64,000 nucleotides of DNA, taken from the NCBI GenBank assembly GCA_022824945.1, contig JAJDYX010000039.1, positions 62,001-126,000 of the forward strand, read 5' to 3'. Both the position numbers and the translations under genes were made by a program. This DNA comes from Candidatus Latescibacterota bacterium. Its GTDB lineage: Bacteria > Latescibacterota > UBA2968. Below, piece after piece: positions 1 to 64,000 of this stretch; within the stretch, counting starts at the first letter, position 1; every line of letters begins with the position of its first letter. The notes below the pieces were generated by a model. It worked only from the letters and a program-made list of their open reading frames with translations. It made no database searches and was not told where the DNA came from.

Positions 1-654
1 TTGTATTCGGCGATGGAGGATTTTACGCTGGATATTATGATCGATAGCGGGCCGAGTGCCAGGTCGTATCAAATTCCGCTTGAACCCTTTACTATGGTGG
101 GCGCAACAACGCGATTGGGACTGCTCACAGCGCCGATGCGATCGCGCTTTGGGTTGATGGAGCGGCTGGATTTTTACGCTCCGGAAGAGTTGAAGGCCAT
201 TGTGATGAGGGCGGCGCGTATTTTGGATATTGAGATTGAAGAGGATGCCGCGCGCGTGATTGCCCACAGGTCGCGGGGAACAGCGCGCATTGCCGGACGT
301 CAGTTGTCGCGGTCTCGCGATTATGCACAGGCGCGTGCCGATGGGGTGATTACAGAAGAAGTTGCGGTTAAGGCGCTGGCATTGTTGGGGGTGGATGCAA
401 AGGGATTGGATGAAATGGATCGGCGATTGTTGGAAACGCTGATCGATAAATTCGAAGGTGGTCCCGTTGGTTTAAATAATCTGGGTGCTGCGCTGAGTGA
501 AGAGACAGGTACGCTGGAGGAAGTGTATGAACCCTATCTGATTCAGGAGGGGTTCCTGATGCGCACGCCTCGAGGGCGACAAGCGACGGCGCGGGCGTAT
601 TTGCATTTGGGGAAGACGCCGCCCGAAGATGAGTCGCAAAGTACGTTGTTTTGA
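1..654 (+). CDS. ruvB: Holliday junction branch migration ATPase RuvB, C-terminal part
   Basis: RuvB is the hexameric AAA+ motor that drives Holliday junction branch migration with RuvA and RuvC in the cytoplasm. The visible 217 residues start at the window edge inside the ATPase domain ([17 protein letters not shown] matches the usual YPAMEDFxxDI segment), so the N-terminus with Walker A lies outside. Seen here are the sensor region [18 protein letters not shown] with its arginine finger and the C-terminal winged-helix domain ([28 protein letters not shown], quoted in part as [13 protein letters not shown]). The usual GTPRIANRLLRRVRD is altered to [15 protein letters not shown], a small divergence in an otherwise typical protein. 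The stop overlaps the region just before tsaB, suggesting co-transcription. Confidence 0.95.
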
Positions 655-665
655 GGTATTGTAAG

Positions 666-1370
666 TTGCAAAAAATTTTGGGTATTGAGACTTCAACAGC
701 GGTATGCAGTGTGGCTTTGGCCTGCGATGCCCGCGTGGTTGTGGAATACACGTTGGAATTGGGGTCACATCATTCGGAACGGTTGCAGCCGATGGTTGAG
801 ATGGTGTTGCAAGAGGCGAGTTTAAGTGTTGGCGACCTGGATGGCGTGGCTGTGGCTGCTGGTCCCGGTTCGTTTACGGGGTTGCGTATCGGTATGGGGC
901 TGGCAAAGGGGTTGTGTCGCGGTGCGGATCTTGTGTTTGTGTGCGTGTCAACCCTCGCGGGCATGGCTTTTGGGACAGGGGTAGAAGGGATGCCCGTTTG
1001 CCCGATGCTGGATGCTCGGCGAGGCGATGTGTATGCGGGGGTATATGATCTCGTTGCGGGGGATCCGATTTCGAGAATGCCCGATCGCGCAGATGCGGTT
1101 TCCAATTGGGTTACACGCCTGCCGCGTCCCGTGACTGTGGTGGGAGATGGTGCTCAGGCTTATCGCGATGTTATTGTCGATGCGTTGGGGCGAGATGCGT
1201 ATTTTGCAAATGCAACTCTGGGTCGCCCGACTGCCGGGGCTGTTGCGCTGCTGGGGCAGGCGCGTTGCGAACGGGGAGAGGTGGATGATATGGAGAAGGC
1301 AGAGCCTTTTTATTTGCGGCGAACACAAGCAGAGCGCGTGCGGGAAGCGCGTTTGACTGGTGATGGATAA
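666..1370 (+). CDS. tsaB: tRNA threonylcarbamoyladenosine biosynthesis protein TsaB
   Basis: TsaB (YeaZ) is the ASKHA-fold partner of TsaD and TsaE that makes the universal t6A37 modification of ANN-decoding tRNAs. The N-terminal ILGIETSTAVCSVAL and the VAVAAGPGSFTGLRIGMGLAKGL motif near residue 65 are diagnostic. The reading frame is open from a TTG at 651 that overlaps the ruvB stop, but family members begin just before the ILGIETST strand, and a GAGGT at 653-657 sits 8 bases before the TTG at 666, so I place the start there (234 residues). The 3' end overlaps the start of rimI, the usual bacterial tsaB-rimI arrangement. Confidence 0.92.
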   Translation: MQKILGIETSTAVCSVALACDARVVVEYTLELGSHHSERLQPMVEMVLQEASLSVGDLDGVAVAAGPGSFTGLRIGMGLAKGLCRGADLVFVCVSTLAGMAFGTGVEGMPVCPMLDARRGDVYAGVYDLVAGDPISRMPDRADAVSNWVTRLPRPVTVVGDGAQAYRDVIVDALGRDAYFANATLGRPTAGAVALLGQARCERGEVDDMEKAEPFYLRRTQAERVREARLTGDG

Positions 1371-1854
1371 TCCGATGACACCCGTGTTGGTGGAGATGAT
1401 CCCTTCGCATATTGACCGGGTTATAAAAATTGAAAGGGCAGTTTATCCCTCTCCCTGGAAACGCCGCGATTTTGAGTTTGCGCGCAATCGCAAAAACGGT
1501 TTTTGCCGGGTGGTTATGGTCGAGTGCGAGATTGTGGGCTATGTCGTGGGTTTTTTGATTGATCGGGAGTTTCATCTGGCGAATTTGGCTATTGCGCCTG
1601 ATTTTCAACATAAGGGGTTGGGAAGAAGAACGCTGAAAGCTGTATTTGATCTGTTGGAGACAAGGGCGCGCGTGGTGTCTCTGGAGGTGCGTATGTCCAA
1701 TTGCGCTGCGATTGATCTCTATAAGAAGATGGGGTTTGAGACTATGGCGATCAGAAAAGCGTATTATACACACCCTCGCGAAGATGCGCTCGTGATGTTA
1801 AAACCGCTCAATACCCGATTATCCGATTGGGTGTCGCAGGTGTTTGAAGTTTGA
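1363..1854 (+). CDS. rimI: Ribosomal protein S18 alanine N-acetyltransferase RimI
   Basis: This GNAT-family acetyltransferase is expected to acetylate the N-terminal alanine of ribosomal protein S18. The acetyl-CoA loop is LAIAPDFQHKGLGRRTL (motif A, Q/RxxGxG/A form), followed by LEVRMSNCAAIDLYKKMGF, the RimI-typical strand and helix, and a conserved YYTHPREDALVM tail. It overlaps the last codons of tsaB. ATG 1363 is chosen; GTG 1360 and ATG 1375 are alternatives that do not change the domain. Assignment to RimI rather than another GNAT rests on the tail and on tsaB adjacency. Confidence 0.9.
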   Translation: MDNPMTPVLVEMIPSHIDRVIKIERAVYPSPWKRRDFEFARNRKNGFCRVVMVECEIVGYVVGFLIDREFHLANLAIAPDFQHKGLGRRTLKAVFDLLETRARVVSLEVRMSNCAAIDLYKKMGFETMAIRKAYYTHPREDALVMLKPLNTRLSDWVSQVFEV

Positions 1855-1856
1855 TC

Positions 1857-1921
1857 CGCAGATGGACGCAGATGTGTAGGGGCGAGGCATGCCTCGCCCG
1901 TCATTGCGGGCTGACCGCTGA
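1857..1921. repeat. Intergenic dispersed repeats between convergent genes
   Basis: The gap between rimI and the convergent membrane-protein gene holds three repeat motifs seen elsewhere in the window. First is a degenerate GCAGATGNACGCAGATG tract (1861-1873). Second is a 20-base perfect palindrome, GGGCGAGGCATGCCTCGCCC, at 1880-1899, preceded by GTAG and identical to the copy at 36525-36544. Third is GCTGACCGCTGA (1910-1921), related to the repeat at 54528-54567. The palindrome could form a hairpin and might also act as a terminator between convergent genes, but no U-tract follows. Confidence 0.7.
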
Positions 1922-1942
1922 GGGTGTGGTGTTGAGGGGCAT

Positions 1943-3898
1943 TTAATCGCCCCAATACAGATTGTGTCCTTGCCCGGGGAACCATAAGAGATCGACGCTC
2001 ATGCTCACAATGAGCGATAGGGTGTATCCCACGATCATGCCGATAAAAAAGGGTTTTGCCCTGCGATATAACGCGATTCCTCCCAGGCGGAAGATGATAA
2101 ATTTAATTAGCCAGGTGAGAAATACGGATAAAATGGCGGTGCGCGCCGAATAAAAGGTTACGACTGTAAAACCGATGGGATGGAGAGGCCACCAGGTGAA
2201 TCGGTATTGGCAGAGGGTTAAGATGCCCATTGTCAGTGCGCCAAATGCGGTAAATGCCATTCGAAGACCGTAATGGGTCTCTTTGCCAATGTCGCGGATG
2301 GATGATACTATGCCGTCGTAGTAACGCGGCGCGGCAACCCGAAACATGTACGAGCCAAAATTAAATGCGCCGTCGGTATAGCCCAGATAAATTGTCGATG
2401 CAGCGGCGGCGATGAGTGAAAATACAAATGCAAATGCGATGGTCAAGCCCAGTACACGCGCCCGATTGCCCAGGTTGATGCTCAACCGCGCGGCATGGGC
2501 GGCAGCGGGCATGGTGAAGCTTTTACCGTTTTGATACATGCTGCCCACTTGTTGCCGCATGGCAATTGTGTTTGGGGATAGTGAATCAGGTGGCGCAAAT
2601 CCCATAATGCCGGTGCCCAGGCTGCTGGGTGATTCCAGGAATACGAGTCCGGTCATTGCTACGATTTTGGCAAATCCGGTGTAGAAAACAAACCAGAACA
2701 CCGTGACCAATACGGCCCAAAACGGTGTCATCCCTCCCTTGAATAACCAGAACATGGCAAATAGCGCACAGGCGAGAAATGTGGTAACCGCTGTGCGGTA
2801 GGACATCAATTCGTTCTGGTCGTCCATATTTTTTGTCTGGCGAAATGCCTGTTGGAAGACCGCCTTTATGTGGGTTCGCGCAATCCACAATCCCCACAGA
2901 CAAAATACGATAAATCCCCCCAGTGCTTGCTGTCGCGTGCCTGCGAATTCGCCGAGGCCCTCTGCCAGACCCAGCCGGTTGGTCATCCCTATTTGCAGCC
3001 AGGTGAGTATCCAGAATACCCAGATTGAAAATAAGACCTGTAAGTCGGTGAAATACGCAAATCCGATGATCAAAAAGTTGAGCCGCCCGTGCAGGTAGGG
3101 CACATACCTTCCCAATGAGATTGTGTGATTCTGGATTCCTATGGTAATTACGGGAAAGCTGGGGTCGAAGTAGCCGATGATGTACCAGAGGACGATAACT
3201 GCGGGAATGGAAAAACCAGCCCAGAATAGCGGCTGTTTCATATATTCGGGAAATCCTTTTGGTCCCGCTGTTTCAGCGAGTTCTTCGGCGACTTGTGCAA
3301 AGGGAAAGGGCAATCGCTCCTGCTCGACCCATTGCCGGCGCAAGATTGTCGCCAATGCGACTGATCCCAGGCCGAGCGCGGCGATAAAGCTCAGCCACCA
3401 GAATGTGGGGCGTATCCAGATTGCCCAGGGTATCGTTGCGTTGCGAGGTAGGCCCTCGTAAAACCAGGCCAATTGATCTTTGGCATCTTCGACTACAAGA
3501 TAGGGTTGGACGAGGCCAAAGACGTATTCTTCCCAGAGGTTTTCCGGCGTGGCCATGTAGTGCATTACGGCATAGGTTGCCAGTACGCGCCCGAGCAATT
3601 CATTGATGGACATGCTCACGTAGCCCACCGCAAATATGAAGATCAATTCCCAGGGTTGTAATGCATATCCCAGAGCGCGTAGCACGGGATTTACGATAAA
3701 GATCAGTACCAGAAATGGCATAAAAATACCCATCGGTATCATGCCTTCGACCAGTGATATGGTGTGCATGTAATGATGGGTATAGGGGATGATTGCGTTG
3801 ATTGATACGGTGATCAATACGGCCAGTGCAATTGCCCACCAGGGCGATCGTTGTGTCAGGGGTTGGGGTTCCTGTATGTCGGTTGTTTGAACTGACAC
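1943..3898 (-). CDS. Polytopic membrane protein, DUF6785/DUF6784 type
   Basis: A 651-residue integral membrane protein with about 13 hydrophobic segments, starting with a short hydrophilic N-terminus and a first helix at WWAIALAVLITVSINAII. The segment WVEQERLPFPFAQVAEEL near residue 190 and the long loop NHTISLGRYVPYLHGRLNF are features I associate with the DUF6785/DUF6784 family, common in Planctomycetes, Armatimonadetes and Latescibacteria. The function is unknown; the ERLPFPFAQ element recalls oligopeptide-transporter (OPT) folds, which is only an impression. The start is GTG 3898, six bases past the fucosidase stop, so the two are likely one transcript and the protein could import a product of, or substrate for, the neighbouring glycosidase. 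Confidence 0.75.
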   Translation of the reverse strand: MSVQTTDIQEPQPLTQRSPWWAIALAVLITVSINAIIPYTHHYMHTISLVEGMIPMGIFMPFLVLIFIVNPVLRALGYALQPWELIFIFAVGYVSMSINELLGRVLATYAVMHYMATPENLWEEYVFGLVQPYLVVEDAKDQLAWFYEGLPRNATIPWAIWIRPTFWWLSFIAALGLGSVALATILRRQWVEQERLPFPFAQVAEELAETAGPKGFPEYMKQPLFWAGFSIPAVIVLWYIIGYFDPSFPVITIGIQNHTISLGRYVPYLHGRLNFLIIGFAYFTDLQVLFSIWVFWILTWLQIGMTNRLGLAEGLGEFAGTRQQALGGFIVFCLWGLWIARTHIKAVFQQAFRQTKNMDDQNELMSYRTAVTTFLACALFAMFWLFKGGMTPFWAVLVTVFWFVFYTGFAKIVAMTGLVFLESPSSLGTGIMGFAPPDSLSPNTIAMRQQVGSMYQNGKSFTMPAAAHAARLSINLGNRARVLGLTIAFAFVFSLIAAAASTIYLGYTDGAFNFGSYMFRVAAPRYYDGIVSSIRDIGKETHYGLRMAFTAFGALTMGILTLCQYRFTWWPLHPIGFTVVTFYSARTAILSVFLTWLIKFIIFRLGGIALYRRAKPFFIGMIVGYTLSLIVSMSVDLLWFPGQGHNLYWGD

Positions 3899-3904
3899 AA
3901 TAAA

Positions 3905-4951
3905 TCAGGCTCCTTCTCCGGGAAATCCCTCTTTGCGGATGCGTTCGCCCACTGCGAGCAGTACTGGTACATCTTTTTCGTCGAGTGATCCATCGGGCAG
4001 GGGTCCGGTGTTTAACAATAAATTGCAACCGCCTTCCCGCGCTGCTGTCAATGCCTGCCAAACTTCATCTTCATTTTTGTGGTGGCCCCCTTCGGCGAGA
4101 TAGCCCCAGGATACGCCCTTCCCACCTGGTCCAGAACACATTGTCGTGCAGATTTCCATGGGTTTGTTTGCCTGTTCTACAGCTTGATGTTCAGGTGCCT
4201 GAAAGTCTTCGGTGCCCAACAAACCCTGTTTGTAGGAGACCAGCACTTGCGGTTGTACGCTGTGGATATAGTCGTAGAGTTCCTGGCACTTAAATTTCGC
4301 TCTGTCGCCGTTGTTGAGAACGCCAATCCCGTCCAGCCAGATTGCGGCTACGGGTCCGTAATTTGTGAGTAGTTCTGTGATTTGCGCCTGCATGAAGTCG
4401 AGATATATTTGCAAGTTGTGCGCGGAGCCAGTGGCATAGCTCGGTTCGGGCGGGTCGTATTTGGGTCTTGCTTGCCCGCCCCATTCGTCATTGTTGGGGG
4501 CATGTGGATGTTTCCAATCCCGTCCATGAGAGTAGTACAAACACAGTCCGAGTGCGTGGCGATCACACGCTTCGGCGAGTTCTTTGATCAGGTCGCGGCC
4601 CGCCGGGGCATTGGTACTGTTGAAATCCGTTTCCGCTGTGTCGAATAAGCAGAATGAATCGTGATGCCGCGTGGTGATGTTGATGTATTTCATCCCGCAG
4701 TCAACGGCAAATTGTGCGATGCGCTCGGCATTGAAGTTTTCAGCGGTGAAGTCGTCTATGAGTTTGGCGTATTCGGCTACGGGTATGAGTTCTCGCAGTT
4801 GCACCCATTCGTGTCGTCCTATTAGAGAGTAGAGTCCGTAGTGTAAGAACAGGCCGTAACGCGCTTCGCGGAACCACTGGAGTGCGGCTGCGCGCGGGTT
4901 ATCGGCGTAAAGGTCTGCGTAATTTTTTAAATAGTTGGGGGTATTGCTCAT
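3905..4951 (-). CDS. Alpha-L-fucosidase family glycoside hydrolase (GH29)
   Basis: GH29 enzymes are retaining hydrolases that release L-fucose from glycans. Visible family features are WFREARYGLFLHYGLYS at residues 26-42, TTRHHDSFCLFDT at 93-105, and the nucleophile-bearing VAAIWLDGIG with Asp207. The C-terminal half of the barrel ends in LLLNTGPLPDGSL. At 348 residues it lacks the extra C-terminal beta-sandwich of longer members. There is no signal peptide, so it should act in the cytoplasm on imported sugars. An AGGAG lies before the ATG. It precedes the DUF6785 membrane protein by six bases. Substrate specificity within GH29 cannot be read from sequence. Confidence 0.85.
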   Translation of the reverse strand: MSNTPNYLKNYADLYADNPRAAALQWFREARYGLFLHYGLYSLIGRHEWVQLRELIPVAEYAKLIDDFTAENFNAERIAQFAVDCGMKYINITTRHHDSFCLFDTAETDFNSTNAPAGRDLIKELAEACDRHALGLCLYYSHGRDWKHPHAPNNDEWGGQARPKYDPPEPSYATGSAHNLQIYLDFMQAQITELLTNYGPVAAIWLDGIGVLNNGDRAKFKCQELYDYIHSVQPQVLVSYKQGLLGTEDFQAPEHQAVEQANKPMEICTTMCSGPGGKGVSWGYLAEGGHHKNEDEVWQALTAAREGGCNLLLNTGPLPDGSLDEKDVPVLLAVGERIRKEGFPGEGA

Positions 4952-4980
4952 GGAGGTCTCCTGTTGTAAGTGGGTTTAAA

Positions 4981-5919
4981 TTATGCTTGTAAGAATTTAG
5001 GTACGCTGAAGTACCGCTCGCCCGAGTCGCAGATTATGGTTGCGACCCGCTTGCCCGGTCCCAGGTCGCGGGCGATTTGCTGGGCGGCGAATACATTTGC
5101 TCCGGCTGATATGCCCGCCAATATGCCTTCTTCGCGTCCGAGTTTGCGGGCGGTTTTGATGGCGTCTTCGTCGCGTACGCATATAAGTGTATCAAAAATA
5201 TCGCGGTTGAGGACTGAGGGAATGAAGCCAGCACCGATGCCCTGAATGCCGTGTAGTCCTGGCTCTCCACCCGATAGGACCGGGGATTTGGCAGGTTCAA
5301 CCGCGATTATGCGTATGTGGTCTAATTCGGCTTTTAAGACTTCGCCCACGCCTGTGATGGTTCCTCCCGTGCCCACGCCTGCGACAAAGGCGTCGAGGTG
5401 CCCGTCAACGGCTTCTAATATTTCTCGGGCTGTGGTTTGGCGGTGTATTTCCGGGTTGGCCGGGTTGTTAAATTGCTGGGGCATAAAGGTCGTTTCGGGT
5501 GATTCATTTACGATTCGTTCGGCTTCTGCGACAGCGCCGGGCATGTCGAGGTCGCCCGGTGTTAATATCAATTCGGCGCCGTAACTTTCGAGCAGGTCGC
5601 GTCGCTCCCGGCTCATGGAATCGGGCATGGTTAAAATCAAGCGATAACCGCGTGCTGTGGCAACCATTGCGAGACCAATACCGGTGTTGCCACTGGTCGG
5701 TTCAACGATGGTCATGCCCGGTTTTAAGTGTCCGTCGCGTTCTGCGGCTTCGACCATGGATAGGGCGATGCGATCTTTTACGGTGCGAGCTGGATTCAGG
5801 GATTCCATTTTGACGACGATTTCGGCCATGTCGGGTGTGGCCAGACTATTTAAGCGAATTAGTGGCGTGCCGCCGATCAATTGCATGAAGTCATCGACCA
5901 CGACATTGTCTTTTGGCAT
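4981..5919 (-). CDS. cysK: Cysteine synthase (O-acetylserine sulfhydrylase family)
   Basis: A fold-type II PLP enzyme that joins O-acetylserine (or a related activated serine) with sulfide to make cysteine. Motifs include the opening LIGGTPLIRLNSL, the PLP-binding lysine in TVKDRIA, the substrate loop PTSGNTGIGLA, the phosphate-binding GTGGTITGVG and the C-terminal GISAGANVFAA. The usual GSVKDR has become ARTVKDR, so the residues before the lysine differ from classical CysK. The frame extends to ATG 5940, but AAGGAA before ATG 5919 and the avoidance of overlap with lptE favour 5919. CysK versus CysM or a cystathionine beta-synthase-like activity is not resolved. Confidence 0.88.
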   Translation of the reverse strand: MPKDNVVVDDFMQLIGGTPLIRLNSLATPDMAEIVVKMESLNPARTVKDRIALSMVEAAERDGHLKPGMTIVEPTSGNTGIGLAMVATARGYRLILTMPDSMSRERRDLLESYGAELILTPGDLDMPGAVAEAERIVNESPETTFMPQQFNNPANPEIHRQTTAREILEAVDGHLDAFVAGVGTGGTITGVGEVLKAELDHIRIIAVEPAKSPVLSGGEPGLHGIQGIGAGFIPSVLNRDIFDTLICVRDEDAIKTARKLGREEGILAGISAGANVFAAQQIARDLGPGKRVATIICDSGERYFSVPKFLQA

Positions 5920-5933
5920 GTGTTTTTCCTTTT

Positions 5934-6446
5934 TTACCATCCCCCTACTTGCGTTCGATCTACTACGTCTTTGGAGAGCATTCGCAGCGCGTCGCCAATG
6001 CCTTGTGTGCGGGCGAGGTCGCGTTGGCTTGCCGCGTCGTAGATGCCGTAACCGCGCATGCGGTCAATTTCCCAGAGGGTTTGTTTTTCCCGGGTGTCGT
6101 AAAAGGCCATTTTTACATAGACGGAGATTTGATATTGTTCGGCACTCGCCTGACCGCTATAGGTAAAGGGTTCTTCTTTGATTTCGAGGACCGTGCCTTG
6201 CAATATGGCATCGGCCTGATCTTCTTCGACTACGCGCAAGGCCGCATCAGAGACAAATCCCTGAATTAAGCTGTCTGTCAATGCCTGGTGAATTCCGGCT
6301 TCGAGGCTTTCATTGTCGAGTAGAGGTACAGCGACGGAGCGGATGCCCCCACTGCCCGTGGCTGATGTGGAGTAATAAGCACAACTCAAGGGTAGATACA
6401 TGATGAGGAGTAAGCAATAAGCCGACCACTTTTTGAGTGCGCTCAA
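5934..6446 (-). CDS. lptE: LptE-family LPS-assembly lipoprotein
   Basis: A 170-residue lipoprotein: the signal peptide ends in the lipobox LPLSC (Cys22), followed by AYYSTSATGSGGIRSVAVPL, the typical start of LptE-like proteins. The fold continues with DNESLEAGIHQALTDSLIQ and an ADAILQGTV strand. LptE plugs the LptD barrel that places lipopolysaccharide in the outer leaflet, so its presence points to a diderm cell with LPS or a similar glycolipid. It overlaps the DUF1844 gene upstream by four bases, suggesting translational coupling. LptE families are poorly conserved, so the call rests on the overall pattern. Confidence 0.8.
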   Translation of the reverse strand: MSALKKWSAYCLLLIMYLPLSCAYYSTSATGSGGIRSVAVPLLDNESLEAGIHQALTDSLIQGFVSDAALRVVEEDQADAILQGTVLEIKEEPFTYSGQASAEQYQISVYVKMAFYDTREKQTLWEIDRMRGYGIYDAASQRDLARTQGIGDALRMLSKDVVDRTQVGGW

Positions 6447-6811
6447 TTTTTTTTCTCCTCTTCGTCCTCTGTGCTATTATCTGGTGTTTGCTCTTTTGCC
6501 TGATCCTCCGCTTGCTCTTCTGGCGCTTGGTCCTTTTTGAGTTCATCTACATAATTCATTCGCAGTTCAAATAATACGTGTTCCATTAATTTTTGCTCGT
6601 TGTCATTTAAGTTGCCTTTTGTTTTTTCGTCCAACATGCCGAGGATGTCTATCATGTTTTTTGCCTGTTCCAGGTTGCGTTCGATCTGGTTAGTCATGGG
6701 GTTCATAACTTTGCCCAGGTTTTGCAATGCCATGCCCTGAAACATCATGACCAGTTGCATGAATAACAATTCGTTTTGTTGTTCTTGTGTCGGTATGTCT
6801 TGATCGGCCAT
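6443..6811 (-). CDS. DUF1844 domain protein
   Basis: A 122-residue cytoplasmic protein of unknown function. The first 85 residues match DUF1844: a methionine-rich helix (LLFMQLVMMFQGMALQNLG), then NLEQAKNMIDILGMLDEKTKGNL and a final helix with FELRMNYVDEL. The last 35 residues are a very acidic glutamate and glutamine tail. DUF1844 genes are often found near cell-envelope or central genes in Deltaproteobacteria and FCB-related phyla; here it heads a transcript with lptE and cysK. Confidence 0.85.
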   Translation of the reverse strand: MADQDIPTQEQQNELLFMQLVMMFQGMALQNLGKVMNPMTNQIERNLEQAKNMIDILGMLDEKTKGNLNDNEQKLMEHVLFELRMNYVDELKKDQAPEEQAEDQAKEQTPDNSTEDEEEKKN

Positions 6812-6931
6812 CTCTGCGCTCTCCTTCTTGTTTTTGGTTGCAGATATATTGAGCTTAATATTTCAAAACTTCTTATTCATGTCAAGGCGATGTTCGCTGT
6901 CCTTATGGGGTTGCACAAAATGCTGATTTTT

Positions 6932-7540
6932 TTATTTTAGTGCTGCTTGCAAATAGGCCAATACAGTTTCCGCGTCGTTATACCCTCTGGTGATAAAGGT
7001 GACGGACGCATTGTTTCTTATGACGAGGCTTGGAAACTGATTGGCATTCATTGACCGCCTGATGTTAAATCCATCCTGCATCTGTTGTTCTATTTCGGGT
7101 GATGCCAGATCTTGAGCAAATCGCTGTGTGTCTAATCCGATTTCACCCGCCAATGCGACGAGGACTTCTACGTCTGATGGATTGCGCGCTTCACGATAAT
7201 AGGCGCGTTGAATGGCTTCATACATCGCAGTTCCAGCCCCTTGATTTTGAGCCGCATAAAATGCCCTGCAAGATGGATAGGTGCATCGCCTCGGTGTACA
7301 TTTTTCCCAAAAGTCCCAGTTGAAACTCGCGCCTGTTATGACTGCGACTTCGCGCCAGGCGCGCTGGATATGCGCCTGCATCGCATCGGGCATGAGGTCA
7401 TCGGTGTCGCGTGCCAATCCACCCATGATATATACGGGTGACAATTCTTTGGGTACGGCTTCTTTTACTTTTTCGAGTACTGGCTGAAATCCCCAGCACC
7501 ACGAACACATGGGGTCGGCGACGTAGTAAAGTGTTTTCAT
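6932..7540 (-). CDS. DsbA-family thiol oxidoreductase (FrnE-like)
   Basis: A thioredoxin-fold protein of the DsbA superfamily. The N-terminal strand and active site YYVADPMCSWCWGFQP carry a C12-x-x-C15 redox pair, and the late cis-proline loop reads NQFPSLVI. There is no signal peptide, which fits the cytoplasmic FrnE/2-hydroxychromene-isomerase-like branch rather than periplasmic DsbA. At 202 residues it has the family's usual size with a helical insertion. It stands alone on the minus strand, divergent from the TPR gene. Confidence 0.85.
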   Translation of the reverse strand: MKTLYYVADPMCSWCWGFQPVLEKVKEAVPKELSPVYIMGGLARDTDDLMPDAMQAHIQRAWREVAVITGASFNWDFWEKCTPRRCTYPSCRAFYAAQNQGAGTAMYEAIQRAYYREARNPSDVEVLVALAGEIGLDTQRFAQDLASPEIEQQMQDGFNIRRSMNANQFPSLVIRNNASVTFITRGYNDAETVLAYLQAALK

Positions 7541-7593
7541 TGTTTTTTCCTGTGTTGGTTTAATAACATAAGCTACGAAAGGGATGAAAAATA

Positions 7594-8772
7594 ATGCGTT
7601 TGAGATATTTGATTTTGACCTTATGGATTCTGCTCACGATGGGAAATGCCGATGCGTCGTTGCGCCAGGTTTTCGACGCGTTTATTGCTGGGGAGTATGA
7701 GAAAGCAGAGGCGCATTTACAAACGCTCTTAAAAACATCGTCCGATAAAGACCAGATACACTTTCTTCTGGGTCGGTTAGCAATAATTTGGGGTAATAGA
7801 GTAGATGATTGGGATAATAGGGTAGATGATGCTTTTGACCATTTTGAGAAAGCCACTAAATTCGGTCCCCAAAATGCCAATTATTACTATTGGCTGGCGC
7901 AAATGTATGGTCAAAAAGCGATAAAAGCCAGCATTTTCAGAAAACCTGGACACGCTCGCAATGCAAAAAGGACCATTGAAAAAGCCATTGCCTTAGACCC
8001 GGATTATATTGAGGCACAGTTTTTCTTGATGGAATATCACCTCAGGGCACCGGGTATTATTGGAGGGAACAAAGAAGAAGCACAAAATCAAGCCGATCAG
8101 ATTAAGAGACTTGATCCCATCAGGGGGTATTTAGCACAAGCTGGAATTTACGGCAAAAAGGATGAATTGGACAAAGTCGAAGAAGAATTTAGAACCGCAT
8201 TAGAAAAAGCTCCGTCCAATCATTTACCCGTTTTATGGCTTAGCGGGCATCTCAGTCGAACAGAACGCCGCGAAGAAGCCGTTGATCTGCTCGAATCTTA
8301 TGTGCAACAACACCCTTTTTCCTGCCGCGCCTTCAGCATTCTGAGTACATATTTGTTGGATCTCAAACAATTTGACCGAGCATATCGAGCTGCAGAACAA
8401 TGTCTTCAGATGACGACCGATTCCCTATCGGTAAGGCGCGATACAACTATTTCATCATTTGAAAAGATAGTAATATTTCAACAGCGTAAATTGAATGTAT
8501 TATACGCTTTAGGACGCATATCAGCAGAATCTGGGGACAGGCTTGATCGCGGTCTTGAATACTTCAAAGCGTGGCTGCAAATTATACCATCAGATGCAAA
8601 ACGATCAAGGGGTAACGCATATTATCGGATAGGGCAAATTTATCTCCATCAAAACAAAATCCAAGAAGCTCGCGAGGCGTTTCAAACCGCTCTCAAGTGG
8701 CGGCCCAAACAAGAATCTGCCCGCAAAGCACTTGAAAAATTAGATAAAGAAAAAAATAAATTAATGGAGTGA
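7594..8772 (+). CDS. Exported tetratricopeptide-repeat protein
   Basis: A 392-residue protein with a signal peptide ([21 protein letters not shown]) followed by TPR-like helix pairs: an [16 protein letters not shown] repeat near residue 30, a [18 protein letters not shown] repeat near 90, [16 protein letters not shown] near 130 and a C-terminal [21 protein letters not shown]. It is probably a periplasmic scaffold; no catalytic domain is visible. Base use here is more AT-rich than in the flanking genes, hinting at different ancestry. It ends just before the coxS leader and could be read through into that operon. Confidence 0.75.
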
Positions 8773-8884
8773 TGGCGCGGTGTAAAATGGGTCGTATCCC
8801 AAGATGGTTCACCTGTGCGTTAGAGAAATTGTTTGCATCGCGTTCTCATGCGCTATATCTTGCGATAGAGTGTAAGTTGTTTCC

Positions 8885-8911
8885 TTTCTTCCCCCCCTTT
8901 TCAAAGGAGGC
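8885..8911 (+). promoter_or_regulatory. Possible RBS-sequestering hairpin before coxS
   Basis: A C-tract and TTT (8891-8900) can pair with AAAGGAGG (8903-8910), the unusually strong ribosome binding site of coxS. Pairing by eye is CCCCCTTT with AAAGGAGG, with one C-A mismatch and a tiny loop. It could modulate translation of the whole molybdoenzyme operon. This is hand-folded only. Confidence 0.3.
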
Positions 8912-8915
8912 TTGC

Positions 8916-9380
8916 GTGAAAATTGAAGTCACTGTGAACGGGGAGCATCAAAGTCACGACGTGGAACCGCGGATGTTGCTCGTGCATTTTTTGCGCGATG
9001 TCGTCGGGCTTACTGGCACGCATGTGGGTTGCGAGACCAGCCTTTGTGGCGCGTGCAGTGTGATGCTCAATGGAGATGCTGTCAAATCGTGTACGGTTTT
9101 GGCAGTGCAAGCCAATGGTGCTGAAATTACTACCATTGAGGGCCTGGCTCAAAATGGTGAATTGCACCCTATTCAGGAGGGCTTCTGGGAATGTCACGGA
9201 TTGCAGTGCGGTTTTTGCACCCCGGGTATGATTATTGCCGCGCACCAGCTTTTAGAACGCAATCCCAAACCCAGTGAAGCCGATATTCGACGCGGTATAG
9301 AAGGCAATTTGTGCCGCTGTACAGGGTATCAACACATTGTCGATGCGGTTCAGTACGCATCGAAAAAAATGACCACATAG
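8916..9380 (+). CDS. coxS: Molybdenum hydroxylase [2Fe-2S] small subunit (CoxS/XdhC-fold type)
   Basis: The small iron-sulfur subunit of a xanthine oxidase-family hydroxylase. It carries the plant-ferredoxin cluster ligands C39, C44, C47 and C59 ([11 protein letters not shown]) and the second-cluster ligands C98, C101, C133 and C135 ([10 protein letters not shown] and NLCRCTGY), in the standard order. The frame is open from 8769, but homologues begin at [10 protein letters not shown] and GTG 8916 follows AAAGGAGG at five bases, so that start is chosen (154 residues). Electrons pass from the molybdenum site in the next gene through these clusters to the FAD subunit. Confidence 0.93.
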
Positions 9381-9390
9381 GAGGCGCCCC

Positions 9391-11724
9391 ATGCCTGTTA
9401 GCAAATCTGTTGGCGCCCGTATTAAGCGCCGAGAAGATCCCCGATTGATTCAGGGCCTTGCACATTATGTCGATGACATTAAGCTGCCCAATTTGTTGCA
9501 TGTCGCGATTTTGCGAAGCCCTTATGCTCATGCACGCATCAATGGTATTAATACCGATGCGGCTCAAAATTTATCCGGAGTGAAATCCGTGGTCACTGGC
9601 GATGATGTCAAAGATGTCATTGGTGGGATTCCCTGTGCGGCTACAGATCCCGAGGGATTTCCGGGCATTAAGGTGCCCCACCATCCTGTGCTTACAACTG
9701 GAAAGGTGCGTTTTGTTGGCGAACCCGTCGCCGCTGTTGCAGCGACCGATGCGTACATTGCCCAGGATGCACTGGATTTGATTGAGGTCGATTACGAACC
9801 TCTCGATGCCATCAATTCGGCTGAGGCTGCTTTTGCCGATGGCGCGCCTGTTATTCACGAAGATTGGGACGATAATATGGCTTTTACCTGGAGCATTGCC
9901 GGGGGCGATGTTGATGCGGCTTTTGCCGAAGCCGATCAGGTCGTCAGCCAGCGGATTGACCATCAGCGTCTGGTTCCCAATCCAATGGAGACGCGCGGCG
10001 TGGTTGCCCAATATTTGCCCGGTAAAGATCAGCTTAACTTGTGGTCTTCCACGCAAATTCCCCATCTTTTGCGCACGCAAATATCCGTTATGCTCAGTAT
10101 GGCCGAAAATCATGTGCGCGTTATTGCGCCGGAAGTGGGCGGTGGCTTTGGTTGCAAGCTCAATGTGTATGCCGAAGAAGCCCTGCTGGGGCATATGGCG
10201 AAATATCTGGGGCAGCCTGTGAAGTGGATTGAAGGGCGGCGTGAAAACTTTTTGCATACGATTCACGGACGCGATCAGACCGGAGATGTCGAACTTGCGG
10301 TGAAAGACGACGGTACGATCCTGGGTCTCAGATACACGGTTTCGGCTGATGTGGGAGCTTATTATCAGTTGCTCACGCCAGCCATTCCCACGCTTACGGG
10401 ATTGATGCTGTGCGGTTCTTATACGTTTAAAAATGTGCAGATGAATCTCAAAGCGGCTTTTACGAATAAGATGGCGACGGATGCCTATCGAGGTGCGGGG
10501 CGTCCAGAGGCCACGTATCTCATCGAACGCATGATCGATGTGGTGGCGCACGATCTGGATCTTGATCCTCTGGAGGTGCGGCGCAAAAACTTTATCGGCA
10601 AAGACGCTTTTCCCTATGAAACGGGGACTGCTGTGGCTTATGATAGTGGCGACTATACGGCGGCGCTCGACAAGGCGCTTAAGATTGCCGATTACGAGGC
10701 TTTGCGCGAGCAACAGGCCGAATTGCGCGAAGAGGGACGGTATATCGGTATTGGATTTTCCACTTATGTGGAGATTTGCGGGATGGGTCCTTCTGCTGCG
10801 ATGCCCGCGGGTGGTTGGGAAAGCAGTACTGTGCGCGTAGATCCCACGGGTAAGGTAACCGTGCTCACGGGTGTATCGCCCCATGGACAGGGGCAGGAGA
10901 CCACTTTTGCCCAGCTTATTGCCGATGGCCTGGGGGTTGATATTGACGATATTCGCATTATCCACGGCGATACCGATACGGTGCAATACGGTATTGGTAC
11001 ATTTGGTAGCCGCGCGACGGCTGTGGGTGGTACAGCGATGGTGCATGCGATGGGTAAGGTAAAAGATAAAGTGGTCGATATCGCCGCGCATCTGCTGGAG
11101 AGCAATCCGCAGGATATCGTGATTGAAGATAACAAATACTGCGTTCAGGGTGCGCCCGAGTCGGGTCTCACTTTGGGCGAAATTGCGATGGTGGCTCATG
11201 TGGGTGTGGAACTTCCCGAGGGTACAGAACCCGGTTTGGCTGAGTCGCACTTTTTTGAGCCGCCGAATTTTACCTATCCCTTTGGTACGCATATCGCCGT
11301 AGTCGAGGTCGATGCCGATACGGGCGAGGTTGAGATACAGCGCTATATCGCTGTTGACGATTGCGGGAATATTATCAATCCGCTGATTGTTGAGGGCCAG
11401 GTACACGGCGGTATTGCACAGGGGGTGGGGCAAGCCCTTTACGAGGAAGCTATTTACGACGAGAGCGGGCAGATGATCACCGGTTCATTTATGGATTATG
11501 CTTTGCCCAAAGCGCACAATTTCCCGCGCTTTGAATTGGCGAATACGGTTACGCCTTCACCCGTCAATCCAATGGGTGTTAAAGGTGTGGGCGAAGCGGG
11601 TACGATTGGTTCTACGCCCGCGATAGCCAATGCGGTGATTGACGCGCTAAAACCTTTTGGCGTGCGACATATTGATCTGCCTTTGCGCCCCGAAAAACTC
11701 TGGAAACTCATGGAGGAGACTTGA
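9391..11724 (+). CDS. coxL: Molybdenum hydroxylase large subunit, form II CoxL-like
   Basis: The 777-residue molybdopterin-cytosine-dinucleotide subunit of the xanthine dehydrogenase/CO dehydrogenase family. It begins with VGARIKRREDPRLIQG, shows the MCD-binding GGGFGCK, the active-site loop AYRGAGRPE at residues 365-373, and the catalytic glutamate in GVGEAG (Glu735). True CO dehydrogenases (form I) carry AYRCSFR in the loop; AYRGAGR marks form II, whose substrates are mostly unknown aldehydes or heterocycles. It lies ten bases after coxS and four before coxM, so the operon order is S-L-M-G. The substrate is not identifiable from sequence. Confidence 0.92.
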   Translation: MPVSKSVGARIKRREDPRLIQGLAHYVDDIKLPNLLHVAILRSPYAHARINGINTDAAQNLSGVKSVVTGDDVKDVIGGIPCAATDPEGFPGIKVPHHPVLTTGKVRFVGEPVAAVAATDAYIAQDALDLIEVDYEPLDAINSAEAAFADGAPVIHEDWDDNMAFTWSIAGGDVDAAFAEADQVVSQRIDHQRLVPNPMETRGVVAQYLPGKDQLNLWSSTQIPHLLRTQISVMLSMAENHVRVIAPEVGGGFGCKLNVYAEEALLGHMAKYLGQPVKWIEGRRENFLHTIHGRDQTGDVELAVKDDGTILGLRYTVSADVGAYYQLLTPAIPTLTGLMLCGSYTFKNVQMNLKAAFTNKMATDAYRGAGRPEATYLIERMIDVVAHDLDLDPLEVRRKNFIGKDAFPYETGTAVAYDSGDYTAALDKALKIADYEALREQQAELREEGRYIGIGFSTYVEICGMGPSAAMPAGGWESSTVRVDPTGKVTVLTGVSPHGQGQETTFAQLIADGLGVDIDDIRIIHGDTDTVQYGIGTFGSRATAVGGTAMVHAMGKVKDKVVDIAAHLLESNPQDIVIEDNKYCVQGAPESGLTLGEIAMVAHVGVELPEGTEPGLAESHFFEPPNFTYPFGTHIAVVEVDADTGEVEIQRYIAVDDCGNIINPLIVEGQVHGGIAQGVGQALYEEAIYDESGQMITGSFMDYALPKAHNFPRFELANTVTPSPVNPMGVKGVGEAGTIGSTPAIANAVIDALKPFGVRHIDLPLRPEKLWKLMEET

Positions 11725-11727
11725 ACA

Positions 11728-12585
11728 ATGACCCCCTTTGATTACCACGCACCCAAAACTCTGAGAAGCGCGATACGTCTGGTGCAGGCGTTCGGCGACG
11801 ATGCCAAAGTATTGGCGGGCGGTCACAGTCTGATTCCGTCTATGAAATTGCGTCTTGCCGCGCCTTCGGTCGTTATTGATCTGAGCGGTGTTGCTGGCTT
11901 AAAGAGAGTGACTGCGGGCAATGAGACCATTTCCATTGGTGCTCTGGCCACGCATTATGCTGTGGAAAGCCACCGCTTGTTGCCTTCGAAATGTTCACTT
12001 TTGCCCGAGACCGCTGCAGAGATTGGCGATGCGCAGGTGCGGAATCGAGGCACTGTGGGCGGGAGTATTGCCCATGCCGATCCGGCTGCGGATTGGCCGG
12101 CGACGATGCTCGCCCTCGATGCACAATTCGATATTGCTGGGCCAGGTGGTGAACGCGCGGTTGCTGCGTCTGATTTTTTTGTGGATCTCTTTATTACAGA
12201 TTTGCAACCCGACGAGGTCCTTACTGGTATTCGCATTGCTACTCCGCCCGAGAATTCGGGTGGCGCGTATGTCAAGATGCGACAATCTGCGTCCGGTTTT
12301 GCCCTTGCAGGCGTTGCGGCTCATGTCACTTTGGACAACGCGGGCAACTGCGCTTCTGTGGCTGTGGGTGTTACAGGTGTTGCGCCTGCGGCGTATCGCG
12401 CACATGCGGTTGAAGACGCGCTTGTGGGGCAAGGTATTGACGCTGTTGCCGATGCAGCGGCCCATGCGGCTGATGGTGTGGAAGAGTTTCAGGAAGATCA
12501 CCACGCTTCAGGCGATTACCGCGCCCATTTGGCTCGCGTGTTTGCACAACGGGCATTGAGCCAGGCAATTGAACGCGCAGCTTGA
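11728..12585 (+). CDS. coxM: Molybdenum hydroxylase FAD-binding medium subunit
   Basis: The FAD subunit that accepts electrons from the iron-sulfur subunit. Two flavin motifs are visible: LAGGHSLIPSMKLRLA near residue 30 and the RGTVGGSIAHADPAADWPA loop near 105. The C-terminal CO-dehydrogenase flavoprotein domain follows with YVKMRQSASGFALAGVAA. Its 285 residues are normal for the family. The gene starts three bases after coxL, giving fixed stoichiometry by coupled translation. Confidence 0.93.
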   Translation: MTPFDYHAPKTLRSAIRLVQAFGDDAKVLAGGHSLIPSMKLRLAAPSVVIDLSGVAGLKRVTAGNETISIGALATHYAVESHRLLPSKCSLLPETAAEIGDAQVRNRGTVGGSIAHADPAADWPATMLALDAQFDIAGPGGERAVAASDFFVDLFITDLQPDEVLTGIRIATPPENSGGAYVKMRQSASGFALAGVAAHVTLDNAGNCASVAVGVTGVAPAAYRAHAVEDALVGQGIDAVADAAAHAADGVEEFQEDHHASGDYRAHLARVFAQRALSQAIERAA

Positions 12586-12590
12586 TTTTA

Positions 12591-12629
12591 CAGCCTCCTT
12601 CTCTTTCGGGGAAGGGGGCTGTGTGTTTT
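12591..12629 (+). terminator. Hairpin and U-tract between coxM and coxG
   Basis: CAGCCTCCTTC (12591-12601) pairs with GAAGGGGGCTG (12611-12621) over 11 positions including one G-U pair, and TGTGTTTTTT follows. It resembles an intrinsic terminator placed inside the operon, so it may reduce transcription of coxG and the cupin relative to coxSLM. The paired arms also lie immediately upstream of the coxG ribosome binding site. Confidence 0.5.
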
Positions 12630-12641
12630 TTAGGAGACGTT

Positions 12642-13088
12642 TTGAAACTTACGGGTACACACACTATTGGCGCGACGGTTGAACGCGCTTTTGAATTGCT
12701 TATCGATCCCGAGGTGCTCGCTCGTTGTATGCCCGGTTGCGATAAGCTGGAACACAGAGCAGATGGGGTTTATGACATGGCTGTTTCCGCGGGGATTGGT
12801 CCCGTTCGCGGCAAATACACGGGTAGTGTCACGCTTTCAGATATTCAACCGCCCGAGCGCTATACGATGGTGGTCGATATCAAGGGCACGACCGGGTTCG
12901 TCAAGGGGCAGGGCGTTGTGGAACTTGCCCCTGATGGTGAAAATACGCGGATTTCGTTTGAGGGCGATGTGCAAATCGGCGGGCCAATTGCTGCTGTGGG
13001 ACAGCGCATGCACGCCAGTGCCGCCCGTTTGATGACGCGGCAACTCTTTGGCGCAATTGACAAAGAGGCGCGCGCGTCTGCAGGATAG
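12642..13088 (+). CDS. coxG: CoxG-like SRPBCC-fold protein
   Basis: CoxG proteins are small START/SRPBCC-fold proteins that accompany molybdenum hydroxylases and are thought to anchor or mature the enzyme at the membrane. The signature here is LTGTHTIGATVERAFELLIDPEVLARCMPGCDKLE (seen at the very N-terminus; core ARCMPGCD), followed by YDMAVSAGIGPVRGKYTG. The start is TTG 12642, preceded by AGGAG at five bases; upstream in-frame codons run through the hairpin and are unlikely to be translated. The 148-residue product is typical. The family's membrane-anchoring extension is absent. Confidence 0.88.
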   Translation: MKLTGTHTIGATVERAFELLIDPEVLARCMPGCDKLEHRADGVYDMAVSAGIGPVRGKYTGSVTLSDIQPPERYTMVVDIKGTTGFVKGQGVVELAPDGENTRISFEGDVQIGGPIAAVGQRMHASAARLMTRQLFGAIDKEARASAG

Positions 13089-13117
13089 GAAGTCAAACTT
13101 TTCGAAGGCTGAAAAAG

Positions 13118-13480
13118 ATGTCGTTTATTGATTGGAATAAGTATCCAGCTAATGAAGTCGCGCCCGGCGTACGCATTCGGACGCCTTATGGTGAGAATTT
13201 GATGCTCTCGCGCGTTGAGTTTGATGCGGGTGCTGTCGTGCCGATGCACAGCCATCCCCATGAGCAGGGGGGTATGATGCTCGAGGGGAGGATGAAGTTC
13301 ACTATTGATGGTGAGACCCGCACGGTAGAACCCGGCGAAGCCTTTCTGATTCCCGCCCATGTGCCACACCGGGCCGAGGCAGTAGATGGTCCCTGTGTGG
13401 CTCTCGATATTTTCTCGCCGATTCGCGAGGATTATGTCGAACTCGCCAACCGCTATATTCCATCCAAAGACAAAACGTAA
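13118..13480 (+). CDS. Single-domain cupin protein
   Basis: A 120-residue cupin. Motif 1 is PMHSHPHEQGGMMLEG near residues 47-62, with two histidines and a glutamine/glutamate that would bind a metal. Motif 2 is PGEAFLIPAHVPHRAEA near 94. The fold suggests a metal-dependent isomerase, dioxygenase or sensor of a small carboxylate, but the substrate is unknown. It follows coxG by 29 bases and probably belongs to the molybdenum-hydroxylase operon. Confidence 0.85.
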   Translation: MSFIDWNKYPANEVAPGVRIRTPYGENLMLSRVEFDAGAVVPMHSHPHEQGGMMLEGRMKFTIDGETRTVEPGEAFLIPAHVPHRAEAVDGPCVALDIFSPIREDYVELANRYIPSKDKT

Positions 13481-13506
13481 TATTTTCCATTCACGGATCG
13501 TTTATC

Positions 13507-14316
13507 TTGTCTTCCTTTTTTTTCTGCGCCTTCAAGGCCTGCTCGATACTTCTGATATTTTTGCTGGGACAGTTTTGTACGCAGGGTTATGCGAGTGATG
13601 TAAGTGAAAGAGTAAAAAAACTCGATATCGGGACGTATGTCGAGGGTGCGTATTTTATCGGCGCGCAAAAAATGCGGTTTCAAGGCTATATCAATCGCAC
13701 ACAGGGATATGCGGTTACAATTATCACAAATCAATTGCCCTATAGACGCCGTATTACCTACCAGTCTATTGATCATCTGCGCGTGAAGAAAACGAAAAAA
13801 GTCGCCGTGCAGTTCAATCCCGAGGCGCGTCGATTTTTGACCCGGACTGGCGTCATACCCGGGCACCGGGCCGTTGTCGGCATTGTGGAAGCAGCAGATA
13901 GCCGGTTTGAGGGTGTTATTGCCAGTGTGAGCGACTCTTTGATCGTTTTTGCAGATACACATAAGCGCGATGAGTACAAAATTTTGACAGTTTCGGAACT
14001 CGATCAACTGTCGATTAATCTGAGCAAGACATCCCATATCGGGAAGGGATTCAAAGCCGGTCTGGTTACGGGTTTTTGTATTGGTGTCATTTTTTCCTCG
14101 TCCGATTTGAACAGGAGTACCGAGACGGGATGGTCAGCTCTTGCCAATATCGTTCTGAGCCCAAAAACTGTTGTTATTTCTGTGGTCGGTGCCGGTATCG
14201 GCAGTTTTATTGGCAAACTTGCCAGCTATGAGACATGGCAATCTATTCCATTGGATCGCCTCAAATTCAACCGCTCTCACACACCTTTGTCCCTTTCTGC
14301 ATCTTATTCCTTTTGA
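13507..14316 (+). CDS. Exported protein of unknown function with C-terminal glycine-rich helices
   Basis: I do not recognise this 269-residue protein. It opens with a hydrophobic signal (ACSILLIFLLGQFCTQGYA) and then a beta-rich region with DIGTYVEGAYFIGAQK and FQGYINRTQGYAVTI, reminiscent of small SH3/beta-barrel repeats. Two hydrophobic glycine-rich segments near residues 183-200 and 222-238 (LVTGFCIGVIF; VVISVVGAGIGSFIG) resemble membrane hairpins. The start is a TTG at 13507 with a weak ribosome site; an internal start is possible. It may act at the membrane or periplasm. Confidence 0.55.
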   Translation: MSSFFFCAFKACSILLIFLLGQFCTQGYASDVSERVKKLDIGTYVEGAYFIGAQKMRFQGYINRTQGYAVTIITNQLPYRRRITYQSIDHLRVKKTKKVAVQFNPEARRFLTRTGVIPGHRAVVGIVEAADSRFEGVIASVSDSLIVFADTHKRDEYKILTVSELDQLSINLSKTSHIGKGFKAGLVTGFCIGVIFSSSDLNRSTETGWSALANIVLSPKTVVISVVGAGIGSFIGKLASYETWQSIPLDRLKFNRSHTPLSLSASYSF

Positions 14317-14361
14317 TTAGATATAAGGGTTTGTCTTTACGGGGGCATTTGTCTCTGTGAG

Positions 14362-14442
14362 ATTGCAATCTTACAACAGTTTTGTAAGTTTACAATGCAT
14401 TTTTACAACGGTTTTGTAAATTTGCAATGTATTTTTACAATT
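14362..14442 (+). promoter_or_regulatory. Twin palindromic operator-like sites before the aldo/keto reductase
   Basis: Two near-identical 17-base palindromes, TTACAACAGTTTTGTAA at 14371-14387 and TTACAACGGTTTTGTAA at 14403-14419, lie exactly 32 bases (three helical turns) apart. Each has TTACAA/TTGTAA arms around five bases. Half sites TT(A/G)CAAT flank them at 14362, 14390, 14420 and 14436. The arrangement fits cooperative binding by two dimers of a transcription factor, most likely controlling the reductase that starts at 14457. The regulator is unknown and not obviously encoded nearby. Confidence 0.6.
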
Positions 14443-14456
14443 TGAAGGAGTTTCAA

Positions 14457-15386
14457 ATGGAATATCGGCAACTCGGCAATTCAGGGCTTCAGGTTTCGGC
14501 TATTGGCCTGGGGACCAATAATTTTGGCTGGCGTCTCGACGCGAGGGCTACAGCGCGTGTTATGGATCGGGCGCTGGATGAGGGGATTACGTTGATCGAT
14601 ACGGCTAATATGTACGGGGACACGCTGTCGGAGTCCTATATTGGCAGGGCGATTAGAGGTAAGCGCGATGCGTTTATTCTGGCGACTAAGGTGTCGATGA
14701 GTATGGGGGATGGACCCAATATGCGCGGCAATTCGCGTTACCATATTCTCAAAGAGGTGGAGGACAGTCTCAGACGTCTCAGTACGGATTATATTGACCT
14801 TTATCAGATTCATCAGACCGATTCCAATACGCCTATTGAGGAGACTTTGCACGCGCTTGATTATCTCGTTGCTCAGGGCAAGGTGCGCTATATCGGTTGC
14901 TCCAATTTTATGGCGTGGGAGGTCTGCGAGGCGATATGGACTTCGCGTGCGAAGAATTTGGTCGCGTTTTCGACTGTGCAACCCCGCTATAGTATGCTCG
15001 ACCGCGAGGTTGAAGCCGAGCTTGTGCCGTTTTGCAAGTCTTATGGTATTGGCATTTTGCCCTATTTCCCCCTTGCCAGCGGTTTTCTTACGGGTAAGTA
15101 TCGCCGGGATGAACCGCCACCCGAGGGCACGCGTTTGGCAGAGGGCGACCGCGGGATGTTCACGGATAAGAATTTCGATATTCTGGAGGCGTTGGAAGAA
15201 TTTGCACGGGAACGCAATTACACCATTCTCGATCTGGCTTTTGCATGGCTTCTCGCCAATCCCTGTGTGTGTTCCGTGATTGCCGGAGCTACCACGCCCG
15301 AGCAGGTCACGACAAATGCCGCGACGGTTGGCTGGGATCTCAGTGATGCGGAGATGGAAGAGATTGATGAAATTCTCAATAGTTAG
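14457..15386 (+). CDS. Aldo/keto reductase
   Basis: A 309-residue TIM-barrel NADPH-dependent reductase of the AKR superfamily, similar in pattern to the YghZ/voltage-channel-beta-like branch. Key features are the start EYRQLGNSGLQVSAIGLG, the catalytic Asp and Tyr in TLIDTANMYGDTLSE, the lysine in FILATKVSM, and IDLYQIHQTD. The C-terminal cofactor region is SVIAGATTPEQV. ATG 14457 follows GAAGGAG at 14444-14450; the longer frame from 14427 runs through the operator region. The substrate is unknown. The twin palindromes directly upstream suggest inducible expression. Confidence 0.88.
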   Translation: MEYRQLGNSGLQVSAIGLGTNNFGWRLDARATARVMDRALDEGITLIDTANMYGDTLSESYIGRAIRGKRDAFILATKVSMSMGDGPNMRGNSRYHILKEVEDSLRRLSTDYIDLYQIHQTDSNTPIEETLHALDYLVAQGKVRYIGCSNFMAWEVCEAIWTSRAKNLVAFSTVQPRYSMLDREVEAELVPFCKSYGIGILPYFPLASGFLTGKYRRDEPPPEGTRLAEGDRGMFTDKNFDILEALEEFARERNYTILDLAFAWLLANPCVCSVIAGATTPEQVTTNAATVGWDLSDAEMEEIDEILNS

Positions 15387-15429
15387 AAAATTTTAAAAGC
15401 AAATGAGAGGGAAATGTTTTGAAAGGCGG

Positions 15430-15458
15430 TTGACAAAATCGCGTCATTGCTACACTTT
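15430..15458 (+). promoter_or_regulatory. Putative promoter of the toxin-antitoxin pair
   Basis: TTGACA at 15430-15435 has TACACT 15 bases on or CACTTT at 17 bases. The start of transcription would fall about 60 bases before the antitoxin ATG at 15528. The -10 match is imperfect, so confidence is low. Confidence 0.35.
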
Positions 15459-15527
15459 TTATTTTTGAGGATAATTACTACCTGAGAACAGCGTTCAGCC
15501 GTTAGAGAATACCGAAAGGATGAGAAT

Positions 15528-15794
15528 ATGCACCAAATTAATCTTACAGAGGCGGAAAACTGTCTTGCAGCATTGGTCAAAGAAGCGGCCAATGGAGAGA
15601 AAGTGGTTATTACGCAGGAAGATGGTTCGGCCTTTCAACTCGTTCCTATGGCAAACGCACCAGATTCGTCTGAATTTGATCAAGGCAAGCTCTTTAATCC
15701 CGAAGGCTTGTGGGATCAGATGGATCCAATAACCGCTCGAGACATAGCCAAAGCTCGAAAGGAGATGTGGCATAAATTTAATCAAGAGGATTAG
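15528..15794 (+). CDS. Phd/YefM-type antitoxin
   Basis: An 88-residue antitoxin of a type II module. The N-terminus MHQINLTEAENCLAALVKEA matches the Phd/YefM DNA-binding fold, followed by GEKVVITQEDGSAFQLVPM. The C-terminal 35 residues (from SSEFDQG) are the flexible toxin-wrapping part and include WDQMDPITARDIAKARKEM. AAAGGA precedes the ATG. It ends five bases before the PIN-toxin start, so the two are translationally coupled. It should neutralise the toxin and repress its own promoter. Confidence 0.88.
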   Translation: MHQINLTEAENCLAALVKEAANGEKVVITQEDGSAFQLVPMANAPDSSEFDQGKLFNPEGLWDQMDPITARDIAKARKEMWHKFNQED

Positions 15795-15799
15795 GCGTG

Positions 15800-16198
15800 A
15801 TGTCTCTGGTTGTAGATACGCATTCATTTATCTGGTTCTTAGCACGGTCGTCAGACCTTTCATCTGTTGCTCGTCAGGCTATTAGAGAGGCAATTACATC
15901 AGGTCACCCAGTCTATGTGTCATCAGTGACAATTGTCGAGGTTATATACCTGACTGAGAAAAAGCGGTTGCCCAGACAGAATTTGATTGATTTGAAAGCT
16001 ACATTGCACCGATCCGATTCGGGATTCAAAGTTGCCCCTTTTGATCTGGCGATTGCAGAACAGTTGGAAAATATCCCACGCGATCAAATACCCGATATGC
16101 CAGATCGTATGATTGCGGCAACAGCACAGTACTTCAGCCTGCCACTTGTCACAACAGATTATCGAATTCGACAATCAGATGTTGAAACTATTTGGTGA
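15800..16198 (+). CDS. vapC: PIN-domain toxin (VapC family)
   Basis: A 132-residue PIN-domain ribonuclease. The four acidic metal ligands are visible: Asp6 in LVVDTHSFIW, Glu47 in TIVEVIYL, Asp102 in MPDRMIAATA and Asp120 in VTTDYRI. VapC toxins cleave tRNA or rRNA when released from their antitoxin. ATG 15800 is chosen over the adjacent GTG 15797. Its 3' end lies 33 bases from the end of a convergent truncated gene, so the module may have inserted next to, or replaced part of, an older one. Confidence 0.88.
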   Translation: MSLVVDTHSFIWFLARSSDLSSVARQAIREAITSGHPVYVSSVTIVEVIYLTEKKRLPRQNLIDLKATLHRSDSGFKVAPFDLAIAEQLENIPRDQIPDMPDRMIAATAQYFSLPLVTTDYRIRQSDVETIW

Positions 16199-16231
16199 AC
16201 TTCTATTTTTAATCACGCTACAAGTAACAGT

Positions 16232-16405
16232 TCATATCAATGAACCCACTTCTTTTTCCAACTTTCGAACCGATTTGTCATCACCATCCATGAGTGCCAG
16301 AAGCAATTCCGAAAGAGCAAAATCTTTGTATTCCGTTTTGTATTCTTCTCTAAACTCCGGGTCTTGCATCAGTCGCTCATAAGTAGATATTGGTTTTTTA
16401 TTCAT
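16232..16405 (-). pseudogene. Truncated helical antitoxin-like gene
   Basis: The frame gives STYERLMQDPEFREEYKTEY then ALSELLLALMDGDDKSVRKLEKEVGSLI, an arrangement I recognise from small XRE/HigA-like antitoxins, where SVRKLAKEAG normally leads into the rest of a helix-turn-helix. Here it stops right after KEVG, so the DNA-binding half is missing, and the VapC module begins just beyond. The frame can extend upstream to 16435. It could be a real 57-residue protein, but a 3' truncation is more likely. Confidence 0.5.
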
Positions 16406-16478
16406 ATTCAATTGTATAACTTTACTTGTACACAAGCAAGGCTAAAATTATTTTCCCTGGTTATCCTGTTTGCCATAT

Positions 16479-16516
16479 AAAAACGGGCTGTGCATCTACT
16501 CACAGCCCGTTTTGTT
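16479..16516 (-). terminator. Bidirectional intrinsic terminator
   Basis: ACGGGCTGTG (16483-16492) pairs perfectly with CACAGCCCGT (16501-16510) around an eight-base loop, with A-tract upstream and TTTTGTTTT downstream. Read on the minus strand it ends the TlpA-like gene that stops at 16533. Confidence 0.85.
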
Positions 16517-16532
16517 TTACCAGTAACTTTCG

Positions 16533-17813
16533 TTATTCTGCTTCGTTCATTCCGATGACCCACTCCAATTGATGCGCCATTGCCACGCTGAAATCAGCAC
16601 CCAATCCCTTGCGTTCATATCGAATCTGTCCGTTTTGATCGATGATGCAGGTATAGGGAATCTCGGCGGAGCCAAACGCTTTTCGCATTTCCAGATCGCC
16701 CAGTGCAAAGGTTAAAAGCGGTGCGCTCTGGTACCGAAAGCTGGCGACCATATCCCGGCGCATTGAGCTATCGTTGTCGATATTTACCGCTAAAAATTCA
16801 ATATTTTGCTTGAGAAATTTCGCTTTGAGTTTTTGGAGATAGGGCAGTTCTTCTATGCACGGGCTGCACCATCCCGCCCAAAACGTTACCACCACAGCTT
16901 TGCCTTTTAAGTCTGCCAAAGTGATTTTCTCGCCGTCTAACTTTTGGACTTCAAAGGCCGGTGCGGGTCGTGAAATGCGTTTTTTTTCGACGCTTTGGAT
17001 GATTTTCTTATCCCTCGTGGCTTTTAAGGAGGCGTAGGTTTTGCTCATTCCCGCACCTGAACCGAATTTGCCAGCATAAGCCTGGCTCCACAGTTCTGCT
17101 ATATCCGTGCGGATAACTGAGGTTAGCAATAGTTCTGAGGCGAGTTCATAAGCCTCTGTCCAGGCTTTTTGGTCGTTATAGATCCGAAGCAAGTGGATCT
17201 TTGCTCTATCTACAGATGCCTGCCGATTTGCCAGTTCCAGATTGCCTAAATCCTTTCGGGTTTGCCATCCGCGAATTACAGTCTTTGCTTCAGCAACAGC
17301 ACGGTCGTGTTGTCCAAAGAGTTGATGAGCACGCGCCAATAGCTTGCGACAGCTTAGTTCTCTCAGGCTGTTTTCCCATTTTTCCTGGTTCTGCAATGCT
17401 TCTTTTAATGCGTTCTGTGCGTATAGAAATGTCTTATCAGATCGAACTTTCTTATCCACGAGTGCCCGAGCAGCCGCTTCATAAGCGCCATTGGTGTGCA
17501 TTCGCAATGCGAGCATTTTTTCACATAGTTCAATCAACAGGTGCGGATCATCGGTGACCTGCTGGTAATACCCCAGCAGGGTGATGGAGATGTCGCCTTT
17601 CAAAAAGGTGTTGGGGTAATCGGCAAGCAGTTGTTCAAGTCCCAATATGCCTTCCCAATACTGATCTGGGGTCTCGGGACGGTATCCGCTCGCAAATTGG
17701 CGAAATCGATTCTTTTCTTCTTTGGAATAGGTAGGTTGTTGTGCAAAACACAGAGTATATGCACTCAGGCACAATACCAAACTCACTGCCAGTTTACACT
17801 TGTTGAAATACAT
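16533..17813 (-). CDS. Exported TlpA/ResA-like thiol-disulfide oxidoreductase with helical N-domain
   Basis: A 426-residue periplasmic protein. The signal peptide (CKLAVSLVLCLSAYTLCFA) is followed by about 240 residues of TPR-like helices and then a C-terminal TlpA-type thioredoxin domain: PAPAFEVQKLDGEKITLADL, the active site FWAGWCSPCIEELP (C316 and C319 from this start) and IPYTCIIDQNGQIRY with the cis-proline. It would reduce or isomerise disulfides outside the cytoplasm. A GTG at 17825 overlaps the sigma-factor stop (GTGA), but GAGG six bases before ATG 17813 supports the shorter form. It is co-transcribed with the unusual sigma factor upstream. Confidence 0.85.
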   Translation of the reverse strand: MYFNKCKLAVSLVLCLSAYTLCFAQQPTYSKEEKNRFRQFASGYRPETPDQYWEGILGLEQLLADYPNTFLKGDISITLLGYYQQVTDDPHLLIELCEKMLALRMHTNGAYEAAARALVDKKVRSDKTFLYAQNALKEALQNQEKWENSLRELSCRKLLARAHQLFGQHDRAVAEAKTVIRGWQTRKDLGNLELANRQASVDRAKIHLLRIYNDQKAWTEAYELASELLLTSVIRTDIAELWSQAYAGKFGSGAGMSKTYASLKATRDKKIIQSVEKKRISRPAPAFEVQKLDGEKITLADLKGKAVVVTFWAGWCSPCIEELPYLQKLKAKFLKQNIEFLAVNIDNDSSMRRDMVASFRYQSAPLLTFALGDLEMRKAFGSAEIPYTCIIDQNGQIRYERKGLGADFSVAMAHQLEWVIGMNEAE

Positions 17814-17821
17814 GCTGAGCC

Positions 17822-19030
17822 TCACTTTCTGTCTGTCCAGATGAGATTCAATTTCCGTACCTGGGCATTTTTTTGATTTGCTTTTAATTGCACAAAGTAT
17901 GTTCCGTCGGGAAGTTCCCGTTTGGATAAGAATGTCGTGTAAGAACCTGGTGCTTGTGTTTTATTCACGGGCTTGGCTACTATCATGCCCTGAATATTGG
18001 CGCAAATGAGTTCTACAAAGACGGAGTCTTGATAAATCGTTTCTGGTATCCAGTACACAATTTTTACCAGTGAATCTTGTGGCGTACTTTCCATTTTGAA
18101 GTCCAGTTTTTCTGTATCGCCACTTGTATTGGAACCGGATTTGGCCTCTTGTCGCGAGGATTTTGTTTTGTCAGTTCTCTCAGGATTTGACTGCTCATTT
18201 TGAGCGAGTTCTTCCAATTCGAGTTGTATTTGGGGCACCTGGGATGGCTCAGTGTTTTCTTGTTCTAAATTCAACACTGCCGAAATCCCACCAAAATACA
18301 ATCCCGTTCCCGCGATACCTGCGCCGATGATACCCATTATTTTGATCATGCCTGTTCCTTTCAGTTTGGCGAGCAGACTCGCTTGCGTTGGTACTGCGTA
18401 CAATAGTGGAGGTAATGCGGCCATTACTTTGCGCGTCAATTGGCGCGTCGGACGTTTTTCTCGGAGTGTGTCTTCGACCAGTGGCATCAATTCGTCGCGC
18501 AAGCGGTTGCGTGCAACCTGAAGGCGACCGGTTACTGTGCTTTCGGGAATGTCGAGAAATGCGGCGATTTCGGGATAGGTCAGGCCTTCCATGTAGTGGA
18601 GCAATACGGCTTCCCGATAAATGTCTGGCAATGTATCAATAGCGGCTATGACGGCTTCTTTTGTTTCGGTTTTTTCCAGTGCTTCGTCGGGTAGGTCTGG
18701 CAATGGAAGTTCCGATACTTCAGGCGTTATGTCCCGAGATGTATCGTCAATTGAGACGACTGGGCGTTTTTGTTGAAGCCATTTATTGGACAAATTGAGT
18801 GCTATTCCCCGCAGCCAACCGGAGAATTTTTCGGGCGATTTTAGAGACTTGAGATGCATGTATGCCTCCACAAACGCATTTTGTACGATGTCTTCAGTTG
18901 CGGAAAAGTTGCGGATTCGACCAGCTACAAAGGCAAAGATGCGCCCTTGATACGTCTCGACCAGCGGTTCATAAGCAGCCTGGTCGCCAGCCAATACTTT
19001 TTCAACTTGTTCTGCATCGCGTTTGCTCAT
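17822..19030 (-). CDS. ECF sigma factor fused to a membrane helix and FlgD/T9SS-like beta domain
   Basis: Residues 8-85 are sigma region 2 (AYEPLVETYQGRIFAFVAG, DIVQNAFVEAYMHL) and residues 124-182 are region 4 (IDTLPDIYREAVLLHYMEGL, PESTVTGRLQVARNRLRDEL). After a basic linker a single hydrophobic helix lies at about 229-253 (MIKIMGIIGAGIAGTGLYFG), then a low-complexity Gln/Glu/Ser linker, and residues 318-402 form a beta domain ending GTYFVQLKANQKNAQVRKLNLIW. That tail has the pattern of FlgD-like or type IX secretion C-terminal domains (strand, NIQGMIV, GSYTTFLSKRELPDGTYF). A sigma factor tethered to the membrane with an exported sensor could be self-regulating; no separate anti-sigma gene is adjacent. 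The next gene in the operon is TlpA-like. Confidence 0.85.
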   Translation of the reverse strand: MSKRDAEQVEKVLAGDQAAYEPLVETYQGRIFAFVAGRIRNFSATEDIVQNAFVEAYMHLKSLKSPEKFSGWLRGIALNLSNKWLQQKRPVVSIDDTSRDITPEVSELPLPDLPDEALEKTETKEAVIAAIDTLPDIYREAVLLHYMEGLTYPEIAAFLDIPESTVTGRLQVARNRLRDELMPLVEDTLREKRPTRQLTRKVMAALPPLLYAVPTQASLLAKLKGTGMIKIMGIIGAGIAGTGLYFGGISAVLNLEQENTEPSQVPQIQLELEELAQNEQSNPERTDKTKSSRQEAKSGSNTSGDTEKLDFKMESTPQDSLVKIVYWIPETIYQDSVFVELICANIQGMIVAKPVNKTQAPGSYTTFLSKRELPDGTYFVQLKANQKNAQVRKLNLIWTDRK

Positions 19031-19118
19031 TGGAACTCCGCATAGATGGTTGCTGTGCTGACCGTTTGCTTTTCCGCCCGCTATATATATGTGACCCGAA
19101 AGCGCGGATTCCTAAATA

Positions 19119-19153
19119 AAAAAAGCCCTGCGATTTGAAATTACAGGGCTTTC
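19119..19153 (-). terminator. Intrinsic terminator of the PhyH gene
   Basis: On the minus strand AAAGCCCTG pairs with CAGGGCTTT around a 13-base loop and is followed by a run of T residues. It lies 21 bases past the stop of the dioxygenase gene at 19174. Confidence 0.85.
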
Positions 19154-19173
19154 TGGTTTTGGTAGTGTCCGTG

Positions 19174-20013
19174 TTATCCACGCGATGGTTCGGGCATTTC
19201 TTTTCTTGCGCGGGCGGAGAGTTCGGCGAGGTGATCGTCGTGTGCGAGGACTTGTTCAAGATGTTTTTTGCGTTCGGGTCCAGCGGTTGCGAGCATGATT
19301 TTACCGTAAGCGCGATCGTTCCAGAATCTCGCGCGTGCAGCAATCTGTGTTTTTAATAGTTTGATGTGTTCTTCATCTTCGGGGAAGCGTTCGCTGCAGT
19401 TGATGGTGAACATTCGCCGACGCGGACTGCCGCCAAAAGCCGCGTGTTTTAAGTTGTGATTGAATAAGACGACGTCGCCCGGATTGGTTTCCAGTGCTAA
19501 TGCAGGTATATCTGGTCCGTGCATGTCCCATTTATCCTGGGAATTTCGTACGGTGTTTTCAATATTATTTGCATATTGATCTTTGAGATGGTGACTTCCT
19601 GGGATGACGCGCAAACAACCCGTGTCGCGCGTTAGGGGATCCAGGTACAGGGCTATTTTTACAAATCGAATTTGTTTGCCCCAGCCATCCGAATGCCATT
19701 GCGTGTCTCCGGCATAGTAATTTCCGTCCGATCCCATGTAGTTGAAATTTTCTCCCAGTAATCCGGTCAGGATTTCTTTTATTCGCGGATCATCCAATAG
19801 GGCGCATAGCCGTTCGTGCTGGTCGATAAATGGCACAATGCACGATCGGCGTTTGCCATCGTGCGGTTGTCCGTTGTGTCCACCACCCCGTTGTGCCCAT
19901 ATCGCTTCAAATGCATCGATAATTTCGTTGATGCAATCCGCCAATAACCCCGGAAATGCGAGAAATCCAAAGGTGTCAAAAAACGATTTTTTTTGCTCGG
20001 TGAGAATGTCCAT
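19174..20013 (-). CDS. Phytanoyl-CoA dioxygenase (PhyH) family protein
   Basis: A 279-residue Fe(II)/2-oxoglutarate-dependent oxygenase. The iron-binding facial triad is visible as H107 and D109 in TQWHSDGWG and H190 in NLKHAAFGGS, with R199/R200 as the likely 2-oxoglutarate contact. The jelly-roll core also shows IALYLDPLTRDTGCLRVIPGSHH (core LRVIPGSHH), standard for this family. AAGGAG precedes the ATG. These enzymes hydroxylate varied small molecules and are expanded in Poribacteria and Latescibacteria; the substrate here is unknown. Confidence 0.88.
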   Translation of the reverse strand: MDILTEQKKSFFDTFGFLAFPGLLADCINEIIDAFEAIWAQRGGGHNGQPHDGKRRSCIVPFIDQHERLCALLDDPRIKEILTGLLGENFNYMGSDGNYYAGDTQWHSDGWGKQIRFVKIALYLDPLTRDTGCLRVIPGSHHLKDQYANNIENTVRNSQDKWDMHGPDIPALALETNPGDVVLFNHNLKHAAFGGSPRRRMFTINCSERFPEDEEHIKLLKTQIAARARFWNDRAYGKIMLATAGPERKKHLEQVLAHDDHLAELSARARKEMPEPSRG

Positions 20014-20064
20014 CGCGCACTCCTTGTGGTTGACCTGTGGAGAAACTTCTGTTAGATTGAAGCG

Positions 20065-20093
20065 TTGATAACCTTTAGTGAAGGTAATATATT
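20065..20093 (+). promoter_or_regulatory. Putative sigma-70 promoter of the selenoprotein gene
   Basis: TTGATA (20065-20070) and TATATT (20088-20093) are separated by exactly 17 bases. Transcription would start near 20100 and give a leader of about 160 bases that contains a dispersed palindromic repeat before the ATG at 20261. Confidence 0.6.
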
Positions 20094-20148
20094 ATTGAAG
20101 GGCTCCGTAGGAGGGAAATCCTTTTCCCGACCCTTAACTCCATCAACA

Positions 20149-20230
20149 AAGCCGTCATCGCGGCATGATTCCCTGCTCAACACCATGCAGGGACAGGCTT
20201 GAGCCGCGATCCAGAGGTTTTGGTTGTCAT
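20149..20230. repeat. Dispersed GCGGC/GCCGC palindromic repeat, copy 1
   Basis: GTCATCGCGGC (20154-20164) and GCCGCGATCCAGAGG (20203-20217) form the outer arms (ATCGCGGC with GCCGCGAT). Inside is a second hairpin, CCCTGC with GCAGGG. The flanks TCAACAAAGCC and TTTTGGTTGTCATTAC also recur in other copies at 42018, 42070, 43271 and 49796. In this position it lies in the transcribed leader of the selenoprotein gene. Confidence 0.8.
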
Positions 20231-20260
20231 TACTTCCACCAATATATGAGGATAAATGCC

Positions 20261-23200
20261 ATGCGCAAATATCTATTATCCATCCCGATGATTCTACTCC
20301 TGCTCGCTGGGTCTGCCTCTGCCGTCACGGTTGGACAACAGATTGCTGATTTTTCTCTAACGGGTCTCGACGGCGGTACATATAAGCCCTCTGACTATCG
20401 CGGCCAGGTGCTCATACTTGCGGTCATCGGGTGGAGCTGACAGACCTGTAGAGCGGCGGGTCCGTCACTCGAAACACTCTGGCAAAAGTATAGCGATTCC
20501 AGCGATTCCAATGTTGCCATGCTCGGTCTTGATGTTTATAGGGGCAGTCAGTCACAGCTTACGGCTTTTCGCTCCGCTGCAAGAGTCACCTTTCCTTTGC
20601 TTCGCAACGCAGGTAGCCCATTCAGTCGTGAGGATCTCATTGTCGTTGATTCCGATGGGGTTGTGCGTTTTTCGCAAAACAGTTTGGGTTCCTCCACTGT
20701 CCGCAGTAACGCAATAGCCAAGGTTGATGAACTGTTGGCATCGCCCCCCTCTGCGCCAGCGATCTCTGTACAGCAAACGGCAGTTAATTTCGCCATTGAC
20801 GCAGGTCAAACGGGTGAACAGACGATTACGATCACGAACACGGGTACAGCGGATTTGGAGATAACAGGTATTGAGAGTGATGTGTCGGGATTGACGTTTG
20901 ATACTACGACGTTCACGCTGGAACCCAATGGTTCACAGACGGTTACAGTTACGTTGTCCGACGCCACGGAGGGCACGTTTTCGGGAAATATCACGATTTC
21001 GAGTAATGATCCGAATAGTGGAACAAGCACCTTATCTGTTTCTGTGATCGTTCAACCACCCCCTGCACCGGCGATCAGTGTGCAGCAAACGCCAGTTAAT
21101 TTCGGTACTATTGAGGCAGGTCAAACGGGTGAACAGACGATTACGATTGAGAACACGGGTACTGCGCCGTTGGAGATTACGGGTATTCAGAGTGATATGT
21201 CGGATCTGACGTTTGAACCTTCTACGTTTACACTGGAACCCGATGGTTCGCAGACGGTGACGATTAGGTTTCCAAGTTCGACAGAGGGCACGTTTTCGGG
21301 GAATATCACGATTTCGAGTAATGATCCAGAACGTGCAACACAGACCTTATCTGTTTCTGTGACCGTTCAACCACCCCCTGCACCGGCGATCAGTGTGCAG
21401 CAAACGGCAGTTAATTTTGGTACAGTTGCATTTGCACAACCAGTTCAGCGAACCATTACGATTACGAATACGGGTACTGCATCTTTGATGATTACAGGTA
21501 TTCAGAGCAATGTGGCAGGTTTGACATTTGATACTACGACGTTCACGCTGGAACCCAATAGTTCACGCACGGTGACGATTACGTTTCCGAGTTCTTCGGA
21601 AGGGACGTTTTCAGGGCTTATCACGATTTCGAGTAATGACCCGGATCGTGCAACCCAGACGTTATCCGTTTCTGTGACCGTGCAGCCACCACCTGTTCCG
21701 GCGATTAGCGTGCAACAAACGGCGGTTGATTTTGGTACTGTCGAGTTTGCTCAACAGGTTCAACAGATGATTACGATTACGAACACGGGTACAGCGAATT
21801 TGGAGATTACAGGTATTCAGAGCAATGTGTCGGGTTTAAGTTTTTCACCATCTACGTTCACGTTGGCCCCCAACGGTTCACAGACAGTTACGATTACGTT
21901 TCCGAGTTCTGTGGAGGGCACGTTTTCAGGGCTTATCACGATTTCGAGTAATGATCCAGAACGTGCAACCCAGACATTATCCGTTTCTGTGATCGTCCAA
22001 CCGCGACCTGTGCCGGTGATTGCTGTTCAAGAGACGGCAGTTGATTTTGGTACTGTTGAGTTTGCTCAACAGGTTCAACAGATGATTACGATTACGAACA
22101 CGGGTACTGCACCGTTGGAGATTACAGGTATTCAGAGCAATGTGTCGGGTCTGACGTTTGATCCTACGACGTTCACACTATCTCCGGACAGTTCGCAGAC
22201 GGTGACGGTGACGTTTCCGAGTTCTGTGGAGGGCACGTTTTCTGGGCTTATCACGATTTCGAGTAATGATCCAGATCGTGCAACACAGACATTATCTGTT
22301 TCTGTGATCGTGCAGCCGCGACCCGTACCAGCCATTGCTGTTCAAGAGACGGCGATTGACTTTGGTACTGTTGCGTTTGCCCAAGCGGTTCAACAGACGA
22401 TTACGATTCAAAATACAGGTACTGCTTCGTTGGAGATTACGGGTATCGAGAGCGATGTGTCAGGATTGACGTTTGATACTACGATATTCACACTGGCTCC
22501 CGACAGTTCGCGCACGGTGACGGTGACGTTTCCGAGTTCTGTGGAGGGCACGTTTTCGGGTAATATCACGATTTCGAGTAATGATCCAGATCGTGCAACC
22601 CAGACATTATCTGTTTCTGTGATCGTCCAACCGCGACCTGTGCCAGCGATCACTGTTCAAGAGACGGCAGTTGATTTTGGTACTGTTGAGTTTGCTCAAC
22701 AGGTTCAACAGGCGATTACGATTGAGAATACGGGTACTGCACCGTTGGAGATTACAGGTATTCAGAGTGATGTGTCTGGACTGACGTTTGATACTACGAT
22801 GTTCACACTATCTCCCGACAGTTCGCGCACGGTGATGGTGACGTTTCCGAGTTCTTCGGAAGGGACGTTTTCAGGGCTTATCACGATTTCGAGTAATGAT
22901 CCAGATCGTGCAACACAGACATTATCTGTTTCTGTGATCGTTCAGGCGGCGCCTGTACCTGCGATCAGTGTTCAAGAAACGGCAGTTGATTTTGGCACTG
23001 TTGCGTTTGCTCAAACGGTTCAACAGACGATTACAATCAGGAATACGGGAACTGCGCCGTTGGAGATTACGGGTATCGAGAGTGATGTGCAGGGATTGAC
23101 GTTTGATACTACGATGTTCACACTGGCTCCCGACAGTTCACAGACCGTTACGATTACGTTTCCGAGTTCAACAGAAGGTGCGTTTTCAGGGCTTGTTAGT

Positions 23201-24391
23201 ATTTCGAGTAATGATCCAGATCGTGCAACCCAGACCTTATCCGTTTCTGTGATCGTCCAACCGCCACCTGTGCCAGTGATTGCGGTGCAGGAGACGGCGG
23301 TTGATTTCGGTACTGTTGAGTTTGCACAATCGGTTCAAAAGACTTTTACGATTACAAACACGGGTACCGCGGATTTGGAGATTACGGGTATTGAGAGTGA
23401 TGTGTCGGGTCTGGCGTTTGATACTACGACGTTCACACTATCTCCGGACAGTTCGCGCACGGTGACGGTGACGTTTCCGAGTTCTGCGGAAGGGACGTTT
23501 TCTGGGCTTATCACGATTTCGAGTAATGATCCAGATCGTGCAAAGCACACCTTATCCATTTCTGTGATCGTTCAGGCGGCACCTGTGCCAGCGATTACTG
23601 TTCAGGAATCCGCAATTGATTTTGGTACAGTTGCGTTTGCACAACAGGTTCAAGATACGATTACGATTACGAACACGGGTACTGCACCGTTGGAGATTAC
23701 GGGTATAGAGAGCGATGTGTCAGGTCTGACGTTTGATACTACGATGTTCACACTGGAACCTAATGGTTCGCAGACGGTGACGATTTCGTTTCCGAGTTCT
23801 ACGGAGGGCACGTTTTCTGGACTTATTACTATTTCAAGCAATGACCCGGATCGTGCGAAGCATACCCTGTCAATTTCTGTGATCGTTCAGGCGGCGCCTG
23901 CGCCAGTGCTTGTTGTGGGGGCTCCCGCAATTGATTTCGGAAGTATTGATGCCGAAAAGACGGTTCAACAGACTTTTACGATTACGAATACGGGAACTGC
24001 GCCGTTAGAGATTACGGGTATAGAGAGCGATGTGTCTGGATTGACGTTTGATCCTGTGATGTTTACACTATCTCCGGATAGTTCGGCGACGATTACGATT
24101 ACGTTTCCCAAACCCATGGAGGGCACGTTTTCGGGTAATATCACTATTTTGAGTAATGATCCGGACCGCGCGACGCATACGCTGTCTGTTTCTGGCGTTG
24201 TCCAGCCGCTTTCTGTGGAAGCCAAATCGGATTTTGACGGCAATGGCGTAATCGAGTTTGCTGATTTTCTCCTGTTTGTAAGTGCATTTGGATCGTCCGA
24301 AGCCCAATACGATATCGATAGGAACGGTGCTGTTGACTTTCCCGATTTTCTCCTGTTTGTGAGTGTATTTGGAAAAACGGTTGACGGATAG
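20261..24391 (+). CDS. Giant exported thioredoxin-like selenoprotein with 11 ASH-type repeats and EF-hand tail
   Basis: One continuous frame runs from ATG 20261 to TAG 24391 with a single internal TGA at 20438-20440, read here as selenocysteine 60. Order: signal peptide (YLLSIPMILLLLAGSASA); TlpA/AhpC-like redoxin domain to about residue 160 (VGQQIADFSLTGLDGGTYKP, VLILAVIGWS-Sec-QTC-R, C63, GPSLETLWQKY, LIVVDSDGVVRFSQ); 11 near-identical units of about 105 residues (choice-of-anchor D/ASH type, each with NTGTA-LEITGI and GTFSG-ITISSNDP); then two EF-hand or dockerin-like repeats ending FADFLLFVSAFG and FPDFLLFVSVFG. The TGA replaces the first cysteine of a CxxC. Annotation pipelines would split it into a 59-residue fragment and a headless repeat protein starting near 20519. 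It is probably surface- or matrix-bound with calcium-stabilised anchoring. Selenoprotein status is inferred; sel genes are not in the window. Confidence 0.8.
20438..20467 (+). promoter_or_regulatory. Candidate bacterial SECIS element
   Basis: Starting at the UGA itself, TGAC (20438-20441) pairs with GTCA (20464-20467), then an A-C mismatch, then GACC (20443-20446) pairs with GGTC (20459-20462), extended by T47-G58 and G48-C57. The apical loop is TAGAGCGG (20449-20456). A UGA at the stem base with a small G-containing loop is the layout of SelB-recruiting bacterial SECIS hairpins, although this loop is somewhat closer to the UGA than in E. coli fdhF. Folded by hand. Confidence 0.6.
20757..24221 (+). 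repeat. Eleven direct repeats of about 315 bp inside the selenoprotein gene
   Basis: Units begin at about 20757, 21069, 21384, 21699 and so on every 312-315 bases, each coding one ASH-like domain. Long stretches (for example ATCACGATTTCGAGTAATGA) are identical at DNA level across most units, which points to recent duplication or recombination-driven homogenisation. Units 3-10 share FAQxVQ in place of the AGQTGEQ of units 1-2. Copy number is likely to vary between strains and to be difficult for short-read assembly. Confidence 0.9.
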
Positions 24392-24407
24392 ATTTGCGAC
24401 TTTCGGC

Positions 24408-24436
24408 TTGACACTTGTAGCGCAAACTTCTATTTT
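24408..24436 (+). promoter_or_regulatory. Promoter of the pheST T-box transcript
   Basis: TTGACA (24408-24413), 17-base spacer, TATTTT (24431-24436). Transcription would start near 24443, just before the T-box stem I, which supports an independent pheST leader transcript. Confidence 0.75.
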
Positions 24437-24450
24437 TTGCCTTTAAAGTT

Positions 24451-24713
24451 ATGACGGAGAAAAGTAGCCTGTTCCCAACTGCACAGAGAGGATGTGTCCT
24501 GGGCTGAAAGCACATCTGCAGGATGCACAGGCGAAGTTCCCTCCCGAGCTGCAAAGCCGAATGGAAAGACAGTTTCCTATTAAGCCGAGCCGGTGGGTCC
24601 GCCGATAATGGACAGGATGGTGATGGCCATCTACTGAGTGGTGCTTTTAAGCGCAAATAGGGTGGTACCGCGAAAAGCTCTTTCGTCCCTATGATGACGA
24701 AGGGGCTTTTTTT
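24451..24713 (+). promoter_or_regulatory. T-box riboswitch, phenylalanine specifier
   Basis: The leader contains the T-box core AGGGTGGTACCGCG at 24659-24672. Upstream, GACGGAGAAAAGTAGC (24453-24468) is the normal opening of stem I with its AGTA bulge, and GAAG-TTC-C places a TTC (Phe) specifier codon at 24537-24539. The terminator is GCTCTTTCGTC (24677-24687) paired with GACGAAGGGGC (24696-24706) and a T-run at 24707-24713. The competing antiterminator pairs ATAGGG (24657-24662) with CCCTAT (24687-24692). Uncharged tRNA-Phe would bind the specifier and the NCCA-binding bulge and switch on pheST. T-boxes are chiefly known from Firmicutes and Actinobacteria, so its presence here is notable. 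Confidence 0.93.
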
Positions 24714-24747
24714 CTTATCTAAATACTAACTATTGGAGTTTCTATTG

Positions 24748-26286
24748 ATGGATCTCGCATCTTTACATGCTCTCGAAATTCGCATTTTGCGTGTATATGA
24801 GAGTAATGCCAGTGCCGAGCAGTCCGATGCACAACTTCAAAAAGGGGCAGGTCTCGGCGAGGGACAGGTTCGGCGCGCGGTCGAGTGGCTGATTTCCAAG
24901 CAATTGCTTGAAGTTACCAGAGAAAATACGCGCGCAACGGTTTCGCTTACGGAAGTGGGACGGGATTTTGCCGCAAAGGGCGCGACGCCAGAGACCGCAC
25001 TTTTGGCCCGGGCGAGCGCAGAGCGCGTCGGGATCCAGGACTTGCAAGCAGACGAGCGGTTTGATAGAGGTGCCTGGGGCAGTGCCTTTGGCGGTTTGAA
25101 AAAGGATGGGATTATTGATCTGGATAAAGGGGCTATTTTTGTTGTCGATACAGAGCGCGCTTCTTTTTTTGTCGATCGACTGATGCCAGAATTTTTTGAC
25201 AAATTTTCCGATACTGGAATTGAGATTGATGATTTTTCAGGTGATGTTGTCCAATATATTGAAGCCAATGCCCGCAAACGCGGCGGGAGCAGGGCACCTG
25301 TTCGTTTGGACGAGCGTACAGAGCGGGTTTATTGCCTTACGGAAGAAGGGCGGCGCGTGCTTGTGGAGGTTGTCAAAGCCAATCTTACTGGTGATGAAGT
25401 TTCTCGTCTTACGCCGGAAATGATTCAGAAAGGCACATGGCAGGGCGCGTCTTTTCGCCGATATGATCTGTCGATTAAGCCGCCGCGCGTGCTTATTGGG
25501 AAGCACCATCCCTATCGGGCGTATCTCGATAATGTGCGGCGCCGGTTGATGGCGCTTGGTTTTGAAGAGATGAAAGGTTCGCTGGTCGAAACAGAATTTT
25601 GGAATATGGATGCCCTTTTTATGCCGCAGTTCCACGCGGCGCGCAATATTCACGATGCGTATTATGTTACGGAGCCGACGCAATCCCGAGAGGCAGAGGA
25701 ACCCCATTTTTCCAGGGTGGCTGAGGCGCATCAAAATGGGGGCGAGACAGGGTCGCGCGGGTGGCGATATGAGTTTAATCCCGAACAGTCGCGCCGCCTT
25801 ATTTTGCGGAGTCAGGGCACTGCGCTTTCGGCGCGTACGCTCGCTTTAGAGCCGAATATCCCGGGTAAGTATTTTGCTCTTGCGCGTTGTTTTCGTCCGG
25901 ATGATGTCGATGCCACGCACGCGGCAGATTTTTTTCAGGCTGAGGGTATTGTTATGGGCGAGGAGATAAATTTTCGCAGTTTGCTCGGTTTGCTCAAGCT
26001 GTTCGCTCTTGAGATCGCGCAGGCTGAAGATGTGCGCTATGTGCCCGATTATTTTCCTTTTACCGAGCCTTCGGTAGAACTTCAGGCGAAGCATCCCGTT
26101 CTCGGCTGGATGGAACTCGGGGGCGCGGGGCTTTTTCGTCCCGAGCTTACACGACCTCTGGGTGTGGATGTTCCGGTTATTGCCTGGGGTCTGGGGGTTG
26201 ATCGAATGGCGATGGTCGCGCTGGGTATTAACGATATACGCGATTTGTTCAGTACGGATTTGGATTTGGTCAGGAATACGCGGTAG
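24748..26286 (+). CDS. pheS: Phenylalanyl-tRNA synthetase alpha subunit, archaeal/eukaryotic type
   Basis: PheS carries the class II catalytic core. At 512 residues with about 200 residues of N-terminal winged-helix DNA-binding-like domains (LREE: AQLQKGAGLGEGQVRRAVEW; LFGGLKKDGIIDL-type), it matches the archaeal/eukaryotic form rather than the roughly 340-residue bacterial one. Class II motif 2 appears in GKYFALARCFRPDDVDATHA and motif 3 in VIAWGLGVDRMAMVALGINDIRDL (core GLGVDRMAM). Archaeal-type PheRS is known in spirochaetes through transfer. ATG 24748 follows TGGAG. Expression should be under the T-box upstream, with pheT 16 bases downstream. Confidence 0.93.
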   Translation: MDLASLHALEIRILRVYESNASAEQSDAQLQKGAGLGEGQVRRAVEWLISKQLLEVTRENTRATVSLTEVGRDFAAKGATPETALLARASAERVGIQDLQADERFDRGAWGSAFGGLKKDGIIDLDKGAIFVVDTERASFFVDRLMPEFFDKFSDTGIEIDDFSGDVVQYIEANARKRGGSRAPVRLDERTERVYCLTEEGRRVLVEVVKANLTGDEVSRLTPEMIQKGTWQGASFRRYDLSIKPPRVLIGKHHPYRAYLDNVRRRLMALGFEEMKGSLVETEFWNMDALFMPQFHAARNIHDAYYVTEPTQSREAEEPHFSRVAEAHQNGGETGSRGWRYEFNPEQSRRLILRSQGTALSARTLALEPNIPGKYFALARCFRPDDVDATHAADFFQAEGIVMGEEINFRSLLGLLKLFALEIAQAEDVRYVPDYFPFTEPSVELQAKHPVLGWMELGGAGLFRPELTRPLGVDVPVIAWGLGVDRMAMVALGINDIRDLFSTDLDLVRNTR

Positions 26287-26302
26287 GATATCAGGAGTAA
26301 AA

Positions 26303-27988
26303 ATGCCAACGATTACTGTTAATAAACCCGATTTTGAACGTCTCGCAGGGCAGGCTTATTCTTCGGAGAGCCTGAGTGTTGCTCTTGAAACTGCGAAGGC
26401 AGAAATTGATGCTGAGGATGGGGATACGCTTCGCATTCAGCTCAAAGATACCAATCGTCCCGATTTGTGGTCGGGAGAGGGGCTTGCGCGGTTGCTCAAA
26501 AGCCATCGGGAGAATGTTCAGCCGGATTATTCTTTTTTTGATGCGTCTGGCGTATCGCAGGAACGGGAGGTTATTGTCGATCCCGGGTTGCGAAATATCC
26601 GTCCTTATATTGCCGCTTTTGCGTGTGAGGGTATTGCGATTGATGATGCGGCACTGGACGCGCTTATCGAGGCGCAGGAAAAACTCGCCGATGGATATGG
26701 GCGCGGTCGCAGCGTTGTTGCGATTGGGATTTACGATGCGTCCGATATTGTGTATCCGGTGCGATACGATGCGGTTGATCCCGATAAAACTGCTTTTGTT
26801 CCTCTGGAGTTTGAGTCTGAGATGTCTTTGCGACAGATTTTGTCCGATCATCCCACGGGCAGGATGTATGCACATCTTCTCGAGGGGAAAGATAAGTTTC
26901 CACTGATCCGCGATTCGCGCGGCGAGGTTCTTTCGATGCCTCCTGTTATTAATAGCCAGAGTCTGGGACGCGTTGAAGTGGGGGATGCGTTTTTGTTTTG
27001 CGAAGCAACGGGCCCCGAACTCGACGCTATTCTTTTGTCTATGGCAATTATGGCGGTCAATATGGCTGACCGGGGCGGCCGCATTTATCCCGTGACGGTG
27101 CGGTATCCATTTCACACGCCGAGGGGACAGGTTGTGACGTGTCCTTATGATCTGACCGAGCCGTTGCGGGTCGATGCGGATGAGATTTACAAGGTGGTTG
27201 GGTCACATATTTCGATGGGGCAGATTCAGACCGCGCTCAACGCGATGGGTTATCGGGATGTTGATGTACGAGACGGGATTATTAAAGTGCGTCCAGCACC
27301 TTATCGCGACGATATTTTGCATCCCGTCGATGTTGTGGAAGATGTTGTGATCGGCGTGGGGTACGAGGCTTTTGAACCCGAGATGCCCAGGGATTTTACG
27401 GTTGGCAAAGCCGCACCAGAAGAGGATCTTGCAGACCGATTTCGCAATCTCATGGTTGGGAGCGGATTTCAAGAGGTCTTTTTGCCGATTCTCTGTTCTA
27501 AAAAAGAACAGACCGTGGATATGAATAATCCAGATGCGAAGATTGTTTCGATTTCAAATCCCATGTCCGAAAATTACAGCGCGATTCGGGGGGCACTGCT
27601 GCCCGGTTTGCTCAAGACCGAGGCGACAAGCCGCCGCGCGCTGTATCCGCATCGGATTTTTGAAGTGGGTGAGGTGGGGGTTCTCGCGCCGGGAGAAGAT
27701 TACGGTACGCGCACAGATATTCATCTTTGCGCGCTCGAAGCGAGTGACGAAGCCAATTTGTCTGGTATTCAGAGCTTTCTCGAGGTGTTATCCTATTATT
27801 TTAATTTTGAATATACTATTGCGCCGATTGAGCATCCCACATTTTTGCCCGGTCGCAGTGGCGAGATCCGAACAGGCGAGCGCGTTTACGGGCTTATTGG
27901 TGAGATTCATCCCAGCGTTCTCGAAATCTGGGGTATAAATTATCCCGTGAGCGCATTTGAGGTTGATATTCGCGTTGTGTCTGATTAA
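26303..27988 (+). CDS. pheT: Phenylalanyl-tRNA synthetase beta subunit, archaeal/eukaryotic type
   Basis: A 561-residue PheT. Bacterial PheT is about 800 residues with tRNA-binding (EMAP), B5, editing and anticodon-binding domains; this one starts directly with MPTITVNKPDFERLAG, has the B3/4 editing region (SLGRVEVGDAFLFCEATG nearby), B5 (YKVVGSHISMGQIQTALNAMGY) and the catalytic-like domain with NPMSENYSAIRGALLPGLL, and ends without the bacterial C-terminal domain. That is the archaeal layout, consistent with the PheS partner. Start ATG 26303 follows AGGAG; the frame continues upstream only as an overlap with pheS. It ends 12 bases before the oxidoreductase. Confidence 0.92.
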   Translation: MPTITVNKPDFERLAGQAYSSESLSVALETAKAEIDAEDGDTLRIQLKDTNRPDLWSGEGLARLLKSHRENVQPDYSFFDASGVSQEREVIVDPGLRNIRPYIAAFACEGIAIDDAALDALIEAQEKLADGYGRGRSVVAIGIYDASDIVYPVRYDAVDPDKTAFVPLEFESEMSLRQILSDHPTGRMYAHLLEGKDKFPLIRDSRGEVLSMPPVINSQSLGRVEVGDAFLFCEATGPELDAILLSMAIMAVNMADRGGRIYPVTVRYPFHTPRGQVVTCPYDLTEPLRVDADEIYKVVGSHISMGQIQTALNAMGYRDVDVRDGIIKVRPAPYRDDILHPVDVVEDVVIGVGYEAFEPEMPRDFTVGKAAPEEDLADRFRNLMVGSGFQEVFLPILCSKKEQTVDMNNPDAKIVSISNPMSENYSAIRGALLPGLLKTEATSRRALYPHRIFEVGEVGVLAPGEDYGTRTDIHLCALEASDEANLSGIQSFLEVLSYYFNFEYTIAPIEHPTFLPGRSGEIRTGERVYGLIGEIHPSVLEIWGINYPVSAFEVDIRVVSD

Positions 27989-28000
27989 TTGGGGGGAATT

Positions 28001-29191
28001 ATGGACAAACTCAAAGTTGGTATTCTGGGCCTCGGTCGCGGTTTTACGCATTTCAGAAATTTTCTCGCTTTGGAAGAGGCTGAGGTTATCGGTGCTTGTG
28101 ACCGCTTTCCTCGTTTGAGAGAACGCGCCGAGCAACATCTCATATCGGTTGGTGCATCGGCTCCTATCTTGCCCGAGTTTGACGATTTGCTCGATCTCAA
28201 ACCCGATGCTATTGTGGTTGCTACGAATGGGAAATTGCAGGTGGAACACGGTTGTCAGGCTATGCGCGCGGGTTGTCATGTGCTTTCGGAAGTTCCCGGT
28301 GCTTATACGCAAGAAGAGTGTATGAATTTGCGCCAAACCGTCGAATATACGGGCAAAACCTATATGCTGGGAGAAAATACCTGCTATTGGGATTTTTTTC
28401 GCTATTTCCGCAAGTGGGTTGCCGAAGATCGCTTTGGCCCTATTTCCATTGCCGAAGGCGAATATATTCACCATTTGCCGGGTACGCTTTTTCGCCCTGA
28501 TAGTTCGCGTCATACGCCGACTCGAGCGCGGGCAGCCGGTTATACAGATGCAATGCCGATCTGGCGCGCCGATCAACCCCCTATTCAGTATCTGACGCAT
28601 GACCTGGGGCCATTGCTCGAGGTGATTGACGATCGCTGTGTTTCTGTTTCTTGCCGTAGCGCGCCGTTCCGAAGTGCTGATGCGCCTCTGCGTTCCGACG
28701 GCCAGATCGCGGTGTTTGAAACAGCAAAGGGCGCGCTTATCAAGATTATGGTTACGCTGAATACGGCCCGTCCTTCTGAACATCGCTATCGCATTTTTGG
28801 CGTTGAGGGCGGTGCCGAGTGGTTCAGCTATGAAAAATACGCCCGTCGCTTTTCTCGCGGGGCAGATCATCGCAGTGGCTGGGAGGTTTTACCCGTTGGT
28901 CTTGGTGCACATGGCGATGATACTTCTGCAGGTCACGGCGGTGCGGACTTAAAACTCGCCCGACATTTTACACAGTCTATTCTCGCTGGCAAGCCATCGC
29001 CGATTGATGTGTATCGCGCCATTGAATACTGTCTGCCGGGGATTTTGGCAAATAAATCCGCCGAGTTGGGCGGTGCGCCAGTTCCCATTCCGGATTTTCG
29101 CCTCACGCCATTTGAACACACAATTTTTTGGGATAGTTTGGGGCTTCCCGAACGCGATCCAGAATCCCGGCTTTATCAGCCGCTTGAGTAG
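28001..29191 (+). CDS. Gfo/Idh/MocA-family oxidoreductase
   Basis: A 396-residue NAD(P)-dependent dehydrogenase. The Rossmann motif is VGILGLGRGFTHFRN, with ACDRFPRLRERAE after strand 2 and IVVATNGKLQVEHGCQAMRA, HVLSEVPGAY marking the EKP-like lysine region (here SEVPG, so the usual catalytic lysine of EKP is replaced). The C-terminal domain includes GENTCYWDFFRYFRKW. Such proteins act on sugars or polyols; many in these phyla are of unknown substrate. It is likely transcribed with pheST, ending at the bidirectional terminator at 29223. Confidence 0.85.
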   Translation: MDKLKVGILGLGRGFTHFRNFLALEEAEVIGACDRFPRLRERAEQHLISVGASAPILPEFDDLLDLKPDAIVVATNGKLQVEHGCQAMRAGCHVLSEVPGAYTQEECMNLRQTVEYTGKTYMLGENTCYWDFFRYFRKWVAEDRFGPISIAEGEYIHHLPGTLFRPDSSRHTPTRARAAGYTDAMPIWRADQPPIQYLTHDLGPLLEVIDDRCVSVSCRSAPFRSADAPLRSDGQIAVFETAKGALIKIMVTLNTARPSEHRYRIFGVEGGAEWFSYEKYARRFSRGADHRSGWEVLPVGLGAHGDDTSAGHGGADLKLARHFTQSILAGKPSPIDVYRAIEYCLPGILANKSAELGGAPVPIPDFRLTPFEHTIFWDSLGLPERDPESRLYQPLE

Positions 29192-29216
29192 AACGCGGTT
29201 AGAGTTGTTTTGGAAT

Positions 29217-29251
29217 AAAAAAATCCAGATCGCAATGATCTGGATTTTTTT
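29217..29251. terminator. Bidirectional intrinsic terminator
   Basis: ATCCAGATC (29223-29231) pairs perfectly with GATCTGGAT (29237-29245) around a five-base loop, flanked by an A-run on the left and a T-run on the right. It serves both the oxidoreductase on the plus strand and the TonB receptor on the minus strand. Confidence 0.92.
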
Positions 29252-29269
29252 GTGGGAAGATGGCAAGTA

Positions 29270-32131
29270 TTAGAACCGAACATGCAAGCTGCTTGTAATT
29301 AGGCGTCCGATCCAGGGCGCACCGACAAGTGATTGATATTCCTGGCTTAGCAAATTGCTGGCATCCAAACTCAGGGTGGTGTTGAAGCGATCATTTGAAA
29401 GAGGCAATTGATAGGTGATATTCAAATCCAAAACAGTATGAGCATCTACATCGCCGACATATATACCCGATTGCATTGGAAAGCCATCGCGGTAGCGCAA
29501 TTTTCCTCGGACCGTGAGCGGTATATTGGGCAGTTGGCAATCGATACCGATGTTAAATTTGTGCCGGGGAGCATTGAGGGCAATGTCGCCGATGTTGTCT
29601 AAATTGGGGAAAAAGTCCTTGCTGACGTATGAGTAATTGCCGGTAAAAGCCCATATTTCGTTTGGATAATACGCAAAAGATAGGTCAGCACCGTAGAGGG
29701 TTATGTTGCCAAAATTGCGAGGTGCGACTATCACTGCATTGGGGTCTGCTGCCTGTTCGGGCACTATGGTGCCAAATGGAATCAGCGCGGCGTTGGCTAC
29801 GAATAACTCCGTCAATTCATCGACGCCTGTTCCATTGCCATTGCCAACCAACCCTAACTCTGGCTCGTTGAGTTGATCTAAAAAAATAAGGGCAATTGCG
29901 AGGCTTGCATTGGCAGGGTCTTTCAGGTTCTCGGTAAGCGCGTCTGTGAGGGCTTCGCTTAAGGGACCGGGTGCGAGAAATACGTTGGGTGTTTCAATTC
30001 GCAACGGGCTGATAAAATTTTTGATTCTGGTTTGATAGACATCGGCTGCCAGGATGAGTTTGTTTTTGATGACGCCTTTGTATCCCAATTCAAAGGTTTC
30101 TGTGATGGTGGGTCCGAGTTTTTCTATGTCTGTCACTGCATTGGCGAGGTCGGGTATGGGATCGAAACCCTGCGTTTCTGCATTCAGTGTCGCAGCCGTA
30201 TTTTGCAAGCCAGGCAGTTGTTCTGGGATAGTTCCGGGAAAGATCTCGACGAGTTTTTCGACCAGCGCAATCGCTTGATCTGGTGGTAGCCCAAGCCCGC
30301 CTGCGATAAGCTCTGTTGCGAGAGGTTCCAGTTCAGATAGAAAGCCGTCCAGTATTGCTTCTCTGGCAGCGCGCCACATCAAATTGGTGCCCTGGGGATC
30401 GTGCAAAGAGAAGTAGTGATCTTTTGATAATCCCGCTATGGGCGCAAAGGGCGTTCGATACATGGGTAGGCCATTGTCGTCTCTGCGAAATGTGAACCCG
30501 GTACCGGCAGTGCCCTGTGCGCGAAGGTCAATAGCTGGACTAAATCCCAATACTGGACTGAGACTTTCCCCCAGCATAAAGACGTCGGGGACGCCGACTC
30601 GATCTACAAATAAGTCGGGGGTTAAGGGCGTGCTAAATGCGCGGTTATATGTCAATCGCAGGGTGTTGTCCTGTGTGGGTTTGATGACCAGTGCTGCGCG
30701 GGGTGAGAAAAACAGATCTCCAATATGGCTGTGTTTGTCGATACGCCCGGCTAATATCAGATCGATTTGATCGCTCAGGTTGGTTTCGCTTTGGAGGTAA
30801 ATCCCGTATTCATCGATGTCGTCATTGTCTTCATGCATGCCGTGTACTGTGCCCTGTGTTTTGGGCCGGGTGAGCAGTACGTCAGCACCATAAGCAAAGT
30901 GTTGTTTCTGTCCCAAACTGGCATTGTGTTGCAGTTGCAAGACCATCAAATGTGAATTATCTACAATTGGGTCACCGGCTGTGATCAGTTCCGTGTCGCC
31001 TGCATTACTGGTGTTGTAGAAGATCTGTGCGAACCATCCGCGATACAGCAGGCGGCCTTGATAAAAATTATAGGTCCAGTCTTTCGCCTGGCCCGCTCCC
31101 AAATCCGTCTGTTGAAGGCCGCTCATTTTTGAATAGCCCACCGACCCTATCAATGTCAGGTTGTCTGTTGGTCGAAAATCGAGTCTGAACTCCCCACTTG
31201 TCCTTTCTGTGCTATAATTGCGTGGATTAAAACCGCGCGCTTCTACTTCCAGGGAATCGACATATTCCCAGTCATGGGTTGCAACATACCCACCCGAAAT
31301 TTTGATCCCGATCTTGTTGTTGAGGCTGCTGGCGTGCCGCAGTGATAATTTTCGCACACTGCGCTGGCCACCAGATATGGAAATTGTATTGCCTTCTGAT
31401 CCAAATGGCGAGCGGGTGATAATGTGCATCACGCCATTGGCGCTGTTGGGACCGTAAAGCGCGGATCCGGGTCCTAAAACCACTTCAATGCGCTCAATGT
31501 CGTCACTGGTAAGGGGGATCAAATCATAGGCATTCAAGCGTAGCGACGGGATTCGGGCAATGCGGTTGTCAACGAGTGTGAGCAGTGCGCCAGAAAATAC
31601 TTTGTTGAATCCGCGAACTACCATGCTGCCTTGCGATATGCCTGTTTGAGCATAGTCAACGCCGGGCAGGGTCTTGACATATTCACTCATTGTCAAGACT
31701 TCTCGATTTCTGATTTCAGACGCCTCGACTGTTGCAATTGAGGCGGGCGCGTCCAGGGCTTTTTCCTGTTTGCGCGATGCCGATACCACGACTTGTTGAC
31801 CAATGAGGGTTACAGCGGTCAGTCTGAAATCTCGCGTCATGCTTTCGCCAGCGCGGATTTCTACGCCGGTTGTAACGATGGTTTCATATCCGATATAACT
31901 GATGGTGATTTCGTAAATGCCCGGCGGCAAGCGGTCGATGCGATAGTTTCCCTGGTCGTTGGTGATTGCGCCCCGGGTGCTTTCAATGGCCGGTCCTTTG
32001 ACTATGATATTGGCACCGAATAAGATTTCTCCGTCTTCAGTTTCCACTTTGCCCGTCAAACTGCCGAAGTCCTGAGCTACGACCGAGTAAGCATTCCATA
32101 GTACGAAAGCAAGGATATACAATACACGCAT
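29270..32131 (-). CDS. TonB-dependent receptor, tandem copy 2
   Basis: A 953-residue outer-membrane receptor. After a signal peptide (VLYILAFVLWNAYSVVAQ) comes a carboxypeptidase-regulatory-like domain (LTGKVETEDGEILFGANIIVKG, YRIDRLPPGIYEITISYIGYE), then the plug (ASRKQEKALDAPASIATVEA, SMVVRGFNKVFSG, IERIEVVLGPGSALYGPNSANGVMHI in part) and the 22-strand barrel ending in a C-terminal aromatic residue (SLHVRF). It is very similar to the gene immediately upstream at 32187-35045, with near-identical stretches, so it arose by tandem duplication. The ligand is unknown; no TonB box motif is obvious by eye. A large loop of about residues 575-690 is specific to this pair. Confidence 0.9.
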   Translation of the reverse strand: MRVLYILAFVLWNAYSVVAQDFGSLTGKVETEDGEILFGANIIVKGPAIESTRGAITNDQGNYRIDRLPPGIYEITISYIGYETIVTTGVEIRAGESMTRDFRLTAVTLIGQQVVVSASRKQEKALDAPASIATVEASEIRNREVLTMSEYVKTLPGVDYAQTGISQGSMVVRGFNKVFSGALLTLVDNRIARIPSLRLNAYDLIPLTSDDIERIEVVLGPGSALYGPNSANGVMHIITRSPFGSEGNTISISGGQRSVRKLSLRHASSLNNKIGIKISGGYVATHDWEYVDSLEVEARGFNPRNYSTERTSGEFRLDFRPTDNLTLIGSVGYSKMSGLQQTDLGAGQAKDWTYNFYQGRLLYRGWFAQIFYNTSNAGDTELITAGDPIVDNSHLMVLQLQHNASLGQKQHFAYGADVLLTRPKTQGTVHGMHEDNDDIDEYGIYLQSETNLSDQIDLILAGRIDKHSHIGDLFFSPRAALVIKPTQDNTLRLTYNRAFSTPLTPDLFVDRVGVPDVFMLGESLSPVLGFSPAIDLRAQGTAGTGFTFRRDDNGLPMYRTPFAPIAGLSKDHYFSLHDPQGTNLMWRAAREAILDGFLSELEPLATELIAGGLGLPPDQAIALVEKLVEIFPGTIPEQLPGLQNTAATLNAETQGFDPIPDLANAVTDIEKLGPTITETFELGYKGVIKNKLILAADVYQTRIKNFISPLRIETPNVFLAPGPLSEALTDALTENLKDPANASLAIALIFLDQLNEPELGLVGNGNGTGVDELTELFVANAALIPFGTIVPEQAADPNAVIVAPRNFGNITLYGADLSFAYYPNEIWAFTGNYSYVSKDFFPNLDNIGDIALNAPRHKFNIGIDCQLPNIPLTVRGKLRYRDGFPMQSGIYVGDVDAHTVLDLNITYQLPLSNDRFNTTLSLDASNLLSQEYQSLVGAPWIGRLITSSLHVRF

Positions 32132-32186
32132 AAAACCCTCCTTATCGCAATAATCTGGATTTTTTTAAGATGAGAGAGGGAAAGCT

Positions 32187-35045
32187 TTAGAATCGAATAT
32201 TCAGGCCAGTTAAAATTAGGCGTCCAATAAATGGCGCACCGACAAATGATCGATATTCCTGGTTTAACACGTTGCTGACTTCCACATTCCAGGTGATCTT
32301 GAAGCGATCATTTGAAAGTGGTAACTGATATGCGGTATTCAGGTCCAAAACAGTATAAGCATCTACATCGCCGATATATACACCCGATCGCATGGGAAAA
32401 CCACCGCGATAGCTCAATTTCCCACTAATAGTAAGTGGTGTATTGGGCAGTTGACAATCGATACCGATGTTAAATTTGTGCTTGGGTGCATTGAGGGCAA
32501 TGTCGCCGATGTTGTCTAAATTGGGGAAAAAGTCATCGCTGACATAGGAGTAATTGCCGGTAAAAGTCCACATTTCGTTTGGGTAATACGCAAAAGATAG
32601 GTCGGCACCGTAGAGTGTTATGCGACCAAAATTGCGATATGCGACCATTACCGCGGTGGGGTCTGATGCCTGTTCGGCAGACATGGTGCCAAAGGGGATC
32701 CCCGCGGCGTTGGATACAAATAACTGCGTCAATTCATCTATGCCCGTTCCATTGCCATTGCCAACCAGGCCCAAATCCGGCAGGTTGAGCTGATCTAAAA
32801 GACCGATGGCAATTGCGAGACTCGCGTTGGCGGGGTCTTTCAAGTTCTCGGTAATTCCGTTTTCCAGAGCCTCGTTCAAAGGACCGGGCGCGAGAAATAC
32901 ACTGGGTGTTACAATCCGCAACGGGCTGGTGAAATTTCTTTTTCTGCTTAGATAGACATCGGCTGCCAGGATCAGTTTGTTATTGATGACGCCTTTGTAT
33001 CCCACTTCAAAGGTTTCTGAGATGGTCGATTCGATTTTGTTTATGTCTGCCACTGCATTGGCGAGGTCGGGCTCGGGATCAAAACTCGCCGTTGCTGTAT
33101 TCAGTGTACCGGCCGTATTTTGCAAGCCCTGCAGTTGTTCTGGAATGATCCCGGGAAAGTCTCGGACCAGTTGTGCGGCTACCGCAGCCGCTTGTTCTTG
33201 TGGTAGCCCAAGCCGATCGACGAAAAGTCCTGTTGCGAGAGGTTCCAGTTCCGCCAAAAGGATACCCATTATTATTTCTCTGGCAGCGCCCCACATCAAA
33301 TTGGTACCCTGGGGACTGTGCAGAGAGAAGTAGTGATCTTTTGACAAGCCCGCTATGGGCGCAAAGGGCGTTCGATACATGGGGAGGCCATTGTCATCTC
33401 TGCGAAATGTGAATCCGGTACCGGCGGTGCCCTGTGCGCGAACGTCAATTGCTGGATTAAATCCCAATGACGATTGCAATGCCCCGAACCCAAAGGGATC
33501 GGGGAGGCCGATCCGGTCCAAAAATAAGTTGGTGGTCGAAGGCGTGCTAAATGCGCGGTTATACGTCAATCGCAGGGTGTTGAGCGGTCTGGGTTTAATG
33601 ACCAGCGCTGCGCGGGGTGAGAAAAACGGGTCTTCAATATGACTGTGTTTGTCGATGCGCCCGGCCAATACCAGCTCGATTTGATCGCTCAGGCTGGTTT
33701 CACTTTGCAAATAGATCCCGTATTCATTGATGTTATCAATGTCTTCATGTATGCCGTTTATTGTACCTCCTGTCACGGGTCGAGTTTGCAGCACGTCAGC
33801 ACCATAAGCAAAGTGTTGTTTTTGTCCCAAATTGGCACTGTGCTGCAATTGCATGACCATCAAATATGAATTATCTACAATTGGGTCGTTGGGTGCGATC
33901 ATTCTCGTTTGACCTGCATTACTCGTGTTGTAGAAAATTTGTGCAAACCACTCGCGATAGAGCAGGCGTCCTTGATAAAAACTATAGGTCCAGTCTTTTG
34001 CCTGGCCCGCGCCCAAACCCGTCAATTCAATACCGCTTGTTTTTGTATAGCCCGTTGATCCTATGATTGTCAGGTCATCTGTTGGTCGAAAATCGAGTCT
34101 CAGTTCTCCCAATGTCTTTTTTGAGTTGTAGTCGCGTGGATTAAAACCCCGCGCTTCCACTTCCAGGGGATCGATGTACTCCCAGTCATGGGCTGAACTA
34201 TGCAGACCTGAGACTTTGATCCCGATCTTGTTGTTGAGGCTGCTGGCGTGCCGCAGTGATAATCTTCGCACACTGCGCTGGCCACCAGATATGGAAATTG
34301 TATTGCCTTCCGATCCAAATGGCGAGCGGGTGATAATGTGCATCACGCCACTGGAGGTGTTGGGACCGTAAAGCGCGGATCCGGGTCCCAAAACCACTTC
34401 GATGCGCTCAATGTCTTCACCGGTAACGGGGATCATGTCAAAGGCATTGAAACGCAGGGAAGGGACGCGGGCAATGCGGTTGTCAACGAGTGTGAGCAAT
34501 GCGCCGGAAAATACATTGTTGAATCCGCGAACCACCACGTTGCTTTGTGAGATGCCCGTCTTGGAAAAATCTACTCCGGGCAGGGTTTTGATATGCTCTG
34601 TCGGCGACAAGACGCCTCGGTCTCTGATTTCGGCTGCTTCGATCGTTGCAATTGAGGCGGGCGCGTCCAGGGCTTTTTCTTGTTTGCGCGATGCCGATAC
34701 CACGACTTGTTGACCGATGAGGGCTACGGCGGTCAACTCGAAATTTCGCGTTGTACTTTCGCCAGCGCGGATTTCTACGCCGGATACAACTGTGGTTTCA
34801 TAGCCTATATAACTGATGGTGATTTCGTAAATGCCCGGCGGCAAGCGGTCGATGCGATAGTTTCCCTGGTCGTTGGTGATTGCGCCTCGGGTGCTTTCAA
34901 TGGCCGGTCCTTTGACTATGACATTGGCCGCGAATAATGCTTCTCCCGTCTCATCTTCCACTTTTCCAGTCAAGCTACCGAGATCCTGAGCTACGACCGA
35001 GCAGGTACTCCATAGTAAGAGAAAAATGATCCATGATGTACGCAT
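32187..35045 (-). CDS. TonB-dependent receptor, tandem copy 1
   Basis: A 952-residue paralogue of the downstream receptor with the same order: signal peptide, carboxypeptidase-regulatory-like domain (LTGKVEDETGEALFAANVIV), plug (SNVVVRGFNNVFSGALLTL, GPGSALYGPNTSSGVMHIIT) and barrel ending LNIRF. Sequence identity is highest in the plug and early barrel and lowest in the loop at about 575-690 and in the barrel loops near residues 390-540, the regions that usually decide ligand choice. The 55-base gap suggests one transcript starting upstream of 35045. The pair may recognise related ligands. Confidence 0.9.
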   Translation of the reverse strand: MRTSWIIFLLLWSTCSVVAQDLGSLTGKVEDETGEALFAANVIVKGPAIESTRGAITNDQGNYRIDRLPPGIYEITISYIGYETTVVSGVEIRAGESTTRNFELTAVALIGQQVVVSASRKQEKALDAPASIATIEAAEIRDRGVLSPTEHIKTLPGVDFSKTGISQSNVVVRGFNNVFSGALLTLVDNRIARVPSLRFNAFDMIPVTGEDIERIEVVLGPGSALYGPNTSSGVMHIITRSPFGSEGNTISISGGQRSVRRLSLRHASSLNNKIGIKVSGLHSSAHDWEYIDPLEVEARGFNPRDYNSKKTLGELRLDFRPTDDLTIIGSTGYTKTSGIELTGLGAGQAKDWTYSFYQGRLLYREWFAQIFYNTSNAGQTRMIAPNDPIVDNSYLMVMQLQHSANLGQKQHFAYGADVLQTRPVTGGTINGIHEDIDNINEYGIYLQSETSLSDQIELVLAGRIDKHSHIEDPFFSPRAALVIKPRPLNTLRLTYNRAFSTPSTTNLFLDRIGLPDPFGFGALQSSLGFNPAIDVRAQGTAGTGFTFRRDDNGLPMYRTPFAPIAGLSKDHYFSLHSPQGTNLMWGAAREIIMGILLAELEPLATGLFVDRLGLPQEQAAAVAAQLVRDFPGIIPEQLQGLQNTAGTLNTATASFDPEPDLANAVADINKIESTISETFEVGYKGVINNKLILAADVYLSRKRNFTSPLRIVTPSVFLAPGPLNEALENGITENLKDPANASLAIAIGLLDQLNLPDLGLVGNGNGTGIDELTQLFVSNAAGIPFGTMSAEQASDPTAVMVAYRNFGRITLYGADLSFAYYPNEMWTFTGNYSYVSDDFFPNLDNIGDIALNAPKHKFNIGIDCQLPNTPLTISGKLSYRGGFPMRSGVYIGDVDAYTVLDLNTAYQLPLSNDRFKITWNVEVSNVLNQEYRSFVGAPFIGRLILTGLNIRF

Positions 35046-35157
35046 AACGCCTCCTTAATGTTTTTTTAGCTTTTAATAGCTACCATGATTATTTTGAAAT
35101 AATAGAGAAAAAAAATACAAATGTCACGAACAAAAGCAGCGATCAGGACCACGCATC

Positions 35158-36489
35158 TCACGCCATAAAGACATATTTGAGAATAAATATGATGGCCAAT
35201 ACATCTATAAAAAAATGTACCTCGGAGCCTTTTTTGCTCAATCTTTTGATTATGGGATAGGCTATAAATCCGAGTGCCAATCCATCGGCAATGCTGAATG
35301 TTAAGGGAATGGCTATCAGTGTTAAAAAAGCGGGTACGGCGTCCGACATATCATCCCAGGCAATGCGAGCAGCCGGGGCCATCATCATGACGCCTACGAC
35401 GATGAGCGCGGGTGCTGTGGCAAAGGACGGTATGGCCTGTACCAGAGGTGTGAAAAATAAGGCGCAGATGAATAGGCCGCCGGTTACCAGGCTGGCAAAG
35501 CCCGTGCGAGCGCCCGAGGATATGCCCGCGGCGCTTTCGATATAGGTCGTTACTGTTGAGGTGCCCAATACGCTACCGCATACGGTTCCAATAGAGTCTG
35601 ATAGCAGTGCTTTGTTGGCGCGCGGCAATCGTCCTCGCTTATCCAGGTACCCCACGCGTTCGGATAATCCCACCAGCGTGCCCATGGTATCAAATAGATC
35701 GACAAAGAGAAATGCAAAGACGAGTTCTATTACTGCGGTGTGAAATGCGAGGGGCAGATGATAGATGGCTTCTCCAAAGAGATGGGTAGGCCAAACGGGA
35801 AGGCTTGTGATCCCTGTTGGCCAGGGCGTAAGTTCCATAATCATGGATAATAAGGTGACGCCGATTACGCCGAGTAAAATTGCACCGCGGATGCCGCGCG
35901 TCAGCATGATGGCCGTACCAAAAAGTCCCACCAGTGCCAATCCAACAGGTCCCGTGCGTACATTGCCCAGGCTGACCAACGTGGCCTGATTATCGACAAT
36001 AAAACCCGCATTCTTAAATCCGATGAATGCAATAAATAGTCCAATACCCGCGGCGGCGGCGAGCTTGAGAGGTTGGGGCACTGCTGTGATAATTGCCTCG
36101 CGCACCCGCAATACGGTTAATAATAAAAATAAAAGTCCGGAAGCGAGGACCACGCCCAGGGCCAATTTCCAATGTACGCCCATGCCCAGTACAATTGTGT
36201 AGGTAAAAAACGCATTGAGGCCCATGCCCGGCGCCAGGGCAAAGGGATAATTTGCCAGAAGTCCCATGAGTATTGTTGCGATGGCTGCAGAAGCACACGT
36301 TGCGAATAACAGTTCGGGAAATAAATCTTTGCCCAATGCGTCGGATAAGATGCCCGGGTTCACGGCTACGATATAAGCCATTGTCACAAATGTCGTTATA
36401 CCACCTGTTGTTTCAGCGCGCCAATCTGTGTTTTGCGCGTTAAATTTGAAAAACTCTGCGAGTGATTCTGTGATTTTTTTTGTTCCCAT
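35158..36489 (-). CDS. NCS2-family purine permease (AzgA/PbuG type)
   Basis: A 443-residue permease with about 13 transmembrane helices. The AzgA signature is seen in WRAETTGGITTFVTMAYIVAVNPGIL at the N-terminus (core TTGGITTFVTMAYI), NYPFALAPGMGLNAFFTY, VFAFLFVDLFDTMGTLVGLSERVG in part, and TVTTYIESAAGISSGARTG. AzgA-type proteins import hypoxanthine, guanine or adenine with protons. Although the frame extends to 36591, those residues come from an intergenic repeat; ATG 36489 has GGAG before it and matches the family start. Confidence 0.9.
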   Translation of the reverse strand: MGTKKITESLAEFFKFNAQNTDWRAETTGGITTFVTMAYIVAVNPGILSDALGKDLFPELLFATCASAAIATILMGLLANYPFALAPGMGLNAFFTYTIVLGMGVHWKLALGVVLASGLLFLLLTVLRVREAIITAVPQPLKLAAAAGIGLFIAFIGFKNAGFIVDNQATLVSLGNVRTGPVGLALVGLFGTAIMLTRGIRGAILLGVIGVTLLSMIMELTPWPTGITSLPVWPTHLFGEAIYHLPLAFHTAVIELVFAFLFVDLFDTMGTLVGLSERVGYLDKRGRLPRANKALLSDSIGTVCGSVLGTSTVTTYIESAAGISSGARTGFASLVTGGLFICALFFTPLVQAIPSFATAPALIVVGVMMMAPAARIAWDDMSDAVPAFLTLIAIPLTFSIADGLALGFIAYPIIKRLSKKGSEVHFFIDVLAIIFILKYVFMA

Positions 36490-36520
36490 TCGTTTCTCCT
36501 GTACAGGTGAGATACAAGAT

Positions 36521-36619
36521 GTAGGGGCGAGGCATGCCTCGCCCGTTTTAAAGGCAGGTGAGACGTGAGAGTGGTTGGGTGGTCTTCTCACTTCACACTT
36601 CTCACTTCACACTTCACAC
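36521..36619. repeat. Palindrome and short tandem repeats upstream of the permease
   Basis: GGGCGAGGCATGCCTCGCCC at 36525-36544 is an exact copy of the palindrome at 1880-1899, with the same GTAGG lead. From 36584 to 36619 there is a tandem CTTCTCACTTCACA repeat with about two and a half units. The region lies between divergent genes, so these elements sit within or near both promoters. Confidence 0.75.
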
Positions 36620-36749
36620 CCGCCTTACATGATACTTGCGTCTGCAATCAAATGCAATTAGATTGAAACCTATAGCGCAATAGGTTCGGGTATTCTTCCG
36701 CCGTCAGCAGTTCAAGGGAGGTCTCTCCCACATATCAGGGGAACTTGCC

Positions 36750-37520
36750 ATGACCGAAGATATTGGCCCTTTGCTGAAGCACTGGCCCTATGACCCCAAA
36801 AACAGCATTCGCAAAATTTTCTCGTCCAAAGGCGTTGAAAAAATTCAAGTGCGCATAGATCAAGGTCCATTTCAAGGCATTCTACAGATGGAGCTCGACG
36901 GGCGTCCCGATGGGCGCAAACCGCACAATAGCGCGTTTGTTCTGGATCATTTTACTGATAGGCTTCATCATTTCATTGAAGAACACGGTACATCCGATGG
37001 TTTTTCACTGAAAAAGGCGCACTGTCGCGAACTCTTTGATGAAAGCCGACTGCTCTACGAGCGGTATGTTTTTTTACTCCAAATACGAGATTATGACCGC
37101 GTTATTCGAGATACAGAGCGCAACATGAGGCTGTTTCGTTTTGTCAACCAATACGCTGCTGTGGAAAACGATCGTCTCAATCTCGAAAAATGGTGGCCTT
37201 ATGTTTTGCGAATCCACGCGATTGCGCGCGTGATGATTGAATCGCAAAAGAACAATTTTTCGGAGGGCATACGAATTATTCGAGATGTGCTCGACAAGAT
37301 TGAAAATCTGGAAGAAGTAGAAGCAGAAGAGTTTGACATTGAAAAAAAACGCTCTGTTGAGTCTCTGAACGAATTGCTCAACGAGCTTGAACAACAGCGC
37401 CCCCTCACAGAGTCTGAGCGTCTGAAGAAAGAATTGCTGGAAGCAATTGACAACGAGGAGTTTGAACGCGCTGCCGAACTGCGAGACCGGATTAATATGA
37501 TTGGTGAGAAGAATAGCTGA
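36750..37520 (+). CDS. UVR-motif (UvrB/UvrC C-terminal) domain protein
   Basis: A 256-residue cytoplasmic protein with a C-terminal UVR motif (LKKELLEAIDNEEFERAAELRDRI), the helical hairpin by which UvrB and UvrC contact each other and which also occurs in McsA/ClpC regulators. The rest, which includes a possible N-terminal globular part (KVGVEKIQVRIDQGPFQG-like region, VEKIQVRIDQGPFQGILQM in part) and coiled helices at residues 150-215, I do not recognise. The UVR motif suggests a partner-binding adaptor role. It precedes the ilvB promoter by only a few bases and does not appear to share its transcript. Confidence 0.75.
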   Translation: MTEDIGPLLKHWPYDPKNSIRKIFSSKGVEKIQVRIDQGPFQGILQMELDGRPDGRKPHNSAFVLDHFTDRLHHFIEEHGTSDGFSLKKAHCRELFDESRLLYERYVFLLQIRDYDRVIRDTERNMRLFRFVNQYAAVENDRLNLEKWWPYVLRIHAIARVMIESQKNNFSEGIRIIRDVLDKIENLEEVEAEEFDIEKKRSVESLNELLNELEQQRPLTESERLKKELLEAIDNEEFERAAELRDRINMIGEKNS

Positions 37521-37525
37521 TTTTC

Positions 37526-37554
37526 TTGACAGAACTGGACTGAGCCTGTATCTT
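37526..37554 (+). promoter_or_regulatory. Promoter of the ilvB attenuator transcript
   Basis: TTGACA (37526-37531), a 17-base spacer and TATCTT (37549-37554). The transcript would start near 37561, 24 bases before the leader-peptide ATG, as expected for a ribosome-mediated attenuator. Confidence 0.8.
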
Positions 37555-37584
37555 GTCTCTCTAACTGAAAGCGAGCGCAGAGTT

Positions 37585-37665
37585 ATGACACATCAGATCA
37601 CCACATCCCGCATTGCAATTACAACGGCTGTTGTAGGCCGTGTTGTAGTACTTGTACCCATGTGA
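37585..37665 (+). CDS. ilvB leader peptide (26 residues)
   Basis: ATG 37585 to TGA 37663-37665 codes a 26-residue peptide with Ile at 5, 10 and 12 and the run VVGRVVVLV at 16-24 (six Val, one Leu). This composition is that of branched-chain amino-acid leader peptides such as E. coli ilvB/ivbL. Slow translation when charged tRNA-Val, -Leu or -Ile is scarce should stall the ribosome and free the downstream antiterminator. It was too short for the usual gene calls. Confidence 0.82.
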   Translation: MTHQITTSRIAITTAVVGRVVVLVPM

Positions 37666-37739
37666 TGATGGGATTGATGATCGCAATCGAAAAAACATCT
37701 TGTCCCGTCATCGCTACAATGCAATGGCGGTTTTTTTTT
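37664..37739 (+). promoter_or_regulatory. Transcription attenuator of ilvB
   Basis: The terminator is CCGTCAT (37705-37711) paired with ATGGCGG (37724-37730; one G-U pair), followed by nine T residues (37731-37739). The competing antiterminator pairs GATGATGGG (37664-37672, overlapping the leader stop codon) with CCCGTCATC (37704-37712), nine base pairs with one G-U. A ribosome at the stop would mask the first strand and favour termination; a ribosome stalled at the Val codons would favour antitermination. Confidence 0.82.
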
Positions 37740-37793
37740 GTCTGACAAAGGACGCACGCGCAGGTGTGCTCCTATCTCAAGGAGATTTTTGCA

Positions 37794-39560
37794 ATGGCGA
37801 GCAATCCCCAGACTCCGGCATCTGGTTCTACCTCTGGCGAAATGAGCGGTGCCGATATTCTGGTTGAATGTCTCATCCGCGAGGGGGTCGAAGTTCTTTT
37901 TGGCTATCCCGGAGGGGCCAGCATGGAAATGCACCAGTCCCTCACGCGTTCCAATATCCAGGTTGTGTTGTGCCGGCACGAACAGGGCGAAATTTTTGCG
38001 GCTGAGGGATATGCCAAAGTTTCGGGCAAAGTTGGCGTGTGTATGGCAACTTCTGGGCCGGGTGCTACCAATCTGGTCACGGGGCTGGCAGATGCCAAAA
38101 TGGACTCCGTGCCGCTTGTTGCCATCACGGGGCAGGTCCCTACTGCTGTTATTGGGCGCGATGCGTTTCAGGAGACGCCGATTATTGAGGTGACGCGGCA
38201 GATTACCAAGCACAATTATCTCGTGGATCGCATTGAAGATATTCCCCGCATTGTCAAAGAGGCGTTTTACATTGCCTCGTCCGGGCGTCCAGGTCCTGTG
38301 CTAATCGATATTCCCAAGAATGTGCAGCAAAGTGTTTGTGTGCCCGATTTTCCCGAGACGGTTTCTATTCGCAGCTATACCCCCAATCATTTGCACGCCA
38401 GCCGTGCGCAAATTCAAGAGGTTGCGCAGGCGATTTTAGAATCCAAACGCCCGCTTATTTATGCCGGTGGGGGGATTGTGACTGCGGATGCGTCGGAAGA
38501 GCTTCGCGAGTTTGCCCGAAAGACACGCATTCCCGTGGCGCAGACGCTTATGGGGCTGGGTGTTTTTCCGCAAACAGATCCCCAGTCTTTGCAGATGCTG
38601 GGTATGCACGGGTCGGTTTACGCCAATTACGCCATCAATCACGCTGATTTGTTGCTGGCATTTGGGGTGCGTTTTGATGATCGGGTGACGGGCAAGCTCG
38701 AAGAGTTTTGCAAACACGGTCGCATTGTGCATATCGATATCGATCCTTCTGAGATTAACAAGAATAAGGTCGCCCATTTGCCGATTGTGAGCGATATTAA
38801 ATATGCCCTGCAAGAGCTAAACAGTATTGTTGTGCCGGGCGATTATCAGGTATGGCGTGATGAGATTGAAACGTGGCGGGAGAAATATCCTTTTACATAC
38901 AAAGATGTCGAAGATGTTATTTTGCCCCAGTACGCGATTGAGATGCTTCATAAGATGACAAAGGGGAAGGCCATTATATCCACAGGGGTGGGGCAACACC
39001 AGATGTGGGCGGCGCAATTTTATCCTTTTGATGAGCCGCGCCGTTGGCTCACGTCGGGCGGTTTGGGGGCGATGGGTTTTGGTTTGCCCGCTGCGCTGGG
39101 AGCGCAATTGGCTTTTCCCGACGCGCTGGTTGTTGATATTGATGGCGATGGCAGTTTTGCGATGAATGTACAGGAGTTGGCGACGCTGTATGCGGAGAAA
39201 ATTCCCGTTAAGACTATGATTCTCAACAATCAGCATCTGGGCATGGTGGTGCAGTGGGAGGATCGTTTTTACAAGAGCAATCGCGGGCATACGTTTATTG
39301 GTGATCCGGAAGCGGCACAGGCGCATGAAGATATGAATATTCCGCCGAGTCACGCCATTTTCCCCGATTATGTGACGATAGCAAAGGGTTTTCGCGTGCC
39401 AGCCGAACGGGCGGAACGCAAGGAGGATCTCGTGCCAGCTATTGATCGCATGATTTCTTCCAATGGTCCCTATTTGCTCGATGTGGTTGTGCCGTATCAA
39501 GAGCATGTGTTGCCCATGATTCCCTCGGGTATGACGTTTGCCGATATTATTACGGAGTGA
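37794..39560 (+). CDS. ilvB: Acetolactate synthase catalytic (large) subunit
   Basis: The TPP-dependent enzyme for the first common step of valine, isoleucine and leucine synthesis. Seen are the N-terminal TPP domain ([38 protein letters not shown] with the conserved Glu), [17 protein letters not shown], a central FAD domain, and the C-terminal TPP motif [18 protein letters not shown] with [19 protein letters not shown] 37794 follows AAGGAG; 588 residues is normal. No ilvN regulatory subunit follows; the next gene is a sigma factor beyond a terminator, so ilvN must be elsewhere or absent. Regulation is by the attenuator upstream. Confidence 0.93.
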
Positions 39561-39577
39561 GCATCTGTGCTGCCGGA

Positions 39578-39611
39578 AATGGACATTGCTTTGAGCGATG
39601 TCCATTTTTTT
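39578..39611 (+). terminator. Terminator of ilvB
   Basis: AATGGACAT (39578-39586) pairs perfectly with ATGTCCATT (39598-39606) and a T-run follows. The 39612-39739 gap beyond it holds GGATAGACGGATAGACG short tandem repeats and no gene. Confidence 0.9.
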
Positions 39612-39739
39612 GTTTTATAGGGAACGCGAATGTTGATTGGGTGGTCTAATCCTGCGAAACGGATAGACGGATAGACGCACAGGCGCAGCATGGCGTAGTC
39701 ATACCCTACAACGGATGGCTGCTATAGGAAAAAGATAAC

Positions 39740-40333
39740 GTGGCTGATTTTGATGAACGGGATCTGATTCGTCAATGCCAAAAGGGCGATGTGCAGGCTT
39801 TCCGCCAGTTGGTTGAATGTTATGAAGACCGAATTTACGGTCTGGCGTGTTCGATTCTCGGCGATAGCGAGGTGGCAAAGGATGCGGCGCAAGAGGCGTT
39901 TATTAGAGTGTATAAAGCACTGGGAAAGTTTGAAGGTCGGTCGAGTTTTTACACGTATTTGTATCGCATTGCCACCAATGTTTGTCTCACGTTTGCCCAG
40001 CGCGAGCAACGGCGGCCCGATCGGGTTTCTATTGAAGGGATGCAGGAGGCGAGCGACATGACGCTGGATCGGTTTTTGGGTACGGATGAACCGCAAAATG
40101 ATATTGAGCGCATTGGTTTGCGCGAGGAGATTCAGAAGGTGCTCGATTATCTGTCGCCCGAGCATCGCGCGGTGGTGGTTCTCAAGGATATAGAGGGTTT
40201 TTCCCAAGAAGAGATTGCCGATGTTCTGGATGTTTCTGTCGGCACTGTTAAGTCGAGGCTTTCGCGGGCAAGGGCGCGTTTACGCGATTTGCTTTTGCCG
40301 CTGTACCGCGAATGGCAAGGAGAAAGTATATGA
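39740..40333 (+). CDS. RNA polymerase sigma factor, ECF (RpoE-like)
   Basis: A 197-residue ECF sigma factor. Region 2 spans residues 5-85 (AFRQLVECYEDRIYGLACSI, DAAQEAFIRVYKALGKF, TYLYRIATNVCL), region 4 about 130-190 (YLSPEHRAVVVLKDIEGFSQ, VSVGTVKSRLSRARARLRDL). The start is GTG 39740 with AGGAAAAAG nearby. Its stop overlaps the ATG of the next gene, an anti-sigma-like protein, so the pair is translationally coupled, and two Spy-like genes follow, suggesting an envelope-stress regulon. Confidence 0.93.
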   Translation: MADFDERDLIRQCQKGDVQAFRQLVECYEDRIYGLACSILGDSEVAKDAAQEAFIRVYKALGKFEGRSSFYTYLYRIATNVCLTFAQREQRRPDRVSIEGMQEASDMTLDRFLGTDEPQNDIERIGLREEIQKVLDYLSPEHRAVVVLKDIEGFSQEEIADVLDVSVGTVKSRLSRARARLRDLLLPLYREWQGESI

Positions 40334-40728
40334 CTGATCGCGATAAATTGTTGCTCTATGTTGACGGTAATTTGTCTGCGGAGCACGCGCGCGAAATTGA
40401 GGCGCGAATAGCAGAGGATGCAGAGTTTCGCGCGGAATACGATTTGCTTCGCCATGTGCAGAGACGCCTGAGTCAGCGCCCGATGGCGCCTTCGCCGGGG
40501 TTGTGGGATGGCGTTCAGGCACAGATTCGGGAAGAGAGTATCTGGAATAGCCTGGTCTGGGCGGGTAAACGCCTTGTGCCATTGGCCGCTGCCGCTGCTG
40601 TTATTTTTATGGTGTTAATAGATAATGGAGATACCGAGGCAAATACGGTGTCGGATTATTTTGATTCGCAAACTGAGATGGTGCTGTCGGAGGTGCAACC
40701 CGATAGCCTGGTTATCTATCCCGAGTAA
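40330..40728 (+). CDS. Anti-sigma factor-like membrane protein without zinc motif
   Basis: A 132-residue protein with a cytoplasmic N-terminal helical region (DKLLLYVDGNLSAEHAREIE, HVQRRLSQRP), one transmembrane helix (LVPLAAAAAVIFMVLI) and a short acidic extracytoplasmic tail. It starts within the sigma-factor stop (ATGA overlap). The layout is that of ZAS-type anti-sigma factors, but I do not see the HxxxCxxC zinc ligands, so it would be a zinc-less variant. Release of the sigma factor presumably follows proteolysis of this protein. Confidence 0.72.
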   Translation: MTDRDKLLLYVDGNLSAEHAREIEARIAEDAEFRAEYDLLRHVQRRLSQRPMAPSPGLWDGVQAQIREESIWNSLVWAGKRLVPLAAAAAVIFMVLIDNGDTEANTVSDYFDSQTEMVLSEVQPDSLVIYPE

Positions 40729-40749
40729 ACGACTGTAAAAGGAAGTGCC

Positions 40750-41178
40750 ATGATTTCTTTTTCTCCTCGCACACAAGCTATTCTATTCTTTTTGGGTATT
40801 TTTGCTCTGGGACTGGTGTGTGGCGTTGTTGCCGATCGTAGATTTTTGCGTCAGCCAGGTCCGCGCGGGCGGCCTTATGACTACAACCGCATGATTGAGC
40901 GAATGGGTCATGATCTCGATTTGTCGGATGAGCAAAAGAGTGCTGTGCGGGCTGCATTTCAGGAACACCGGCGCGAGATCGAGACGATGCGCCGACAAAT
41001 TGGCGAAGATATGCGGTCTCAGGAGCAAAAATTGCGCGAGAAGTTGAAGACGATTCTCACGCCTGAGCAGTTTGCAAAATTTGAGGAAAAAAACAGACGT
41101 CAGGGATTTCGCGGCCGAGGTGGCGGCCGCAGAGGTCCCCCGGGAGACCGTCCACCCGGTTCTCACCGAGGGCAATAA
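40750..41178 (+). CDS. Spy/CpxP-like periplasmic protein
   Basis: A 142-residue protein with an N-terminal signal anchor (AILFFLGIFALGLVCGVV) and a helical periplasmic domain with two LTxxQ-like motifs, LDLSDEQKSAVR and ILTPEQFAKFEE, as in Spy, CpxP and ZraP. The C-terminus is a Gly/Arg/Pro-rich tail (GFRGRGGGRRGPPGDRPP). Spy-like proteins are chaperones or metal/stress sensors. It follows the sigma/anti-sigma pair by 21 bases and is probably part of that operon and regulon. Confidence 0.82.
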   Translation: MISFSPRTQAILFFLGIFALGLVCGVVADRRFLRQPGPRGRPYDYNRMIERMGHDLDLSDEQKSAVRAAFQEHRREIETMRRQIGEDMRSQEQKLREKLKTILTPEQFAKFEEKNRRQGFRGRGGGRRGPPGDRPPGSHRGQ

Positions 41179-41294
41179 TCCAGGACTTTCGCGTTGTGAG
41201 CAGATGCCGGCCTGAGCACAGCCGAGGGTTGTTCGATTTTTTATCGCAGACAGCATGTAGGGAAACTGCTGTTTAACTATGAGGAGTTGGTATC

Positions 41295-41981
41295 ATGAAA
41301 CGCAAAATTATTTACGCAGTTATCGGTGTTTTTGTTATTGGCATGATTGGAAGTGTCAATGCAGAAGATCACAGGGCCAATCGCCGCGGTATGCGCGGTA
41401 TGGCGGCGCTGGAGTTGACGGATGAGCAGAAGGAAAAGATGTCTGATCTGCGTTCTGCCCATCAAAAAGCGATGGTCGATTTGCGTGCGGCACACGCGAA
41501 AGCGCGGATCGATTTGGGTGAGATTCGGAAGGAGGATAATCCATCGGCTTCGGATATTCAGGCTAAGGTCGATGCGGTGACGGCGGCGCAGGGCAAAATT
41601 ATGGCGCGCGAAATTCAGCACAGTATGGATGTTAGAAATTTGCTGACCGCTGAACAAAAGGAGAAGCTCGGTGAGATTCGACGAGGCGGACGCAGAGGGT
41701 TTCTCGGTCGCGGTGGTCCTGGGTTCAGAGGTGATGATGGTCCCCGATTCAGAGGTCGTGGCGGGCCTGGGTTCAGGGGTCGCGGTGGTCCGGGTTTTAG
41801 AGGCCGTGGTCCTGGGTTCAGAGGCCGTGGTGGTCCGGGTCTAAGAGATGATGATGGCCCCCGATTCAGAGGTCGCGGTGGTTTCCGCGGTCGCCGGGGT
41901 GGAGATAGCGATCAGATGAAAAAGGAATCTGAGGCTCAAGAGAAGTCCGAGCATCAAGGCGAAGAGTCATCAGAGATGTAG
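41295..41981 (+). CDS. Spy/CpxP-like protein with RGG-rich C-terminal tail
   Basis: A 228-residue exported protein (signal IIYAVIGVFVIGMIGSVNA). The helical core has two LTxxQ motifs, LELTDEQKEKMSD and LLTAEQKEKLGE. Residues 130-205 are a low-complexity array of GGPGFRGRG and DDGPRFRGRGG units, arginine- and glycine-rich like RGG boxes, ending in an acidic SEAQEKSEHQGEESSEM tail. It resembles its 40750 neighbour enlarged by tandem repeats. An RGG stretch in an exported protein could bind anionic polymers such as LPS, nucleic acid or exopolysaccharide; this is speculation. Confidence 0.8.
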   Translation: MKRKIIYAVIGVFVIGMIGSVNAEDHRANRRGMRGMAALELTDEQKEKMSDLRSAHQKAMVDLRAAHAKARIDLGEIRKEDNPSASDIQAKVDAVTAAQGKIMAREIQHSMDVRNLLTAEQKEKLGEIRRGGRRGFLGRGGPGFRGDDGPRFRGRGGPGFRGRGGPGFRGRGPGFRGRGGPGLRDDDGPRFRGRGGFRGRRGGDSDQMKKESEAQEKSEHQGEESSEM

Positions 41982-42017
41982 TGCATCACGGCATAACGAA
42001 GTCATCCAGCTATCAAC

Positions 42018-42124
42018 AGGGTCGTCATCGCGGCAGGGTTTTAGCCGCGATCCAGAGGTCTTGATTGTTATTGCGGCATGCTTAAAGCATGTCCCGTAAG
42101 TTGTAATACGGGGCCGCAATCCAG
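42018..42124. repeat. Two adjacent copies of the GCGGC/GCCGC repeat
   Basis: Copy 2 is GTCATCGCGGCAGGG to GCCGCGATCCAGAGG (42023-42058) and copy 3 is ATTGCGGC to GCCGCAATCCAG (42070-42123), the latter with an inner palindrome built on ATGCTTTAAGCAT (here ATGCTTAAAGCAT) and a CCCGT/ACGGG pair. Together they fill most of the gap from 41982 to 42144. Confidence 0.8.
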
Positions 42125-42144
42125 TTTATTATTTAAACACATAA

Positions 42145-42177
42145 GCGCGGCGGGTTTTTTCCCGTCGCGCTTTTTTT
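42145..42177 (+). terminator. Strong intrinsic terminator of the sigma/Spy operon
   Basis: GCGCGGCGGG (42145-42154) pairs with CCCGTCGCGC (42161-42170) across a T6 loop with one G-U pair, followed by seven T residues. It separates the ECF-sigma operon from the DUF3047 gene. Confidence 0.9.
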
Positions 42178-42326
42178 ATTGGTACAATAATTGCATTTGT
42201 GCGTATAATGAATAAAATCCCCGCTAAAACCGCGCTTGCATGTGGTGTTTCCACAACAGGTGTGAATTTGATTCACAGGCGAAGGATGGTTCTAATTGGC
42301 TTTCAACATTTCAACAAAAGGTAGAT

Positions 42327-43118
42327 ATGATTCGCATTATTTTTAGTATAGGCTTATTTATTTTTGTCATTTTTCCATGTATTGTGCAAGCGCAGGATCG
42401 CGTTGTCGTGGATATGGGAGGCGATTGGCTGCGGCGCGATTGGGATGATTGCGAGGAAAATGTTACGGGGCAACATCGCGATGGGGTGTTTGCGATCCGC
42501 AGCGATCAGGCTGCGGCGCTTTTCTGGCAGGTGCCGACGAAGAATGGCACGGCGTTGTCAATTGATCGCGGTCAGGATTGGATCAGGCGCTGTGACCGCC
42601 CGCCCAGGGGATTTGGGAAGGATGTCCTCGAACAGGCGCGAGGGCAGCATGGTCTCATATCTGCGGCTGAGTATCAGCATATCTCATGGCGCTGGCGAGT
42701 CAGCAATACGATTGATGATAGCGATACGGCAGATCACAAAGGCAAGATTCAGAAATCGGGCGATGATTTTGCAGCTAAGATCGGTATTTCGGTTCTCAAT
42801 ACCAAAGGGAAGTTGCGGGAAATTGCCTATCTCTGGACGCGCACCATTCCCGAAGATACTTCGCTGACGCAGGTGACGTCTATTCTGGGATTTTTCAAGT
42901 TTAAGTGGTATCGCATTGTTGCCGAGAGCGGGGATCAAAATGTGAATCAATGGGTTGGAGAATCGCGCAATTTTTACCGGGATTTCAAGCGCTTTTATCC
43001 CGATGAAGAACCCGCAGAGATTGTGCGCGTGTACTTGATGTCCGATTCAGATAATACGGGTAGTAAAGTGACGGGCGCGTTTGCGGATCTCGTTTTTCAT
43101 CGAAAGCCTCCCGGCTAA
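42327..43118 (+). CDS. DUF3047 domain protein, exported
   Basis: A 263-residue protein with a signal peptide (RIIFSIGLFIFVIFPCIVQA) and a DUF3047-type beta-sandwich: HISWRWRVSN near residue 112, KSGDDFAAKIGISVLNT near 140, and the C-terminal VRVYLMSDSDNTGSKVTGAFADLVF. DUF3047 proteins are secreted with unknown function, possibly carbohydrate-related. ATG 42327 is preceded by AAAGGTAG; the longer frame to 42240 runs through non-coding sequence. It stands alone between a terminator and a promoter-like region. Confidence 0.82.
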   Translation: MIRIIFSIGLFIFVIFPCIVQAQDRVVVDMGGDWLRRDWDDCEENVTGQHRDGVFAIRSDQAAALFWQVPTKNGTALSIDRGQDWIRRCDRPPRGFGKDVLEQARGQHGLISAAEYQHISWRWRVSNTIDDSDTADHKGKIQKSGDDFAAKIGISVLNTKGKLREIAYLWTRTIPEDTSLTQVTSILGFFKFKWYRIVAESGDQNVNQWVGESRNFYRDFKRFYPDEEPAEIVRVYLMSDSDNTGSKVTGAFADLVFHRKPPG

Positions 43119-43128
43119 TTAGTAGGCT

Positions 43129-43157
43129 TTGACATTCGGCTTACTATACCATATCTT
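43129..43157 (+). promoter_or_regulatory. Promoter before the small gene pair
   Basis: TTGACA (43129-43134), 17 bases, TATCTT (43152-43157), the same consensus seen upstream of ilvB. It is followed by a leader of about 220 bases containing the CAGTGGTCAGCAGTCAGC repeat (43239-43256) and GCGGC/GCCGC copy 4 (43271-43313) before the gene at 43383. Confidence 0.65.
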
Positions 43158-43235
43158 TTGCTCATTCCTCTATGGATACAGGTGATATTATTTTTACGTC
43201 ATGTGTGACTTTAGGATAATGGTAAAAAACAAGCA

Positions 43236-43320
43236 ATCAGTGGTCAGCAGTCAGCAAAACAAGGATTTTAGAGCCGTCATTGCGGCAGGGTGTTAGCCGC
43301 AATCCAGTGGTTTTGACTTT
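43236..43320. repeat. CAGTGGTCAGCAGTCAGC repeat and GCGGC/GCCGC copy 4
   Basis: 43239-43256 carries the same core as 54528-54550. 43273-43306 has GTCATTGCGGCAGGG to GCCGCAATCCAGTGG with TTTTGACTTT after it, matching the other copies. Both are in the leader between the promoter at 43129 and the small genes. Confidence 0.75.
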
Positions 43321-43382
43321 CTTATATCTGTTTGTCGGCATTATTCTGTGGCGATTTTGAAGTCACACATCGCGTTGTTTTT

Positions 43383-43640
43383 ATGAATGAGCAAAAAAGA
43401 CGGAAAAATGAACGCAAGTTTCGCCAGTGGGTATCTCTATCAAGTGGTGGACGGCGTTATTCTTATGACGTGCTGAGTCGTAGAAGTGGTTGGAAAGCTC
43501 GATATATCAAAGATGTGAATGCCGATGAGGAAACGGTGCGTTTTTGGCAGGAAATTTACGATGATCAGGGAACATTGGTTGAAATTCATCAGAAATTTCC
43601 AGAGGATACAGGGCATCAACAGGTAAAGGATCAATCATGA
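43383..43640 (+). CDS. Small protein of unknown function, first of an overlapping pair
   Basis: An 85-residue basic protein with no signal or membrane segment. It contains GRRYSYDVLSRRSGWKARYI and FWQEIYDDQGTLVEIHQKFP, a compact alpha/beta pattern that I have a vague memory of as a small orphan family often linked to other tiny proteins; I cannot name it with certainty. Its last codons overlap the next gene by four bases (ATGA), so the pair is coupled. The start at 43383 is the first ATG that gives only family-like sequence; a longer frame begins at 43332. Confidence 0.6.
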   Translation: MNEQKRRKNERKFRQWVSLSSGGRRYSYDVLSRRSGWKARYIKDVNADEETVRFWQEIYDDQGTLVEIHQKFPEDTGHQQVKDQS

Positions 43641-43903
43641 ATATTACGAGAGATGTTTTGGCTGATCGCCTAAAACTTTATCTCAACGGACAACTCTCGC
43701 TTGAATCACTTGTGTCCTGGGCTGAAGATGCGATGATGGAAGGTGATTTTGATGACAGAGATTTGCCGCTGATTCGCGATATTGTTGCGAAGTTAGGCGT
43801 TTCAGATGTTGCGGCTTTTGGCTTGACCTGGGAAGATGCGCGGTCAATGCTGGAGGCTCTTGGTTACCGTCCAAAGTTATCGTTTGAAATGATGGAGAGG
43901 TAG
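43637..43903 (+). CDS. Small protein of unknown function, second of an overlapping pair
   Basis: An 88-residue acidic helical protein (MNITRDVLADRLKLYLNGQL, LVSWAEDAMMEGDFDDRDLP, AAFGLTWEDARSMLEALGY). Its charge is opposite to that of the basic protein it overlaps by four bases, which fits two subunits of one complex, for example a toxin-antitoxin or inhibitor pair. No known toxin motif is visible. The helical pattern SLESLVSWAEDAM is also seen in small antitoxin-like or DUF-type proteins near toxin genes. Confidence 0.6.
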   Translation: MNITRDVLADRLKLYLNGQLSLESLVSWAEDAMMEGDFDDRDLPLIRDIVAKLGVSDVAAFGLTWEDARSMLEALGYRPKLSFEMMER

Positions 43904-44322
43904 TTGTGTTTTTGTCTGACTGATGCTTTTGGTGTATTCATCACTAACATAAAAAACCCGCTTGACTTTACTGTATCTCCGATATATCTTCTGCACCATT
44001 CAGTTCTATCCGCGGATATAGTGAGATTAATATGATTTTTGTAACCCACCAGAATAATACCCAACAGATGATGGATAACTGCGCTATCAGTGCAACCGTG
44101 CAGATGTCATTTGTCCGTGCCACTGGCCATGTGTGCCCGGAAAGTGGACTGAATCTCGCGGTTTTCACGGGTAATGACAAAAATATTATTGGCGGGTTCA
44201 AAATGAGACGATAGACTTAAGTACATAATAGTCTTGAAAAAATGAACCCGCTGAAGATGCTTCGGCGGGTTTTTTTGTTGGTGGTTAGCTGAAAGCCCCT
44301 TTGGGCAGAAAGGACATGCAAG
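43904..44322 (+). other. Gap with promoter, possible 60-codon frame and terminator
   Basis: A promoter-like TTGACT (43962-43967) and TATCTT (43985-43990) 17 bases apart would start RNA near 43997. A 60-codon frame runs from 44032 to 44214 with a weak ribosome site; its composition gives no hint of function. A strong hairpin follows: ACCCGCTGAAG paired with CTTCGGCGGGT (about 44246-44271) and seven T residues. The unit could be a small RNA, a leader that conditions the VOC gene at 44323, or an unrecognised small protein gene. Confidence 0.4.
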
Positions 44323-44784
44323 GTGGAATCCGATTTCGACTACCAGATGCCGTCCTATACAACTCTGATGGTTCACGATCTCAATATATCCACGCGATGG
44401 TATTGCGATACGCTCGGTTTTTCTCTGGTTTCACAGATGCCGGGTGCCAATGGCGATCCGATTATGTCGCATTTGCGGTGGGCACCCCATGCGGATTTGA
44501 TTCTGATGGAGGAGGGACCAAATGTTTTGATTGCAAGCACCCGGGGTGCGGGTGTTACGCTCAATTTTACTGTGTTGCGCGAATCGGTTGACGCGATTGC
44601 CGAACGGGTGCGGCGCGATGGCAATGTCCAGATTTCCGGTCCGCACGATCGCCCGTGGAATGCACGCGAGGTTATTGTGATGGATCCCAATGGGTATCGG
44701 CTCAATTTCACAGAGCCGCTGCGCGCATCTGTTGATGGCGATGATTTGATGAATGATGTAAAAAAAGAAATCACTTTGAATTGA
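44323..44784 (+). CDS. VOC-superfamily (glyoxalase/bleomycin-resistance-like) protein
   Basis: A 153-residue vicinal-oxygen-chelate fold protein with the repeat pattern PSYTTLMVHDLNISTRWYCDTLGF in the first half and EVIVMDPNGYRLNFTEP in the second. The expected metal ligands (His18 in MVHDL and Glu131-like in FTEPL) are partly present. VOC proteins may be dioxygenases, lyases or thiol transferases; substrate unknown. The start GTG 44323 follows AAAGGA; ATG 44350 is a possible alternative. It is followed by the GGT-like enzyme in what looks like an operon. Confidence 0.75.
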   Translation: MESDFDYQMPSYTTLMVHDLNISTRWYCDTLGFSLVSQMPGANGDPIMSHLRWAPHADLILMEEGPNVLIASTRGAGVTLNFTVLRESVDAIAERVRRDGNVQISGPHDRPWNAREVIVMDPNGYRLNFTEPLRASVDGDDLMNDVKKEITLN

Positions 44785-44802
44785 TATAGGAGATGCAGAT
44801 CC

Positions 44803-46383
44803 ATGCCCGAATTGTCCTGGTCTTTTCCGTATGCTTCACAACGCATGCCGGTTATGGCACGCAATGTGGTTGCGACTTCTCAACCGCTTGCCGCTCAGGC
44901 AGGGTTGCAGATGTTGCTCAAAGGTGGCAATGCCGCAGATGCGGCTCTGGCGACAGCTATGGCGCTTACGGTTGTTGAACCCAATATGAATGGTATAGGT
45001 AGCGATGCGTTTTGCATTTTGTGGGATGGTGAGCAAATACACGGTCTCAATGCGTCGGGGCGTTCCCCAAAGGCGTGGTCGCTCGAATTGTTTGCAGCGC
45101 ATGCTCAGATGCCCCAGCGGGGTTGGGATGCCGTGACTGTGCCCGGCTGTGTTTCGGCGTGGGCCGAGGTTTCAGAGCGGTTTGGCGTGTTGCCATTTGA
45201 AGCGTTGTTTGAACCCGCGATTCACTATGCTCGCGATGGTTTTGTGGTTTCGCCTATTACGGGGCATAGCTGGGCACAGGCTGTGTATAATTATGGCGAT
45301 ATGCCCGATTGGATGGCTACTTTTGCACCCAGGGCGCGCGCGCCCGGAATTGGGGAAAGATTTGCGTGTGAAGCGCAGGCGCGTACGCTTGAGCGCATTG
45401 CGGAGACGAGAGGAGAGGCGTTCTATTCGGGCGATCTGGCAGAGAAGATCGCTGCGCATGCAAGACGCACTGGCGGTGCGATGACTGAAGAAGATCTGGC
45501 GGAGCATCGGGCAGATTGGGTGGATACGATGACGATGGATTTTCGGGATTATACGTTGCACGAAATTCCGCCAAATGGTCAGGGTATTGCGGCGCTGATC
45601 GCACTGGGGATATTGGAGAATTGGGATTTGCCCGGGTATGCTGTTGATTCGGCGGATAGTTTACATCTTCAGATTGAGGCGATGAAGTTGGCGTATGCAG
45701 ATACGCACAGGTATGTATCTGATCCGAATACGCGGGATGTTGAGTTCGCGCAATTGCTCGATGCGGATTATCTGGCCGAGCGCGCGAGGTTGATTGATCT
45801 GAAAAGGGCGGGGGTGCCCGCTTTTGGCATGCCGCGTGGCGATACGGTTTATCTCACGGCTGCGGATGAAGATGGGATGATGGTTTCGTTTATTCAATCC
45901 AATTATATGGGTTTTGGGTCTGGTATTGTGATTCCGGATACGGGTATTAGTATGCAGAATCGGGGTGCGGGTTTTGTTCTGGCTGAGGGCCATCCCAATC
46001 GCGTGGATGGGGGCAAGCGACCGTATCATACGATTATTCCGGCGTTTGCGACCCGGGCGGGGCAACCTGTGATGTCTTTCGGCGTGATGGGTGGGCATAT
46101 GCAGCCGCAAGGTCATGCGCAGATGATGATTCGGATTTTTGCTTATGGTCAAAATCCACAGGCTGCGTGCGATGCGCCCCGATGGCAGGTTTTTGGGGGT
46201 TTGAGTGTGGGTATTGAACCCGGCGTGGATGCCGGTGTGCTGGATGATCTTCGCGCCCGTGGGCACGATATCCAGGTTCCGCTGGCTATTGGATATGGCG
46301 GGGGGCAGCTTATTTATAAACTGGATGACGGTTATTGCGCGGCTTCCGATCCTCGTAAGGATGGCCTGGCGGTGGGGTATTGA
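44803..46383 (+). CDS. ggt: Gamma-glutamyltransferase-family (Ntn-hydrolase) protein
   Basis: A 526-residue Ntn-hydrolase with the GGT profile: AARNVVATSQPLAAQAG-like start (VVATSQPLAAQAGLQML), GGNAADAALATAMAL, RGWDAVTVPGCVSAWAEVS, then the autocleavage region RGDTVYLTAADEDGMM, where Thr348 would become the nucleophile of the small subunit, and HTIIPAFATRAGQPVMSFGVMGG (core RPYHTIIPAF) near the end. There is no signal peptide, unlike secreted E. coli Ggt, so it may be cytoplasmic or a different Ntn subfamily such as capsule or cephalosporin acylase types. It starts 18 bases after the VOC gene. Confidence 0.88.
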   Translation: MPELSWSFPYASQRMPVMARNVVATSQPLAAQAGLQMLLKGGNAADAALATAMALTVVEPNMNGIGSDAFCILWDGEQIHGLNASGRSPKAWSLELFAAHAQMPQRGWDAVTVPGCVSAWAEVSERFGVLPFEALFEPAIHYARDGFVVSPITGHSWAQAVYNYGDMPDWMATFAPRARAPGIGERFACEAQARTLERIAETRGEAFYSGDLAEKIAAHARRTGGAMTEEDLAEHRADWVDTMTMDFRDYTLHEIPPNGQGIAALIALGILENWDLPGYAVDSADSLHLQIEAMKLAYADTHRYVSDPNTRDVEFAQLLDADYLAERARLIDLKRAGVPAFGMPRGDTVYLTAADEDGMMVSFIQSNYMGFGSGIVIPDTGISMQNRGAGFVLAEGHPNRVDGGKRPYHTIIPAFATRAGQPVMSFGVMGGHMQPQGHAQMMIRIFAYGQNPQAACDAPRWQVFGGLSVGIEPGVDAGVLDDLRARGHDIQVPLAIGYGGGQLIYKLDDGYCAASDPRKDGLAVGY

Positions 46384-46387
46384 AATC

Positions 46388-47125
46388 ATGAGTAAACGCA
46401 AAGATACAGCCTGGCAGGCGCGGGATCTGGCGCAGAAATATTTGAAAAATATTCGGCAGGCAATTCCGCTTTCCAATGAGCAGATTGCCGTTATGTGCCG
46501 GGTGATCAATGCGGATGATCACAGAGTCGATACTGTGCTGGATCTGGGGTGTGGAGATGGCATACTCGGCGCTGCGGTTATTGAATGCCATCCGGATGCG
46601 CGCGGCGTGTTTGTGGATTTTTCCGAGGCGATGATCGAGGCTGCGCGAAAACGGTTTGCGGAAACGGCTTCACAGCATCGTTTTGTTATTGGGGATTATG
46701 CGACGTCCGATTGGCTTAGTCTGGTTATAGATGACGCGCCTTATGACGCGATTGTATCGGGTTTTTCAATTCACCACCAGAGCGATGAGCGCAAACGCGA
46801 GGTTTATGGCGAGATTTTTGATCTGCTTTCTCCCAATGGCGTGTTTGTCAATGTCGAGCATGTTCGCTCTCCGACAAAGTGGGTTGAGTCGCGTTTTGCA
46901 GATCGCTTTATTGACGCGCTTTACGATTCTGTGACGCGGCGAGATCCAAATGCATCGCGCGATGAAATCGCGCGGGCTTATTATTATCGCGATGACAAAC
47001 AGGCGAATATTCTCGCTTCTGTTGAAGACCAATGCGAATGGCTTAGAGATATTGGTTTTTCAGATGTAGATTGTTATTTCAAACTTTTTGAACTGGCTGT
47101 TTTTGGTGGGAGAAAAACTGGATAA
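46388..47125 (+). CDS. SAM-dependent methyltransferase
   Basis: A 245-residue class I methyltransferase. Motif I is VLDLGCGDGILGAAV at about residues 58-72, the acidic motif II residue lies in ARGVFVDFSEAMIEAARKR, and motif III is PYDAIVSGFSIHHQ. The substrate is not recognisable; the C-terminal half resembles small-molecule or lipid methyltransferases. ATG 46388 is four bases after the GGT stop. The VOC, GGT and methyltransferase genes probably form one operon ending before the aspS leader. Confidence 0.82.
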   Translation: MSKRKDTAWQARDLAQKYLKNIRQAIPLSNEQIAVMCRVINADDHRVDTVLDLGCGDGILGAAVIECHPDARGVFVDFSEAMIEAARKRFAETASQHRFVIGDYATSDWLSLVIDDAPYDAIVSGFSIHHQSDERKREVYGEIFDLLSPNGVFVNVEHVRSPTKWVESRFADRFIDALYDSVTRRDPNASRDEIARAYYYRDDKQANILASVEDQCEWLRDIGFSDVDCYFKLFELAVFGGRKTG

Positions 47126-47130
47126 ATACC

Positions 47131-47220
47131 ATGCATATACACTATTTCCAAATTGCTCAGTTCACTGGCAATAATAACGACGATAATAATCCGATCCGGC
47201 GACGGGCTGGACCGGCATAG
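47131..47220 (+). CDS. aspS leader peptide (29 residues, Asn/Asp codon run)
   Basis: ATG 47131 to TAG 47218-47220 codes a 29-residue peptide. Residues 14-20 read NNNDDNN: seven consecutive Asn or Asp codons, five AAT/AAC and two GAC/GAT. A strong terminator 31 bases further on and an AspRS gene behind it make this a ribosome-sensing leader peptide like those of his, trp or ilv operons. Stalling on either Asn or Asp codons would signal shortage of either charged tRNA. The ribosome site is weak (GGATAA), and the ATG lies six bases past the methyltransferase stop. Confidence 0.85.
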   Translation: MHIHYFQIAQFTGNNNDDNNPIRRRAGPA

Positions 47221-47287
47221 GTCGTCTTATGCCAACATGTAGAGTAAAGTGCCCGTTGTCGAAAAGATGCGACAACGGGCTTTTTTT
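47200..47287 (+). promoter_or_regulatory. Transcription attenuator of aspS
   Basis: The terminator is GCCCGTTGTCG (47251-47261) paired perfectly with CGACAACGGGC (47270-47280) around AAAAGATG, then seven T residues. An antiterminator strand ACGGGC (47202-47207), inside the last codons of the leader peptide, can pair with GCCCGT (47251-47256). A ribosome finishing the leader would cover it and permit termination; a ribosome stalled on the Asn/Asp codons would leave it free. A further hairpin, GGCATA with TATGCC (47214-47233), surrounds the leader stop. Confidence 0.8.
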
Positions 47288-47314
47288 GTGCCTGAAAACC
47301 AAAAGGAGTCTGTC

Positions 47315-48622
47315 ATGAAATACATCGCAATATCTGAACTGTCCAAACACATCGGCCAAACCGTTACGCTTCAGGGATGGGTGCATGCCCTGCGCGACCA
47401 GAAGCATGTCCAGTTTCTCATTTTGAGAAATCGCACGGGAAATGTACAGGTCGTTCACGAAAAGGTAGGAACGTTGGCAGAGCGGGTTTCTGCTCTCACG
47501 CGAGAATCGGCGATATCCATAAGCGGGCGTGTTGTAGAAAATCCCAGTGTTCGTCTGGGTGGTGTTGAAATTCAGCTTGAGGAACTGCGTGTTGTCAATG
47601 CAGCTGAATCTCCTTTACCCCTGGATCCGTTTTCCGAAAGTGCATCGGGTATTGACCATCGGCTGGATTGGCGGCATCTCGATCTTCGCGTTCCGCGCAA
47701 TCGGTTGATTTTTGAGATACAAACTACTGTTGAAGGGGCGATGCGCGAGTACTGGATGCAGAATCATTTTATCGAGATCCACTCTCCCAAACTGATGGGT
47801 ACAGCCAGTGAATCGGGGGCTGAGTTGTTCGCGCTGCCGTATTTCAATTCCACAGCCTATTTGGCGCAATCGCCCCAGTTTTACAAACAGATGGCGATGG
47901 CGTCTGGTTTCGATCGCGTGTTTGAGATTGCGCCCGTTTTTCGCGCCGATCCCTCATTTACTTCGCGCCATACGACGGAGTTTACCAGTGTGGATGTCGA
48001 GATTGCCTGGATTGATAGTCACGAGGATGTGATGGCATTTGAAGAAGCGTGGCTGCAACATGTCATTTATACAGTGCGAGAAAGACACGGTGATGCGATT
48101 GCCGAAAATTACGGCGTTGAACTCGTGGTGCCGACACTGCCCTTTCCGCGCGTTACGATGGCCGAGGCATTGGTAGTGTTGTCCGAACAGGGCCACGCGC
48201 CAGAGCGAGAAGGCGACCTCGATCCAAAGGGCGAGCGTTTGCTCGGTGAATATATTCGCAAGACCCGGGGATGCGATTATGTCTTTGTGATAGACTATCC
48301 AGTATCTGTGCGGCCATTTTATCACATGCGTCATCCAGAATATCCAGATTTGACCAGGAGCTTTGACCTGCTCTATCGCGGTGTGGAAATTACCACAGGG
48401 GCGCAACGCGAACACCGTCCCGATGTTCTGAGGGCGCAGGCGAGAGAGAAAGGGCTGGATTTGGAGGTTATCCAGTTTTATCTCGATTTCTTTAAGTACG
48501 GATGTCCACCACACGGGGGATTTGGTTTTGGCCTGTCGCGCCTGCTTATGGTTATGCTCGGGTTGTCCTCTGTGCGCGAGACGACTTTTTTGTCTCGCAC
48601 GCCCAACAGGTTGCATCCATGA
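47315..48622 (+). CDS. aspS: Aspartyl-tRNA synthetase, archaeal type (probably non-discriminating)
   Basis: A 435-residue class IIb synthetase. It has an N-terminal OB-fold anticodon-binding domain (VTLQGWVHALRDQKHVQF), then the catalytic domain with IEIHSPKLMGTASESGAELF, YLAQSPQFYKQM, motif 2 FEIAPVFRADPSFTSRHTTEF, and motif 3 GFGFGLSRLLMVMLGL. The bacterial GAD insertion is absent, so it belongs to the archaeal/eukaryotic AspRS branch. His24 in GWVHALRD takes a position where, as I recall, a histidine marks non-discriminating enzymes that also charge tRNA-Asn. ATG 47315 follows AAGGAG. The Asn/Asp leader fits dual charging. Confidence 0.9.
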   Translation: MKYIAISELSKHIGQTVTLQGWVHALRDQKHVQFLILRNRTGNVQVVHEKVGTLAERVSALTRESAISISGRVVENPSVRLGGVEIQLEELRVVNAAESPLPLDPFSESASGIDHRLDWRHLDLRVPRNRLIFEIQTTVEGAMREYWMQNHFIEIHSPKLMGTASESGAELFALPYFNSTAYLAQSPQFYKQMAMASGFDRVFEIAPVFRADPSFTSRHTTEFTSVDVEIAWIDSHEDVMAFEEAWLQHVIYTVRERHGDAIAENYGVELVVPTLPFPRVTMAEALVVLSEQGHAPEREGDLDPKGERLLGEYIRKTRGCDYVFVIDYPVSVRPFYHMRHPEYPDLTRSFDLLYRGVEITTGAQREHRPDVLRAQAREKGLDLEVIQFYLDFFKYGCPPHGGFGFGLSRLLMVMLGLSSVRETTFLSRTPNRLHP

Positions 48623-48655
48623 ATATAAATTTTAATGTTGCGGTACAACGACATA

Positions 48656-48766
48656 TAGAGTTTTTTTGTGATCGCGCCTTTTCATCTGTGTTCATCTGTG
48701 TTCATCTGTGGTTGCATTTTGGGGGTGTCGGAGCGGGGTTCGTCTATTCGTCTATTCGTTGAGGAG
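48656..48766. repeat. Short tandem repeats between aspS and the kinase
   Basis: Three copies of TTCATCTGTG run from 48681 to 48710, and CGTCTATT is repeated near 48749. The first motif is the complement-related partner of the CAGATG repeat at 1861 and is a widespread intergenic repeat in many genomes. Confidence 0.75.
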
Positions 48767-48771
48767 AGCTT

Positions 48772-49767
48772 ATGCGTCAATACGATGTGTATGGGCTGGG
48801 CAATGCGCTGGTGGATATTCAGTTTCGGGTTGATCCGTCGTTTTTTGAGGCGATGGAGATTGACAAGGGTGTGATGACGCTGATTGACGGAGATCGCCAG
48901 CGCGCGTTGATCGATGCTTTGGGCGGGAAGGAGATGGCGCGCTCGTCGGGCGGTTCGGCAGCCAATACGATGATCGCGTTGGCCAATTGTGGTGGACAGG
49001 GATATTACGGATGTAAAGTGGCTGAGGATGCGGATGGCGAGTTTTATCTTCGCGATCTCAGTGCTGCGGGGGTGGCGTGCAATCCGTCACATCGCGGGCA
49101 GGGGATTACGGGCAAGTGTCTGGTGATGATTACGGAGGATGCGGATCGCACGATGAATACATTTTTGGGGATTACGAGTACGTTTGGTGTGGCGCAGGTT
49201 GAAGATGCTGTGGTTGCCGATAGTCAATTTATTTATATCGAGGGTTATCTAATTGCGGCAGATGACGGCTTTGAAGCGGCACAGGCGGCGCAAAAGGTGG
49301 CGCAGGAGCACGGTACAAAGGTCGCGCTTACCCTGAGCGATCCGTCTATTGTGGCTGCTTTTAAAGATAGGATGACGGCATTGGTCGATGCAGGCGTGGA
49401 TATGCTGTTTTGCAATGAAGATGAAGGCAGGATATTTACAGGTGCCGAGACAACAGAAGAGGCTTTTGGTGCGTTGCGCCATCGCGTAGGCGGTTTGATT
49501 GTGACGTATGGCGCTGACGGTGCCAGGGTCTGCGATGGTGGTGATGTGGTTCACGCGCCGGGTTTTGTGGTAGATGCTGTGGATACCAATGGCGCGGGCG
49601 ATTCATTTGCCGGGGCGTATTTGTTTGCTGTGAATAGGGGGTATGACGCGGCTCAGGCTGCGAGGCTCGCAACCTATGTTTCCTCGCGCGTTGTCGCCAA
49701 ATACGGTCCGCGTTTTGAAAGAAAATTGAATGCGGCAGAGATCGATAGGATTTTAAAAATGCATTAA
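48772..49767 (+). CDS. PfkB-family carbohydrate/nucleoside kinase (adenosine kinase-like)
   Basis: A 331-residue ribokinase-fold kinase. The first signature is GGSAANTMIALANCGGQGYYG and the second DTNGAGDSFAGAYLFAVNRG, with catalytic base Asp277 and anion-hole GAGD. The opening YDVYGLGNALVDIQF and the overall length match adenosine kinase-like members used in nucleoside salvage. It could instead phosphorylate a sugar. It starts with its own GGAGAG ribosome site after the repeat gap, and a downstream repeat and AT-rich region separate it from the outer-membrane cluster. Confidence 0.88.
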   Translation: MRQYDVYGLGNALVDIQFRVDPSFFEAMEIDKGVMTLIDGDRQRALIDALGGKEMARSSGGSAANTMIALANCGGQGYYGCKVAEDADGEFYLRDLSAAGVACNPSHRGQGITGKCLVMITEDADRTMNTFLGITSTFGVAQVEDAVVADSQFIYIEGYLIAADDGFEAAQAAQKVAQEHGTKVALTLSDPSIVAAFKDRMTALVDAGVDMLFCNEDEGRIFTGAETTEEAFGALRHRVGGLIVTYGADGARVCDGGDVVHAPGFVVDAVDTNGAGDSFAGAYLFAVNRGYDAAQAARLATYVSSRVVAKYGPRFERKLNAAEIDRILKMH

Positions 49768-49795
49768 CCTTACCATCAATCAAGCGCATCAATAG

Positions 49796-49850
49796 CGCCG
49801 TCATCGCGGCAGGGTTAAAGCCGCGATCCAGTGGCTTTGATTGTCATTTT
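49796..49850. repeat. Dispersed GCGGC/GCCGC repeat, copy 5
   Basis: GCCGTCATCGCGGCAGGG leads to GCCGCGATCCAGTGGCTT with TTGATTGTCATTTT after, aligning closely with copies 1, 2 and 4. It sits just after the kinase stop. Confidence 0.85.
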
Positions 49851-50355
49851 TTAAAGACCCAGTGAGTCCTATAAATCAAAATATTTGCCCTGTTACAAAT
49901 TTTAACAAACTTTTCGTTGACAAGGTTATTTTAACTTTTTTATTTATAGTTGCTTATGCTTTAATATAATAATTTAGAAATTCTTATTTTAGGCGTTTTG
50001 TTTGATAAGATTTTTGAATCTAAACCTTTTCGTAACCCAATGTTTTAAAATGACATACATGTAGTTTTGAGTCTGTTGAGAGCGTTTTTTGTACGCAACA
50101 AAGCAAGACAATCCCAATTTTCAACCCGGTCTTGAATGCTTTCTTGGAAGAATTATTTGTATTGTTTTGTGCTTAAAAAAATGCTTGTCTTGCCGATTAT
50201 TCGGCATTATACTGTCCCCTCTTTTTTGTTTATCCGAAACCAGTTTTACTGTTTATTCGCTGATTCGCAGGATTAGACCACGAGATCAGCACTCGCGTTC
50301 CATAGAAAATAAAAAAGAGGCATTTTTTGCTCACCCCAAACCCAAGGAGGCACTT
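49851..50355. other. AT-rich gap with promoter before the outer-membrane cluster
   Basis: This 505-base gap is much richer in A and T than its surroundings. TTGACA at 49917-49922 with TATTTA 18 bases on (49941-49946) is a good promoter candidate for the 50356 gene and cluster. I see no gene between 49951 and 50355; a long leader transcript is likely, since the first protein starts only at 50356. Confidence 0.55.
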
Positions 50356-51174
50356 TTGAAAAGATTTCTAATTTTGTACGCCGGGGTTTTCTTATTTGCT
50401 GTATCTTCCGCTGATGCCCGCGATGCAGACCTGTGGGCTATTGGCGGATTGGTGAACTTTCATCAGCCGACGGGTCCTTTGAGTGGCTGGTATGCTGGTG
50501 ATTTGAAGTTCGGCTTGAATGTGAGTTATGTGATTTCTCCGCGTTTGACCACAGAAGTGGAGTATCACTACTCGAAGTTCCGCAATTCAAATCTTCCCGG
50601 GCGCACGTTCGAATACAAAGGGCGTCAGGTCCCAAGTCCCGAGGCGGATTCTGAGATGATCTGGAATAGCGTGGCTTCAAACTGGCTGTGGTTTTTCAGG
50701 GAAAATGCCGAGACAATGTCCGAACGGAAGTGGTCGCCTTATCTGGGTTTGGGCCTTGGTTTTTACGATTATAGCCACAAGGTTCGTGGCCTGATTGCCC
50801 CGATCAATCGCGATATTCCAGAAGAGGTGGATCGCGGCGGCGTGCAGATATCGCTGGTGTATCCGGGTAATCCAAACTCTTCCCTGGATACCAAGAATCT
50901 GACAGAAGCTCAGAGGGATAACATCGGCTTGGTGGTCAATGGTCAGGTGTTGTTGCACGGATTGGTGCCCACAGAGGATACGCGGACAGCGTGGACAATT
51001 CCCGTAAGTGCGGGTTTTGAGGGATCTCTGGGTTCTTCGTATGGGATTGATTTTCGCGTGCGCTACAATCTCATTTTTGGCGAGATCAATCCATTGACTG
51101 CCTGGGGAATGAACAAGGCATTTCCAATAGGGACAGCTGATGCTGGTGTGAGTTTTAAATATTATTTCGAGTAA
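50356..51174 (+). CDS. Outer-membrane beta-barrel protein
   Basis: A 272-residue exported protein: signal peptide KRFLILYAGVFLFAVSSADA, then strands such as YAGDLKFGLNVSYVISPRLTTEVEYHYS, YLGLGLGFYDYSH, and a terminal GVSFKYYFE with the usual C-terminal aromatic residue. The size and strand pattern suit an eight- to ten-stranded OmpA/OmpW-like barrel. The start is TTG 50356 after AAGGAGG at 50344-50350; the frame is open far upstream but that part is AT-rich leader. It heads a run of five cell-surface genes to 59745. Confidence 0.78.
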   Translation: MKRFLILYAGVFLFAVSSADARDADLWAIGGLVNFHQPTGPLSGWYAGDLKFGLNVSYVISPRLTTEVEYHYSKFRNSNLPGRTFEYKGRQVPSPEADSEMIWNSVASNWLWFFRENAETMSERKWSPYLGLGLGFYDYSHKVRGLIAPINRDIPEEVDRGGVQISLVYPGNPNSSLDTKNLTEAQRDNIGLVVNGQVLLHGLVPTEDTRTAWTIPVSAGFEGSLGSSYGIDFRVRYNLIFGEINPLTAWGMNKAFPIGTADAGVSFKYYFE

Positions 51175-51236
51175 GAGCGTTCAGTTTTCCAGTATGGAGG
51201 ACTATTCCACTCACCATTTTTTATGGAGGGTCGTAA

Positions 51237-54200
51237 ATGAGCAAGCGATTATTGTGTTGTCTGGGTCTGCTGGTCGCCCTGGTGATCAGCACCGGATTGG
51301 CAGAAGCGGCCACAACGGGTAAAATCAGTGGACGAGTCACTGAGATTACAGGTGATCCACTGCCGGGTGCCAATGTGGTGATCGATATCGATGGCGTGAA
51401 ACGCGCCGGGATCACCGATGAGGAGGGTGAATACTTCATCATCAATATTCCGCCGGGAACTTATGATGTTGAAACGGTGATGATGGGGTATTCAAAGTCT
51501 GTTCGCCAGGGTGTGATCGTCAATGTTGACCATACCACGACGGTGGACTTCGAGATGCAGGAAGAAGCGCTCCAATTGGGCGAGATGATCGTCGTTGCCG
51601 AGCGTCCGGCAGTTGAGCACGACAAGACGGAGAGCAAGTCGATCATTACGGCAGAGGAGATCGAGTCACTGCCGATCGTTCGCGAGATGTCGGACTTTGT
51701 GGAGTTGCAGGCGGGCGTGACCCCGGATGATGAGGAGAGCGTTCGCGGTGGCAACTTCTGGGAGACGGCGTATATGGTCGATGGGGTGCGCGTGGTGAAT
51801 AACGATGCGCGCGCCGGATTTACGCGTTTTCAGGGCGTGAACACGAGTGCCGTGCAGGAACTGACGGTGTTGAGCGGTGGGATGAATGCAGAGTACGGCA
51901 ATGCGGGTTCTGTGGTTTCCGTGGTGACCAAAGAAGGTGGTCAGAGGTACACGGGTAGAGGCGAGTATCGCATTACGCCTCCTGGGCAAAAGCACTGGGG
52001 AGCAAATGTGTATGAAGCACCCGTGCATCGCGGCAGGATGCAGTGGGGCAATCCCGAGTGGGAGAACTTGCAGGCGTGGTACCCGGGTCCCGACGGTATT
52101 CTGGGTCACGACAATCAGACGGGTGAGATAACCGATTCTCAGTTTGCCACTGACGATGTTCAGCGCAAGGTTCACGTACGTCAGGATTACACGGGCGTGT
52201 GGGGCGGTCGCGGCGAAGCCATGCTGGGCGGTCCGATTATGAGAAAGCTGGGCTTCACGTTGACGTCTTCGGTAAATCGCAATCCCTCGTCTTTGCCCTC
52301 ACCCACGGCGGTATCACTGCCTAACAACCGCACGAATTTAAAGTTGACGTATCGCCCGAGTAACAACGTCAGATTTAACTATGGGTCTATATTCAATCAG
52401 CGTTCCCGATACAATGCGGGTGTTATTCGGCGCATTGAACAGGGTTCGCGCAAGAATATGAACTCTTCTGGTCGCAACCTCTTCGTGCCTGCGGAATACT
52501 CGGGGGCTGGCAAGTTGCGCACGCGCGACTTTATGAATTACGCGTCTTTGACGCACACGCTGTCGGCGCGCACCTTTTACGAAGTTCGGTTCTCGTATTC
52601 CCGCACATCTGAAGTGAATACGGAACTGCCCTTCAATACAGATCAGCCTTATGTCGAGCCGGGTATTGGCAATGAGTCTGGCTGGTTTTACATTGGCCGC
52701 CCGGTGGTGAACTGGACAAATTCAGAGCGCGACCGCTATCAGCTCAAGGTCGATTATTCGAGCCAGGTGACCAAGGGACACTTCATCAAAACGGGTATTG
52801 ACTTTTTGTTCTACGACAACTGGGGTTTCTCGCGCAACAAAAACGACTTCAGAGGTTTGATTGAGCGGTATTACAGCCAGTTTAATAATCCCAATGTCGG
52901 CGTGGTGCCGCGTCAATACGCCGTGTATTTCCAGGATAAGATGGAGTTTGAGGGGATTGTGGTGAATGTGGGCTTGCGCGGGTTGCGCTGGAGCCCGAAT
53001 ACCGAGATGCCGCAGTCAGCGTATTTTATTCCATTTTACAAATATCACGATCCGACAAAGGTCGAGGGTATCCCGACCTATCGTCCAGAGTCCGTTCACG
53101 TCTTGTCCCCGCGCGTGGGTGTGTCGCATCCGATTACGGAGAGCAGCGCGATGCACTTCACCTTTGGCAAGTTTGAACAGATCGAGCAGTTCTGGTGGAT
53201 TTTCTCACACAGCTATCGCACCGAAGAGAATTTTTTGGATGCGAACCAGAATGGTCGGATCGACGAGTCTGAGCTGTACAATACACAGGATGTCGTGGAT
53301 GCCGGGCAGTGGGGCTGGCCGAAGATCAGGCCGCTGATAACCACGAGTTTTGAAGTGGGGGCAGACTGGAACTTCATCACGGATTACACGGCGGGTATAA
53401 CGGCTTATTACAAGCAGCAGGTTTACCGCCGCAGCGGTGGCGTTTACGGTATGCAGTCGCAGGGTTTGCAGCACAACCGATCCGTGCAGTCATCGGGGCA
53501 GACGAATAACCGCGATACGCGCGGCTTTGAGTTGTCGGTTAAAAAGAAATTCAACTACATGACGGCGTTCACGATTGCCTACAATGTGCAGTGGGTTGAA
53601 AATGGCAACTCGGGTGTTCGCGGGTCGCACTATATCAACCCCGACAGGCTGGCGACCAAGAATCCGTCGAACTTTGGCAATTATGCCGGTTATATCGACA
53701 ACGATGGCAACTTTTTGTCGCATTACTGGTATGAGTGGACACACGACTCCAATGGCGACGGTGATTTTCTTACCGACGAAGGTGTGGCAGGTCCCGGTAT
53801 TGTCAATGGCAGCGATACGGGCGAAGAGTTCCCGCGGCCCATGGATGGTATTACGCGCTTTACGCGGGCACAGGCTTTTGGCAGTCAGGCGCGCAATCAC
53901 CTCGAACTGGTCGAAGATGCTGCTGGTCGCAACAACTGGTCGCTGGATCCGGAAAATAGCTTGCTCAACTGGGATGGCAAAGGTGCCACGACCTGGTTAC
54001 AGCGTCTTAACCAGTCTCAAGAGTTTCGGCCCGCCAACCTGAACCGAACAAACTTTGGCACGGTGACCTTTATGTTTACGTCGCCCGACAAGTTTGGTCC
54101 GCGTTTTGTGGGCTTCAACCCGTTTGAAAATCTGCGCCTGAATGTGGTGTATCGCCTGTTCACGGGACGCAGGTTCTTCTATTCTCCGCCGGAAAGAGGC

Positions 54201-54515
54201 GGCGAAGGCTTCTATAATGGTCCCATTCACACGCGCACAGACCTCAACTTTGAGAAGACATATAAGTTCAACAGGCGCGCGAGCGTGACGGCTTTCTTCG
54301 AAGCCTTTAATCTGTTCAACCAGAAAGACCCGCATATCAGTTATCGCGTGGATAATCAGCTGGTAGAAGTGGGGTCTGAATACGTGGAGTGGGGTGTGAT
54401 TTACACGCCATTGCCAGACAACCCCGAATATGTCGAATACGGCGATGTGGGTGATTATCTGCGGTTCCAGGATTCACCCCGCGAGTTCCACTTTGGTTTG
54501 CGGATGAGATTCTAA
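51237..54515 (+). CDS. TonB-dependent receptor/SusC-like outer-membrane protein
   Basis: A 1092-residue receptor. After the signal peptide (LLCCLGLLVALVISTGLAEA) a carboxypeptidase-regulatory domain spans residues 28-100 (GKISGRVTEITGDPLPGANV, YFIINIPPGTYDVETVMMGY), then the plug (SLPIVREMSDFVELQAGV, MVDGVRVVNN, GGMNAEYGNAGSVVSVV) and a large barrel ending FHFGLRMRF. It differs strongly from the tandem receptors at 29270-35045 and is the likely channel for the following secreted protein or its ligand. The upstream region has a strong GGAGGG ribosome site. Confidence 0.9.
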   Translation: MSKRLLCCLGLLVALVISTGLAEAATTGKISGRVTEITGDPLPGANVVIDIDGVKRAGITDEEGEYFIINIPPGTYDVETVMMGYSKSVRQGVIVNVDHTTTVDFEMQEEALQLGEMIVVAERPAVEHDKTESKSIITAEEIESLPIVREMSDFVELQAGVTPDDEESVRGGNFWETAYMVDGVRVVNNDARAGFTRFQGVNTSAVQELTVLSGGMNAEYGNAGSVVSVVTKEGGQRYTGRGEYRITPPGQKHWGANVYEAPVHRGRMQWGNPEWENLQAWYPGPDGILGHDNQTGEITDSQFATDDVQRKVHVRQDYTGVWGGRGEAMLGGPIMRKLGFTLTSSVNRNPSSLPSPTAVSLPNNRTNLKLTYRPSNNVRFNYGSIFNQRSRYNAGVIRRIEQGSRKNMNSSGRNLFVPAEYSGAGKLRTRDFMNYASLTHTLSARTFYEVRFSYSRTSEVNTELPFNTDQPYVEPGIGNESGWFYIGRPVVNWTNSERDRYQLKVDYSSQVTKGHFIKTGIDFLFYDNWGFSRNKNDFRGLIERYYSQFNNPNVGVVPRQYAVYFQDKMEFEGIVVNVGLRGLRWSPNTEMPQSAYFIPFYKYHDPTKVEGIPTYRPESVHVLSPRVGVSHPITESSAMHFTFGKFEQIEQFWWIFSHSYRTEENFLDANQNGRIDESELYNTQDVVDAGQWGWPKIRPLITTSFEVGADWNFITDYTAGITAYYKQQVYRRSGGVYGMQSQGLQHNRSVQSSGQTNNRDTRGFELSVKKKFNYMTAFTIAYNVQWVENGNSGVRGSHYINPDRLATKNPSNFGNYAGYIDNDGNFLSHYWYEWTHDSNGDGDFLTDEGVAGPGIVNGSDTGEEFPRPMDGITRFTRAQAFGSQARNHLELVEDAAGRNNWSLDPENSLLNWDGKGATTWLQRLNQSQEFRPANLNRTNFGTVTFMFTSPDKFGPRFVGFNPFENLRLNVVYRLFTGRRFFYSPPERGGEGFYNGPIHTRTDLNFEKTYKFNRRASVTAFFEAFNLFNQKDPHISYRVDNQLVEVGSEYVEWGVIYTPLPDNPEYVEYGDVGDYLRFQDSPREFHFGLRMRF

Positions 54516-54527
54516 AGCTTAGCTTTC

Positions 54528-54567
54528 AGCGGTCAGCAGTCAGCGGAAAAGCCGATTGCTGACCGCT
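54528..54567. repeat. Hairpin-forming repeat between receptor and secreted gene
   Basis: AGCGGTCAGCA (54528-54538) pairs perfectly with TGCTGACCGCT (54557-54567). The core CAGCGGTCAGCAGTCAGC also appears at 43239. It lies between co-oriented genes and may adjust relative transcript levels or stability. Confidence 0.75.
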
Positions 54568-54587
54568 ATTTAATAAGGAGTTAGCTT

Positions 54588-57332
54588 ATGCAACGGATAT
54601 TTAAGAGATTTACGCGGGTGTTGCTCGCCTTTGTGGTGCTGTGGGGTGCATCGGAATTGTGGACAATAATCGATGCCGAAGCGCAGCAGCGCACGCGCCG
54701 CCGCACGACCAATCGCGGGAAACTCTGGTTGTCGATGCGCAATAATGGCACCCTGGGGCATTCGCTGGATGGTGGCAACATCTTTGGTCCTGAAGTGGGC
54801 ATGGCTTATCCTGGGCGGTGGACTTCGACCTATCGATCGGGTATTGTGAACCGGTTTAACCGGCAGGATAATTCGCGCGGTAATGGCGTGTGGGTGATGG
54901 CGCGCACAGATGATGGGCGCAAATATGTGTCTCAGGGAGGTCCTCGCCAGCCATCCGCAGATATTTTCCCGATCCAGCACAATCCGCGCAATAATGTCGA
55001 GAGCATTGCAGCGATCTGGCGGTCTGTATGGCGTGCTGGTGGTCGTCCATTTAATCTGTTCAATTACGGGCAGAATGCCGCGCTCTACTGGCCCCGCATG
55101 AGAAATATGAAAATCACGCACAATTTTGTGAATGGCGAACCTGTGGAATACCAGTATGCTGTCGCCACCTATGGCGGTTTGGGACAACGCGGTTTTCCGC
55201 CTGGTCCTGACAAAGTGGAGCCAATAGATTATTACAACTGGGGCTTTGGGTTTTATCCGCTGAACAATGAGGGGTTCAAGCAGATGCTTGAGTCGTCCTA
55301 CAACAGGGTGCGCGCCGGGTTGAATCAGATGCGTTCAAATGGCGTTGCGACCAATGATCCGCGCTTGTCGCCCGAGTTGTTCGGTGAGAATCTGCTGGTG
55401 ACGGGTTGGTCGCAGGCTTCGGGCATTTCGGTGAAGCGGATGGTGCATGCCTATTCCACGCCGGGTACGGATAATGACGTGCTGATCCCCGTGCCGTCTC
55501 CCAATGGCAAGCAGTCTTCGATCAGGACCAGAGGTGATTACGATGACTTTTTGATTACGGAGATGGAGTTCTGGAATAATGGCGATACAGATGGTGATGG
55601 CACTACTGATCCTGGATATCCCAAACAACTCGACGAAGTCTATATCGTGGTCAAGAACGGGTTTATCGCCAGCAAGACAGGTGCTGACTGGGTACCTGCT
55701 GGCGGTTCGAATTCGAATGCGTGGAATTTTGTGCAGCCCTCCACGCAAGACGATTACTGGCGCTATACACAGGCGGACAATTACGATCATCCGGAATATG
55801 CCTACAACTACAAGGGCTCGCCGATGCATCTGACTTATATATATGATGGCGATGCGGTTGCCCGTTTGTGGGATGACTACGGAGAGCCTTATACCCGGTC
55901 CCGCGCACAGCATCAATACGTGTCAACATCTAATATTATAGATGGCACCTTGCTTTCTCCGCAGTATATCGGGATGATGCCGATTGCGACGGGAACAGCC
56001 GATCATCCGTTCAATGCCCTGGATCGCAAAGGCGGTTATGTACTGCCTCAGGGACCACAGCCGCACGCCGTGTTCAGATGGCGCATGTATTCTTCGGCAT
56101 TAGGCGATGATCCCCACGGGGGTACGCACGGCGAGAACCATTTGTTCGACATCTACAGCGATGCTGCCGGCGTACTCGGAGATAATGATACAGACCGCAT
56201 GTTGCAGTACCACGACAATGAGGAATTGGGTGCGTGGATCGATGCACAGGTTTATGGTCCTTATATCCTGGGTCCTGGCGACAAAGCCAAAGTGGTGATC
56301 GCTTATGTAGGGGGTATGGCGTCCAATTCTGCAAAGTATCGGATGGATACCGAGACTTATGCGCGTCCCTACGAGTGGAACTGGCAGCAGCAGAGCCTGG
56401 TTCCCGAATTGGAACTGGGTCTGGAAGCGATCTATGCACACGGCAATGAAGCGCAAAAGCTGTATGACCTGGGCTTTGATGGGCTTAACCAGCCGCCCGA
56501 TGTGAAGGTCAATGGGATGACGAACCTGGAAGGCAATATTGAAATAAACTGGTCTGGCATTGCCGATACGGCGATTGATCCGGACCTGGGTCGTCCCGAT
56601 GTGCTGGGCTATCGGATTTATCGCTCTGATTTTATGCGGGCTGGACCGTGGAAATTGCTGGCGACGATCCCCAAAGCCGTGGGACCTGAAGGCGAACGGC
56701 AGTTGCCCGCAGGTGCGCCCCCAGGTGTTGCTTTTCTCAATCAGCCCTGGGCAGAAGGCCAGGAGGATCCCGCCGAAGCTGAGATCGATGGTCCCTTCCG
56801 CTGGGGCACCTATCAGTTTATCGATCCAGAACCCGATATTGGTTTTATTCACCACTATTCTGTACGCGCGTTTGATGAGCAAGGTTTGGAAACCGGACAT
56901 TCGGATGAGCGCAATCAGTACTTGTGGCCCGCCGATGGCATTGTGCCAAGGCTGACATCTGCCTTGCTCAACCATGAAAATGAATCCATGTCACTGCCGA
57001 TCAGGGTGGTGCCCAATCCCTGGGTACAGGGCAGGGATGAGCACAGCTATGGCGCGCCTCGCATTCGGTGGGTCAATGTGCCGAGCCGGTGTACGCTGTA
57101 CATCTACACGCTGACGGGCGATCTGGCATGGCGTCAGACTTTTGATACGCTCGACCCGCAGCGGGGTAACCCGGTGGCGCGCGGCGAGCTCGAGTGGGAT
57201 ACGCATACGGTGGGTTTGAATGCCAATACGCGTGGTCGTCTCAATGCCGGTACGTATATCTGGGCGATTGAGTCGCACCATCCCTCGAGTGAGGGTCAGA
57301 TCCAGAAGGGTCTGTTTGTGATTGTCAATTGA
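54588..57332 (+). CDS. Large secreted protein with FlgD/T9SS-like C-terminal domain
   Basis: A 914-residue exported protein (signal RVLLAFVVLWGASELWTII). I do not recognise the main body, which is rich in Asn, Gly and aromatic residues (GKLWLSMRNNGTLGHSLDGG, NYGQNAALYWPRM) and includes a calcium-binding-like NNGDTDGDGTTDPGYP near 340. The last 90 residues, with PIRVVPNPWVQGRDEH, LYIYTLTGDLAWRQTF and GTYIWAIESHHPSSEGQIQKGLFVIV, have the form of a FlgD-like or type IX secretion sorting domain. With the PorV-like gene next door it is probably a surface-delivered protein. Confidence 0.75.
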   Translation: MQRIFKRFTRVLLAFVVLWGASELWTIIDAEAQQRTRRRTTNRGKLWLSMRNNGTLGHSLDGGNIFGPEVGMAYPGRWTSTYRSGIVNRFNRQDNSRGNGVWVMARTDDGRKYVSQGGPRQPSADIFPIQHNPRNNVESIAAIWRSVWRAGGRPFNLFNYGQNAALYWPRMRNMKITHNFVNGEPVEYQYAVATYGGLGQRGFPPGPDKVEPIDYYNWGFGFYPLNNEGFKQMLESSYNRVRAGLNQMRSNGVATNDPRLSPELFGENLLVTGWSQASGISVKRMVHAYSTPGTDNDVLIPVPSPNGKQSSIRTRGDYDDFLITEMEFWNNGDTDGDGTTDPGYPKQLDEVYIVVKNGFIASKTGADWVPAGGSNSNAWNFVQPSTQDDYWRYTQADNYDHPEYAYNYKGSPMHLTYIYDGDAVARLWDDYGEPYTRSRAQHQYVSTSNIIDGTLLSPQYIGMMPIATGTADHPFNALDRKGGYVLPQGPQPHAVFRWRMYSSALGDDPHGGTHGENHLFDIYSDAAGVLGDNDTDRMLQYHDNEELGAWIDAQVYGPYILGPGDKAKVVIAYVGGMASNSAKYRMDTETYARPYEWNWQQQSLVPELELGLEAIYAHGNEAQKLYDLGFDGLNQPPDVKVNGMTNLEGNIEINWSGIADTAIDPDLGRPDVLGYRIYRSDFMRAGPWKLLATIPKAVGPEGERQLPAGAPPGVAFLNQPWAEGQEDPAEAEIDGPFRWGTYQFIDPEPDIGFIHHYSVRAFDEQGLETGHSDERNQYLWPADGIVPRLTSALLNHENESMSLPIRVVPNPWVQGRDEHSYGAPRIRWVNVPSRCTLYIYTLTGDLAWRQTFDTLDPQRGNPVARGELEWDTHTVGLNANTRGRLNAGTYIWAIESHHPSSEGQIQKGLFVIVN

Positions 57333-57359
57333 TCATTGGTCATTATTGAGGAGCAAATT

Positions 57360-58367
57360 ATGAAATATTTGATTTGGATAGCGGCTATCGCGCTTTTTTT
57401 CAGCCCTCAAAGTGCCATGGCTCAGGATGTGGCAGGCTTTGATGATCTGGAACCCATAGCTGCGGAAGGGCATTTTCGTTCGGAAGGCGATAAGGGCAAC
57501 CGCATTGCGCGCAGTGGTTTCGCGCTTTTGAAAATTTCGGCATCTGCACGCCTGGCGGGCATGGCCGATGCCAATGTGGGGACTTCGCGCGACATTCACT
57601 CGATATTCCAGAATGCAGCCGGATTGGTGCATATCGACAATATGGCGTATATAGCGTCTTATAACGAGTGGCTGGTAGGCACTAAGATGGGGGCTGGGGG
57701 TTTTGCCTATCGCATTCCCATAGGCGTTGTGGGTGTCGCCTTTCGCACGTTTACCTATCCCGATGTAGAAGAGACCACGCCCATGCAACCCGATGGTACG
57801 GGTCGCAATATCAAGCTGGGTGATTTTTCGGTTGCGGCGTCTTTTGCCAAGCAACTGACCGATAAATTTTCGCTCGGTTTTCGCCTGCGCTATGTGCGGT
57901 CCCAACTTCATATCATCAATGTGAGTTCCACAACATTTGATATCGGCACGATTTTTTACACGGGTTTCAAGAGTCTGCGCGTGGGCATGTCCATCAGCAA
58001 CCTCGGTGGGAATAAGGAAGTGCTGACCGAGGATTATCGCCTGCCGTTTTACTACAATCTGGCTGTCGCAATGGAATTGCTGGGCAAGCAGGGCGATCCG
58101 CTTTATCTGACGGGTGCTTATGAGCATGTGTTTTTCCGCGATTATGGAGAGCGCGATCACATTGGTGGCGAGTTGTGGATACAAAATCTGCTGGCACTCC
58201 GCGCAGGTTATAAGTTCAGGTACGATGTGGAGACCTGGAGCGTGGGGGCGGGTGTGAATCTCAATGTGAGCGAAGAGCGCAAGATAAGTGTGGATGTTTC
58301 GTATAGCGATGTTGGCGGTGTGATTAAAGAGCGACCGCTGCGTTTGACGCTTTCGGGAACGTTCTAG
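57360..58367 (+). CDS. PorV/PorQ-family outer-membrane protein
   Basis: A 335-residue barrel protein with a signal peptide (YLIWIAAIALFFSPQSAMA). The N-terminal part GFALLKISASARLAGMADANV and IFQNAAGLVHIDNMAYIASYNEW corresponds to the PorV/UPF0164 pattern (FLKxGxGARAxGMG and NPAGL). PorV carries cargo from the type IX translocon to the surface attachment complex. It starts at ATG 57360 after GAGGAG. Lying between a protein with a T9SS-like tail and a lipoprotein, it suggests a delivery system, though no core T9SS translocon genes are in the window. Confidence 0.8.
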   Translation: MKYLIWIAAIALFFSPQSAMAQDVAGFDDLEPIAAEGHFRSEGDKGNRIARSGFALLKISASARLAGMADANVGTSRDIHSIFQNAAGLVHIDNMAYIASYNEWLVGTKMGAGGFAYRIPIGVVGVAFRTFTYPDVEETTPMQPDGTGRNIKLGDFSVAASFAKQLTDKFSLGFRLRYVRSQLHIINVSSTTFDIGTIFYTGFKSLRVGMSISNLGGNKEVLTEDYRLPFYYNLAVAMELLGKQGDPLYLTGAYEHVFFRDYGERDHIGGELWIQNLLALRAGYKFRYDVETWSVGAGVNLNVSEERKISVDVSYSDVGGVIKERPLRLTLSGTF

Positions 58368-58370
58368 ATG

Positions 58371-58405
58371 TTTGTAGGGGCGGGTTTAAAACCCGCCCCT
58401 ACAAA
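58371..58405. repeat. Near-perfect 35-base palindrome
   Basis: TTTGTAGGGGCGGGTTT (58371-58387) and its exact complement (58389-58405) leave a single central base. The GTAGGGGCG core relates it to the 1880 and 36525 palindromes. It separates the PorV-like gene from the lipoprotein and could act as a terminator or repeat element. Confidence 0.85.
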
Positions 58406-58422
58406 ACAGGAGGAATCAAAAG

Positions 58423-59745
58423 ATGCGTAAGTTTTTATTGCTTTGTCTGATTGGTGTGGTGGGCGCGACGGGATGTACTCGAGATATCCCGGTTGAGCCT
58501 GCCGAGGAGTGGCGCGGCAGCTATCGGCTGATTTCTGGAACGAACGGGGGCAGTGCCATAGATGTCGCCGATCCGCCTCAGGGTACGCCCCGGCATATCA
58601 TTTTTACGGCGGCGGCATCGGATTATGGTACGGTGGTATTTGTGTACAATCCACCGCTTGCCGCACCGCCAATGACTTCTGTGACGTATGAAAAGACCGT
58701 GCGGCATTATTGGCGCACTGCAGAGGGCTCGCGCGATCAGCTTCGCATTGAATATGCACAGAACAATGTGGAGCGTATCAGGCTGGCTTATGGTGCGTTT
58801 TATCTTTGGCAGGCCGGTCCCAGGTTGCCGCTGGTCGGTGAATTGGGCAATAATTTGGCCAATTATACGAGTCCGTTTCCGGTGCGTCCGGGTGAGGCAT
58901 TAAACCAGCCCAATACTCTAATACGCTTGCTGCCCGGAGCCGAGGAATACAGCAATGTAACGGTGCTGGGTAATGGGCGCGTTCGCATTAGTATTCCAAA
59001 CGCTATGAGGCCAGACAACCGCTCGTTCCAAAATCGCAACAACCGTTCAGCGATTTATTTTAATAGTCCATGGCCATGGCAAGATCCTCGCCCCCATCAG
59101 ATGGTTATGTGGATGGAGGACGGTCAGGGCATACGCTATGCGGTTTATGTTCCTCCGGCAGAGGTGGTTGCAGAACTGGATACCAATGACCCGCCGTATT
59201 CCGGGATATGGACATTGCGAGATTCTCACCTCAATGGCACGTGGATGGATCCCGAAGACCCATTCCCGGGTATTCCGGCTTCACTGGATATCCAGTGGAA
59301 CCCCGTTCTGGAGCGGCGCAGCCCGCGCCACCGCGCGCCATCTGGCCATGTGCCAGCCGCTGACGTGGAGGATCCCTTGATCGAGAATGGCGTGGTCATC
59401 GAACAGGGTTTTGTGGAGATCACGTTTGCCAGGCCGCTCGAGTTTTTCACTCATGCCGAAGAATCCCGGTTCTTCAATAGGCGTGCGGGATATGTGATTG
59501 AGAATGGCAGGCCCGTGTTGAATGGCACGTTGCGGGGTGGTGCGCCAGATGGCGTGAACCTGACTTATGTGACGGCGTCCGATGTGGATTTCAGCAAAGA
59601 GGGTGATATTTTGACGGTGAATCTGACACAGGGCGGCTCGTCTTATATCCTGCAGTACAGGCAAGCCCCACTGAATCCCCAGCAGTTGGAAGGCTTTGGG
59701 GTTGACTCGATTGTTGTCAGGCCCGTTCCGGCAGATTTGTTCTGA
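58423..59745 (+). CDS. Exported lipoprotein of unknown function
   Basis: A 440-residue protein whose signal peptide ends in a lipobox (CLIGVVGATGC, Cys18), so it is likely membrane-anchored. The mature part (DIPVEPAEEWRGSYRLIS onward) is beta-rich with SLDIQWNPVLERRS and YVTASDVDFSKEGDIL near the end; I do not recognise a named domain. Charged, proline-rich segments are typical of surface lipoproteins. It is the last of the 50356-59745 cluster, with the ribosome site GGAGG immediately after the palindrome at 58371. Confidence 0.7.
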   Translation: MRKFLLLCLIGVVGATGCTRDIPVEPAEEWRGSYRLISGTNGGSAIDVADPPQGTPRHIIFTAAASDYGTVVFVYNPPLAAPPMTSVTYEKTVRHYWRTAEGSRDQLRIEYAQNNVERIRLAYGAFYLWQAGPRLPLVGELGNNLANYTSPFPVRPGEALNQPNTLIRLLPGAEEYSNVTVLGNGRVRISIPNAMRPDNRSFQNRNNRSAIYFNSPWPWQDPRPHQMVMWMEDGQGIRYAVYVPPAEVVAELDTNDPPYSGIWTLRDSHLNGTWMDPEDPFPGIPASLDIQWNPVLERRSPRHRAPSGHVPAADVEDPLIENGVVIEQGFVEITFARPLEFFTHAEESRFFNRRAGYVIENGRPVLNGTLRGGAPDGVNLTYVTASDVDFSKEGDILTVNLTQGGSSYILQYRQAPLNPQQLEGFGVDSIVVRPVPADLF

Positions 59746-59749
59746 GAAG

Positions 59750-59870
59750 AGCGTATTGTATAAAATTGTATAGTGTTGTATAAAATTGTATAATTGCATT
59801 GCACCATTAGGCATTGTGATATATTTTATATGAAAATATATCACAATGCCATTCCCTTAGGGGAATTTTT
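59750..59870 (+). promoter_or_regulatory. Hairpin cluster before the first DUF1800 gene
   Basis: TGTATAAAATTGTATA occurs twice (about 59757-59792). A perfect 17-base inverted repeat follows: arms 59811-59827 and 59833-59849 around ATATG. Then ATTCCC (59851-59856) pairs with GGGAAT (59861-59866) and a T-run follows, directly before the ribosome site. The long AT-rich palindrome could be an operator, and the last hairpin a terminator or attenuator controlling the DUF1800-DUF1501 pair. Confidence 0.6.
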
Positions 59871-59884
59871 CAAGGAGGGTTGCT

Positions 59885-61675
59885 ATGATATTGCGCTTTG
59901 CACTCGCTGTTTTGTGTTGCGGTGCGCTGCTTGCGGTAGCTCCGGCGGAGGCCGGGTTGAAACTGCCCTACAAAGCGGAAGGGCTGAGTAAGGAGCAGGC
60001 AGCGGCGTATCTCTTAGAGCGTTTTGCCTTTGGTGCGCGGCCAGGTGAAGTGGAAAGAGTGGCCAAGATGGGTCCCGAGAAGTGGCTGGCTCAGCAGTTG
60101 AAGGGCAATTTGCCTGATGCTGAGTTGGACAAACGGTTGGAAGCGTTTCCCGCGCTGAAAATGACCCAGGAAGAGATGGCCGCAACTTATGTGCAAAATG
60201 GCCGGATTCGCAGAATGGTGGCGAGAGCGGGGTTGATCGATCCCGCGAAGACACCTCGCAAAGAGATGAATGAAAAGATAAATGCGTATCGCAAAGAGCA
60301 CGGGTTGCGTCCTTATGGCGCGCTTTCCAATCAGGAATTGAAGGGTCAGAAGCTGATGCGGGCTGTGTATAGCGAGAATCAACTCGTCGAGGTGATGACG
60401 GATTTCTGGTTCAATCATTTCAATGTGACCACGCGCGATGGTGGCGCGCGCAGTCGCACGCTTTCTTATGAGCGCGATGCGATTCGCCCCAATGTGCTGG
60501 GCGAGTTCCGCACGATTTTGGGTGCGACGGCGAAGCATCCTGCGATGTTGTATTATCTGGATAATGCACAGTCGCGTATGGCACCGCCAGAGCAGCGGGA
60601 ACAGGCAAAGCCAGAGCCAAAGAAGGAGATGGCATCCGGCGAGATGGGGATGGATGGTGGTATGGATGGCGATATGGGTGGTGAGATGGCGAAGGCTCCT
60701 GAGAAGGCTCCTGCAAAGGCGCAGACGCCTCCGCAACGCAGACGCAAGTATGGTTTGAATGAGAATTATGCGCGCGAGTTGATGGAGTTGCATACCCTGG
60801 GTGTGGATGGTGGATACACGCAGCAGGATGTTACGGAGGTTGCGCGCGTGTTGACGGGTTGGGCTGCGGCGCCTTATGGCAATGGGCGAAAAAATATCGC
60901 AAAACAAATGGCAAATGGGAATACAAATAACATTCTTCAGGGCGAATTTGTGTTCCGCAAATCCTGGCACGACGACAAGGCCAAGGTGGTGTTGGGCGAG
61001 AAGTTCCCGGCAGGGGGTGGCATAGAAGAGGGTGAGCGCGTTCTGGATATGCTGACCAGTCATCCTTCAACTGCGCGTTTTATTTCCACAAAGCTGGCGC
61101 GTCGGTTTGTGAACGATGCACCGTCAGATGATTTGATTGATGAGATGGCGGAAACCTTTACCAAAACCAATGGGGATATCGCCGCAGTGATGGCTACGCT
61201 GGCGCAATCCCGCGTGTTTTGGGCAGAGGCGAAGAAGCGCAGTAAGATGAAGTCGCCGTTTGAACTGGCGGTGAGTTCTCTCCGTGCACTGGAAGCCGAT
61301 GTGAAGAATCCACAGCCGATGATGCGCTGGTTTGACCGCATGGGCGAACCGCTGTATGGTTATTTGCCGCCTACGGGTTTTCCGGATTATGCCGAGTCTT
61401 GGGCAAATTCGGGTACGCTGATTGCGCGAATGAATTTTGGTATCCATCTGGCCGCTGGTCGTATTAACGGGGTGACACTGAAGCGATTGCCGAAAGATAG
61501 CAGTTCTCTGACAACGGAAGAGGCAGTGGCGATGTATAGCAAGTTGCTGTTGCCGGCACAGGATACAAGTGCTATTGCGTCAGAGGTTAAAGAAACGGTC
61601 CCCGCAGATGCCGAACGCAAAGAGGTTCAGGTTATCAGTATGTTGCTGGGGTCGCCAGAATTTCAATACCGATAA
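59885..61675 (+). CDS. DUF1800 family protein, first copy
   Basis: A 596-residue exported protein (signal LRFALAVLCCGALLAVAPAEA). DUF1800 features include AAYLLERFAFGARPGEVE, MTDFWFNHFNVTTRDGGAR and RRKYGLNENYARELMELHTLGVDGGYTQ (core ENYARELMELHTLG), plus TGWAAAP. Residues about 237-275 hold a Met/Gly/Asp-rich insert (EMGMDGGMDGDMGGEM) and an Ala/Pro/Lys linker. DUF1800 proteins pair with DUF1501 proteins, as here; both are thought to be surface or periplasmic and remain uncharacterised. A near-identical second copy begins at 63096. Confidence 0.9.
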   Translation: MILRFALAVLCCGALLAVAPAEAGLKLPYKAEGLSKEQAAAYLLERFAFGARPGEVERVAKMGPEKWLAQQLKGNLPDAELDKRLEAFPALKMTQEEMAATYVQNGRIRRMVARAGLIDPAKTPRKEMNEKINAYRKEHGLRPYGALSNQELKGQKLMRAVYSENQLVEVMTDFWFNHFNVTTRDGGARSRTLSYERDAIRPNVLGEFRTILGATAKHPAMLYYLDNAQSRMAPPEQREQAKPEPKKEMASGEMGMDGGMDGDMGGEMAKAPEKAPAKAQTPPQRRRKYGLNENYARELMELHTLGVDGGYTQQDVTEVARVLTGWAAAPYGNGRKNIAKQMANGNTNNILQGEFVFRKSWHDDKAKVVLGEKFPAGGGIEEGERVLDMLTSHPSTARFISTKLARRFVNDAPSDDLIDEMAETFTKTNGDIAAVMATLAQSRVFWAEAKKRSKMKSPFELAVSSLRALEADVKNPQPMMRWFDRMGEPLYGYLPPTGFPDYAESWANSGTLIARMNFGIHLAAGRINGVTLKRLPKDSSSLTTEEAVAMYSKLLLPAQDTSAIASEVKETVPADAERKEVQVISMLLGSPEFQYR

Positions 61676-61695
61676 ATCGGAAAGGAGATAGCGTT

Positions 61696-62964
61696 ATGGA
61701 ATGGACACGAAGAGCATTTATGAAGGGCAGCGGTTTGGCATTGTTTTCTGCCTCGTTTGGGGGTACACCGCTGTTCTTGAGCCGTGCGGCTGATGCTGCG
61801 AATAATCCGCTGGCACATAGCCGTCGCAAAGTGCTGGTGACGATTTTCCAGCGCGGGGCTATGGATGGTTTGATGGCGGTGACGCCGTTTAACGATGCTG
61901 CGCTTTCCGAGGCGCGCCCCAATTTGTTTATGCACCTGACCGATCCGAACAACAAGCTGACGGATCTGGATGGTCGCTTTGCATTGCATCCTTCTTTTGC
62001 GGAGCTGGCACCGCTGTACAAGGAAGGTCGCCTGGCTATCGTACACGGCGTAGGCTCGCCGAATAAGACGCGGTCGCACTTTGACGCCCAGGATTATATG
62101 GAAAATGGGACGCCTGGTGTGAAAGGTACGCGCACGGGTTGGCTCAATCGGGCTGTGGGTTTGCTCGGTCACGAGGGTACGCCCTTCCGGTCTGTGGCAT
62201 TGACCAGAGCGTTGCCGCGCGCATTTTACGGGAAGGAGCCTTCGATTGCAGTGGATGATTTGCGTTCCTTTGGCATTCAGGTGCCGAATAATCCACAGGC
62301 AGCCGAACAGGTGGAGGAAGGGTTTGAGTCGATGTATGCGCGGAGTGCCAAACGCCTGATGCAGAGGGTGAGCCAGGAGAGTTTTGATGCGATTGAGTTG
62401 TTGGAAAAGATCGGTGTGAGGGATTACAAGCCCGCTGAAGGCGTGGAATATCCCAATACATCATTGGGTCGCAGGATGCAACAGATCGCGTTGTTGATCA
62501 AGTCGGATGTGGGGCTTGAGGTTGCCTTTACCGAGACAGGCGGTTGGGATACGCATGTGCAACAGGGCACAACGACGGGTTCTTTCCAGCGCAGAGCAGA
62601 TGAGATGTCTAAGTCTATCGCGGCATTCTGGGCAGATCTGGGTACGTATCAGGACGATGTGGTGCTGATGACGATGACCGAATTTGGTCGCACAGTGCAT
62701 CAGAATGGTTCTCTGGGTACGGACCACGGCCGCGGGTCGTGTCTGTTTGTGCTGGGGAATAATGTGGCTGGCGGAAAGATCCACGGGGATGTGCCAGAGT
62801 TGCTGGTGAAAGATGCACTCGAAGATCGGCGCGATTTGCCCGTGACGACGGATTTCCGTTCTGTGTTCGCCGATGTGGCTGGTAAGCATCTGAATATCGA
62901 TCGTTCCCACGATATCGCGATGTTCCCGGGTTGGGAAGGTGAGCGGTTTAAGGTGATGACGTAA
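61696..62964 (+). CDS. DUF1501 family protein with Tat signal
   Basis: A 422-residue protein exported by the twin-arginine route (TRRAFMKGSGLALFSASFGG). DUF1501 belongs to the alkaline phosphatase/sulfatase-like superfamily; visible parts are VLVTIFQRGAMDGLMAV, SHFDAQDYMENGTPG, GWDTHVQQGTTTGSFQRR and TEFGRTVHQNGSLGTDHGRG with the histidines and aspartates that would bind metals. It follows the DUF1800 gene by 20 bases, so the pair is one unit. Export in folded form suggests it carries a bound cofactor. Confidence 0.9.
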   Translation: MEWTRRAFMKGSGLALFSASFGGTPLFLSRAADAANNPLAHSRRKVLVTIFQRGAMDGLMAVTPFNDAALSEARPNLFMHLTDPNNKLTDLDGRFALHPSFAELAPLYKEGRLAIVHGVGSPNKTRSHFDAQDYMENGTPGVKGTRTGWLNRAVGLLGHEGTPFRSVALTRALPRAFYGKEPSIAVDDLRSFGIQVPNNPQAAEQVEEGFESMYARSAKRLMQRVSQESFDAIELLEKIGVRDYKPAEGVEYPNTSLGRRMQQIALLIKSDVGLEVAFTETGGWDTHVQQGTTTGSFQRRADEMSKSIAAFWADLGTYQDDVVLMTMTEFGRTVHQNGSLGTDHGRGSCLFVLGNNVAGGKIHGDVPELLVKDALEDRRDLPVTTDFRSVFADVAGKHLNIDRSHDIAMFPGWEGERFKVMT

Positions 62965-63040
62965 AGCCATTATCGACCACTCATTTGAACTGCTGTACTG
63001 ACACGTTGTGTTGCGCGTGTGCAGTTTACACCGCCTTATG

Positions 63041-63082
63041 AAAAAAACTCGAGTGTCGGAGTATGGCACTCGAGTTTTTTTT
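63041..63082 (+). terminator. Intrinsic terminator before the second DUF1800 copy
   Basis: ACTCGAGTG (63047-63055) pairs with CACTCGAGT (63067-63075), with an A-run before and eight Ts after. It ends the first DUF1800-DUF1501 unit but sits only 13 bases before the next ATG, so it may instead work as an attenuator for the second unit. Confidence 0.8.
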
Positions 63083-63095
63083 GAGGAGGTTTTCA

Positions 63096-64000
63096 ATGAT
63101 ATTGCGCGTTGCTTTGATTGTTTTGTGCTGTGGTGCCTTATTTTTTGGCACTTCGGCGGAGGCCGAGTTGAAACTGCCCTACAAGGCGGAAGGGCTGAGT
63201 AAGGAGCAGGCTGCAGCGTATCTCTTAGAGCGTTTTGCTTTTGGTGCGCGGCCAGGTGAGGTGGAAAAGGTGGCGCAGATGGGTCCCGAGAAGTGGCTGG
63301 CTCAGCAGTTGGCTGGCAATTTGCCGGATGCTGCGTTGGACAAGCGATTGGAAGCGTTTCCCGCGCTGAAGATGACGCAGTTTGAAATGTCTAAAGTTTA
63401 TGTGAGTAATGGGCCGATTCGCAGAATACTGCAGAAAGAGGGCGTGGTTGATCCCACAAAGATGTCTCGCAAAGAGATGAATCAGAAGATAAGCGCGTAT
63501 CGCAAGAAGCACGGGCTGCGCGCTTATAATGCGCTTTACAATCAGGAACTGAAGGGGCAGAAAGTTTTGCGGGCTGTGTATAGCGAGAATCAGCTCACTG
63601 AGGTGCTGACGGATTTCTGGTTTAATCACTTTAATGTGACTACGCGCGATGGTGGGGCGCGTGGTCGCACGCTTTCTTATGAGCGCGATGCGATTCGTCC
63701 CAATGTGCTGGGTGAGTTCCGCACGATTTTGGGTGCGACGGCGAAGCATCCTGCGATGTTGAATTATCTGGATAATGCAGATTCGCGTATGGCACCGCCA
63801 ACGCAGCGGAATCAACCCAGGCGCAAGCAGGAGATGGCTTCGGGTGAGATGGGTATGGATGGTGGGATGATGGGTGGTGAGGCGCAGCCCCCTCCAAAAA
63901 ACAGACGCAAGTATGGTTTGAATGAGAATTATGCACGCGAGTTGATGGAGTTGCATACTCTGGGTGTGGATGGTGGATACACGCAGCAGGATGTTACGGA
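63096..64000 (+). CDS. DUF1800 family protein, second copy, 3' end beyond window
   Basis: ATG 63096 (after GAGGAGG) opens a frame that runs to the window edge without a stop, so the C-terminal half lies outside. The 301 visible residues closely match the first copy at 59885: the same signal type (LRVALIVLCCGALFFGTSAEA), AAYLLERFAFGARPGEVEKV, FWFNHFNVTTRDGGARGRTL and GLNENYARELMELHTLGVDG. The copies differ most between residues 100 and 150 and in the Met/Gly-rich insert, here shortened to EMGMDGGMMGGE. It is likely followed by another DUF1501 gene. Confidence 0.9.
   Translation, partial: MILRVALIVLCCGALFFGTSAEAELKLPYKAEGLSKEQAAAYLLERFAFGARPGEVEKVAQMGPEKWLAQQLAGNLPDAALDKRLEAFPALKMTQFEMSKVYVSNGPIRRILQKEGVVDPTKMSRKEMNQKISAYRKKHGLRAYNALYNQELKGQKVLRAVYSENQLTEVLTDFWFNHFNVTTRDGGARGRTLSYERDAIRPNVLGEFRTILGATAKHPAMLNYLDNADSRMAPPTQRNQPRRKQEMASGEMGMDGGMMGGEAQPPPKNRRKYGLNENYARELMELHTLGVDGGYTQQDVT

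Follow-up and report, generated by a model that had tools for sequence, protein, structure and literature searches.

The window analyzed here, a 64,000-nucleotide stretch of the genome of a Candidatus Latescibacterota bacterium, contains a long gene that runs in a single frame from ATG 20261 to the TAG ending at 24391 and is interrupted only by TGA 20438-20440, at residue 60 in the context WS-U-QT-C. An earlier note on this DNA had reported the same frame and coordinates and the same lone TGA within WS-(TGA)-QT-C-R, and re-reading upheld all of these. A GAGG (20248-20251) precedes the ATG by 9 nt. The features of the gene and two of its neighbors are collected in Table 1.

Table 1. Features of the UGA-containing gene and of neighboring genes in the window.
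Feature	Position	Strand	Basis
Predicted signal peptide, residues 1-21 MRKYLLSIPMILLLLAGSASA	20261..20323	+	Read by eye; close homologues start alike
AhpC-TSA/TlpA-like redoxin head, Sec60-Gln-Thr-Cys63	20324..20740	+	Pfam; AF2 model; PDB matches
UGA, very probably read as selenocysteine, residue 60	20438..20440	+	TGA in homologues; SelA, SelB, SelD and tRNA-Sec in genome
Putative resolving Cys63, the protein's only Cys	20447..20449	+	Translation; Cys count
Bacterial SECIS candidate, 3+4 bp stem, 1x1 internal loop	20451..20470	+	Folding scan, -8.7 kcal/mol; covariation
11 tandem ASH/HYDIN-type/DUF1573 Ig-like repeats, ~105 aa each	20756..24206	+	Profile matches; repeat period
C-terminal EF-hand pair/dockerin-like tail, 54 aa	24227..24388	+	PF00036, 29.9 bits vs cut-off 25.4
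Stop codon TAG	24389..24391	+	Sequence
Cys-type redoxin, 430 aa, WCSPC, cis-Pro kept; possible redox partner	16533..17825	-	Neighborhood reading
ECF-type sigma factor, overlaps redoxin gene	17822..19030	-	Neighborhood reading

An in-frame TGA by itself means little, because 73 TGAs in the window, this one included, are preceded by at least 40 and followed by at least 60 open codons, and 12 of them, again counting this one, lie two or three residues from a Cys. Beyond chance are the 1316 open codons downstream of the TGA, the redoxin domain that continues unbroken across it, as the earlier note had held, and the conservation of the codon in relatives. Automated calling was expected to split the gene, and a mechanical ORF caller indeed returns 20519-24391 together with a 91-aa piece at 20165-20440. 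Such a plain call would suit a Cys gene hit by a nonsense mutation or misread in sequencing, leaving either a pseudogene or a protein that begins at ATG 20519 and so lacks the active site, as would the lone Cys copy of the family, L099, which carries Cys at position 60 and a TAA two codons upstream. The relatives leave this explanation with next to no probability. With the window head as query against 100 genomes, 50 of the 51 best matches had one in-frame TGA and the remaining one a TAA; in a profile search of 64 genomes of the phylum, each of the 53 best matches, spread over 34 genomes, had a single TGA. Residue 60 is TGA, accompanied by Cys63, in all 59 TGA-bearing matches that were read and in an added copy from genome G045. 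A sequencing error, which the earlier note had named as a possible refutation, is untenable because one codon would not recur as TGA in 34 genomes. Judged by substitution patterns, the coding sequence of relatives is under purifying selection both before and after the UGA, with downstream dN/dS of 0.12-0.32 in seven of eight relative pairs and 0.60 in the eighth, a pair with few changes (the window gene belongs to no pair), and a PhyH gene adjoins in all seven loci of the genus. We therefore rejected a pseudogene or sequencing error on the recurrence of the TGA and the selection past it. In a tree, the Sec family forms a single clade of 57 that includes the lone Cys copy (support 0.96). A pattern-based search of named genomes, covering close relatives and possibly omitting the source genome, found one relative, L120 (OX638329.1).

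The source genome encodes SelA, SelB, SelD and tRNA-Sec, the machinery for which a search had been proposed, and its SelD carries a Sec of its own. A second match in the genome also exceeds the tRNA-Sec cut-off (48.4 bits vs 47). Across the phylum, selA scores above cut-off in 32 of the 34 family-bearing genomes vs 13 of 30 without the family; G004 has the gene with no selA match above cut-off, and the selA match of G038 is partial. A single UGA in an otherwise open frame is also what would be expected if a changed genetic code let UGA be read as Trp or another residue, or if a leaky stop yielded two products. However, UGA terminates other family genes, among them a paralogue in the source genome that has one TGA as Sec and another as its stop; the UGA stands where related redoxins have the first Cys of CxxC, an assignment made in the earlier note and borne out by alignment; and the anticodon of the tRNA-Sec is UCA, by our own reading of the match. 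We rejected a changed code on the stop in the paralogue and the presence of tRNA-Sec, and consider either form of this explanation extremely improbable. From the conserved codon and the machinery, residue 60 is almost certainly selenocysteine.

As a signal for Sec insertion, one candidate is the hairpin that the earlier note had begin at the UGA itself. That hairpin does appear in the minimum-energy fold (-20.6 kcal/mol; z -2.39 on 51 nt, -1.04 to -1.88 on three other stretches folded), but it is not conserved: in 12 sequences none of its 11 pairs has changes on both sides, 69.7% of cells are paired vs a shuffled mean of 72.1%, and its loop begins 9 nt past the UGA, where the bacterial SECIS model (PMC13188914, section 5) calls for 16-37 nt. 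We rejected it for want of covariation, and it is very unlikely to be the SECIS. The element seems better placed on a covarying hairpin that starts 10 nt downstream of the UGA, in which four of seven pairs are changed on both sides; its covariation score was equaled by 1 of 500 shuffles, the both-sides-changed count alone by 25 and the pair types by 68. Covariation was counted on 12 of the 58 sequences, picked by eye, because the hairpin register differs among clades. In the window gene the candidate presents an apical GGUC loop (20459-20462), 18 nt past the UGA, on a 4-bp upper stem, and so fits the bacterial SECIS model; compared with synonymous shuffles its folding energy stands out little (z -0.81). 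Over 57 genes, structure relative to synonymous shuffles is strongest in the segment at the UGA (mean z -1.30, the lowest of 35 segments). A bSECIS-type scan, with a range of 16-29 nt and stem length not enforced, lacks specificity, passing 49 of 57 genes vs 680 of 1425 shuffles (48%). Six of its eight failures fall in one clade with a possible hairpin whose loop lies 15 nt past the UGA, missing the rule by one nt, and which is part of the minimum-energy fold in L096 and L097.

Head and tail were scanned apart in Pfam because repeat families, 25 of 43 among the matches listed, swamped the full-protein scan. The head scores 42.6 bits for PF00578 (cut-off 26) and 28.3 for PF08534 (cut-off 26.6), and its AF2 model is a thioredoxin fold (pLDDT 89.3) in which residue 60 immediately precedes helix 61-78. 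PDB matches by sequence and fold are ResA/TlpA-type proteins, thiol-disulfide oxidoreductases and peroxiredoxins. The TlpA-type assignment of the earlier note holds insofar as the nearest proteins are of the ResA/TlpA type, but the cis-proline of that type is missing: by sequence alignment, E, H, D, Q or N takes its position in 54 of 54 family heads, Glu124 in the window head. Among non-Sec redoxin domains of the same loci, 42 of 43 keep the proline. The thioredoxin cis-proline is thought to bind peptide substrates. According to PMC2757866, it may also prevent metal binding, and peroxiredoxins have Arg in its place, a trait absent from the family heads. Its replacement could thus mean that Sec60 and Cys63 bind metal or carry selenium or sulfur, the protein being a selenoprotein without disulfide or peroxide reductase activity. 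We regard this as unlikely: the Pfam, PDB and fold neighbors are thiol-disulfide oxidoreductases and peroxiredoxins, 33 of 41 loci have a further redoxin domain no more than 5 kb away, and no additional ligand residue stands out because only L33, U60, C63 and L114 are invariant in the 55-head alignment (55 of 58 distinct heads), where Cys63 is Cys in all 55. Over the stretch counted, 52 of 54 genes have no Cys besides the resolving one.

Profile matches agree with the 11 ASH-type repeats and EF-hand tail of the earlier note. The repeats, with a period of 315 bp and 10.8 copies, contain neither Cys nor Sec. The tail scores below dockerin cut-offs (Pfam, 18.5 vs 22.9; NF041540, 28.7 vs 29), and that of the relative L064 exceeds the former (24.8 vs 22.9); the genome holds 79 tail-like matches at E up to 0.01, that of the window gene included, and two cohesin matches above cut-off. 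A UxxC head followed by 1-11 ASH/DUF1573 repeats and an EF-hand/dockerin-like tail recurs in 27 of 30 genes, and the window gene has the highest repeat number seen in the family; another clade has a Por/FlgD-like tail. A full-length model of L064 has good repeats and a low pTM of 0.41, so we draw no conclusion on domain placement.

Taken from its sequence, the protein is very probably a secreted, selenocysteine-containing oxidoreductase of the thioredoxin fold, and it is likely to be held at the surface after secretion. We posit that SelB with Sec-tRNA, guided by the 20451-20470 hairpin, would insert Sec; that the signal peptide would export the protein; and that the ASH repeats would form a stalk, fixed at the surface by a tail of a kind found dozens of times across the genome. 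The Sec60 selenolate could then attack an oxidized substrate, either a protein disulfide or a peroxide, and Cys63 would resolve the intermediate as a Se-S bond, with electrons most likely supplied by the neighboring Cys-type TlpA-like redoxin. Disulfide or peroxide reduction is the role toward which we lean, and we think that the chemistry differs from the simple disulfide exchange of ResA/TlpA because the cis-proline has given way to Glu, Asp, His, Gln or Asn. More speculatively, and with rather low expectation, the family might be a new selenoenzyme class: a surface redox arm with one Sec and one Cys, in which the cis-proline substitute serves as catalytic partner of the selenolate, the extracellular reductase or peroxidase chemistry is unlike that of thioredoxins and peroxiredoxins, and repeat number tunes stalk length.

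Known UxxC redoxin selenoproteins (PMC13188914, Table 1) comprise a Prx-like thiol:disulfide oxidoreductase (PF00578), a thiol-disulfide isomerase-like protein (cd02966) and a Redoxin family (PF08534). They share with the present family an AhpC-TSA/Redoxin-type domain in which Sec replaces the first Cys of CxxC; what may set the present family apart is that its head is carried on a stalk of ASH repeats, followed by a dockerin-like or, in another clade, a Por/FlgD-like tail, and has E, H, D, Q or N for the cis-proline. ResA, TlpA and DsbE (CcmG) rank among the top PDB matches of the head, by sequence and by fold, yet those listed combine CxxC with a cis-proline, whereas the family has UxxC without it, and the window gene stays far below the NCBIfam cut-offs (ResA, 34.7 vs 170; TlpA, 24.9 vs 230). 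Its repeats match the OS_HP2/DUF1573 (UGC) selenoprotein NF041425 at 264.5 bits (cut-off 100), but Sec sits in the redoxin head instead of the repeats. The TUGYCR motif redoxin (seleno)protein NF053656 likewise pairs a redoxin fold with a Sec motif, but the window gene scores 12.9 bits against a cut-off of 100. Selenoproteins from the GOS survey (PMC2398784) also join a thioredoxin fold to further domains; the accessible part of that report names PP2C-like, secretin-like and unknown domains and mentions neither ASH/DUF1573 repeats nor a dockerin-like tail. The architecture, which the earlier note had called undescribed, is a family trait not unique to this gene. A literature search, largely short of full texts, found no reports of selenoproteins in this bacterial group.

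The analysis adds a selenoprotein family, present in 34 of 64 phylum genomes searched and liable to be split by gene callers, whose selenocysteine is borne on a long stalk of repeats that ends in a surface-type tail. A CxxC-type thioredoxin fold has lost its cis-proline in exactly the Sec-using clade, which offers a natural test of what the cis-proline does and of why Sec is worth its cost to the cell. The source genome also holds a UGC-containing TlpA selenoprotein, a type listed in Table 1 of PMC13188914, adjoining selD; it has UGC rather than UxxC, retains the cis-proline, was left out of the family beforehand and is placed by the tree outside the Sec clade.

The gene is a single frame broken only by a TGA at residue 60, set in WS-(TGA)-QT-C-R as the earlier note had read it, and ORF calling does cut it into two pieces, as foreseen there. 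In-frame TGAs with open flanks are frequent by chance (73 in the 64 kb, this one among them), and the argument for selenocysteine (Sec) must therefore rest on homology. When the head alone, with C replacing U, was searched against 100 relatives, 78 gave a match at E<=0.001; exactly one TGA interrupts 50 of the best 51 matches and a TAA the remaining one, and the first uninterrupted match among those listed, at rank 52, comes from another phylum. A profile of 55 heads, run over 64 genomes of the phylum, found exactly one TGA in each of its best 53 matches (>=139.9 bits), followed by an uninterrupted Cys form at 128.8 bits; lower still, the matches listed include a TAA copy (121.1 bits), a TAG copy (113.6) and TGA copies (120.9 and 78.8). 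Since heads with a TGA went into the profile, this ranking favors copies of that kind; a copy from genome G045 that is absent from the profile is still among the best 53. These matches are spread over 34 of the 64 genomes, all within one class (47 genomes), and selA exceeds its cut-off in 32 of the 34 (G004 has no match above it, G038 a partial one), compared with 13 of the 30 phylum genomes outside them.

Comparison of homologs at residue 60, as proposed in the earlier note, found U in 59 of 69 domain matches, which come from loci chosen largely for carrying a TGA, and Cys at residue 63 in all 59. Without duplicates there are 58, including four that belong to other phyla and three whose frames are short or broken. 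A FastTree phylogeny of 104 domains joins 56 Sec sequences and one Cys copy in a single clade (support 0.96); left out of the family in advance were a UGC-type TlpA and the four Sec sequences from other phyla, five in all. Downstream of the UGA, dN/dS is 0.12-0.32 in seven of eight close pairs of relatives, pairs that do not include the window gene, and 0.60 in the eighth. The Cys copy (L099:8013 frame / L124; genome G012, contig C34) carries TGC at residue 60 and TAA two codons upstream, and looks like a Sec-to-Cys change in a seemingly broken gene.

The means to insert Sec were sought in the organism's own genome (5.49 Mb, 98% complete, 6% contamination), where selA, selB, selD and tRNA-Sec, the four genes named in the earlier note, were all found. 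selA scores 575.9 bits against a cut-off of 267.9 and adjoins selB (391.3 against 242.25); tRNA-Sec scores 73.3 bits against a gathering threshold of 47, with an anticodon that would be UCA as read from the alignment, and adjoins selD (371.3 against 125), which itself has an in-frame Sec codon, reading CGG-U-ASK. Next to selD and tRNA-Sec lies the UGC-type TlpA, with an in-frame TGA at L117:7959-7961 (contig C29, minus strand). Together with SelD, the window gene and a second family gene on contig C12, it brings the candidate selenoprotein genes of this genome to at least four.

Features of the window gene and its surroundings (window positions)
Feature	Position	Strand	Details
Two overlapping genes: redoxin (430 aa, looks secreted) and ECF sigma factor (402 aa)	16533-19030	minus	
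Sec gene	20261-24391	plus	1376 residues and TAG
In-frame TGA, sole internal stop	20438-20440		VIGWS-U-QTCRAAGPSLE
SECIS candidate	20451-20470		GGUC loop 18 nt downstream of UGA; -8.7 kcal/mol; z only -0.81
ASH/DUF1573 repeats	20756-24206		far over cut-off of NCBIfam NF041425, OS_HP2 family (seleno)protein
EF-hand/dockerin-like tail	24227-24388		79 genome matches at E<=0.01, its own included
T-box leader	24442-24693		109.2 bits; immediately follows the Sec gene, ahead of pheS/pheT

Synonymous codons were shuffled within each of 57 genes (58 minus one), and the 42-nt segment beginning at the UGA shows the strongest excess of RNA structure: its mean z is -1.30, with 33 of the 57 genes below -1, against -0.84 and -0.64 in its overlapping neighbors and -0.68 in the lowest distant segment. 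A scan after published bacterial SECIS criteria (PMC13188914), with spacing restricted to 16-29 nt and stem length unenforced, passes 49 of the 57 genes, with a mean z of -1.63, versus 680 of the 1425 shuffled versions. The candidate downstream of the UGA passes the scan and, in 12 sequences in similar register picked by the analyst, has 84.5% of cells paired and both-side changes in four of seven pairs (e.g., G-C to C-G or A-U); its covariation score of 0.268, compared with 0.145 for shuffles, is matched by 1 of 500 shuffles, its count of pairs changed on both sides is equalled in 25 of 500, and slid versions of the pairing all score below the actual register. The hairpin on the UGA itself, proposed in the earlier note, has no changed pairs (0/11).

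The head model (pLDDT 89.3) predicts a thioredoxin fold with residue 60 directly ahead of helix 61-78, and the closest folds are ResA-type thiol-disulfide oxidoreductases and relatives, then peroxiredoxins and glutathione peroxidases. The family head resembles ResA/TlpA enzymes but lacks their cis-Pro, whose place is residue 124 in PDB alignments (by sequence, not superposition). Across 103 redoxin domains in the compared loci, this place is held in all 54 family members (two broken frames included; one more member is too short) by E (28), H (10), D (8), Q (7) or N (1), whereas 42 of 43 non-Sec domains keep Pro, the exception being the family's Cys copy, with Ser; Pro also occurs in the five Sec sequences left out of the family. 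The absence of cis-Pro is a case against a ResA/TlpA assignment, despite the resemblance. Besides Sec60, the only residue of this kind in the window protein is Cys63, and 52 of 54 stop-bearing genes (four from other phyla, three short or broken frames) encode no other Cys in the 40 residues before Sec and everything after. From its sequence, we consider the window protein very probably a Sec-Cys redox enzyme that is secreted and carried on a stalk of repeats.

Pfam assigns AhpC-TSA and Redoxin to the head and recovers both the 11 ASH-type repeats (HYDIN/ASH/DUF1573) and the EF-hand pair claimed previously. One to 11 repeats and the tail occur in 27 of 30 stop-bearing genes of families f1 and f2, the other three being short or broken frames, and three further genes run off a contig; the window gene has the most repeats, the runners-up five. 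The repeat model found no repeats in f4 genes; of two f4 proteins tested, one has Por_Secre_tail and FlgD_ig, the other FlgD_ig. NF041425 matches the repeats, in which neither Sec nor Cys is present; automatic naming could assign Sec to the wrong domain. The tail, sometimes present more than once per frame, recurs genome-wide, and with two cohesin matches on contig C44 it may perhaps belong to a surface assembly system. The literature covered, consisting of open-access main texts and search listings, names no architecture of ASH/DUF1573 stalk and UxxC head and reports no selenoproteins of Latescibacteria; the accessible text of PMC7081726 has no word beginning "seleno", and that of PMC12993501 gave no match in a word search.

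Of the 41 loci flanked by 4 kb on either side, 33 have a redoxin domain besides the Sec head no more than 5 kb away, 27 of them on the same strand; the Sec enzyme is probably paired with Cys-type redoxins. In the seven loci from the same genus (L060-L066), some of which stop at a contig end, the Sec gene has PhyH (7/7), a sigma factor (6), a redoxin (5) and pheS (5) as neighbors, and L065 has neither redoxin nor sigma factor within the stretch examined. The redoxin/ECF sigma pair, whose sigma factor carries a long C-terminal extension, recurs in five of the seven. Identity to the window's counterparts is 80-98% for the proteins on either side (62% for one PhyH) versus 52-58% for the Sec head, which might reflect fast or diversifying evolution; L060 and L061 hold tandem copies. 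OX638329.1 (uncultured Latescibacteria bacterium) is a same-genus relative of the window organism. Downstream of a Sec paralog, L098:5033-6829 (minus strand) encodes a 598-aa protein joining AhpC-TSA to a copper monooxygenase C-terminal domain, with CPAS where CxxC is expected and a TPR protein and an aquaporin close by.
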